Shown in pieces: positions 1 through 35,715 of a DNA stretch of 35,715 nucleotides. Source of the DNA: Patescibacteria group bacterium (lineage in GTDB: Bacteria; Patescibacteriota; Microgenomatia; UBA8517). The notes below the pieces were generated by a model, which had not been told where the DNA came from, did not search any database, and saw only the letters and a program-made list of their open reading frames with translations. The stretch lies in assembly GCA_025999275.1 (NCBI GenBank), contig AP024680.1:145013-180727 (forward strand), given 5' to 3'. Every line of letters starts with the position of its first letter. Within the stretch, counting starts at the first letter, position 1. Position numbers and translations under genes: made by a program.

Positions 1-1
1 A

Positions 2-1699
2 ATGGATCAGAATAATAATCAAAATCAAATTCATGACGAAAATACACCAGCTGCTGGTGGGCAAGCTTTGGGTTTTGATACTTCCAGACAAGCTGGTGAT
101 TCCTCAAACAACGAGATTCCTTCACCTTCAACAGGTCCTTTTTCTGCTGTTGGTGTTGTAGGTGAAACAGGAACTTTTAATCCTATTTACAGTGACACGG
201 CGGCAGCAGTACCTTCTTCGCCTACAGCAAAAGATCAAGATCAGCAGAAGAATGTAGAAGTCCCTCCAATTACTTCTCCTTCTTCTTCACCATTTGTTGT
301 TTCTCAAGCATCTTCTGGGCAAAATGTTTCTCCTAGCCTTGGGAATGATTTAAAGAGTGATTCTTTAACATCTGTACCAGTTTCTCCAAAACCAACTAGA
401 AAATTTCCAATCCGTTTATTTCTGATTTTGATTTTGGTGGTCGGATTAATAGTTGGTCTGGTTTTTGCTTACGGAAAGTTTTTGGGTAAAAAGACGGTGG
501 AAACAAAAACTTTGACTTGGTGGAATTTGTGGGAGGATGAGTCTATAGTTAAACCTTTGATTGCTGAGTATGAATCAAAAAATCCTAATGTAAAAATTAA
601 CTATATTAAACAGTCCCCTCAAGATTATAGAGAAAGGTTGTCAAGTGTGTTAGCAAAAGGGGAGGGACCTGATATTTTTGTCTTTCATAACACTTGGGTT
701 CCTCTTTTTGTTCGTGAACTTGATGCTATGCCTGCTTCTTTTTCCAGTGCTGCTGATATTGCCCAAAACTATTATTATGTGGTTTCTGCTGATCTTTCAA
801 GCCAAGGCAGAATTTTAGGGATTCCATTGGGGTATGATGCGTTGACTCTGTTTATAAATGAGGATCTTTTTAAGGAAGCTGGTCTTAACCCTCCTGAAAC
901 TTGGGTTGATCTGCGCAATGATGCAAAAATTTTAACCAAAACTGAAAACGGAAAGATAATTCAAGCAGGTGTCGCTTTGGGTAGAACTGAAAATGTTGAT
1001 CACTGGCAAGAAATTTTGGCTTTGATGATGATTCAGAATGGAGTTAATTTTACCAACCCTGATATTAGTTTAGTTGAGAACTCGCTGATGTTTTATACAA
1101 TTTTTTCTAAGACAGATAGGGTTTGGGATGAGACTTTGCCTTCTTCAACCGAAGCATTTGCATCAGGTAAACTGGCCATGTATTTTGGTCCTTCTTGGAG
1201 AGCGTTTAATATTAAGGATGCTAATCCAAACCTAAATTTTAGAACTATTCCCATTCCTCAAGTTCCAAAAGAAAATCCTGATGACCCTGATATTTCTTAT
1301 GCAACATATTGGGCACAAGGAGTTTGGAGTAAAGGCAAAAATAAAGATTTGGCTTGGGATTTTTTGAAATTTTTATCATCTAAAGATTCTCTTGAAAAAC
1401 TTTTCAAACAAGCTTCTTTACAAAGAGGATTTGGCCAGGCTTATCCTAGAAGCGATATGGCTAATTTGATTTTGGACCATCCTATTTTGGGATCTATAGT
1501 CAAACTTGCCCCAAATGCTAAAAGTTGGTATCTTGCCTCGCGTACATTTGATGGACCCACTGGAATAAACTCCCAATTGAGTAAGTATTTTGAGGATGCA
1601 GTAAATGCCATTAATAATCAGGAGGATCCTGAAAATACTTCCGACACTCTAGCTCAGGGTATTAAGCAGGTTTTAACACAATATGGTTTATCTAAATAA
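2..1699 (+). CDS. Membrane-anchored extracellular solute-binding protein (sugar ABC-type)
   Basis: 565 residues. Residues 1-135 are a hydrophilic Pro/Ser/Thr/Asn/Gln-rich stretch, residues about 136-158 are one membrane helix, and the rest resembles family 1 extracellular solute-binding proteins of sugar ABC importers: an opening beta strand with TWWNLWEDE, then NPNVKINYI, then GPDIFVFHNTW, and later GKLAMYFGPSWR. Such proteins normally capture sugars or oligosaccharides outside the cell and deliver them to a permease. Here the usual lipoprotein signal is replaced by an internal helix with a long N-terminal tail, presumably cytoplasmic. No permease or ATPase gene lies in the window. The ATG is at the second base of the window, so the true start could be further upstream. 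The next gene starts directly after the stop, which suggests cotranscription. The fold assignment is solid; the ligand is unknown. Confidence 0.85.
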   Translation: MDQNNNQNQIHDENTPAAGGQALGFDTSRQAGDSSNNEIPSPSTGPFSAVGVVGETGTFNPIYSDTAAAVPSSPTAKDQDQQKNVEVPPITSPSSSPFVVSQASSGQNVSPSLGNDLKSDSLTSVPVSPKPTRKFPIRLFLILILVVGLIVGLVFAYGKFLGKKTVETKTLTWWNLWEDESIVKPLIAEYESKNPNVKINYIKQSPQDYRERLSSVLAKGEGPDIFVFHNTWVPLFVRELDAMPASFSSAADIAQNYYYVVSADLSSQGRILGIPLGYDALTLFINEDLFKEAGLNPPETWVDLRNDAKILTKTENGKIIQAGVALGRTENVDHWQEILALMMIQNGVNFTNPDISLVENSLMFYTIFSKTDRVWDETLPSSTEAFASGKLAMYFGPSWRAFNIKDANPNLNFRTIPIPQVPKENPDDPDISYATYWAQGVWSKGKNKDLAWDFLKFLSSKDSLEKLFKQASLQRGFGQAYPRSDMANLILDHPILGSIVKLAPNAKSWYLASRTFDGPTGINSQLSKYFEDAVNAINNQEDPENTSDTLAQGIKQVLTQYGLSK

Positions 1700-2563
1700 G
1701 TGTCAGAAAAGATAACATCTTCCTTTTCCTTTCAAGAAAGGTTTACTGTTTTTTATCATAGTTTGTTTGATTTTCCTTTAAAGAAAGAAGAGTTAAAGAA
1801 GTGGCTGTTTGGTAAGGGTGTTAATTTCAAATCGAATAGAATTCCTAAAGTTGACTTTAAAGACAGTTTCTATTTTTTGAAGGGCAAGGAAAGCCAGATT
1901 AAAAAAAGGAGAGAAAGAGAAAAAATTTCTAATTTTAAGATGCAAATAGCTATAAAAGCGGCCAAGATTTTGAGCTTTTTGCCAACGATAAAAATGGTTG
2001 GTATAACTGGCTCTCTGGCTATGAAGAATACAGACTTGAATTCAGATATTGATCTTATGATTATAACTAGAAGTGGTTTCCTTTGGATAAGCAGACTTCT
2101 TGCTATTCTAGTCTTGAAGTTGGCTGGTTTTAAAATTAGAAAACATGGTGATAAAGACACAAGAGACAAATTGTGTTTGAATATGTGGATTGATGAGTCA
2201 GATTTGGTTTGGCAAAACAAAAATCTTTTTTCTGCTCATGAGATTGCTCAAGTCATTCCGCTTATAAATAGGGATAATGTTTACGAAAATTTTTTGTCTT
2301 ACAACCAATGGATTTTGGATTTTTGGCCGAACTCAGTTTCTATTAGTGCAAGGTTTAAGAATAAAGGAATTAGTTTTATTGATAACGTGTTATTTTGTGT
2401 TTTTGGATTGTTTGAAATTTTGGCCTATATCTCTCAGCGTCTTTATATGAAAGGAAAAATTACCAGAGAGGTGGTTAGTTATAGAAGAGCTGTTTTCCAT
2501 CCTGTTAATTTAGACTTATTGATATCTAAAAAATTGAAAGAAGTTTTGATGATTGAAGAGTAA
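1700..2563 (+). CDS. Nucleotidyltransferase-fold (Pol beta superfamily) protein
   Basis: 287 residues from a GTG that abuts the stop of the solute-binding protein gene without a gap, so translation is probably coupled. The centre carries the nucleotidyltransferase signature: GS at residues 104-105 followed by SDIDLMI with the metal-binding pair D116 and D118. Residues 1-60 look like a small helical, possibly winged-helix, domain. A basic stretch follows at 65-75 (KGKESQIKKRRERE). The C-terminal half is partly hydrophobic (residues about 225-250). Members of this superfamily transfer NMP groups to proteins, RNA or small molecules; the substrate cannot be told from sequence. Downstream is the groES promoter region, so this gene probably ends the first operon. 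Confidence 0.7.
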   Translation: MSEKITSSFSFQERFTVFYHSLFDFPLKKEELKKWLFGKGVNFKSNRIPKVDFKDSFYFLKGKESQIKKRREREKISNFKMQIAIKAAKILSFLPTIKMVGITGSLAMKNTDLNSDIDLMIITRSGFLWISRLLAILVLKLAGFKIRKHGDKDTRDKLCLNMWIDESDLVWQNKNLFSAHEIAQVIPLINRDNVYENFLSYNQWILDFWPNSVSISARFKNKGISFIDNVLFCVFGLFEILAYISQRLYMKGKITREVVSYRRAVFHPVNLDLLISKKLKEVLMIEE

Positions 2564-2571
2564 GAACCCTC

Positions 2572-2600
2572 TTGACAAAATTAATAACTTTTCTGATAAT
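2572..2600 (+). promoter_or_regulatory. Upstream promoter P1 of groES-groEL
   Basis: TTGACA at 2572-2577 and GATAAT at 2595-2600, separated by 17 nt: a perfect -35 and a 5-of-6 -10 for a housekeeping sigma factor. The predicted transcript would start just ahead of the CIRCE-like dyad at 2613-2639, so repressor binding there would block it. Confidence 0.65.
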
Positions 2601-2612
2601 AGCACTTGAGTC

Positions 2613-2639
2613 TTAGCAATGCTAATGCTAGATTGCTAA
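2613..2639. promoter_or_regulatory. Degenerate CIRCE operator (HrcA site) of groES-groEL
   Basis: TTAGCAAT (2613-2620) and its exact reverse complement ATTGCTAA (2632-2639) span 27 bp, the same span as the CIRCE consensus TTAGCACTC-N9-GAGTGCTAA. The outer TTAGCA/TGCTAA parts match and the inner bases differ. A further GAGTC (2608-2612) and GACTC (2642-2646) flank it as an outer dyad. It lies between promoters P1 and P2. HrcA control is inferred from the match and from the clear CIRCE at hsp20. Confidence 0.7.
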
Positions 2640-2646
2640 TTGACTC

Positions 2647-2674
2647 TTGACAAGTTTTCTCTTTTTAATAAAAT
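2647..2674 (+). promoter_or_regulatory. Downstream promoter P2 of groES-groEL
   Basis: TTGACA at 2647-2652 and TAAAAT at 2669-2674, spaced 16 nt. The groES ATG is at 2687, so a transcript from here would have a leader of only a few nucleotides. The -35 begins 7 bp after the CIRCE-like dyad. No Shine-Dalgarno sequence is visible before groES. Confidence 0.55.
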
Positions 2675-2686
2675 CATTTATAGCCT

Positions 2687-2989
2687 ATGAAAGGAAAGAA
2701 AGTAAATCTTAAACCAACAGCGGGTTACCTCTTAATAGAGCCAGCTGGTGTGGAGAAAAAGACTGAGTCTGGTATTTATCTTCCTGATACTTCTGAGGAA
2801 AAACCTCAAAAAGGCACTGTTTTGGCGGTTGGTGCTGATGAGTTGACTGATTCTGGTAAGTTGAGAAAGTCACCTGCAAAAGTTGGTGATGAGATTATTT
2901 ATAAAAAGTGGGGAGGAAATGAGGTTAAAATCGATGGCAAAGAATATATTTTTGTTAAGTTTGAGGATGTTTTAGCTGTTATTGATTAA
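2687..2989 (+). CDS. groES: Co-chaperonin GroES
   Basis: 100 residues, the usual length. It is the 10 kDa heptameric lid that caps the GroEL chamber during ATP-driven protein folding in the cytoplasm. The family pattern is clear: an N-terminal strand with [12 protein letters not shown], the mobile-loop region around residues 20-35 ([13 protein letters not shown]), [10 protein letters not shown], then [11 protein letters not shown] and the C-terminal [14 protein letters not shown]. It is followed one base later by the groEL ATG. Two promoters and a CIRCE-type dyad precede it, so heat-shock control by HrcA is likely. Confidence 0.97.
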
Positions 2990-2990
2990 T

Positions 2991-4607
2991 ATGGCAAAGC
3001 AACTTAAATTTTCAGATGAAGCAAGAACAGCCCTTCTTAGGGGTATTGATATTGTTGCCAAAGCTGTAGTTACTACACTTGGTCCAAAAGGTAGAAATGT
3101 TGCTTTGGATAGAAAGTGGGGAGCTCCTAATGTTGTTCATGATGGTGTTACTGTTGCCAAAGAAATAGAGCTTAAGGATCCATTTGAAAATATGGGTGCG
3201 CAATTGGTAAAAGAAGCTGCTGATAAAACTAATGATGTAGCAGGTGACGGGACAACCACAGCAACTCTTCTAACTCGTGAGATTTCTGCCCTGGGAATGA
3301 AATATGTTACAGCAGGCGCCAATCCGATGATTGTCAAAAAAGGAATTGAAAAGGCAGTTTTGGCTGTGATTGAAGAATTAAAGAGAATTTCAAAACCAAT
3401 AAAGAATAAAGAAGAAATTACTCAGGTGGCAACAATTTCAGCTGGAGATGAAAATATTGGTACCAAAATTGCCGAAGCCTTAAATGGCAAGGATCGTGTG
3501 GTTACAGTTGAGGAAGGAAAAAGTTTGGATATCGAGATTGAGTATAAGGAGGGAATGGAGTTTGATCATGGTTATGTTTCTCCTTATTTTGTAACCAATC
3601 CTGAAAAGATGGAAGCAGAAGTTGAGGATGCATATATTCTCTTGACCGACAAAAAAATCTCTTCAATCCAAGAACTATTGCCTTTCTTGGAGAAATTTAT
3701 CAAAGTCAGTAAGAACCTGGTTATTATTGCCGATGAGATAGAAGGCGAAGCTTTGGCTACCTTAGTTGTTAACAAGCTAAAAGGAACATTTAATGTTTTG
3801 GCTGTCAAGGCTCCTGGGTTTGGCGACAGGAGAAAAGAAATGCTTGAAGATATAGCTGTTTTGACTGGTGGAACAGTAATCTCTGAGGATACAGGTAGGA
3901 AACTTGAATCAATTGAAATTGAGGACTTGGGTCGTGCTGATAAAGTTTGGGCTGATAAAGATAATACCCGAGTGATTGGTGGAAAAGGAGCAAAAGAAGC
4001 AATAGATAAAAGAATAGCCTTGATTAAAAGACAGATTGAGGAGACAGATTCTGATTTTGATCGCAAGAGACTCGAGGAAAGACTGGCCAAGCTTTCAGGA
4101 GGTGTGGCTCAGATTAATGTTGGGGCAGCGACAGAAGTTGAATTGAATGAAAAGAAAGAAAGAGTAAAAGATGCTGTTGAAGCTACAAAGGCAGCAATTG
4201 AAGAGGGTGTTTTGCCTGGTGGTGGGATTGCTCTTCTTAAAGCAAGAGCGGTTCTCAAGAAGATTATGAAGGAAGATTTGCCAGAGGATGAGAAAATTGG
4301 TATTAAGATTATCTATGAAGCTTTGGAGCAGCCTGTTAGGTATTTAGCTAGAAATTCAGGTGAAGATGATGGTTATGTAGTCAAAAGAATTGAAGAGTCA
4401 AATGATTCTGATTTTGGATACAATTCTTTGACTGGCGAATTTGGGTCAATGATTAGGTTTGGTGTTCTTGATCCTCTAAAGGTAACTAGGTCAGCTTTGC
4501 AAAATGCCGCTTCTGTTGCAATGATGGTTTTGACCACAGAAGCCTTAGTGACAGATATCCCTGAGGAGAAGAAAGAAAGCACTCAAACTCCATCAATGGA
4601 TTATTAA
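2991..4607 (+). CDS. groEL: Chaperonin GroEL (60 kDa)
   Basis: 538 residues from ATG 2991, one base after the groES stop. An in-frame ATT nine bases upstream is possible but the family N-terminus ([12 protein letters not shown]) fits this ATG. It forms the double-ring ATPase that folds proteins with GroES. Visible hallmarks are [13 protein letters not shown] (28-40), the ATP site GDGTTT (85-90), the apical-domain stretch [14 protein letters not shown], and [17 protein letters not shown] with the late nucleotide-site motif LPGGG. The C-terminus ends in TPSMDY and lacks the Gly-Gly-Met repeats found in many GroELs. The gene overlaps the convergent M23 peptidase gene by 4 bp, with no hairpin terminator between them. 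Confidence 0.98.
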
Positions 4608-5281
4608 TTTTTAGGTAGAACGATAAGGGGATCAAAAGGTATTTTGTCTTTTCTTATTTCAAAATGAAGGTGGTCTCCAGTTGCTCTCCCTGTAGAACCC
4701 ATTTCTCCAATTTTTGTTTCTGGGAGCACTTTGTCCCCTTTCTTTACCAAGATTTTTGAAAGATGAGCGTAAAGGGATGTTATTCCACCTCCATGATTGA
4801 TTAGAATTGCTTTTCCGTAACCATAATTTGATGCACTGGTTTCTTCAACAATACCAGGCATGACAGGATAGATTGGATCCCCGGTGATTCCATCAAAATC
4901 AATTCCTGGATGATAAAATTTGAAACTCTGGGTTATTTTTACTTCCAATACTGGATAGCGCAATCCTTTTTGAGTAGTGGTGGTGATATTTTCAACCGAA
5001 ACAATTAAATTTTCAGGATTGATATCCTTTAAATTGGTTATACCAGTTTGAGGTAGAAGCGAACCGGCAAAAATTATAACAGGCGTGTTTAGGCCGATTA
5101 ATTTTTTGAAACTTTTGTTTTCAAAGATAAACCTAAAGTAACGAGATAGTTTTGAACCCTTGCGGATGTTTTTGACATCTTCGAGTTTGGGCAAAAGTGG
5201 ATCAATATCAACCTCTCGCCTTTTTACCAATTTAAGGTCAAGACGTCTACCAGCGGGCAAGTTGAGAGAAATTTGTATCAT
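4604..5281 (-). CDS. M23 family (LytM/NlpD-like) peptidase
   Basis: 225 residues from the ATG at 5281; an in-frame TTG at 5329 lies inside a terminator-like hairpin and is less likely. The C-terminal domain is a M23 zinc endopeptidase that cuts peptide bridges in peptidoglycan: H124 with D128 (HPGIDFD), H173 in LYAHLSK, and HLHFE with H204 and H206 are the metal and catalytic residues. Residues about 62-77 (the [13 protein letters not shown] region) are moderately hydrophobic. No clear signal peptide is seen, so export or anchoring is uncertain. It may act in wall remodelling with the FemAB and LytR-CpsA-Psr genes. It overlaps groEL by 4 bp tail to tail. Its leader contains two hairpins that can pair alternatively (see findings). 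Confidence 0.88.
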
Positions 5282-5315
5282 ATGTCCCGCAATTGCGGGG
5301 TTGGGGCAGACAATT

Positions 5316-5340
5316 AAAAAAGCTCGCAATATTTGCGAGC
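5316..5340 (-). terminator. Intrinsic terminator or attenuator between tRNA-Cys and the M23 gene
   Basis: On the minus strand GCTCGCAA pairs with TTGCGAGC around an AAT-like loop (5322-5340), followed by six T residues (5316-5321). It could end the tRNA-Cys transcript. It also lies about 14-40 nt downstream of the promoter at 5354-5383, so transcripts for the M23 gene must read through it. Confidence 0.7.
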
Positions 5341-5353
5341 AATAAGATAAGCA

Positions 5354-5383
5354 ATTATAGCAGAATTATGTTGTCAAAGTCAA
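5354..5383 (-). promoter_or_regulatory. Promoter for the M23 peptidase gene
   Basis: Minus strand: TTGACT (5378-5383), 18-nt spacer, perfect TATAAT (5354-5359). The predicted start would be near 5347, directly before the terminator hairpin. Confidence 0.6.
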
Positions 5384-5409
5384 GTTTATAAGATTGTTTA
5401 TATTTTTTG

Positions 5410-5481
5410 AGGCACGAGAGGGAATCGAACCCTCGCATAGCTGTTTTGCAGACAGCCGTGTTTCCACTTCACCATCGTGCC
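5410..5481 (-). tRNA. tRNA-Cys (anticodon GCA)
   Basis: A full cloverleaf is readable on the minus strand. The acceptor stem GGCACGA pairs with TCGTGCC. The anticodon arm is GCTGT-CTGCAAA-ACAGC with anticodon GCA. The T arm is GAGGG-TTCGATT-CCCTC. The discriminator base is U73 at 5410, an identity element for cysteine tRNAs. The 3' CCA is not encoded (CAA follows), so a CCA-adding enzyme is required. Confidence 0.97.
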
Positions 5482-5491
5482 AAGTTTCTTT

Positions 5492-5520
5492 ATTTTATCC
5501 TTTTTTCTTTTCCAAAGCAA
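5492..5520 (-). promoter_or_regulatory. Promoter for tRNA-Cys
   Basis: Minus strand: TTGCTT (5515-5520), 17-nt spacer, TAAAAT (5492-5497). This places the start about 4-6 nt before the tRNA 5' end. The -35 abuts the hsp20 terminator stem. Confidence 0.45.
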
Positions 5521-5549
5521 AGCCCGCCTTTTTAAAAAGGCGGGCTTTT
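5519..5549 (-). terminator. Intrinsic terminator of hsp20
   Basis: A 7-bp GC stem (GCCCGCC at 5522-5528, GGCGGGC at 5539-5545) is extended by complementary T5/A5 and AAA/TTT, making a long perfect palindrome. It begins 8 nt after the hsp20 stop and is followed on the minus strand by TTTGCTTT. The plus-strand side is also T-rich, so it could work in both directions. Confidence 0.85.
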
Positions 5550-5556
5550 ATTTTTC

Positions 5557-5958
5557 TTATTTACTTTCCTTGGCTTTAACTGTTATTTTCTTTGGCCTTG
5601 CTGCTTCGGTCTTAGGAATTATAACAGTTACAATTCCATTTTTGACCTCGGCTTTAGCTTTATGCCAGTCACCACCCGACAAAGCTGTGGTATAGTAATA
5701 TTTGAAGCTTGAGGCTTGGTATTCGTTTTTGGTTTTCTTTTCTTTTTTAGTTTCAGCTTTGATTGTAAGAACACCGTTCTCTATTTCAATCTCAATGTCT
5801 TCGGCCGGAACACCAGCCACAACAGCTTCAGCAATGATATCTTTGTCGGTGGCTGAAATTCTTAAGCCTCTTTGAGGCTGAAAATCTTCCCATTCTTCAT
5901 CCCAACTGGGAAGGCTAAAGAGGTTTCTGAAAGGATCACGAACAAGTAGATTTACCAT
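5557..5958 (-). CDS. Small heat-shock protein, Hsp20/alpha-crystallin family
   Basis: 133 residues from the ATG at 5958. An upstream in-frame GTG at 5985 falls inside the CIRCE operator and is rejected, because a strong Shine-Dalgarno (GGGGGTGAT, 5963-5971) sits 4 nt before this ATG. It is a cytoplasmic ATP-independent holdase. The alpha-crystallin domain spans residues about 38-125: AVVAGVPAEDIEIEIENGVL, then the GIVTVIIPK strand near the end, and an ITV form of the C-terminal I-x-I/V anchoring motif. A short N-terminal arm contains DPFRNLFSLPSW. It is transcribed alone between a CIRCE-bearing promoter and its own terminator, so HrcA-type heat-shock control is expected. Confidence 0.95.
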   Translation of the reverse strand: MVNLLVRDPFRNLFSLPSWDEEWEDFQPQRGLRISATDKDIIAEAVVAGVPAEDIEIEIENGVLTIKAETKKEKKTKNEYQASSFKYYYTTALSGGDWHKAKAEVKNGIVTVIIPKTEAARPKKITVKAKESK

Positions 5959-5978
5959 ACTTATCACCCCCTTTCTTC

Positions 5979-6005
5979 CTAGCACTCATATCACTTGAGT
6001 GCTAA
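5979..6005. promoter_or_regulatory. CIRCE operator (HrcA site) of hsp20
   Basis: On the minus strand TTAGCACTC-N9-GAGTGCTAG, matching the CIRCE consensus at 17 of 18 arm positions with the exact 9-nt spacing. It lies between the -10 and the Shine-Dalgarno site of hsp20, where HrcA binding would block transcription. Confidence 0.93.
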
Positions 6006-6008
6006 TAT

Positions 6009-6038
6009 ATAATAATAAATAGGGGAGAGGCTTGTCAA
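6009..6038 (-). promoter_or_regulatory. Promoter of hsp20
   Basis: Minus strand: TTGACA (6033-6038), 18-nt spacer, TATTAT (6009-6014), immediately upstream of the CIRCE element. The region is AT-rich and the -10 could shift by a few bases. Confidence 0.6.
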
Positions 6039-6061
6039 GATCTTGTTTTAGCTGCTAGACT
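6032..6061 (+). promoter_or_regulatory. Candidate promoter of the PEGA/SH3 gene
   Basis: TTGTCA (6032-6037), 18-nt spacer, TAGACT (6056-6061). Its -35 overlaps the opposite-strand hsp20 -35 in the palindrome CTTGTCAAG, giving a back-to-back promoter pair. The match is moderate. Confidence 0.35.
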
Positions 6062-6102
6062 TTTATGCTACTTTAGTTTTTGTCGGATGTTAATTTAATA
6101 AA

Positions 6103-6918
6103 ATGATAGACAGATTTAAGTTGATGATTAAAATTTTAATTGCAATTTCTTTACTTTTCTTAATTTCTTTTTTTGTGGTTGGTTATTTTTGGCCGCCGAA
6201 AGCAGGCCTTTTAGTAGTGTCTGAGCCAAAAGCTGATGTATTTATTGATGGTTTGAAAGTTGGGGAAACCCCTTATGATCAAGCCTTAAAACCAAAAGAG
6301 GTTGTAGTTAAGATTGTTCCCAACGATCCCCGTCTGGTTTCTTATGAGACAAAGATAAAACTTATTCCAAAGGTTAAAACTATTTTGCAGAGGGATTTGG
6401 GGGAAACTGAGGAGAAATCTGCTGGTATTTTGGTTTCTTTTGAGAAGGTTGCTGGCAAGGAATCTATAATTTCTGTAATCTCAGATCCTGACAAATCCCA
6501 GGTTATAATTGATGGTCAAGTACGTGGGTTTACTCCTTTTCAATCTAGTTCTGTCAAGCCTGGTCAACACAAAATATCAATAATCCAACCTGATTTTATT
6601 ACAAAAGATATAAACATTAGAGTTTATCCTGGTTACAAATTGACTGCTTTTGTTAAACTAGCTCCTATAACTGTTAGAGAGGTTGAAGCTCAAAATTCTA
6701 ACGACAAGATATTTCCTTTTAAGATTCAAATCTCTAATGTTGGTAGGGATTATCTAAAGATTAGAGAAAAACCAGATTTAATGACTAAAGAAATTGGTCG
6801 AATTAAAGAAGGTGATGTTTGTGATGTTTTTGAAGAGGATGGTAATAAAGAATGGTACAGAATAACCTGTCAAGATAAAGAAGGATGGATTCCTTCTAGT
6901 TATGCTAAGGCTATTTAA
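6103..6918 (+). CDS. Membrane-anchored protein with two PEGA repeats and a C-terminal SH3b domain
   Basis: 271 residues. One N-terminal helix (about 9-29) anchors it, with the rest presumably outside. PEGA repeats are seen at about 34-80 (SEPKADVFIDGLKVGETPY) and 120-185 (SDPDKSQVIIDGQVRGFTPF); this beta-rich module is common in envelope proteins. Residues about 215-271 form a bacterial SH3 domain: YLKIREKPDLMTKEIGRI, then GWIPSSYAKAI. SH3b domains often bind wall peptides, so a role in envelope binding or scaffolding is inferred, without known catalysis. It is transcribed divergently from hsp20 and faces the end of the long minus-strand glycan operon 12 nt away, with no terminator visible there. 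Confidence 0.85.
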   Translation: MIDRFKLMIKILIAISLLFLISFFVVGYFWPPKAGLLVVSEPKADVFIDGLKVGETPYDQALKPKEVVVKIVPNDPRLVSYETKIKLIPKVKTILQRDLGETEEKSAGILVSFEKVAGKESIISVISDPDKSQVIIDGQVRGFTPFQSSSVKPGQHKISIIQPDFITKDINIRVYPGYKLTAFVKLAPITVREVEAQNSNDKIFPFKIQISNVGRDYLKIREKPDLMTKEIGRIKEGDVCDVFEEDGNKEWYRITCQDKEGWIPSSYAKAI

Positions 6919-6930
6919 CAATAGACGGTC

Positions 6931-7893
6931 TTAAGCCCAAATAGCAGCCCCGCTGTAAAAGATCCATATTATCATTATTCCCCAAATCAAAACAGAAGTA
7001 ACAAGAGGAATATCGGTTAGGATAAGCTTTTCTGGCCTTTCTGTTTTATTGTCAAATATTAGTTTCTCATATCGCATAATGGCAAATATAACTATCGGAA
7101 TAGTGGTCATAAGTAATTTATTGATTGTTATTGTTTTGGAGATTTCAGCCAGTATTACCCATATTGGCAGAGATACCTTTGGTGATTCAAAAAAAGCAAA
7201 AAGTGACCAGCTAAGCCATGCTGCGTTACCAAACATGGTTACATAAGAATTTAAAAGTTCTTTGTTGTAGTTTGAAAGAGATAGTCTAGTTTTTGGTTTA
7301 TCGTTTCCTTCTGCATTAAGCTCTGCTCTTCTTTTTCCTGAAGCTAGAAACAGAGAAACAGAGATTACGCAAAGTAGAAACCAGACAGAAAGATGGGCGT
7401 TTATGGCAAAGGCTCCTCCATAGATTCTCAAGATGAAACCGGCAGCAATAATTAAGATATCTAAAATAGCAAAGTTTTTAAGCACAAGACTATATAAGAC
7501 CTGTAGGATTAAGTAGGCAACTATCAAAGTAAGAAATATGTCGTTTACTTTGTTCGCTATAAATAGAGAACAGAGTGATAAAAAAAGACTTTCTGCCAAG
7601 GCAACGTTGATAGGTATTCTACCTGAAGCGATTGGTCGATGTCTTTTGAAGGGGTGGAGTTGGTCTCTTTTTTTGTCAATTATGTCATTAAAAATGTAGG
7701 CGCTTGAGGAAATAAAGGAAAAAGAAATAAAGGCTAAAAGGCTTGTTTTAAAATAGGATGGGATAAAAAGCGTTCCTGAAAATATAAGGGCAGCAAAGAC
7801 AGATATGTTTTTAATCCAGTGTACAGGCCTTGCAACAAGAATTAGATTTTTTAAGATGACTAAGATTGATTTTTCAGATTGTTTTGCTTCCAT
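6931..7893 (-). CDS. UbiA-family prenyltransferase, decaprenyl-phosphate phosphoribosyltransferase-like
   Basis: 320 residues, polytopic with about eight to nine helices. The first Asp-rich motif reads ND at 69-70, D73 and D77, followed by HPFKRHRPIASGR (80-92). This long form is typical of decaprenyl-phosphate phosphoribosyltransferases (mycobacterial Rv3806c group), which join PRPP to polyprenyl phosphate, rather than of quinone UbiA enzymes. The N-terminal VARPVHWIKN and the later LDILIIAAGFILRIYGG also match. The product would be a lipid-linked phosphoribose, precursor of ribose or arabinose donors for GT-C enzymes. It is the last gene of the operon and its start overlaps the GT4 gene end by 34 bp. 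The epimerase and phosphatase of the mycobacterial pathway are not in the window. Confidence 0.82.
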   Translation of the reverse strand: MEAKQSEKSILVILKNLILVARPVHWIKNISVFAALIFSGTLFIPSYFKTSLLAFISFSFISSSAYIFNDIIDKKRDQLHPFKRHRPIASGRIPINVALAESLFLSLCSLFIANKVNDIFLTLIVAYLILQVLYSLVLKNFAILDILIIAAGFILRIYGGAFAINAHLSVWFLLCVISVSLFLASGKRRAELNAEGNDKPKTRLSLSNYNKELLNSYVTMFGNAAWLSWSLFAFFESPKVSLPIWVILAEISKTITINKLLMTTIPIVIFAIMRYEKLIFDNKTERPEKLILTDIPLVTSVLIWGIMIIWIFYSGAAIWA

Positions 7894-8930
7894 AGAATTA
7901 ATCCGCCTACGAGTATTGCTATGCCAATTATAGTATAAATTTTACTTGAGCTGTTAAAATTTAAAGCTAACAGTCCAAGTATTGCCGAGCTTGCCCAATA
8001 AAATATGGCAATCTTTCTTTTACTCCAACCGCTATCAAGCAACAGGTGGTGGAGATGGGTTCTGTCTCCCCATACTGGAGATTTTCCTTTAAGTATTCTT
8101 CTTATGATTACATAAAGAGTATCGATAATTGGTACACCCAAAACCACAATTAAAGTACCCACTTTTGCAGTTGAAAGAATAGCTAGAATTGCCAAAATAT
8201 AACCTCCCAGGGTTGACCCTGAATATGAAGGCATTATTTTTTGAGGATAAAAATTCCAAGGTAAAAAACCAAGATAGGACCCAGCAGTTATTAGGGCAAG
8301 TATTATAATAGGCCATTGAGTTATATCAGCTGAAAACTTTAGAGATAGGAAGGCTATAGTTAAAGCAGCAACAACTATAACCCCTGGTAATTGACCATCA
8401 ATTCCTTTCGCGCCCATATTAACCATGTTCATAAGGAACAGTATCCAAAAGATGGTTAATATATTTGCTAAAACTGGAATGCTTATTTCTTTACCAAATA
8501 TGAATAAATTTGTTTTTATTGCTGATAGATTTATTATTCCACCCACAGGATTGGTTATAAAATTTATTGTTACCCCAGCACTGATTGGTATAAGCAGAAT
8601 CATGATTTGAATTATTATTCTTAAGTAGGGATTTAAGTTAAACTTGTCATCAGCTAATCCCAAAATAACAATTAAGGTTGCACCGGTTATGATTGCAATC
8701 AGGTATTTATCTAATGGCAAGAAAATTAGTGCCGGAATAATGATCCCTATTGCTATAGCCAATCCTCCGCCTCTTGGAACGGGATAAGTGTGGGTGGTTT
8801 TTGGTTGGGGGTTTTTTTGGGGATCATCAATTATGTTTATTTTCCATGCAAGTTTTATGACCAAGGGTGTGGTGATATAAGCTATCACAAGAGCTACGAC
8901 GAAAGCAAGGCAAATGTTTACTGTATTCAT
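7860..8930 (-). CDS. GT4 polyprenyl-phosphate sugar-phosphate transferase (WecA/MraY-like), atypical active site
   Basis: 356 residues with about ten to eleven helices. The family moves a sugar-1-phosphate from a nucleotide sugar to polyprenyl phosphate in the inner membrane, the first step of many envelope glycans. Matching features are PRGGG (52-56), the DD pair D94-D95 in LGLADDKFNL, N168 and N171 in the loop ending GIDG (D178), and DRTHLHH (289-295), which resembles the WecA-type HxHH motif. Two expected positions differ: the first Asp of DGxDG is K175, and the GDxGS motif reads SYSGS with Y236 in place of Asp. The start overlaps the upstream gene stop as ATGA, so the two are probably translationally coupled. 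Family assignment is firm; activity and donor are not. Confidence 0.85.
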   Translation of the reverse strand: MNTVNICLAFVVALVIAYITTPLVIKLAWKINIIDDPQKNPQPKTTHTYPVPRGGGLAIAIGIIIPALIFLPLDKYLIAIITGATLIVILGLADDKFNLNPYLRIIIQIMILLIPISAGVTINFITNPVGGIINLSAIKTNLFIFGKEISIPVLANILTIFWILFLMNMVNMGAKGIDGQLPGVIVVAALTIAFLSLKFSADITQWPIIILALITAGSYLGFLPWNFYPQKIMPSYSGSTLGGYILAILAILSTAKVGTLIVVLGVPIIDTLYVIIRRILKGKSPVWGDRTHLHHLLLDSGWSKRKIAIFYWASSAILGLLALNFNSSSKIYTIIGIAILVGGLILWKQNNLKNQS

Positions 8931-9367
8931 ATATTCCCAACTAAAAAGACTACTTTAAGAATGGCAACTAAAGAAAAAAATGAAAGGAATAGTAAAGAAT
9001 ATATTAAAACTTCTTTGATAAATTTATCTTCAACATTTTTGTAAATCAGAAAATGAGTTAAGGAAAAACCAATAGCCAATAAAGGTGGTAGGATAAAGAG
9101 GTCTATTTTTACCAATTGGTCCTTACCTTCTGGTAAGCCATAAAAAAGTGGTAATTCTGGTGGCAGTTTTTTTTGAAGAAGAAATATTCCTATTATTAAG
9201 AAAAGGTTGATTATAATAGAAATAAGCCATACATTCTTAATTGTTTTTTCTTCTTTGTTTCTATCTTTTTGATTGTTGGCAGGAGCGGGTCTTTTGTTTA
9301 TGGTTTTAATGTTCTTTAATTTGTCTAAAAAAGCAAGTCTTTGTGCGGCCGATTTGTTTGTTATCAT
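8927..9367 (-). CDS. Small three-helix membrane protein, function unknown
   Basis: 146 residues. Residues 1-43 are hydrophilic and basic. Helices lie at about 44-65, 88-111 and 120-143. Between the first two is LPPELPLFYGLPEGKDQL, a motif I associate with conserved Patescibacteria membrane proteins distantly like DUF1648; that recollection is not verified. The gene sits between a GT-C and the GT4 enzyme, 23 nt after the former and overlapping the latter by ATGA. An accessory role in lipid-linked sugar assembly is possible by context only. Confidence 0.7.
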   Translation of the reverse strand: MITNKSAAQRLAFLDKLKNIKTINKRPAPANNQKDRNKEEKTIKNVWLISIIINLFLIIGIFLLQKKLPPELPLFYGLPEGKDQLVKIDLFILPPLLAIGFSLTHFLIYKNVEDKFIKEVLIYSLLFLSFFSLVAILKVVFLVGNI

Positions 9368-9390
9368 TTTGCTTGATTTTAAACTAAAAG

Positions 9391-10878
9391 TTAGAGAGAT
9401 GCTACTTTGCTGCTGGGAAGAACATATATTCTGGTTGTGTGCTCTACTTTGGGGATCTGGATTTTAAGATAGTTTTTTTTAAGCCAATCCTCGAGCTCTA
9501 AAAAAGGTTCTGATTCTGAAAGAAAAATTACAATTTTAGGTCTAGCCTCAATTATTTGTTTGGCAACCACACTTTTGTTTGAGAAATCCTTGATGTGGTA
9601 ATCAGCAATATATTTTATTGGGGGTAGCCTTTTTGAGAGTGCATAAATTTTTGCATCATCACCCCATACGAATACTCTTTCATTTTTTGATGTTGTTATT
9701 TTTATGAATTGTGCTAAAGCATAATTTCTGGCCATATTTTTATTAAAGTTGTTGATGTATTCATCTTTTGTGATTTTATTTGTCACAAAATTTATAAAGT
9801 TGATGTAAAAAGGAAGACTTGGGTAATACCAGAATTTGAAATAAACGGGGACGAAAAACGCAAGGGTTAAAGGAATTATGGTTAGTGATTGTACTAAACC
9901 TTCTCCTGAAAAGAGTATCGCTAAAAGGATTGAGATAGAAGGTATTGCTTGAACTAAGTAATGTGGATAAGGTCTTCCTGATAGAGTAGCCCCAAAAAGC
10001 GATAAAAGTAGCCAACCAGAGGCAAAGGCAAAATTTTTTGGGATTTTCTTTCTAAATGTGTAAATTATTGACAATCCTAAGAAAACTATGGCGGCTCTTA
10101 TTAAAAGGGGGCCATTTTTGACTAGGAAAGGTTGGGTTTTTGAAGAAGGATTCCACGAGGAGAGGTAGCCTATATTTTCCAAAAAAGCGGCTTTAACATA
10201 GTCAAATAATGCTCCTCTTGCAGCATACCAAACGAAGGTTAATATTATGGGAAGAGAAACTCCAAGGCAGAAGAAAAATGTCCTTTTGAAAATTACTTTT
10301 AAATTGTGAATATCGATTTTTTTTGATATAAGAAGCCAAAAAAATATAATTGCTGGAAGGTCAAAGATGGCAGGTAATTTAAAAAGAACGGCGATAGAAA
10401 AGATTATTCCTGAGATGATTAGGTTTTTAGTTGTTGGTTTACTACTCAAGAGTATTAGGAAAGAAAGGGTGATGGGTCCAATCATTAAGATTTCCGAATT
10501 TACAATGTTTCCTTCAAGAAGAGGTAGATTTGTTAAGATTGCAAAGATTATAGTGGCGACTTTTGGCACACTTTCTTTTGAGGCGAATAATTTATTGGCT
10601 AGATTCCAAAACACAATAATGGTGGCAATATTCCAAATAGCCAAGAATAACTTGAAGTAAGTTAAGTTTACAACAATTGCTGCAACAATGTAGATAAGTG
10701 GCGGTTTATTGTCATGGATGTCTTTGTAGAGAACGAGATTTTGCCTTATGCCTTCACCCAGCGTTAAATAGATGGTTTCGTCTCCATATGAGTAGGGCAT
10801 AAAGAGAGTTGGTATTCTAAAAATAAGCACCAATAAAATGACAATAATGAGCCAATTTGGTAAGTTTTTTTTGATCAT
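9391..10878 (-). CDS. GT-C (GT39/RgtA-like) membrane glycosyltransferase
   Basis: 495 residues, polytopic. Helix 1 (about 8-25) is followed by SYGDETIYL with D33-E34, the catalytic-type Asp-Glu in the first external loop of GT39/GT83-like enzymes that take sugar from polyprenyl-phosphate donors. KDIHDNKPPLIYI, just after, is also family-typical. About ten further helices end near residue 375, and residues about 385-495 are a soluble, probably external, domain. The acceptor (protein or glycan) is unknown. The ATG overlaps the stop of the upstream GT-C gene by 4 bp. Confidence 0.85.
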   Translation of the reverse strand: MIKKNLPNWLIIVILLVLIFRIPTLFMPYSYGDETIYLTLGEGIRQNLVLYKDIHDNKPPLIYIVAAIVVNLTYFKLFLAIWNIATIIVFWNLANKLFASKESVPKVATIIFAILTNLPLLEGNIVNSEILMIGPITLSFLILLSSKPTTKNLIISGIIFSIAVLFKLPAIFDLPAIIFFWLLISKKIDIHNLKVIFKRTFFFCLGVSLPIILTFVWYAARGALFDYVKAAFLENIGYLSSWNPSSKTQPFLVKNGPLLIRAAIVFLGLSIIYTFRKKIPKNFAFASGWLLLSLFGATLSGRPYPHYLVQAIPSISILLAILFSGEGLVQSLTIIPLTLAFFVPVYFKFWYYPSLPFYINFINFVTNKITKDEYINNFNKNMARNYALAQFIKITTSKNERVFVWGDDAKIYALSKRLPPIKYIADYHIKDFSNKSVVAKQIIEARPKIVIFLSESEPFLELEDWLKKNYLKIQIPKVEHTTRIYVLPSSKVASL

Positions 10879-12245
10879 TTTCTTTTAAACCAGACAAATT
10901 TCAATTCTCCAAAGTAGTTGACACTTTCAAGAGAGTAATTTTTGATCGACACCTCTTCAACAGGTCCACTTGTAATTACTCCAATTCTTTTTTTGTCTGG
11001 CAATTCTTTTATTATATCTTTATCTGTCATTTGAGCGGTGCCTACGTAGTAAGGCAAATCTTTTCCTGGATTGTAAATTGGGGCGTCAATTCCATAAAAT
11101 TTGCTTTCCCATAAATGATGGGCTGATGAGTTCCAGTTGATTATAAGGTCTTCTTTGTTTTGGGAACTTTTAGCATAATTTGCTAGTTCTCGGAATGGTC
11201 TTTTAGTTGGATGAGTGAAATAATTATAGTCAATAATTATAAAAGCGATTATGATTAAAGCCAATGTTAGGTTAGAAAATTTTCTTCGGTTTGAGGCAAG
11301 AATCAAAGTGAAGCCGGGGATGGTGTAAAGAAGATATCGGTTAAAAAATATTGACTGCATCTTTTGAGATATGGTCCAAGTAATTATTATTGGGAGAATA
11401 AACCAACTGACAAGGAAAATGGTGCTTTTTATACCTTTATGCCATTTTTTTAAAATGAGAGTAAGAAAGACAAGATATAAAGCAATCTGTCCCAAGCTCT
11501 TTTGAATAATTGGTAATTTAATGTCAGGATTTTTAATTCCCTCAGCTAGATATTCATATATTAGATTTCTTAAGTCAATTAAGTTGGGTTTGCCAAGCCA
11601 AAATCCGCTAGCAACCATTGTTGCCTGTTTATACAGTGGGTAAACCCAGGGAAGGTAAAATATTGCAGCCAAGACAAGTCCCTTAAACACTCTTTTTGCT
11701 GCGGTTCTGTTTCCAGATATAAATTCAAACACCATCCAGATTCCTTGGGCAAAAATGGCAAAAATGGCAAAGTGGTGGGAATATAAAGCCCAGTCAACGG
11801 ATAGAGCGTAAGCGATTATTAGCCATTTTGGGAATTTAGATTTTTGCTTCTTTTCTTCATTTTTGATTATTCTTAAGAAAAAGTACATTGAAGCACTAAC
11901 ACCAAGTGAAAGTATTGAGTACATTCTCCCTTCAAAGGCGTATGTAAAGAAAAATGGGTTTAGGAAGGTGACTAAAGCAGCAATCAGTCCTGTTTTTTTA
12001 TTCCACAACAGTTTTCCAATTAGGTAGACAAATATTATTGTTAGAACAAAATAGGTAAATGAAAGAGCTCTTATTGAGATCTCACTTATTCCAAAGATTT
12101 GGTACCAAAAATGAAGTGTTAGGTTATATAGGGGTGGAGAGGTATCACGAATTATTATTTTGATAATATCTAAAGGGTTGTTTCTGGAAAGAACGGCAGA
12201 GAAAGCCTCATCTCCCCACAAACTGGCATTAAACTGATTTGGCAT
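10875..12245 (-). CDS. GT-C (GT39-like) membrane glycosyltransferase, apparently lacking helix 1
   Basis: 456 residues, polytopic. The protein begins almost at the external-loop motif: SLWGDEAFS with D12-E13, then DTSPPLYNLTLHFWY. The family usually has a membrane helix before this motif; here an in-frame stop lies just 9 nt upstream of the ATG, so no such helix is encoded in frame, and only 43 nt separate the gene from the GT2 stop. Either the start is truly short or the gene has lost its 5' end. Later parts look intact: many helices, then a C-terminal soluble part (about 350-456). It probably uses polyprenyl-phospho-sugar donors, like its neighbour. Confidence 0.8.
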   Translation of the reverse strand: MPNQFNASLWGDEAFSAVLSRNNPLDIIKIIIRDTSPPLYNLTLHFWYQIFGISEISIRALSFTYFVLTIIFVYLIGKLLWNKKTGLIAALVTFLNPFFFTYAFEGRMYSILSLGVSASMYFFLRIIKNEEKKQKSKFPKWLIIAYALSVDWALYSHHFAIFAIFAQGIWMVFEFISGNRTAAKRVFKGLVLAAIFYLPWVYPLYKQATMVASGFWLGKPNLIDLRNLIYEYLAEGIKNPDIKLPIIQKSLGQIALYLVFLTLILKKWHKGIKSTIFLVSWFILPIIITWTISQKMQSIFFNRYLLYTIPGFTLILASNRRKFSNLTLALIIIAFIIIDYNYFTHPTKRPFRELANYAKSSQNKEDLIINWNSSAHHLWESKFYGIDAPIYNPGKDLPYYVGTAQMTDKDIIKELPDKKRIGVITSGPVEEVSIKNYSLESVNYFGELKFVWFKRK

Positions 12246-12288
12246 TAATTTATTTTAGCAAATAATATTGAAAGCTGAAGTACTTGTT

Positions 12289-13782
12289 TTAGACCTTTTC
12301 TGTAACTTTATATTCAAGGTATTTTCCAAGCATTAGTCTTGTATGGGCGTCAATGCCCGGTAGTGCTGAAAGGAAAAAACCTGCAATTGGCATTAGAACA
12401 AATTCGACTGGTGATAGAAGTGCTTTAATGAACATGTTTTTCTTGGGTATTTCTGGTTTGTATTTGCTGTCTAGAAATAAAGTAATGGCCAAAAAAAGAA
12501 GAGATATTGTTAGAATTGATGAGGATATTTTGGGTACTGCATAACCAAGTGTAGTTCTTCCAAATGCTGGATTGATGACGGTTGGTAGAGTAAGACCAAT
12601 GGTAATGACAAACCAGTTTACTGGCCATAAGATATGTGCCCAAAGTGCGTGAATCACTCGGGTAGTTTTGTTCCAAAACGAGATTTTGTTGTTTGAGATA
12701 TAGTTTTTTATGATCCAAGGTAGATCTGAAACTCCCCAAGCCCAGCGTTTGTATTGTTGGTATTGGTTTTTTAGGGTTGCCCAGAACCCTTTTGCCAGGG
12801 CGGCGTCGACATAAATTGGTAGATAAATTGGCTCAACTTCAACTTTGCCGTTTTTCTTAAAGAAAGCTTTAAAAAATATTCCCCAATCTTCCGGTATTTT
12901 ATCTGGATCCCAATAACCAGCTTCATCTAGAAGCATAAAGGAAAGAGAATAGTTTTGTTGGTTTATGAGCCTGTCTTTGCGGGGAAGTTGAGAAAGGTTC
13001 CAGATTGAGCCCAAGGTGTTGGTTACACGGGTAATTGCGGGCAAATCCCAGATATTGTTGTAGAAAAGAATTGCTGGTTGCCAGAAAAAGCTGTACCTTT
13101 TTGGGTTGTCAAGAAATTTGTAGGTTAAGTAGGCAAAGTGATTGGGATGGTATTTGTGGTCGGCATCACAGCTAGTTACAGTCAGATATCTAATATCCAA
13201 ATTTTTCTTTTGGATGATGTTTTTTTTGACCCAGAGGGCTGCATATCTTTCGTTTGAGGCTTTTCCCACAGCCTCACCTGCTACCAGTTTGTGGTGGGTG
13301 AAACATAATTCTCCAAAAGTCCCTTTAAATTTTTTCTTAAGTGCTTTTATTTTTTCAAGCCTGTCGTTTTTATCTTCTTTTTCCTCCATTGCCACAATGA
13401 CAATTAGTTGTTTGGTTGGTAAAGTCTGTTTTTTAAGTGAATCAAGAGTCCTTTCAAGAATATAAAGTGGTTCTTTGTAAGTTGGAATAATAACAATGTG
13501 TCTAACTTTTTTCCAATCAGGGAAGGATTTTAAGTCTTTAACCCAATCGTATTTAATTGCTGCCTGGATTCTAAAATGAGAGATGGTGGCGGTAATCGCA
13601 ATCTGCAAAGATTGATAGAACCAATAAATGTTGTATCCCAATATGAAGTAAGCAACTGCGTTGGGAATAACAAATATTCCCCAGTAAGGAAATAGAATTA
13701 GGTTCCAAGATAAAAATCCAGGAAGTATCTCAAGAAACCTTTGGGTTAATCTTTCTTTTTTGTTTAGCCTCGTCTCGCTCAT
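12289..13782 (-). CDS. Family 2 glycosyltransferase, processive (cellulose/hyaluronan synthase-like)
   Basis: 497 residues. Two N-terminal helices (about 20-66) precede a cytosolic GT-A domain with PTYKEP (100-105), the metal-binding DAD (206-208), the base motif ED (298-299) and QYKRW (343-347), the QxxRW form that marks processive enzymes. C-terminal helices follow from about 370. Such enzymes polymerise sugar from UDP- or GDP-donors and move the chain across the membrane; some members instead make polyprenyl-phospho-sugars, but those usually lack QxxRW. It follows metG after 6 nt and precedes the GT-C genes in one operon. Confidence 0.85.
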   Translation of the reverse strand: MSETRLNKKERLTQRFLEILPGFLSWNLILFPYWGIFVIPNAVAYFILGYNIYWFYQSLQIAITATISHFRIQAAIKYDWVKDLKSFPDWKKVRHIVIIPTYKEPLYILERTLDSLKKQTLPTKQLIVIVAMEEKEDKNDRLEKIKALKKKFKGTFGELCFTHHKLVAGEAVGKASNERYAALWVKKNIIQKKNLDIRYLTVTSCDADHKYHPNHFAYLTYKFLDNPKRYSFFWQPAILFYNNIWDLPAITRVTNTLGSIWNLSQLPRKDRLINQQNYSLSFMLLDEAGYWDPDKIPEDWGIFFKAFFKKNGKVEVEPIYLPIYVDAALAKGFWATLKNQYQQYKRWAWGVSDLPWIIKNYISNNKISFWNKTTRVIHALWAHILWPVNWFVITIGLTLPTVINPAFGRTTLGYAVPKISSSILTISLLFLAITLFLDSKYKPEIPKKNMFIKALLSPVEFVLMPIAGFFLSALPGIDAHTRLMLGKYLEYKVTEKV

Positions 13783-13788
13783 AGTTTT

Positions 13789-15177
13789 TCAAGACAACCG
13801 GGGGAAAAGAGGTTCTTTGTTTTTTTTGATTTTGCCTGCAAGTTGAGACTGAATCTTTTCGGCAGATTGGGGTGTAAAAGGGCTTAGGTTAAATGCAATT
13901 TTTCTAGTTTCTTTGATTAGGCTAATGACAATATTTTTTTTCTCTTCTGTTTTAATCCATAATTGGTTTTGATTAATTAATAAATCAAGTTCTGATATTT
14001 TTTGCCAGAGAAATTCAAGTGCTAGATTTACCTTGAATGAATCTAAATAATTTTTTATTTCTTCGTAGAAATTTGTTTCTTCTTCTGCTATTTCTATTTT
14101 GGCAATTTCCCCTAGTTTGCTTAGTCTTGAAACTAAATTTCCTAAACCGTTGGCAAGCTCGCTATTATAGACATCTTTGATTTTTTCTAAGTTTATGTCA
14201 ACATCGCTTGTTAATGGGCCATACTTAAGGAAAAAGTATCTAATAGCATCGCTTCCAAATTTGTTGACCAGTTCTGATGGTCTGATTATATTCCCCAAAG
14301 ATTTGGATATCTTTTGCCCATTTAATGAAATAAAGTCATGGACCAATATTGTTTTTGGCAGTGGGTAACCAGCGCTTTTAAGCATTGCTGGCCAGTAGAT
14401 TGCATGAAATCTTAAGTTGTCCTTTCCAAGAACATGAACATCGGCTGGCCAGCAACCTTTCTGTTCACCAAAAGTTAAGTAGTTTATAAGAGCGTCAAAC
14501 CAAACGTAGATTGTGTGTTTGGGATCATCTGGAACAGGGATTCCCCATTTAACGCCTTGTCTTGAAACAGAAAAATCTTTAAGTCCGTTTTTGATAAAAG
14601 TTATTACTTCATTTCTTTTTGATTCAGGCCAAACAAATTCGGGGTGTTTTTCTAGATGTTTAAGAAGAAAATCCTGATATTTTGAAAGACGAAAGAAGTA
14701 GTTCTCTTCTTCTATCTTGATGGGATTAAGATGGGGGTGGAAGGGACAGTGCCCGTCCTTTAATTCCGATTCTGTTAGAAAATTCTCACAGCCTTCGCAA
14801 TAAAGACCTTTATATTTAGCCAAGTAAATATCACCGTTTTTTTTAGATTTTAGGTAAAATTCTTGGGCAAATTTGATATGATCATCATCTGTGGTTCTGA
14901 TAAATCTGTCGTATGAAATATCAAGCGATTTCCATTCATTTTTATCAAGTGAGGCAATATAATCGACATATTCTTTTGGATCTTTCTCATTTTCTTTAGC
15001 AACTTTTTCAACTTTCTGGCCGTGTTCATCAGTTCCGGTGAGGAAAAATGTTTTATCCCCGAGAAGTCTGTGGTATCTTGCAAGGGCATCGGCTAATATT
15101 TTTTGATATGAATGGCCGATATGTACAATATCGTTGCTATAGTCGATGGCTGTGGTTATAAAAAAAATCTTTTGCAT
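13789..15177 (-). CDS. metG: Methionyl-tRNA synthetase
   Basis: 462 residues: catalytic core plus anticodon-binding helical domain, without the C-terminal tRNA-binding domain that some MetRS carry. It charges tRNA-Met in the cytoplasm. HIGH is at 19-22, KISKS (the KMSKS loop) at 289-293, and TGTDEHGQKV at 47-56. The connective peptide has a probable zinc knuckle: C127, C130, C144, with H147 in place of the fourth Cys. The anticodon-domain stretch NSELANGLGNLVSR is present. The gene lies between the YerC-like regulator and the GT2 gene with short gaps, so it is apparently cotranscribed with envelope glycan genes. Confidence 0.96.
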   Translation of the reverse strand: MQKIFFITTAIDYSNDIVHIGHSYQKILADALARYHRLLGDKTFFLTGTDEHGQKVEKVAKENEKDPKEYVDYIASLDKNEWKSLDISYDRFIRTTDDDHIKFAQEFYLKSKKNGDIYLAKYKGLYCEGCENFLTESELKDGHCPFHPHLNPIKIEEENYFFRLSKYQDFLLKHLEKHPEFVWPESKRNEVITFIKNGLKDFSVSRQGVKWGIPVPDDPKHTIYVWFDALINYLTFGEQKGCWPADVHVLGKDNLRFHAIYWPAMLKSAGYPLPKTILVHDFISLNGQKISKSLGNIIRPSELVNKFGSDAIRYFFLKYGPLTSDVDINLEKIKDVYNSELANGLGNLVSRLSKLGEIAKIEIAEEETNFYEEIKNYLDSFKVNLALEFLWQKISELDLLINQNQLWIKTEEKKNIVISLIKETRKIAFNLSPFTPQSAEKIQSQLAGKIKKNKEPLFPRLS

Positions 15178-15214
15178 AGGTTTATTTTAACTCGAAGTGA
15201 ATAAAGAAGCTAGT

Positions 15215-15571
15215 TTACCTTTCGCCGGTGAGCTTTCTGATTTTTTCTGACCAGATTTCAGCCCACTCATCAGCCTCTATTTTTTTAAGAGCAAGATCAA
15301 AACCCTTGTTTTTGTATATAAAGGAGATATCGGCAATAGTCGCTGAAGACACTTTTAGATTATCCTTGATATTTTTGTAACTTCTTCCCTTCTTAAGCCA
15401 ATAGCCGACAGCTAGTCTTTTGGCAAATGCTTCAATTTCGCTATCAACAAAAAAGTCTTTTAAGAACAATAAAGCTTCATCTTGATTCTTTATGTCAGCA
15501 ATTACCTGGGCAAAAGCTTTTACAATTTGGTTTTTTAAAATAGGGTTTAATTTTTGCTTTGATGTTCTCAT
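15215..15571 (-). CDS. TrpR/YerC/YecD-superfamily DNA-binding protein
   Basis: 118 residues, all helical. The helix-turn-helix is at about 75-100 (GRSYKNIKDNLKVSSATIAD). The preceding DSEIEAFAKRLAVGYWL is characteristic of the YerC/YecD group in the Trp-repressor superfamily. The ligand and target are unknown; no tryptophan genes are nearby. It is the first gene after the promoter at 15602-15629 and lies 37 nt ahead of metG, so it may regulate its own long operon. Confidence 0.85.
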   Translation of the reverse strand: MRTSKQKLNPILKNQIVKAFAQVIADIKNQDEALLFLKDFFVDSEIEAFAKRLAVGYWLKKGRSYKNIKDNLKVSSATIADISFIYKNKGFDLALKKIEADEWAEIWSEKIRKLTGER

Positions 15572-15601
15572 GTCGCTTTATTTGAATGAACTGCTGTCTA
15601 A

Positions 15602-15629
15602 AGTATATCAAGAAAATTTTAAAGTTCAA
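15602..15629 (-). promoter_or_regulatory. Promoter of the yerC-like/metG/glycan operon
   Basis: Minus strand: TTGAAC (15624-15629), 16-nt spacer, TATACT (15602-15607). It begins right after the stop codon of the membrane-protein gene at 15630 and leaves a leader of about 25 nt. No other strong promoter is apparent at the gene junctions down to 6931. Confidence 0.65.
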
Positions 15630-16064
15630 CTATTCTCTGATAAACAATAAGGAAAATATGACTATAAATGAAATTATAAAAATTATAAATACGGGTGGGT
15701 ATAAAATGCCAAAGTGTCTAATTACTATTAGACTTGTTAAAAAAAAGGCAGTGATAAAACCAATGGTTGAGTTAAGAAAGATTGTTGAGAATGTTAAAAG
15801 CGTTGATACGAAAAAGCTAAAGACTAGTAAGAAGGTAAAAATTGGTGTTTCGGGGGTGGTAAGAATAATAAGGGAGATAGTAAATGCCCAGAAAACAAAA
15901 GTTAATATGAGGGTTGGTAAATAATTTTTTCTTTGTTTAATTTTCTTTTCGATAAGATTGTTTTTTCCTCTTCTGGCTAGAGATGTTTTTAGTTTAGTTT
16001 TGGGTAGAGAAGTGTTAGAATATCTAAATTGAGATCTCTTGTTTTTATTTATGGATAACAGCAT
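15630..16064 (-). CDS. Small four-helix membrane protein, function unknown
   Basis: 144 residues if begun at the ATG at 16064; the true start may be further in, since the first 35 residues are polar and that ATG overlaps the divergent rmuC start. The conserved-looking part begins about residue 32 (KQRKNYLPTLILTFVFW) and holds four closely spaced hydrophobic helices to the end (IISFIVIFSLLFIRE). I favour this strand over the opposite 112-codon frame at 15586-15924 because of the clean helix pattern and because that frame crosses the yerC-like promoter. Proteins of this type occur in Patescibacteria, but I know of no function. Confidence 0.6.
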   Translation of the reverse strand: MLLSINKNKRSQFRYSNTSLPKTKLKTSLARRGKNNLIEKKIKQRKNYLPTLILTFVFWAFTISLIILTTPETPIFTFLLVFSFFVSTLLTFSTIFLNSTIGFITAFFLTSLIVIRHFGILYPPVFIIFIISFIVIFSLLFIRE

Positions 16065-17043
16065 ATTGATTTTAATAATTATTGCTGGGTTTTTATTCTT
16101 GGCTTTTATTATAAACAAAAAAGTCTCCGAGTTGGTGGAGAAATCAAAACCATCAGAAGAGCTTCTTGAGTATTTGCGCACCACCAATAGCAGGCTAGAT
16201 GAACAAACGCGCCATTTTAGTCAAACTCTTGGTGAATCAACAAAAGTTTTGAATGAAAGGCTTGATAACGCTGCCAGAATAATTGCTGGGGTTCAGAAAA
16301 ATATTGGTGAGATGAGTGAAATTGGTCGAAGTATGAAAGAGTTGCAGGAATTCTTACAATCTCCAAAATTAAGAGGCAACATCGGCGAGCAGGTTTTAAA
16401 GGAAATTCTAGGGCAGTTTTTACCAAAAAGTTCTTTTAACTTGCAATACACTTTTAAGTCTGGTGAAAAGGTGGATGCTGCTATTAAAACTCAGGCTGGA
16501 ATTATTCCTGTGGATTCGAAATTCCCTATGGAGAATTTTAGGCAAATGGTCTCAAGTGATGGAGAGAAAAGGAAAAATTTTGAAAAGCTTTTTGAGAGGG
16601 ATGTTAAAAAACATATAGATGATATTTCAAGAAAGTACATACTGACTGAGGAGGGCACGATTGATTATGCGTTGATGTATATTCCTTCTGAGGCTGTTTA
16701 TTATGAGGTGGTTAATAATCAAACCCTTTTTGATTATGCTGCCTCAAAACGTGTCTTGCCTGTTTCCCCAACAACATTTTATGCTTATATTAAGGCAATT
16801 TTAATGAGTTTTGAAGGACAAAAGATTGAGGCTCAAGCAAGAGAAATATTATCTTCTTTAAGAGCAATTAAGAAGGATTATGATCGGGTTGAGGACAATT
16901 TGAATGTTCTTCAAAAACATCTAACAAATGCTTTTAACATGATGGGTAATGTTTTTTCAGCTTTTAGTCAACTTGGTCAGAAAATTAATTTGACTCAGAA
17001 ATTGGGAGTTGGAGAAGGAAAAAAACTTCTTGAGGAAAGTTGA
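16051..17043 (+). CDS. rmuC: DNA recombination protein RmuC
   Basis: 330 residues from ATG 16051 (an in-frame ATG at 16039 would add four residues). One N-terminal helix (about 4-22) is followed by a coiled-coil region (25-100) and the RmuC domain (about 105-310): LRGNIGEQVLKEIL, VDAAIKTQAGIIPVDSKFPMENF, YALMYIPSEAVYYEV and RVLPVSPTTFYAYIKAI. RmuC is a predicted PD-(D/E)XK-related protein that limits DNA inversions and acts in recombination. The stop TGA overlaps a possible TTG start of the next gene, so it probably forms an operon with the helicase-nuclease. Confidence 0.92.
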   Translation: MDNSILILIIIAGFLFLAFIINKKVSELVEKSKPSEELLEYLRTTNSRLDEQTRHFSQTLGESTKVLNERLDNAARIIAGVQKNIGEMSEIGRSMKELQEFLQSPKLRGNIGEQVLKEILGQFLPKSSFNLQYTFKSGEKVDAAIKTQAGIIPVDSKFPMENFRQMVSSDGEKRKNFEKLFERDVKKHIDDISRKYILTEEGTIDYALMYIPSEAVYYEVVNNQTLFDYAASKRVLPVSPTTFYAYIKAILMSFEGQKIEAQAREILSSLRAIKKDYDRVEDNLNVLQKHLTNAFNMMGNVFSAFSQLGQKINLTQKLGVGEGKKLLEES

Positions 17044-17045
17044 TT

Positions 17046-19973
17046 ATGCTTAAGAAAAAACTGAACCCAGAACAACTTGCCTCTGTTAAACACAAAAAAG
17101 GACCGCTTTTAATTATTGCTGGAGCAGGGACAGGAAAAACAACAGTTATTACAGAAAAAATAAAGTATCTGATTAAAAAGGGTATAGCAAAACCATCAGA
17201 GATTTTAGCTTTAACTTTTACTGAAAAAGCGGCATCTGAAATGGAAGACAGAATAGAAGAATCCCTTCCTTTTGGTTATCTACAAATGTGGATTTTAACA
17301 TTTCACTCATTTTGCGATCGAGTATTAAGGCAGGAGGCTTTAAACATTGGTCTTGAGAGCCGTTATCGTCTTTTAAGCCAAGCAGAATCAGTAAAACTTC
17401 TAAAAGACAACCTCTTTAAGCTGGAGCTTAATTATTTTCGACCGTTGGGTAACCCAACTCGTTTTCTAGAAGGGTTGTTGACACATTTTTCTCGTTTGCA
17501 AGATGAGAACATTGATCCTGATGAATATTTTAATTGGGCAAAATCAAAGATGAATAAGAAGGGGGTTTCAGATGAGGAGAAGATCGAGAGAGAAAAGTAT
17601 TTGGAGCTTGCTAAGGCTTACCATGCTTATGAGCAGATAAAGATTAAAGAAGGGCTTTTTGATTTTGGAGATTTAATTGTTAAAACACTTAAGGTTTTCA
17701 AAGAAAGGCCAAATATTTTAAAAGAGTACCAGGATAGATTTAAATATATTCTGGTTGATGAATTTCAGGATACCAATTTTGCTCAATATGAGTTAGTCAA
17801 GATTTTATCAGCAAAATATAAAAATTTGACTGTTGTTTGCGATGATGATCAAAGTATTTATAGGTTTCGTGGTGCTGCTGTTAGTAATATTATTCAATTT
17901 AGAAAAGACTTTCCTGAATCTAAGGTAGTTGTTTTAACTAAAAACTATCGCTCTAGCCAGGAAATTTTAGACAAAGCTTACATTTTGATCCAAAACAATA
18001 ATCCAGATAGGCTTGAGTTTGTGGAGAAAATAGATAAAAGACTGATTGCAGTTGGGGATGCAAAATCAAAAGGAGGTGTTTCTTTTATAAAAGCGGATAG
18101 GGTTGAAGATGAGGCTGAAAAGGTGGTTCGTGAGATCTCAAAACTGGTTTTGGAAGATGAATATGAATATAAGGATATTGCTATTTTGGTTAGAGCCAAT
18201 AATCACGCCGATGCTTTCACAAGAGCCCTTGCCAGACATGGTTTGCCTTATCAGTTTTTAGGTCCGGGAAAACTTTTTAAACAACCAGAAATAATTGATT
18301 TAATTTCTTATTTGAAAGTTTTGAATGATGTCTCTGATTCAGTTTCTCTTTACCGTCTTCTAATGGTTAATCAGATTGGTATTTCTGGGCGAGACTTGGC
18401 ATTGCTTTCAAGTTATGCAAAAAAGAGAAATCTTTCTCTTTTTGAGGCTTGCGAAAAGGTAGATGAGATAACCATATCTGAGAGTTCGAAGGATAAAATT
18501 AAAAGTCTAGTCTCAATTATAAAAAAGCACTTGGAGCTTTTAAACAAAAATACCGCTGGGCAGATTCTTTATTATTTCTTAGAAGACACAGGAATTTTAG
18601 GCCGTCTTGTTTCTCCTGACACCCCAGAAGCACAGGTAAAAGCTAGTAATATTGCCAAGTTTTTTGAAAAACTTAAGAACTATGAAACCAACCATCAAGA
18701 TGCAAGTGTTCCTTCAGTGGTTGATTGGCTTGATTTATCAATTGATTTGGGTGAATCGCCTTTGGTGGCAGAAGTTGATTGGTCTGAGAACAATGCTGTC
18801 AATATTTTAACAGTCCATTCTTCCAAGGGTTTGGAATTTCCAGTAGTTTTTTTGGTTAATTTAGTTCAACAGCGTTTTCCATCTCTTGAAAGAAGAGAAG
18901 CTATTCCTATTCCTGAGGAGCTGATAAAAGAAATACTTCCTCAAGGAGATTATCATCTGGAGGAGGAAAGGCGTCTTTTTTATGTTGGAATGACTCGCGC
19001 CAAAGAGAGGCTTTATTTGACGGCGGCTAATTTTTATGGAGATGAAAAAAGACCCAAAAAACTTTCCCCATTTGTTATTGAAACTTTAGGAGAAGAAATA
19101 CTCAAAACCAAGGAGACTAAAAAGGAAAATCAGCTTAGTTTACTTGATTATAAGCCTTTGATGGAATCATACTTTCCTGTGGCAGAAAAGCTTTATATTG
19201 ATTATCTTTCTTATTCTCAAATAGAGGCTTTTAAGACATGCCCGCTTCATTACAAATTAAAGTATATTTTGAAAATTCTTGCTCCGCCTTCTGCCTCTCA
19301 AAGTTTTGGCACTTCTGTTCATTTGGCTCTTCGTGATTTTTATCGCTTGGCAATGAAAAGTTCTTTTTCTTCGCAAAAAAAGGAAAAATTAGTTGAAACA
19401 ATTCTGGAGCTGTTTAGGAAAAATTGGATTAACGAAGGGTTTCTATCAAAATCTCATGAGAGGGAATTCTTTGAGAAGGGGCAAAATTATTTAAGAGATT
19501 ATATATTGCAGGAATTTAATCCAAAAATAAAAACAGTATTAACAGAAGAGACTTTTAATATTCCACTTATTGACAATTCCTATAAAGAAAGGCCCTTGCG
19601 AATTGGCGGAAGGATTGACAGGGTGGATGTCTTACCTGATGGCAGAATTGAGATTATTGATTATAAGACGGGTGCTAATGTTCCAACTCAGAAACAAATA
19701 GACAAGGATTTGCAAATGTCATTTTATGCCTTGGCAGCTACAAAGATAAAGGAAGTTCCGTTTAATAAAAAACCGGAAGACGTAGTTTTGACTTTTTATT
19801 ATTTTGAAGACGGTAAAAAAATAACCACCACAAGAAGCAAGGAACAGCTAGAGAAGATTATAGACGAAATATTTGCCATCAGGAGTGAGATTGAAGAATC
19901 TGATTTTGAGTGTTCAGGAGGGTTTTTGTGTAAAAATTGCGAATACAAGATGTTTTGTTCAGAAAAGGTTTAA
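17046..19973 (+). CDS. UvrD/Rep-type helicase fused to an Fe-S PD-(D/E)XK nuclease
   Basis: 975 residues from ATG 17046; a TTG at 17040 is an alternative. The N-terminal part is an SF1A helicase: Walker A GAGTGKT (26-32), Walker B DEFQDT (238-243), then LTVHSSKGLEFPVVFLV and LFYVGMTRAKERL. The C-terminal domain (about 720-975) is a RecB/AddB/Cas4-type nuclease: SYSQIEAFKTCP with C732, a GTSVHLAL helix, GRIDRVD with D858, IDYKTG with D872 and K874, QMSFYALAA, and a terminal CxxCx5C (C962, C965, C971) that with C732 should hold a 4Fe-4S cluster, as in AddB. It likely processes double-strand DNA ends for recombination. Its end overlaps the convergent femAB-like gene by 15 bp. Confidence 0.92.
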   Translation: MLKKKLNPEQLASVKHKKGPLLIIAGAGTGKTTVITEKIKYLIKKGIAKPSEILALTFTEKAASEMEDRIEESLPFGYLQMWILTFHSFCDRVLRQEALNIGLESRYRLLSQAESVKLLKDNLFKLELNYFRPLGNPTRFLEGLLTHFSRLQDENIDPDEYFNWAKSKMNKKGVSDEEKIEREKYLELAKAYHAYEQIKIKEGLFDFGDLIVKTLKVFKERPNILKEYQDRFKYILVDEFQDTNFAQYELVKILSAKYKNLTVVCDDDQSIYRFRGAAVSNIIQFRKDFPESKVVVLTKNYRSSQEILDKAYILIQNNNPDRLEFVEKIDKRLIAVGDAKSKGGVSFIKADRVEDEAEKVVREISKLVLEDEYEYKDIAILVRANNHADAFTRALARHGLPYQFLGPGKLFKQPEIIDLISYLKVLNDVSDSVSLYRLLMVNQIGISGRDLALLSSYAKKRNLSLFEACEKVDEITISESSKDKIKSLVSIIKKHLELLNKNTAGQILYYFLEDTGILGRLVSPDTPEAQVKASNIAKFFEKLKNYETNHQDASVPSVVDWLDLSIDLGESPLVAEVDWSENNAVNILTVHSSKGLEFPVVFLVNLVQQRFPSLERREAIPIPEELIKEILPQGDYHLEEERRLFYVGMTRAKERLYLTAANFYGDEKRPKKLSPFVIETLGEEILKTKETKKENQLSLLDYKPLMESYFPVAEKLYIDYLSYSQIEAFKTCPLHYKLKYILKILAPPSASQSFGTSVHLALRDFYRLAMKSSFSSQKKEKLVETILELFRKNWINEGFLSKSHEREFFEKGQNYLRDYILQEFNPKIKTVLTEETFNIPLIDNSYKERPLRIGGRIDRVDVLPDGRIEIIDYKTGANVPTQKQIDKDLQMSFYALAATKIKEVPFNKKPEDVVLTFYYFEDGKKITTTRSKEQLEKIIDEIFAIRSEIEESDFECSGGFLCKNCEYKMFCSEKV

Positions 19974-20780
19974 GGATATTTTTATAAAAGCGCCAGGATA
20001 TTTTTTTTCTTTTCCTCCAAAGCTTTTTTTGAAGTGGGTAAATCCAAGCCAGCTTTTATTTGGAAATCTTTTGTCAAAGATGCCTTCAAAGTCAAAATAA
20101 ACGCAGCCATTTTTTTTGGCCCACTTAATTCCCTGCCATACAATTTGATATTGAACGAGTTCTTTTCTGGCTTTTTTGTTTGTAAAAGCCTGCCAATAGT
20201 AGGCTGTTTTATTGGTTTTTAAAAATATTGCTCCTGAAATAGATTTATTTTTTTGATGGAGAAGAAAAAGAGAATTTTTGCCAAATGCTTTTTTGAGTTC
20301 TTTGAGATTTTTTGCTAGCGGGACATATCTTTTTAAGTTTACCGACTTTTTCCATGCTTTTTGGAACTTGTCGATTTTGTCTTTATTATTGCAGTCGATG
20401 AATTTTAATTTTTCAGTTTTTTTTATTGAGTAACGGCAGTCTTTTTTTGTTTGGTTTAATATTTCTTTGATGTTTCTATTTAGATTTAATATTAATGTTT
20501 TGGATGGTAAGTATGGCTTTGTTTGTTTAAAACCTATTTTTTTTATAATTTCACTTTGACTTTTGTTTTTTGGTTCAACTATTGTGATGTTTATTCCTTT
20601 CTGAGAAGCAATTTCTTTAATAATTTCTTTGTTTATTTTTTCCGGTCTTTGGATTTTGGCGATGTTTATCAGCCCAAAGATTTTTTTGATAAAAATTTGA
20701 ACGCTATCTATTTTCTTATAATTCCAACCGATTCTTTTTAAATAAGAGGCATATTTTTTTGTTTGTCTAATATCTCTCAT
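19959..20780 (-). CDS. FemAB-like peptidoglycan aminoacyltransferase (distal copy)
   Basis: 273 residues, GNAT-like fold. The family uses aminoacyl-tRNA to add cross-bridge residues to lipid II. Supporting features are LILNLNRNIKEILNQTKKDCRYSIKK, where the family has a K/R-rich stretch after the loop, SLFLLHQKNKSISGAIFL, YYWQAFTNKKARK, and the C-terminal FDFEGIFD...GFTHFKKSFGG. It is shorter than typical FemX/FemA (about 340-420 residues) and very Lys-rich. Its ATG overlaps the stop of the upstream copy by 4 bp. The amino acid added is unknown. Confidence 0.82.
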   Translation of the reverse strand: MRDIRQTKKYASYLKRIGWNYKKIDSVQIFIKKIFGLINIAKIQRPEKINKEIIKEIASQKGINITIVEPKNKSQSEIIKKIGFKQTKPYLPSKTLILNLNRNIKEILNQTKKDCRYSIKKTEKLKFIDCNNKDKIDKFQKAWKKSVNLKRYVPLAKNLKELKKAFGKNSLFLLHQKNKSISGAIFLKTNKTAYYWQAFTNKKARKELVQYQIVWQGIKWAKKNGCVYFDFEGIFDKRFPNKSWLGFTHFKKSFGGKEKKYPGAFIKISLNLF

Positions 20781-21754
20781 CTGAAGGCTGGAATTATTTT
20801 CTTGAGAATTATCCAGCGGATTTTATCGACTATTTGGTAGATATAATAAAGTGGTTTGTTGATGATAAGGTCCCAACTACCAACAAACTCAACTACTTCG
20901 GGGTTGTATCCCTCCTTGAATCTGGTGAAACCTTTTCCTTCCTCTTTTCCCCAAAGATCAAAGGTTTTAAGCCCCATCTTTTTTCCAAATTTTACAGCCT
21001 CCCACATCATTAGGTTGCTTGCCATTAGTTTATGATAGCGATAGTCGGATGCTCCATAGGGATAGTAGAGAAAGTTTTTAAAAGTAAATACTATCCAGGT
21101 GACTACTATTTTATCTTTGTATTTAGCAGTTAAAAGATGGGCAATTGGTGGGTTGCCGTTCTTTTTGGGTAGATTGTGTAAATGTTTCCACATCAACTGG
21201 TGGTATTTTTTACTGTGAGCATAGAAATTTTGTCTTTTGGCTGTTTGGAAGGTAAGTTCAAGGTATTTTTCGAATGCTTCTTTAGAGTTATCCTCTTTGA
21301 CTACTACTCCTTTTCTTTGAGCGTATCTTATGTTATACCTTGTTTTTGGATGAAAAGAGGCAATAAGGTCGTCCTCATTTTTGGTAAGGTCAATCCAGAA
21401 GGTTTGGGGGGTAAAAAGATGTTTTCCCTTTTTACAACCAAAATCTCTTAAAGCTTTTATGGTTTCTTGAGCCTCCCTTTTATTTTTGAAGGTTATATTT
21501 GGCTCAATTTTTACAAAGATTGCTTTTTGTTTTTGGGCAATGTCTTTTATTTTTTTTAAATCCTCTTTCTTTAATTTCGGACCGCGAATTAAAGTTCCAA
21601 TTGTTAGATTGGTTTTGGGAATTCTACTAAATATTATTTGATAATTTTTTTCTCTTAAAACTACATTGCCCCATTCTTTCCTAAATTCTCCCCATTCCCA
21701 ACTCTGAAGAGGGTGGTTTACTTTTTGATTATATTCAAAAACAGCGTTTTTCAT
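20777..21754 (-). CDS. FemAB-like peptidoglycan aminoacyltransferase (proximal copy)
   Basis: 325 residues. Family marks: the N-terminal HPLQSWEWGEFRKEWG, FWIDLTKNEDDLIASFHPKTRYNIRYAQRKGV, which is the classic FemAB K-x-R-xx-IR-A signature, then LYYPYGASDYRYHKLMASNLMMWEA and a closing FDLWGKEEGKGFTRFKEGYNPEVVEFVGSWD. Predicted to act at the inner face of the membrane on lipid II with aminoacyl-tRNA. A terminal hydrophobic stretch (about 300-320) may bind membrane. The gene starts 1 nt after the stop of the PcrA-like helicase, so the three genes form one minus-strand unit. Two copies in tandem suggest a cross-bridge of at least two residues. Confidence 0.9.
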   Translation of the reverse strand: MKNAVFEYNQKVNHPLQSWEWGEFRKEWGNVVLREKNYQIIFSRIPKTNLTIGTLIRGPKLKKEDLKKIKDIAQKQKAIFVKIEPNITFKNKREAQETIKALRDFGCKKGKHLFTPQTFWIDLTKNEDDLIASFHPKTRYNIRYAQRKGVVVKEDNSKEAFEKYLELTFQTAKRQNFYAHSKKYHQLMWKHLHNLPKKNGNPPIAHLLTAKYKDKIVVTWIVFTFKNFLYYPYGASDYRYHKLMASNLMMWEAVKFGKKMGLKTFDLWGKEEGKGFTRFKEGYNPEVVEFVGSWDLIINKPLYYIYQIVDKIRWIILKKIIPAFR

Positions 21755-21755
21755 C

Positions 21756-23633
21756 TTAGATATATTTTTTAATTATACTCTCGAATGAAAAGAACTCTTT
21801 ATCTTTTGGTGTTTCTTCTAAAACATCTTTATTGATAAATTCTTTTATATTCTCTGGTATATTTTCGATAAATCTTGAAGGGGGGTTTGATATGTTTTCC
21901 CCAAAGAAAAGTCTTCTTCCTGCATAAATTAGAAACAAAAGTTCTTTGGCTCTGGTTATACCAACATAAGCAAGTCTTCTTTCTTCTTCAAGCTGGTTTA
22001 TGTCCTCAAGGCTTCTGGAGTGAGGGAAGATTCCCTCTTCCATTCCAACAATAAATACAACCTTAAACTCAAGCCCTTTTGAGGCGTGGATAGTCATTAA
22101 GGTAACGACATCTTGATTTTCTTCCTGTGTTTTTATTTTGCCACCCTTTTCTTGTTCGGCTTCAATTAGGGCTACGTTTTCTAAGAAATCGCCCAATTTA
22201 TCAAACTCTCTTGCCACTGATCTTAATTCTTTGATATTTTCAAGCTTGGCTAGATTTTCCTCGTTTTCTTTTTTAAATTTAGAAAGATAGTCAGTCTTTT
22301 GAATTACCAGATCCATAATTTCAATGGTGGTAAAATTATCAGACTTTTGGCTTATTTCTTCTCTTAGCTTGTCAAATTTTTCGACACGCTTTTTACCCAA
22401 TTTTAAAATTCTTTTTCTTGAGACACTGTCTTTGGAGTTTTTAACTAGCCTTAAAAAGGCGATGATGTCTTTAATTTCTGCTCGGCTGTAAAATTTAATT
22501 CCTCCCACAATTTTGTAATTAATTTGGTAGTTTAGAAGCGCTTCTTCTATTGTTCTTGATTGAGCGTTGGTTCGATAAAGAATGGCAATATCTTTTTTTT
22601 GAAAATTGTTTTTGGTGATTAGCTCGCTTATTTTTTCAGCCACGAAATTGGCCTCGTCAACTCCACTTTTTGCTTGATAAACAAACACTTTTTCACCCTT
22701 TTTATTTTTGGTCCAGAGCTTAAGAATAGGGTGGGAAGAGTTGTGAGCAATAACAAAGTTTGCAGCATCAAGAATATTTTGAGTTGAGCGATAATTTTGT
22801 TCAAGGTTTACTATTTTTATGTTTGGGAAATCGCGGATTAGATAGTTTATATTTCTAAAATCTGCTCCCCGCCAAGAATAAATAGACTGAGAAGCATCTC
22901 CAACAGCGGTAATGTTTTGATGGTTTTCAACCAAGGTTTTGGTTAGTAGGTACTGAATTTTGTTTGTATCTTGCCATTCATCGACTAGCACAAATTTGAG
23001 TTTTTCCTGCCATTTGTTTTTGATGTGTGGAACCTCTTTAAGTAAATCGAGGGCATAAATCAAAAGATCGTCAAAATCAACGGCGTTTGCCTTTTTAAGT
23101 CTCTTTTGATAAGTTTGGTAAATATAAGCCAAATTTTCTTGCCATTCTCCATGTGCAATTTGGAAGTATTCCGCTTGATCAATTAAGTTGTTTTTAAGTT
23201 CTGATATTTCTGCAAGAATTGTTCTTGGTTTATAGAATTCTATTGGTAAGTTTTTAGATTCAATTATTTCTTTGATTAGATCTTTACTATCTTCTTCGTC
23301 ATAAATGACAAATTCAGGGCTTATGCCTATGTTGGTTCCATCAATTCGCAAAATTTTGGCACAGAAGGAATGAAACGTGCCTGCAAAATATGGCCTTTTA
23401 TTTGTAAGCCTTGCGATTCTTTGTCTCATTTCTTCCGCCGCTTTATTGGTAAAGGTTAAAAGAAGAACATTTTCTGGTTGGGAAATTTTATTCTCAATTA
23501 AAAATGAGGCTCTATATGTTAATACTTTGGTTTTGCCACTTCCTGCACCAGCCAAAACAAGAAGAGATTTGCCTTGGTAGGTTACTGCTTCTTTTTGCTG
23601 TTCATTTAATTCTTCAAGAAAGTTGTTAGTCAT
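21756..23633 (-). CDS. UvrD/PcrA-type DNA helicase
   Basis: 625 residues, somewhat shorter than PcrA/UvrD (about 720), with no recognisable C-terminal Tudor-like tail. A 3'-5' SF1A helicase for repair and for clearing replication obstacles. The motifs are LNEQQKEAV (Q motif, 9-17), GAGSGKT (29-35), FTNKAAEEMRQR (61-72), GTFHSFCAKILR (85-96), DEWQDTN (218-224), GDASQSIYSWRGA, LEQNYRST, LMTIHASKGLEFKVVFI and LAYVGITRAKELLFL. It shares an operon with the FemAB pair; this may be simple gene packing rather than a functional link. The start is 32 nt from the divergent LytR-CpsA-Psr gene. Confidence 0.95.
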   Translation of the reverse strand: MTNNFLEELNEQQKEAVTYQGKSLLVLAGAGSGKTKVLTYRASFLIENKISQPENVLLLTFTNKAAEEMRQRIARLTNKRPYFAGTFHSFCAKILRIDGTNIGISPEFVIYDEEDSKDLIKEIIESKNLPIEFYKPRTILAEISELKNNLIDQAEYFQIAHGEWQENLAYIYQTYQKRLKKANAVDFDDLLIYALDLLKEVPHIKNKWQEKLKFVLVDEWQDTNKIQYLLTKTLVENHQNITAVGDASQSIYSWRGADFRNINYLIRDFPNIKIVNLEQNYRSTQNILDAANFVIAHNSSHPILKLWTKNKKGEKVFVYQAKSGVDEANFVAEKISELITKNNFQKKDIAILYRTNAQSRTIEEALLNYQINYKIVGGIKFYSRAEIKDIIAFLRLVKNSKDSVSRKRILKLGKKRVEKFDKLREEISQKSDNFTTIEIMDLVIQKTDYLSKFKKENEENLAKLENIKELRSVAREFDKLGDFLENVALIEAEQEKGGKIKTQEENQDVVTLMTIHASKGLEFKVVFIVGMEEGIFPHSRSLEDINQLEEERRLAYVGITRAKELLFLIYAGRRLFFGENISNPPSRFIENIPENIKEFINKDVLEETPKDKEFFSFESIIKKYI

Positions 23634-23651
23634 TTAATTTTGTTCTAAACT
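23623..23651 (+). promoter_or_regulatory. Candidate promoter of the LytR-CpsA-Psr gene
   Basis: TTGTTA (23623-23628), 17-nt spacer, TAAACT (23646-23651). The ATG at 23666 would leave a leader of about 8 nt. The -35 lies in the start of the opposite helicase gene. Confidence 0.45.
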
Positions 23652-23672
23652 ACTTAAGGTTTAGTATGGCAA
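23644..23672 (-). promoter_or_regulatory. Candidate promoter of the PcrA-like helicase/femAB operon
   Basis: Minus strand: TTGCCA (23667-23672), 17-nt spacer, TTTAGA (23644-23649). Its -10 overlaps that of the opposing promoter, so the two would compete for RNA polymerase. The match is weak. Confidence 0.3.
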
Positions 23673-24760
23673 ACGAAAAAAAATTATCAAGGCGGATTTT
23701 GAAAATCAAGGCCTGGCTTTTAAAAACAAGGAGAAAAATCCTAAGTAATATTGTTCTCAAGCGAGTGTTGTTTGCTTCTTTTCTTTTTCTATTGGTGTTT
23801 TCTTTATTTTTTGTCATCTTTCGATTAATTAAGAATTCTGGTGCTTTATATTATGCTCGGCTTATAAAGACATTTGTAGTTTCCTCTCCGTCTGATTTTA
23901 GGTCAGATAATTTAAAAAGAGTTAATTTTTTGGTTTTAGGGAAAGGAGGGGCTGGTCATGAGGCGCCAGACTTGACTGATACAATTATGTTTGTTTCTTT
24001 GTCTTTGGAAAAACCTCGTCTCGTTTTAATTTCCTTGCCGCGTGATATTTGGATTCCTAGTCTTAGAGCAAAATTAAATAGTGTTTATTATTGGGGAAAT
24101 CAAAAAGAGATGGGGGGTGGTTTAGTTTTGGCTAAAGAAGTTGTTTCAGAGATTGTTGGTCAACCTGTACATTATAGTTTTGTGGTTGATTTTTCTGTTT
24201 TTAAAGAGGTAATAGATATTTTGGGTGGTGTTGATGTTTATGTTGAGAACGCATTTGTTGATAATTGGTATCCAATTGCTGGTAAGGAGAAAGACAATTG
24301 CAATAACGATCCTCTTTTTAAGTGTCGCTATGAAACAGTAAGGTTTGAAAAAGGTTGGCAGAAAATGAATGGAGAGACTGCTTTAAAATTTGTTCGTTCC
24401 AGAAAGGCAGAAGGGGATGAAGGGACAGATTTTGCAAGAGCAAAAAGGCAGCAAAAGATAATGGCTGCTATTAAAGACGCTTTGTTGAAAAAAGATTTTT
24501 GGATGTCTCCAGAGAAGATAAAAAGACTTTGGCAGGTAGTTTTTAAATATGTGGAGACGGATATTGACAATAAAGCTATTTTTGCTTTGTTGCGACGGTT
24601 TGTTGCTGCTGGCAACAACATAAACAGTTTTGTTTTGGATGAGAATCTGCTTACTAATCCTCCAATTTCTTCCAAATATGATAATCTTTATGTTTTTATT
24701 CCCAAATCTGGAAACTGGGACCAGGTTCACTCTTGGGTTCAGGGAATTTTGCTTAATTAA
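23666..24760 (+). CDS. LytR-CpsA-Psr (LCP) family envelope glycopolymer ligase
   Basis: 364 residues: a basic cytoplasmic tail, one helix (about 33-54) and an external LCP domain. LCP enzymes move glycopolymers from polyprenyl-phosphate carriers to peptidoglycan or other surface acceptors. Family residues are DLTDT (102-106), LISLPRD with R126-D127, ILGGVDVYVE (185-194), ALKFVRSR (239-246) and GTDFARAKRQQ (253-263). Arg and Asp in these motifs bind the lipid pyrophosphate. C212 and C220 could form a disulfide outside the cell. It fits downstream of the GT4, GT2 and GT-C enzymes in this window as the final attachment step. Its 3' end overlaps the convergent GT-C gene by 8 bp. Confidence 0.93.
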   Translation: MANEKKLSRRILKIKAWLLKTRRKILSNIVLKRVLFASFLFLLVFSLFFVIFRLIKNSGALYYARLIKTFVVSSPSDFRSDNLKRVNFLVLGKGGAGHEAPDLTDTIMFVSLSLEKPRLVLISLPRDIWIPSLRAKLNSVYYWGNQKEMGGGLVLAKEVVSEIVGQPVHYSFVVDFSVFKEVIDILGGVDVYVENAFVDNWYPIAGKEKDNCNNDPLFKCRYETVRFEKGWQKMNGETALKFVRSRKAEGDEGTDFARAKRQQKIMAAIKDALLKKDFWMSPEKIKRLWQVVFKYVETDIDNKAIFALLRRFVAAGNNINSFVLDENLLTNPPISSKYDNLYVFIPKSGNWDQVHSWVQGILLN

Positions 24761-26171
24761 TTATTTCTAGTTTGTAAACATTCCCTTCTTGTTTCATGTT
24801 CAAATTTTTATCTTTCAGATTTATTTTTTCAATAAAATATACGGGTTTTTGGTTGACAAAGTTTTTTGCCATCTCTTCCCACTTATTTTGACCTTCGTTA
24901 ATAATCATAATGTCCGGTCTTAGTTTTTCTACCTTTTTTAGGTACCAAAGTGGGGTTGAATAACTCCACCAAGAAAAAATTACTGCATTTTCCTCGACAT
25001 TTTCAAAAACGGACCTTGCCCAAATTTCAGCTCTGTTATTTCCACTTTGGTCAACTAGGTTATAGTTTTTATAAATATTTTTATAAATTGGTATTAATAT
25101 GAAAATAATTATTATTGAGATTTTTGATAAAGTCTTAATTACCCTGTTTGCTTTGATTGTATTTAACTTTTGGGTGATTAGATTTAGAGTAAAAGAGTAG
25201 ATTAATATTAGGATGGTGTTATTTGTAATAAAATATCTTTCTATTGCCGCATTTGAGTAGTTTGCAGAGAAGAAGATGTTTAAAACAAATATTACCAAAA
25301 CTGAATAACTAATTTTTTCTTTTAGCAAGAATGCGGGAATGCCTATAATTGATATATAGAATGTTGCTTTAGTTATTTCTTCTTTTATTGTTATTAAAGC
25401 TTTAATTAAATTTAAAAGTGATTGATGGCTTAAGACCAGACTTTTTTGGGGTGAAAAATCAAGACCAAGAATATATTTTTTAAGATTATTAAAGCTGGTA
25501 AGGTCATAATCAATGGTGTATGCCCCTTTAATTTTGTAGATTAGAGGGATAATTGCATATAGCAATAAGCTAATGAATAAGAAAGATGTACTTAACAACT
25601 TTTCTTTTTTTGAAGTTTTACTTGAAAAAATAATAAAAATAAAGGAAGGGACCCAAAACAATGAAAGTAGATGGTTACCTAAAGAAACTCCAACAACTAG
25701 CCCCAGAATTGGTAGCAAATTATTTTTTTCCTCTTTAATTATTAAAATTGAGATATAGATAAATAAAGAAAACAGGAAGAAATGAAATATGTGGGGATCT
25801 GCTTTAATAGATGTTGACCAGAAAGTTTTGGTTGTGCCAAGAATAATTGGGGCAAGTAGCGATATTGTTTGGTTTTTTGTAATTAATTTTATTGTTCTTG
25901 ATAAAAACACCAAACCTAGTATAGAAAGAATTAAAGACAGGAAATTGGCTCTGAAAGCAATATTGCCAAAAGGGAAAATGTTTGTAAAAAATTTAAGAAG
26001 AATTATGTAGGAGGGATAGCCAGTTGGGTGGGATATATCAAAGGTATAGCCTATTGTTTGAAATTCTCCTGTGTCCCAAAAATCAACAGATGGAAGAATT
26101 GTTTTGAGGTATAAAACAAAAAGTATGGCAAAAGGTGCCTTGGTTGTAATTTTTTTTAGTAACTCACCCAT
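24753..26171 (-). CDS. DUF2723-like polytopic O-mannosyltransferase-type (GT-C) protein
   Basis: 472 residues, about eleven helices. The N-terminus has the DUF2723 pattern: PSVDFWDTGEFQTIGYTFDI with D33 and E36, then SHPTGYP (47-53), LLKFFTNIFPFGNIAFRANFLS. This family is related to protein O-mannosyltransferases, with the Asp in the first external loop as the likely base. A soluble C-terminal segment (about 375-472) includes RSVFENVEENAVIFSWW and RPDIMIINEGQNKW. The acceptor is unknown. The 5' end overlaps the preceding gene by 16 bp. Confidence 0.85.
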   Translation of the reverse strand: MGELLKKITTKAPFAILFVLYLKTILPSVDFWDTGEFQTIGYTFDISHPTGYPSYIILLKFFTNIFPFGNIAFRANFLSLILSILGLVFLSRTIKLITKNQTISLLAPIILGTTKTFWSTSIKADPHIFHFFLFSLFIYISILIIKEEKNNLLPILGLVVGVSLGNHLLSLFWVPSFIFIIFSSKTSKKEKLLSTSFLFISLLLYAIIPLIYKIKGAYTIDYDLTSFNNLKKYILGLDFSPQKSLVLSHQSLLNLIKALITIKEEITKATFYISIIGIPAFLLKEKISYSVLVIFVLNIFFSANYSNAAIERYFITNNTILILIYSFTLNLITQKLNTIKANRVIKTLSKISIIIIFILIPIYKNIYKNYNLVDQSGNNRAEIWARSVFENVEENAVIFSWWSYSTPLWYLKKVEKLRPDIMIINEGQNKWEEMAKNFVNQKPVYFIEKINLKDKNLNMKQEGNVYKLEIIN

Positions 26172-27301
26172 TGGAATTTATTAATCCACAAAACACCCCA
26201 AAGATTAACTATTATTGAAATGAAAAGTAAAATCCAGTGAATTTTTTTTAGTTTCGTTTTAGCAACTCCCCTTATGGTTAAAAGAAAAAGAAAAGGATAA
26301 AAGTCAACAGCATATCTATATCCGAATTGGGTAAATCCAGTGCCACCATGACTTAGTATAATTGTGGAAATTAGGAAAATACTAATCCAAGACCATTTTA
26401 CAACCATTTCTTTTATTGGCGCAAAAAGAGAAAAAACAAAAGCGGGAGTTGTGAGCCATATAGCCATACCAGCCCATGATGGAATAATGTAAGGAAAGTG
26501 GCTGATGATTTTTGGCATACCCAAAAGTAGTATTTTAAGATGGTCTGGGATATAGGAAATATTAACCAATCCCTTTTGGTACCACGGTTCTTCAAATATT
26601 CCAGGAATTTTTGAATAACCCACATCAAAGATTGTCCCAAAACGAATATAGTTGTAAATACTGTTGAAAATAAAAAATGGCATAAAGCCAAGGATTAGTT
26701 TTGCAAATTCTTTAACACCCTTCTTTTTTAGAAGAAAAATAAAAAAGGGGATGCAAATGATAATGTTTACTCTTGAAAGATAAGCAGCTCCAAGAAAAAC
26801 GCCTATTTTTATAGGGTCGTCTGAGGTTATTAATTTATAAATTGCAAGAAGCAAGAAAAGACAGGCTGTTATTTGACCTAAGTACCAGGAAGATCCAACC
26901 GAAGATAAAAACCAAATAATTGTGCCAAAACCAGACAGAAGAGATGACCAAATTGCAAGTTTTATATTCTTTTTTATTTTTAAAGAGAGGTTAAAAACAA
27001 CAACTGGAATTAAGGCACCGATAATATGGGCAATATATTGTTGTTGAAAATTTTTAAATATCATTAGGAAGGGAATAAGCAATATTGCTGGCATTGGCGG
27101 GTGAACAATGTAAAATTTACCATCTCCGCTAGGAATTAGCTCTGAAAGCCAAGGAGGATTCTCATCGATATAGTATTTTCCTTCTAAAAATGCTTGGGAC
27201 AGTCTTAGAAAATAGTCATATGGGGTTTTGCCAGCTGAAGTGATAATATAAACTAGAAGAAAAAGAAAAAAAATAAATAGTGAGGGTGTCATTTTGCGCA
27301 T
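26156..27301 (-). CDS. Polytopic membrane protein, GT-C glycosyltransferase-like
   Basis: 381 residues with about ten helices. The first external loop has DYFLRLSQAFLEGKYYIDE and then IVHPPMPAILLIPFLM, the arrangement of RgtA/GT39-like enzymes (HPP after the loop), but the usual Asp-Glu pair right after helix 1 is not obvious; the Asp in TPYDYF is the best candidate. The middle has GAAYLSRVNIIICIPFF, also seen in this group. A second ATG three codons in (27292) is an alternative start. Its first ATG overlaps the ATG of the divergent gene. Substrates are unknown. Confidence 0.7.
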   Translation of the reverse strand: MRKMTPSLFIFFLFLLVYIITSAGKTPYDYFLRLSQAFLEGKYYIDENPPWLSELIPSGDGKFYIVHPPMPAILLIPFLMIFKNFQQQYIAHIIGALIPVVVFNLSLKIKKNIKLAIWSSLLSGFGTIIWFLSSVGSSWYLGQITACLFLLLAIYKLITSDDPIKIGVFLGAAYLSRVNIIICIPFFIFLLKKKGVKEFAKLILGFMPFFIFNSIYNYIRFGTIFDVGYSKIPGIFEEPWYQKGLVNISYIPDHLKILLLGMPKIISHFPYIIPSWAGMAIWLTTPAFVFSLFAPIKEMVVKWSWISIFLISTIILSHGGTGFTQFGYRYAVDFYPFLFLLTIRGVAKTKLKKIHWILLFISIIVNLWGVLWINKFQWVSY

Positions 27302-29204
27302 GGTTAATTACATATTCCTTTTATTGGGAATTATTTACACAACAATTTTACCAGGTTTTTTAGTGGTTGGATTCTTGTTTCCCAATCTTAAGTTGTGGGA
27401 AAAGATTCCACTTTGTTTTCTTTTAAGTGTAATTATATCCACTATTTTTTCTTATCTTGCTGCTCTAGTTTTTGGCCTTTCAAGAGAGACATTGTTGGCG
27501 TGCTTTATTTTCTTTGTAATTCTTTTGTTAGTTTTAGTTTGGAAAAAAGGTTTGCCTAGTTTTTCAGGTCTTCAAGAGTTAAAAAGGGAGATAATCTTTG
27601 GAATTTTGGTTTATTTAATATTTTTTACTGCTCTTTTACCTGGAATTTTTACTTATAAAAATGGTTATTTTGTGATGTCTGGGCCAAATTGGCAGGATAC
27701 AGCAATGCATCTTTCGATAATAGAAAGTTTGGCTCAAGGGAACTTTCCTCCCCAAGCTCCTTATTTTTCAGGACAACCGCTTTCTTATTATTATTTCTCA
27801 GATTTGCACGCAGCAATTATTAACATCTTTTATGGTGATTTTTTCCCTCAGGTTTTAGTCTTAATTAATCCCTTTTTTGCGATGACATTTTTCTTTTCAG
27901 TTTATGCGCTTTCATTTTCTATTTTAAAGAAAAGGGGTCTTTCAATTGTTGCGGGATTAATGGCGGTTTTTTATAGCAATATGAAATTTATTGATCTTTT
28001 TATATATCTTTTCTCGAATTGTGTTGGATATTTTCGGTTAGTGGCTGAAAACCCTTTTCATCTTGATCAGGAGCTTTTTCAGATGGTGCCGATGTCGGAT
28101 TATTTTCTGCAAAACAGGCCAATGATGGTTGGTCTTCCTGCTTTTGTTTTGACGATTTTGCTTTTATTGGAAGGTGTTAAAAAGAATAAATTTGATTGGA
28201 AAAAAATATTTTTAGCAGGTTTTATAACAGCTGCTCTTATTAAGTTTCAACTCTTTGGTTTTGTGGTTTCCTGGCTTTTCCTTGGGCTTTGTTTACTTTT
28301 CAAATTGATAGTTGAGAAAAACAGGCTAGTTGATTTAATTAGGGTTGTTGTTGTATTTGGTTTTTGGACCTTTTTATTTTCGCTAGGCTTTGGCTTTTCC
28401 AATATAGGATCAAGGTCCTTAATTTCTGTCTTTTTACAGAGCTTTGACTGGGGCCCATGGCAGTCTCATCCTTTGACCTGGTTTTTTCTGTTTATTTTTG
28501 CGAACTTTGGGCCAGGTTTTTTTATTTTTCTTATTGGCTTTTGGTTGCCAAAATTGAGGAGAAAAACAGAAGTTCTTATTCTGTATCTAATCTGTCTTAC
28601 TCTTTTTATTATTCCGTTTTTGTTTAAATTCACAATTTACGCTCAGGATATGTTTAAATTTTTTTATTATGCAGTCCCTTTAGTTAGCTTTCTTGTTGTA
28701 TTTTTCTTTAGTTTTATTCCTGATCAAAAAGGAAGAATGTTTTTGTTGTCTTTAATTTTGTTTTTTACTTCTTTAACCTCTGTAAACCTTCTTTTCCATT
28801 CGTTTTTAAACAAGAATATTGCTTATAGTTTGGCTGATTATAAAGCTGGTATGTGGATTAGGAATAATATTCCTGAAAAATCTGTTTTCGTAACTTTGCC
28901 TACTGTTCATTCAGCACCTGCTGACATAGGGGGTAGGTTAAGAATTATCTCTTATATTAACTGGCCCTATTCGCATGGTTTTGACCAGGGGGAAGACAAT
29001 GTTTTTTCAAGGGCATCTGATGTAGAAAAAGTGTATGGTTCTGCTGATGTGAGGTATGTTAAATTTAGATATAATGCCAGGTATATATATTATGGAGAAG
29101 AGGAGAGACAGAAATTTCCAGATGCAGTGTTAAAATTTGATCAAAATATTCATTTAAAGAAAATTTATGATGAGGATGGTATAAAGATTTATGAAATTTT
29201 TTAA
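27300..29204 (+). CDS. Large polytopic membrane protein, DUF2298/YYY-like GT-C family
   Basis: 634 residues from ATG 27300; a TTG at 27294 has a better spaced Shine-Dalgarno (GAGGGTG near 27282-27288) and is a real alternative. About twelve to fourteen helices. The large external loop after the fourth or fifth helix carries GPNWQDTAMHLSIIESLAQG and GQPLSYYYFSDLHAA. The Asp next to the helix and the YYY stretch recall DUF2298/Chlor_Arch_YYY proteins, which are putative polyprenyl-phosphate-dependent sugar transferases. The C-terminal 130 residues are soluble. It overlaps the next GT-C gene by 14 bp, suggesting coupled expression. Confidence 0.65.
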   Translation: MVNYIFLLLGIIYTTILPGFLVVGFLFPNLKLWEKIPLCFLLSVIISTIFSYLAALVFGLSRETLLACFIFFVILLLVLVWKKGLPSFSGLQELKREIIFGILVYLIFFTALLPGIFTYKNGYFVMSGPNWQDTAMHLSIIESLAQGNFPPQAPYFSGQPLSYYYFSDLHAAIINIFYGDFFPQVLVLINPFFAMTFFFSVYALSFSILKKRGLSIVAGLMAVFYSNMKFIDLFIYLFSNCVGYFRLVAENPFHLDQELFQMVPMSDYFLQNRPMMVGLPAFVLTILLLLEGVKKNKFDWKKIFLAGFITAALIKFQLFGFVVSWLFLGLCLLFKLIVEKNRLVDLIRVVVVFGFWTFLFSLGFGFSNIGSRSLISVFLQSFDWGPWQSHPLTWFFLFIFANFGPGFFIFLIGFWLPKLRRKTEVLILYLICLTLFIIPFLFKFTIYAQDMFKFFYYAVPLVSFLVVFFFSFIPDQKGRMFLLSLILFFTSLTSVNLLFHSFLNKNIAYSLADYKAGMWIRNNIPEKSVFVTLPTVHSAPADIGGRLRIISYINWPYSHGFDQGEDNVFSRASDVEKVYGSADVRYVKFRYNARYIYYGEEERQKFPDAVLKFDQNIHLKKIYDEDGIKIYEIF

Positions 29205-31623
29205 TAAGAATAAAAAAATAATTTTTATTTTGCTTGCTGCTTTTGTTTTCAGATTACTGATATCTTTTTTTGGAACTTTAGATATTGATTTTAATACTTT
29301 TTTGGGCTGGAGTTATCGTTTGGTTAAACATCCCTTACCTGATTTTTATAAAGAGTGGTCTGATTATCTTCCTGGATACCTTTATATTCTTTTTATTTTG
29401 GGAAAAATAAAGAATACTTTTGGTTTTGTCCCCAATGAAATTCTTTATAAATTCCCTGCAATAATCGCTGATATAGTTAGCACTTTCTTGGTTTATAAGA
29501 TTGTCTTTCGTCTTAAGGGTCAAAAGACTGCTTTAATGTCTGCCTTGTTTTATGCTTTTAATCCAGCTATTTTTGCGAATTCTTCGCTTTGGGGACAGGT
29601 TGATAGCTTGACTATTCTTTTTTCTCTTCTCTCGCTTTATTTTTTTGATAGTTCATTTACCCTTTCAGCTATTTTTCTAGCTTTTGGAACAGCGGTTAAG
29701 ATTCAAGCATCCTTGACTGTTATTCCAATTTTATTTTTGTTTTGGACTAGGAAAATCAATATTAAAACTCTTTTTAATTACGGACTCATTGCTCTTTCCT
29801 TTTTCTTACTAACATTTCTACCTTTTTTGCCTTTCGGAAAAGATTTAAATCAGTTCCCGCTTTTTGTTTGGGAGAGGGTGGGACAAACTTTAAATCAGTA
29901 CCCTTACACTTCTGTTAATGCTTTTAATTTTTGGGGACTTTTTGGATTTTGGCAACCTGACCAAAAAGTTTTTACTTCGATTTTTTCGTTTCTGATACTT
30001 TTTTCTTTAAGCATTTTTTCTTTTTTGAGATTAAAAAAAGTTAAGGGTGCTCAATATTTAATTCTTACTCTTGTTTTTTTTGTTTCTTTCCTTTTTTTTC
30101 CTAGGATGCATGAGAGACATTTGTTGCCTGTTTTTGCTCCGCTTTTGATCTCCGCTAGTTTGTTTACCGATCTTCTTGTTGTTTATATTTTTCTCTCAAT
30201 TTTATATTGTCTTAATCTTTATTATTCTTTTATTTGGATAACTGATAATTTTAAAGTTGTGTTTTCTGATTTCTTTATTAAAATTCTAATTTTCTTTGAA
30301 ATTTTAACTTTTTCATTACTTTTGAATGTTGGCTGGTCAGGGAAGACAAGGTTGATTTATTTCTTTAAAGATAAGTTATATTCCTTATTTCATTCTGCAA
30401 ATAAACCTTCTGCCAAACTTTTTTCTAACGCTGGTTTGCCTAGAGAAAGAGCTAGGATCTTTTTGATTTTGATCTTGATGTTTGCTTTTATTTGTCGTGT
30501 TTACAGACTTGGTATTCCTGAGAAAGAATATTTTGACGAGGTATATCATGCCTTTACTGCTCGTTTAATGCTTCATGGTGATCCAAAGGCCTGGGAGTGG
30601 TGGAACCCGCACCCTGAAGGTTATGCTTATGAATGGAGCCATCCTCCTTTGGCAAAAATTGGAATGCAGATTGGGATGATTATCTTTGGTGAAAATTCTT
30701 TTGGGTGGCGTTTTCCTGCAGCTTTACTTGGGACATTGTCTGTTCTTTTGGTTTACCTTATTGGGAAGGAGGTTTTTAAAGATGAGATTGCTGCTTTATT
30801 TTCTGCTTTGTTTTTTTCTCTTGACGGTCTTTTTTTGGTTCTCTCAAGAATAGGAATGAATGATTCTTATTTATTATTTTTTTCTCTTCTTACTATTTAT
30901 CTTTTTCTTAAAGATAAAATTTTACTTTCAAGTTTGTCATTTGGTCTTGCTTTATCTTCCAAGTGGAGTGCTGTCTGGGTTGTACCCATTTTGTTTACTG
31001 CTTTCTTTGCTTTTGGTAAGAAATTAAAGTTTGATTATATTTGGTTTTTAATTTTGCCGCCTCTTGTTTATATTGCAAGCTACACCCAAATGTTTTTGAC
31101 TGGTCATTCTTTTGATATTTTTGTTGGTGTTCAAAAGCAAATGTGGTGGTATCATACGGGGCTTAAGGCAACCCATCCTTATACTTCTCCCTGGTGGAGC
31201 TGGCCTTTATTGATTAGGCCCATCTGGCTTTATACCAATTCTTTTGGTTCGGGTATGATTGCTAATATTTATGCATTCGGTAACCCAGCGATCTTCTGGT
31301 TTGGTTTAGCCTCTATTTTTATTACTCTTTATTATGCTTATCTTTTCAAAAATAAAAGATTAGGTTGGCTTGTATTTTCTTATCTTGTTTTCTTTGTTCC
31401 TTGGTCGCTTTCGCCTCGAATTATGTTTTTGTATCATTATTTACCGTCAATTCCATTTTTGTCTTGTGCTATTGGATTTGTTTTAAGAAAAAATATTAGG
31501 CTTTTCTTACCTTATCTGGTTACTGCTTTTGTTCTTTTTGTGTATTTCTATCCCCATTTAATTGGTTTGCCTATTAATATAGCGATTGATAACTCTTTTT
31601 ATTGGTTTTCCTCATGGAGATAA
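29191..31623 (+). CDS. Fusion of two GT-C modules: Gpi18-like mannosyltransferase and PMT-like (GT39)
   Basis: 810 residues, about twenty helices. Module 1 (about 1-395) resembles Gpi18/PIG-V-like or related polytopic mannosyltransferases: DIDFNTFLGWS near residue 31 in the first loop, LPGYLYILFILGK, and NSSLWGQVDSLTILFSLLSL. A basic linker (about 385-420) follows. Module 2 (about 425-810) is a dolichyl/polyprenyl-phosphate-mannose protein mannosyltransferase: EYFDEVYHAFTARLML with D449-E450, WSHPPLAKIG (482-491), GWRFPAALLGTLSV, SRIGMNDSYLL and LALSSKWSAVW. Both modules are expected to use polyprenyl-phospho-sugars outside the membrane, so one chain could add two consecutive sugars. Acceptor unknown. 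Confidence 0.85.
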   Translation: MKFFNKNKKIIFILLAAFVFRLLISFFGTLDIDFNTFLGWSYRLVKHPLPDFYKEWSDYLPGYLYILFILGKIKNTFGFVPNEILYKFPAIIADIVSTFLVYKIVFRLKGQKTALMSALFYAFNPAIFANSSLWGQVDSLTILFSLLSLYFFDSSFTLSAIFLAFGTAVKIQASLTVIPILFLFWTRKINIKTLFNYGLIALSFFLLTFLPFLPFGKDLNQFPLFVWERVGQTLNQYPYTSVNAFNFWGLFGFWQPDQKVFTSIFSFLILFSLSIFSFLRLKKVKGAQYLILTLVFFVSFLFFPRMHERHLLPVFAPLLISASLFTDLLVVYIFLSILYCLNLYYSFIWITDNFKVVFSDFFIKILIFFEILTFSLLLNVGWSGKTRLIYFFKDKLYSLFHSANKPSAKLFSNAGLPRERARIFLILILMFAFICRVYRLGIPEKEYFDEVYHAFTARLMLHGDPKAWEWWNPHPEGYAYEWSHPPLAKIGMQIGMIIFGENSFGWRFPAALLGTLSVLLVYLIGKEVFKDEIAALFSALFFSLDGLFLVLSRIGMNDSYLLFFSLLTIYLFLKDKILLSSLSFGLALSSKWSAVWVVPILFTAFFAFGKKLKFDYIWFLILPPLVYIASYTQMFLTGHSFDIFVGVQKQMWWYHTGLKATHPYTSPWWSWPLLIRPIWLYTNSFGSGMIANIYAFGNPAIFWFGLASIFITLYYAYLFKNKRLGWLVFSYLVFFVPWSLSPRIMFLYHYLPSIPFLSCAIGFVLRKNIRLFLPYLVTAFVLFVYFYPHLIGLPINIAIDNSFYWFSSWR

Positions 31624-31666
31624 TCTAGGATTGTTTCTCATTAAATTCAATTAACTTCAATTTTTT

Positions 31667-32518
31667 CTAAAAAGCGATAGTAAAAGCGATAGTTAGTAAG
31701 ATAACACTGCCTAGGATGTTTATAATTGTTGGGTAGGAGATACCTGATTCTGGAATGGGTGCTAGGGAAGGTGTGGGTGTAACAATTGGGATGGGTGATG
31801 TACTTGCTGCAACGATTGTGGCGCTTGGTGAAGCTGTTGGGGTGGGGTTTGTTGGGTCAAAAGTGGCTTGTGGGGTTTCGGATGGCGGTGTTTCTGATGT
31901 AACAATGTAAGAGCCGCTACTTGATGGATTTAAAAGAATATCTTCTGCTGTCGATTTATCTGTGACTTTACTTGTGGTGGGATTAAAAGTTAGGTTGATT
32001 GATCCTGGTGATTGGGCTTTAAAGTTAATTGTAGCAATAACTTCTTCTCCATTTGTTTTATATCCTTCACTCGAGCTGTTTAAACCACCAATTCTTATTT
32101 CTACATTTTTTTCTTGTGTATTGTTGTTCACCGATTTTATTGGGAAGCTCCAATTGTTGTTTACTACCAGGCTTGAATTTACCTGAACATCAGTAGCTAA
32201 AATAGGGGGGGTCTCTTCTTGGTATGAATAGCTTAGATTTATGGTTACAGCTGATATATATCTTCCTGCAGTATCAAGTAGTATGTTAACAGAAAATGCT
32301 TGACCTTCTTTTATATTTTTTGTTTCAGGGGAAAGGAAAACTTTTACTGTTCCAGTTGGTGTTACTGCTTTTTTTCTAATTTCTTGTCTTTGATTGACTA
32401 AGATTATGCCAATAGCTAGTCCCGTTACTAATAGTAGTATTCCTAGTATAGCAATTAAGATTTTTTTGTTTTCCCCTTTTTTTTCTTGGATTTCAATATC
32501 TGTTTCTTTTGATCCCAT
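31667..32518 (-). CDS. Secreted cohesin-like domain protein with N- and C-terminal membrane helices
   Basis: 283 residues. Helix 1 (about 20-41) is followed by NQRQEIRKKA (42-51). Residues about 55-205 form a beta-sandwich resembling cohesin domains: VKVFLSPETKNIKEGQAFSVNILLDT, then AVTINLSYSY, then EEVIATINFKAQSPGSINLTF. A Pro/Thr/Ser linker (about 206-255) leads to PESGISYPT (256-264) and a terminal hydrophobic helix. Cohesins bind dockerins in cellulosomes, but related modules are widespread adhesion domains, so surface binding is inferred. The last eight residues are a duplicated TIAF from a 12-bp tandem repeat. It shares both end motifs with the Fn3 protein upstream. Confidence 0.8.
   Translation of the reverse strand: MGSKETDIEIQEKKGENKKILIAILGILLLVTGLAIGIILVNQRQEIRKKAVTPTGTVKVFLSPETKNIKEGQAFSVNILLDTAGRYISAVTINLSYSYQEETPPILATDVQVNSSLVVNNNWSFPIKSVNNNTQEKNVEIRIGGLNSSSEGYKTNGEEVIATINFKAQSPGSINLTFNPTTSKVTDKSTAEDILLNPSSSGSYIVTSETPPSETPQATFDPTNPTPTASPSATIVAASTSPIPIVTPTPSLAPIPESGISYPTIINILGSVILLTIAFTIAF
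31670..31693. repeat. 12-bp tandem duplication at the end of the cohesin-like gene
   Basis: AAAAGCGATAGT occurs twice in direct succession (31670-31681 and 31682-31693). It encodes TIAF-TIAF, the last eight residues of the protein, right before the TAG stop. Confidence 0.95.
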
Positions 32519-32579
32519 TTTTGTGCTTGCTCATTTTTAGTAATAACTCATAGAGGAAGGGCTTGTGTTTACCTAGTTC

Positions 32580-33950
32580 CTAAAAAAGCAAAAAACCACT
32601 TCCTACCAATAATAGTAACCCAGTGGTAAAAAGAAATAGGGTGGGCAAACTAAATCCTGAAATTGGCTGTATGGGAGTGGCGGTAGGTGAAGCATTTTTT
32701 TGAATTAAGGGTGTTGATGTGGCGATAAATGTTGGGGTTGCATTTGGTGTTGGTGTCGATGTTGAGGTTAATATTGGAGTTGGGGTGATGCTGGCTGATG
32801 GTGTAGCTTCAAAGGCTGGTTCATTTGCTTCTGATGCCTGTACAATAAATGTTTTTATAATGCTTCTTAAAACTCCATCTTCGTCTCTATAAGTAAGTGT
32901 AATTTTGTGAGTGCCGGGGGTTAATCTTGAAGGAGGACTCCATTTCCAAACACCACTGTTATTAGCATTTATTGTTGTTGTTTGAGGTTTTTCTGATTCT
33001 ACTGTAATGGTTATTGTTTTATTGGGGGGCGCCTTGCCAAAAAATTCTGGGTTTGTCGTATAAATAACTTCTCCTTCTTCAATGCTATCAATAGTTACAT
33101 TGTTGTTTGCAATTCCTTCATTGTCATAATCATTAACATTGAATTTTGGTTGTTTGGTTACTTGTTCCGGTGCCAGGATCTCTGCGGTGGGAATGGCTTC
33201 GCTCTTATTGGTGGTAATACCTCTGAAATCAAAATTTTGGCCTAGAGTGATAATTGGTGTGGGGTTTGCGTCTTGTAGATAAATTTGAGCAGAGGCAATT
33301 CCTTGAGGACCGGCATGTACGTTTATTTCAATCAATTCCTGACCCGTTGGCTGATAAGCATCTTTTAGATCCTCTGTCCTTAGTTCTAAAAGAGGAATTA
33401 TCCAATTACCATTTTCAGATGTATAGGTTGAGAGCAAACTTACTCCCTGGATTTTAGCAAACACCAGAGCTTGGTTGACAGGTGTGCCTATTGAGCTAAC
33501 AACAGAACCAGAAATATTCTTGATAGAAGAGTTGTTTTTAGTGTTTAGAGAGGAACCCGTTTCGATTTCCCAGGGTGTACCATTGTTGTCATAGGTGCTT
33601 GTGTTTGAGATTATTTTGAAGTAATAAATTGTTTGGGGTTCTAGGTTTCTTATGGTTGCAAAGTGTGTGTATCCTTGACTTTTAGTTTCCTCAGCAGTAG
33701 TTTGGTTTAAGGATGTTTTGCTTTTTCCCCAGATAATGGAACCATTCGATTTGTCTTGGGTGGTCCAGCTAACAGAGAAGGAAGAATCTGTGATATTTGA
33801 GATTTGGACATTTTGGGGTGCGTTTTGAGACTTGGCTTTTGGTATAAGAAGTTGCTTTTGTCCAACCAATATTACAGAGAAGGATAGACCTAAAGTTAGT
33901 ATTATTATGGCAATGATTGTTGGAATTTTTACCTTTCTCATTTTGTTCAT
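32580..33950 (-). CDS. Secreted Fn3/Ig-like multidomain protein with N- and C-terminal membrane helices
   Basis: 456 residues; AAAGGAT just before the ATG at 33950 supports this start. Helix 1 (about 10-29) is followed by GQKQLLIPKA (30-39). Domains: a fibronectin type III-like domain (about 44-135; SNITDSSFSVSWTTQD, NLEPQTIYYFKI), a carboxypeptidase-regulatory-like beta domain (about 144-225; GSVVSSIGTPVNQALVFAK, ENGNWIIPL), and an Ig-like domain (about 300-373; GVWKWSPPSRLTPGTHKITL). A Pro/Thr/Ser linker (about 380-428) ends in PISGFSLPT (429-437) and a hydrophobic tail. It looks like a surface protein without a catalytic domain. It lies downstream of pilN-pilO and may belong to that export context. 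Confidence 0.8.
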   Translation of the reverse strand: MNKMRKVKIPTIIAIIILTLGLSFSVILVGQKQLLIPKAKSQNAPQNVQISNITDSSFSVSWTTQDKSNGSIIWGKSKTSLNQTTAEETKSQGYTHFATIRNLEPQTIYYFKIISNTSTYDNNGTPWEIETGSSLNTKNNSSIKNISGSVVSSIGTPVNQALVFAKIQGVSLLSTYTSENGNWIIPLLELRTEDLKDAYQPTGQELIEINVHAGPQGIASAQIYLQDANPTPIITLGQNFDFRGITTNKSEAIPTAEILAPEQVTKQPKFNVNDYDNEGIANNNVTIDSIEEGEVIYTTNPEFFGKAPPNKTITITVESEKPQTTTINANNSGVWKWSPPSRLTPGTHKITLTYRDEDGVLRSIIKTFIVQASEANEPAFEATPSASITPTPILTSTSTPTPNATPTFIATSTPLIQKNASPTATPIQPISGFSLPTLFLFTTGLLLLVGSGFLLF

Positions 33951-33994
33951 TTTATCCTTTTTGGTTGATTATTAGCAAACTTCATCTTAACTAT

Positions 33995-34010
33995 GGTTTC
34001 CATGGAAACC
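33995..34010. repeat. 16-bp perfect palindrome between the pil genes and the Fn3 gene
   Basis: GGTTTCCATGGAAACC. It touches the stop codon of the small anchored protein gene and lies about 45 nt upstream of the Fn3 gene. No T-run follows on the minus strand, so it is a poor terminator; an operator or RNA-processing hairpin is equally possible. Confidence 0.6.
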
Positions 34011-34351
34011 TATTCGCTGTAGGTTTCATTGGGGGGAATGGTGGGTAGTATTTCCTCGGTTGTGGGGCTTGGAGTTGGTTTTTGGTCTTGTGATATTTGA
34101 TTGAATTGAGCTTTGGGGTTAGTTATGGTTTCAGGTAATTCCTCTTCGGGAATGTAGTACCTTTCTGTCATCTTTTTTAAAATAGTGTCGTCAAGCTGAG
34201 GAGTGATTGGTTCTATAATTTCTGGCGGGACAACTACTGGTTCTGGTTTAACAAGTGCTTTGTAGATACTGAAAGAAACCCAGGTTACTATGCTGATAGT
34301 AGTTAGGATTAGTGTTGATATTAGGTTTGGTTTTTTCTTGCCTCCCTGCAT
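34010..34351 (-). CDS. Small single-helix anchored protein in the pilN-pilO cluster
   Basis: 113 residues. A basic N-terminus (MQGGKKKP) and one helix (about 10-31) are followed by an acidic, Pro-rich, low-complexity external part (KPEPVVVPPEIIEPITP, later PTPSPTTEEILPTIPP). It sits 5 nt after pilO, the place where pilP is found in type IV pilus operons, but it lacks a lipobox and the PilP beta domain, so it is at most a positional analogue. Function unknown. Confidence 0.65.
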   Translation of the reverse strand: MQGGKKKPNLISTLILTTISIVTWVSFSIYKALVKPEPVVVPPEIIEPITPQLDDTILKKMTERYYIPEEELPETITNPKAQFNQISQDQKPTPSPTTEEILPTIPPNETYSE

Positions 34352-34356
34352 ATTTA

Positions 34357-35061
34357 TTATTTTGTAATAAGATCTTCTTCCTTGTTATTTGGTGTTGTTT
34401 TTTGACTTTGTATGGTGTTTATCGGTTGATAGTATGGCACGTTGATAGTTATGTTTAATTTTAATTCATTTTCTTCTTTAGGTTTAGTAATACTTAATTG
34501 TTCGAAAGTGAGTGGTCTTATAAAATTTTCTAATTTGTTTATGAATTCGTTTAAATTGCTGAATTCTCCAGAAAATGAAGAAGAGAAAGTAATCACATTA
34601 ATTCCCTCTGGAACTTTAAAACTACTATTTTTCTTTTGTTGGGTTTGTCCAATAATTGTAAGATTTTCTGTGTTTATGGATGCTATATTAACATTGTTTA
34701 GGGCTGCTATTCCAGCTAATTCATGTATGAAGCTTTCAGCCTCTGGCTTTAGGGGGATTGCTTTGTCAAGAAGTTTTATCCGATCTTGCTCTTGTTGAAT
34801 GAGTTGTTGAGTTTTTTGTAAATTACTTATTTTTGCATCCATCTTTTGGATTGTTTCCTGCTTGGATTTAATCTCTTTGTTTAAGCTAATAATAGCAATT
34901 GCTGTTGGTTTAATAGCAAATATGCTGAATATCATTATTGCCAATAAACTTAATACTAATTCTATATAGCTTCTTAGATCCTCTCTTTTCTTGTAATATT
35001 CATAATTTTTCCAAAAAATATTTCTGTATCTTTGATAGTTTTCTTTCCAGTTAGTGGCCAT
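34357..35061 (-). CDS. pilO: PilO-like type IV pilus inner-membrane alignment protein
   Basis: 234 residues. A cytoplasmic N-terminus of about 30 residues, one helix (about 32-55), a coiled coil (58-105; KEIKSKQETIQKMDAKISNLQ) and a ferredoxin-like external domain (about 105-210) with PEAESFIHELAGIAALNNVNIASI and FSGEFSNLNEFINKLENFIRPLTFEQL. This layout is that of PilO/GspM proteins, which link the PilM-PilN platform to the rest of the pilus or secretion machine. It lies 2 nt after pilN. Sequence conservation is low, so the call rests on layout and neighbours. Confidence 0.82.
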   Translation of the reverse strand: MATNWKENYQRYRNIFWKNYEYYKKREDLRSYIELVLSLLAIMIFSIFAIKPTAIAIISLNKEIKSKQETIQKMDAKISNLQKTQQLIQQEQDRIKLLDKAIPLKPEAESFIHELAGIAALNNVNIASINTENLTIIGQTQQKKNSSFKVPEGINVITFSSSFSGEFSNLNEFINKLENFIRPLTFEQLSITKPKEENELKLNITINVPYYQPINTIQSQKTTPNNKEEDLITK

Positions 35062-35063
35062 GT

Positions 35064-35633
35064 TTATTTTTTATCAGCGTTGGTTTCGTTTTTAACTTTT
35101 AGATAAATTGTAAAACTTAAAATTGATGCATCTTCTTTTTTGGGTGACAATTGTGCAAGTGTAATTTTTTCAAAACGATTTTCTGACTTTAGATTAACTA
35201 GGAACTGGGCTAATTCTTGATCAGTTGGAGTATTTCCAGCTACAGAGATTTCATCAGGTAAAAAATTTATAGAATAAAGAGTAATCTTGGGTGGCATTTG
35301 TTTTGATATTAGACCTAAAATAGAATAGGTTGATGTTTGAGAAGAAAGAGTAGAAAAAGCAACCAGTCTTTTTTGTAGTTCTCTAAACTTTTTTTCCGTT
35401 TCTTCAAAAGCTCTAATTTGGGCTTCTTTCTGTTTAATTTCATCCGAAAGATCGGCATTTTTAGAATCAAGCCAAAATCGAGAAAGAAAGGCGGCAACCA
35501 CAATAAGTTCTACAACAATAACCATTATGCGGAATGTGGACAAAAACCAAAAAACTATTCTTCCAACGTCGGATTCGGAGAATTTGTCTTTAGGTAGTAA
35601 ATTTATCTGTTTTTGTCTTTTTAGGGCAGCCAT
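35064..35633 (-). CDS. pilN: PilN-like type IV pilus assembly protein
   Basis: 189 residues. The N-terminal cytoplasmic QINLLPKD (9-16) is the PilN motif that binds PilM. One helix (about 25-50), a coiled coil (about 55-92; KNADLSDEIKQKEAQIRAFEE) and a C-terminal alpha/beta domain with ITLYSINFLPDEISVAGNTPTDQELAQFLVNL follow, as in PilN/GspL C-terminal domains. It forms the inner-membrane platform with PilO. It is the first gene after a possible promoter at 35648-35656, so a pilM partner, if present, would be transcribed separately or lie beyond the window. Confidence 0.88.
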   Translation of the reverse strand: MAALKRQKQINLLPKDKFSESDVGRIVFWFLSTFRIMVIVVELIVVAAFLSRFWLDSKNADLSDEIKQKEAQIRAFEETEKKFRELQKRLVAFSTLSSQTSTYSILGLISKQMPPKITLYSINFLPDEISVAGNTPTDQELAQFLVNLKSENRFEKITLAQLSPKKEDASILSFTIYLKVKNETNADKK

Positions 35634-35647
35634 TTTAAACTAAATTA

Positions 35648-35656
35648 ATAATAGCA
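35648..35656 (-). promoter_or_regulatory. Extended -10 promoter candidate for the pilN operon
   Basis: Minus strand: TGCTATTAT (extended TGn plus TATTAT). No good -35 is seen 17 nt further up. It would start transcription about 8 nt before the pilN ATG at 35633. Confidence 0.35.
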
Positions 35657-35715
35657 TAATTTTTTGAGGAGTGGTATCTTGATTTAGATTAAAATTAGAC
35701 TGGAATAGATATGTT

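Follow-up and report, generated by a model that had tools for sequence, protein, structure and literature searches.

A candidate variant LPXTG-type sorting signal on unrelated surface proteins of Woesebacteria and their near relatives

Two neighbouring surface proteins encoded in the window, the whole stretch of 35,715 nucleotides analysed here (positions 145,013-180,727 of a complete genome of 785,860 bases), end with the same type of short C-terminal tail, which is probably a variant LPXTG-type sorting signal of Candidatus Woesebacteria and near relatives, read by a housekeeping sortase. LPXTG-type sorting is already known, and the LPx[AST]GxSxPT form lacking a basic end is most likely a variant of it. 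The tag is carried by the two neighbours and by many unrelated surface proteins of relatives; as it resembles, in altered form, the one used by Gram-positive bacteria to fix proteins to their cell wall, these proteins are likely targets of a widespread enzyme, and the tail family provides a concrete candidate signal and a substrate list for the near-ubiquitous sortase of Microgenomates.

Both genes are located on the minus strand. Protein 1 (31667..32518, 283 aa) is a cohesin-like surface protein comprising an N-terminal anchor, a cohesin domain, a Pro/Thr/Ser linker and the tail. Its uncharged 22-residue helix, the putative signal anchor, spans residues 20-41 (32396..32461), the N-terminal motif ILVNQRQEIRKKA occupies residues 39-51 (32366..32404), with A51 invariant in 21 relatives, and the tail consists of PESGISYPT and a 19-residue helix reaching the last residue (31670..31753, 28 aa). 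Protein 2 (32580..33950, 456 aa) is a Fn3/Ig-like surface protein showing an N-terminal anchor, the N-terminal motif ILVGQKQLLIPKA at residues 27-39 (33834..33872), whose A39 does not vary among 21 orthologues, domains of the Fn3, carboxypeptidase-regulatory-like and Big_13 types, a Pro/Thr linker and the tail PISGFSLPT, again followed by a 19-residue helix up to the last residue (32583..32666, 28 aa). Read from the proline, the tails are PESGISYPTIINILGSVILLTIAFTIAF in protein 1 and PISGFSLPTLFLFTTGLLLLVGSGFLLF in protein 2, each exactly 28 residues long, with IPESG and QPISG respectively at the LPXTG position and neither Lys nor Arg after the motif. The coordinates, the positions of the N-terminal motifs, the exact 28-residue tails and the missing basic cluster reported in the initial annotation were all accurate for both proteins.

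The central regions of the two proteins, which had been described as unrelated, indeed proved to be so. As modelled, protein 1 is a cohesin fold: the AlphaFold model (pLDDT 82) shows helices at residues 16-51 and 262-282, and the best 34 Foldseek matches were all solved cohesins, with TM-scores normalised by target up to 0.77, placing the domain at about residues 58-207 (31898..32347). The Pfam cohesin match of protein 1 was weak and under the cut-off, and relatives reached an E value of 1e-12. A BLASTP comparison between protein 1 and protein 2 returned similarity at the two ends and the Pro/Thr linkers only (E about 0.03). A duplicated gene pair with diverged middles was ruled out because the folds differ and the tail is present at many loci in many genera.

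A profile built from the window tails added a third tail protein of the own genome to the two of the window, a 169-aa Pro/Thr-rich protein ending with LPEAGVSWPTILGVAGGAIMLIISLLLAL, and gave matches in 36 of the 56 relatives. With the iterated profile, 64 of the 281 class genomes gave a match, and every one of the 28 that were sampled from the order of Candidatus Woesebacteria and kin, within the Microgenomates group, was among them, in agreement with the distribution guessed beforehand. The resulting consensus consists of LPx[AST]GxSxPT and, behind it, a 19-residue helix whose last residue directly precedes the stop codon. Counting the 73 motif-bearing tails (three further matches have a broken motif), Pro at position 2 and Gly at position 5 occurred in every one, position 4 was Ala in 38, Ser in 21 and Thr in 9, and the distance from Leu to the stop was exactly 29 residues in 58, while that from PT to the stop was exactly 19 residues in 61/71. 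No Lys or Arg was found in the helix or at the end of 63 of these 73 tails, so that the missing basic cluster noticed in the window extends to most of the family.

The tail is a C-terminal element in the fetched loci, where 74 matches fall at most 9 residues from the stop and one elsewhere. Since these loci had been chosen as motif matches, the valid control is a shuffle and not the raw count: the pattern P.[STA]G...P[TSA] followed by exactly 19 residues ends 54 of 1,363 reading frames, against 0.015 expected from shuffled C-termini, and away from C-termini the motif appeared three times in 221,099 residues. Tailed proteins have at least five unrelated kinds of middle and belong to dozens of genera. 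The middles are cohesin-like (20), Pro/Thr-rich and often bearing a Cys-rich insert (17), Cys-rich (7) or Fn3 (5), the remainder being one group of 3 and singletons, with a loose naming of the smaller groups. The profile search proposed in the initial annotation therefore revealed a general C-terminal module of unrelated secreted proteins, neither confined to close homologues nor explained by duplicate genes. The existence of the family, the variety of unrelated proteins that bear it, its constant length and its missing basic end are all readable from the sequences themselves, as are the length of the N-anchor, the sortase with its distribution and the LPx[TSA]G proteins next to accessory sortases described below.

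The family shares several features with LPXTG signals (PF00746, TIGR01167) and their housekeeping sortase (PF04203), namely the LPx[ST/A]G motif followed by one C-terminal hydrophobic helix, a Pro/Thr-rich spacer, and the occurrence of many unrelated surface proteins with one dispersed enzyme. It differs from them in the missing basic end, the prevalence of Ala at position 4, the extra xSxPT, the mostly constant 29 residues from Leu to the stop and, at the N-terminus, an apparent signal anchor where LPXTG proteins have a signal peptide that is cleaved off. The earlier statement that the tail is unlike LPXTG holds for the two window copies, which gave no match to PF00746 or TIGR01167, but not for the family, whose consensus is LPx[AST]G and whose members are scored by the LPXTG models below the cut-offs. 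Some type-A tails match PF00746 and TIGR01167 in register at 12-14 bits (cut-offs 20 and 15.9). Furthermore, Fn3 orthologues from other genera carry LPETGSLTPT... or LPESGNLTPT... with Lys/Arg-containing ends where the window protein has QPISGFSLPT, and the tail of one of them scored 19.4 bits with the Pfam model Gram_pos_anchor (PF00746, cut-off 20) and 15.2 bits with TIGR01167 (cut-off 15.9). We consider these orthologues, one of them falling just under the cut-offs of the LPXTG models, as a first reason to link the tail with a sortase.

A second reason comes from accessory sortases, since at about 20 of 56 such loci the sortase gene adjoins a same-strand gene for a protein with LPx[TSA]G, a helix and a basic end, whereas this canonical tail was found in none of 1,994 control frames. 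The motif and the C-terminal helix are common to these proteins and the tail family, and the adjoining tails include LPKAG and LPEAG, so that Ala at position 4 does occur beside sortases in these genomes. The accessory pairs differ from the tail family in their mostly ordinary AxA signal peptides, in their Lys/Arg-rich ends and in the location of their genes beside the sortase.

The initial annotation had found no processing enzyme in the window; the own genome encodes two sortases outside it, at 208 kb and at 344 kb. The one at 208 kb, the candidate housekeeping enzyme (PF04203, 94.5 bits against a cut-off of 26.6), belongs to an operon of a BpJ-like gene, the sortase gene and ruvX, followed in the own genome by a MltG-like gene. 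Sortases of PF04203 are present in 55 of the 56 relatives, and the RuvX-linked clade, in which the His/Cys/Arg triad H132/C201/R212 is invariant, in 262 of the 281 class genomes; the model of this sortase matches solved sortases, the best being C. perfringens SrtD. The intact triad and the operon add to the reasons for the sortase link. Sortase and tail genes are not adjacent and lie roughly 30 kb apart in many genomes, a linkage dropped as functional evidence as the intervening stretch is a housekeeping block (DnaK, Clp ATPase, NusA, IF-2, Lon, FtsK, AlaRS and similar, as read from sequence). A sortase family of CPR bacteria, fam000526, has been described as near ubiquitous in Microgenomates and is probably the same enzyme group; passages of that paper dealing with fam000526 name no substrate or sorting signal for it (PMC6744442). 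In the open-access papers searched we found no description of the targets or sorting signal of the Microgenomates sortase; the signal may have been described elsewhere.

The sortase extends over the class, far beyond the order to which the tail belongs, and its presence alone thus says little. A simple profile of tail against sortase presence is likewise uninformative with a nearly universal sortase, and family f32 alone is of help. None of the 7 sampled f32 genomes has the sortase clade, the tail or the full-length Fn3 protein, and in the two genomes where the locus is visible the sortase is absent and the BpJ-like gene abuts ruvX with a four-base overlap (L193 1501-1504, L194 1845-1848). Strong matches to the Fn3 protein were instead obtained in 19 of 19 sampled sortase-bearing genomes outside the order (one per family). 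This joint absence supports the sortase link and, f32 being one clade, counts as about one event. Within the order a single genome (G036) has the tail and no sortase; since ruvX is missing as well, an assembly gap is likely, and we rejected it as a counter-example. In genomes from outside the order, the tail of the Fn3 protein has often degenerated, and some observations speak against the sortase: G055 and G075, from sortase-bearing families, have Fn3 tails without the PxxG motif, and G064 and G098, which are only 83-86% complete, have the Fn3 protein without a sortase. The scarcity of Lys/Arg ends and the prevalence of Ala over Thr at position 4 also weigh against it.

The N-terminal region contributes to the proposed mechanism. 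The uncharged stretch preceding the N-terminal motif has a median length of 22 residues, which is typical of a membrane-spanning anchor and not of a cleaved signal peptide. Signal peptidase I follows the established -3,-1 rule, and the charged residues before KA in the motif do not fit this enzyme. Because of the length of the stretch and of these charged residues, helix and motif together look like an uncleaved signal anchor, contrary to the N-terminal removal suggested at first. According to the sortase reading, export would proceed through Sec, and the uncleaved anchor (the 22-residue helix, then LVxQRQxIRxKA) would keep the protein in the membrane. The C-terminal 19-residue helix would insert so that LPx[AST]G comes to lie on the outer face of the membrane, and the sortase would cut between [AST] and Gly and link the newly formed C-terminus to an acceptor molecule, which is probably a peptidoglycan precursor. 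That the enzyme is the RuvX-linked sortase, that it cleaves the tail, what it links the protein to and what the anchor does are inferred here, the N-anchor possibly replacing the missing basic end as membrane retainer.

The distribution of basic ends is compatible with such a replacement. Type-A proteins have an N-anchor and no basic end, proteins beside accessory sortases have mostly cleavable AxA signal peptides together with basic ends, and the Fn3 group has an N-anchor together with a basic end in many genera; as a correlation in a limited sample, this fits a basic end needed for membrane hold only when the N-anchor is absent. More tentatively, the tailed proteins could act as membrane-to-wall staples, with the N-anchor remaining in the membrane and the C-terminus fastened to the wall by the sortase; the loss of the basic end would then be explained by the N-anchor, which keeps the protein at the membrane anyway. 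If true, this would represent a new architecture of sorting signal and, for a minimal bacterial envelope, a covalent connection between membrane and wall.

The main competing explanation is that the tail is a membrane anchor only, the protein forming a loop held at both ends with nothing cleaved, LPxxG and PT capping the helix, and the two terminal helices possibly packing against each other by way of their glycines. We regard this plain two-ended anchor as a serious rival, if an unlikely one. The absence of a basic end, the constant distance from PT to the stop, as expected of a helix with just the length needed to cross the membrane, the length of the N-anchor, which suggests that it is uncleaved, and the Gly-rich nature of both helices are all consistent with it, but the fixed Pro and Gly and the LPx[AST]G consensus would be needless in a plain anchor, and Fn3 orthologues, like the proteins next to accessory sortases in these genomes, carry the same motif with a basic end.

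We consider it improbable that the tail is read by another enzyme, such as an as yet unrecognised exosortase-, rhombosortase- or myxosortase-like membrane protease. The PEP-CTERM/exosortase, GlyGly-CTERM/rhombosortase and MYXO-CTERM/myxosortase systems likewise combine a short C-terminal motif with a helix on many unrelated proteins, and the fixed xSxPT extension and lack of a basic end set the tails apart from known sortase signals, all of those known to us having such an end; moreover, only three tail proteins occur in the own genome. However, the signature motifs of the three systems differ from that of the tail, which is of the sortase type, their tails end with a basic cluster, and a search for exosortase gave no match in the own genome, for which it was rejected as the processing enzyme, or in 51 of the 56 relatives (E <= 0.001).

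We consider it very improbable that, as first proposed, the motifs at the two ends belong to a single matched system and are both removed. Both motifs do occur on both window proteins and the N-terminal profile matches 37 of 74 tail proteins, but many proteins have the N-terminal motif and no tail, others have the tail and no such motif, and the charged residues before KA do not suit signal peptidase I. The motif is class-wide (52 of 56 relatives), on tailed and untailed proteins alike, the latter including loci at 704.6 kb and 743 kb of the own genome, and about a quarter to a third of tail proteins bear a different anchor of the type RLYQLRQxxVAPxxP. On this distribution, the N-terminal motif is real and is not coupled to the tail.

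The sortase reading makes surface proteins callable from sequence in these uncultured bacteria, and turns into a testable question whether a sorting signal can do without its basic end in a protein that has another membrane anchor. The accessory sortases with their adjoining LPx[TSA]G-type proteins (L141, L271, L274, L283, L286, L287, L291, L294, L297, L309, L313, L314, L319, L322 and L325, most tails being basic-ended) are ready-made predicted enzyme-substrate pairs in Microgenomates genomes. The second sortase of the genus (L002 3-899, L117 3-752) lies two genes from a Pro/Thr-rich protein that ends with a helix and a basic cluster and has no LPXTG motif.

Finally, some features of the surrounding genes were recorded. 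A search of the own genome for dockerin (PF00404) gave no match; in relatives, dockerin-like repeats occur on N-anchored proteins beside tailed surface proteins (L056, L073, L083), which suggests a cohesin-dockerin assembly on the cell surface in those relatives, the own genome being without dockerin. Protein O-mannosyltransferase-like genes (PMT, TMEM260-like, DUF2298) occupy 24753-31623 of the window and end just before the two surface proteins, whose Ser/Thr-rich linkers may be glycosylated. A recurrent pair of neighbours (L009 1321-2985) consists of an N-anchored protein ending with ...YTIPxGVxxFxVxAxIHHxxLGWF and a Pro/Thr-rich tailed protein, often preceded in relatives by the Fn3 protein.
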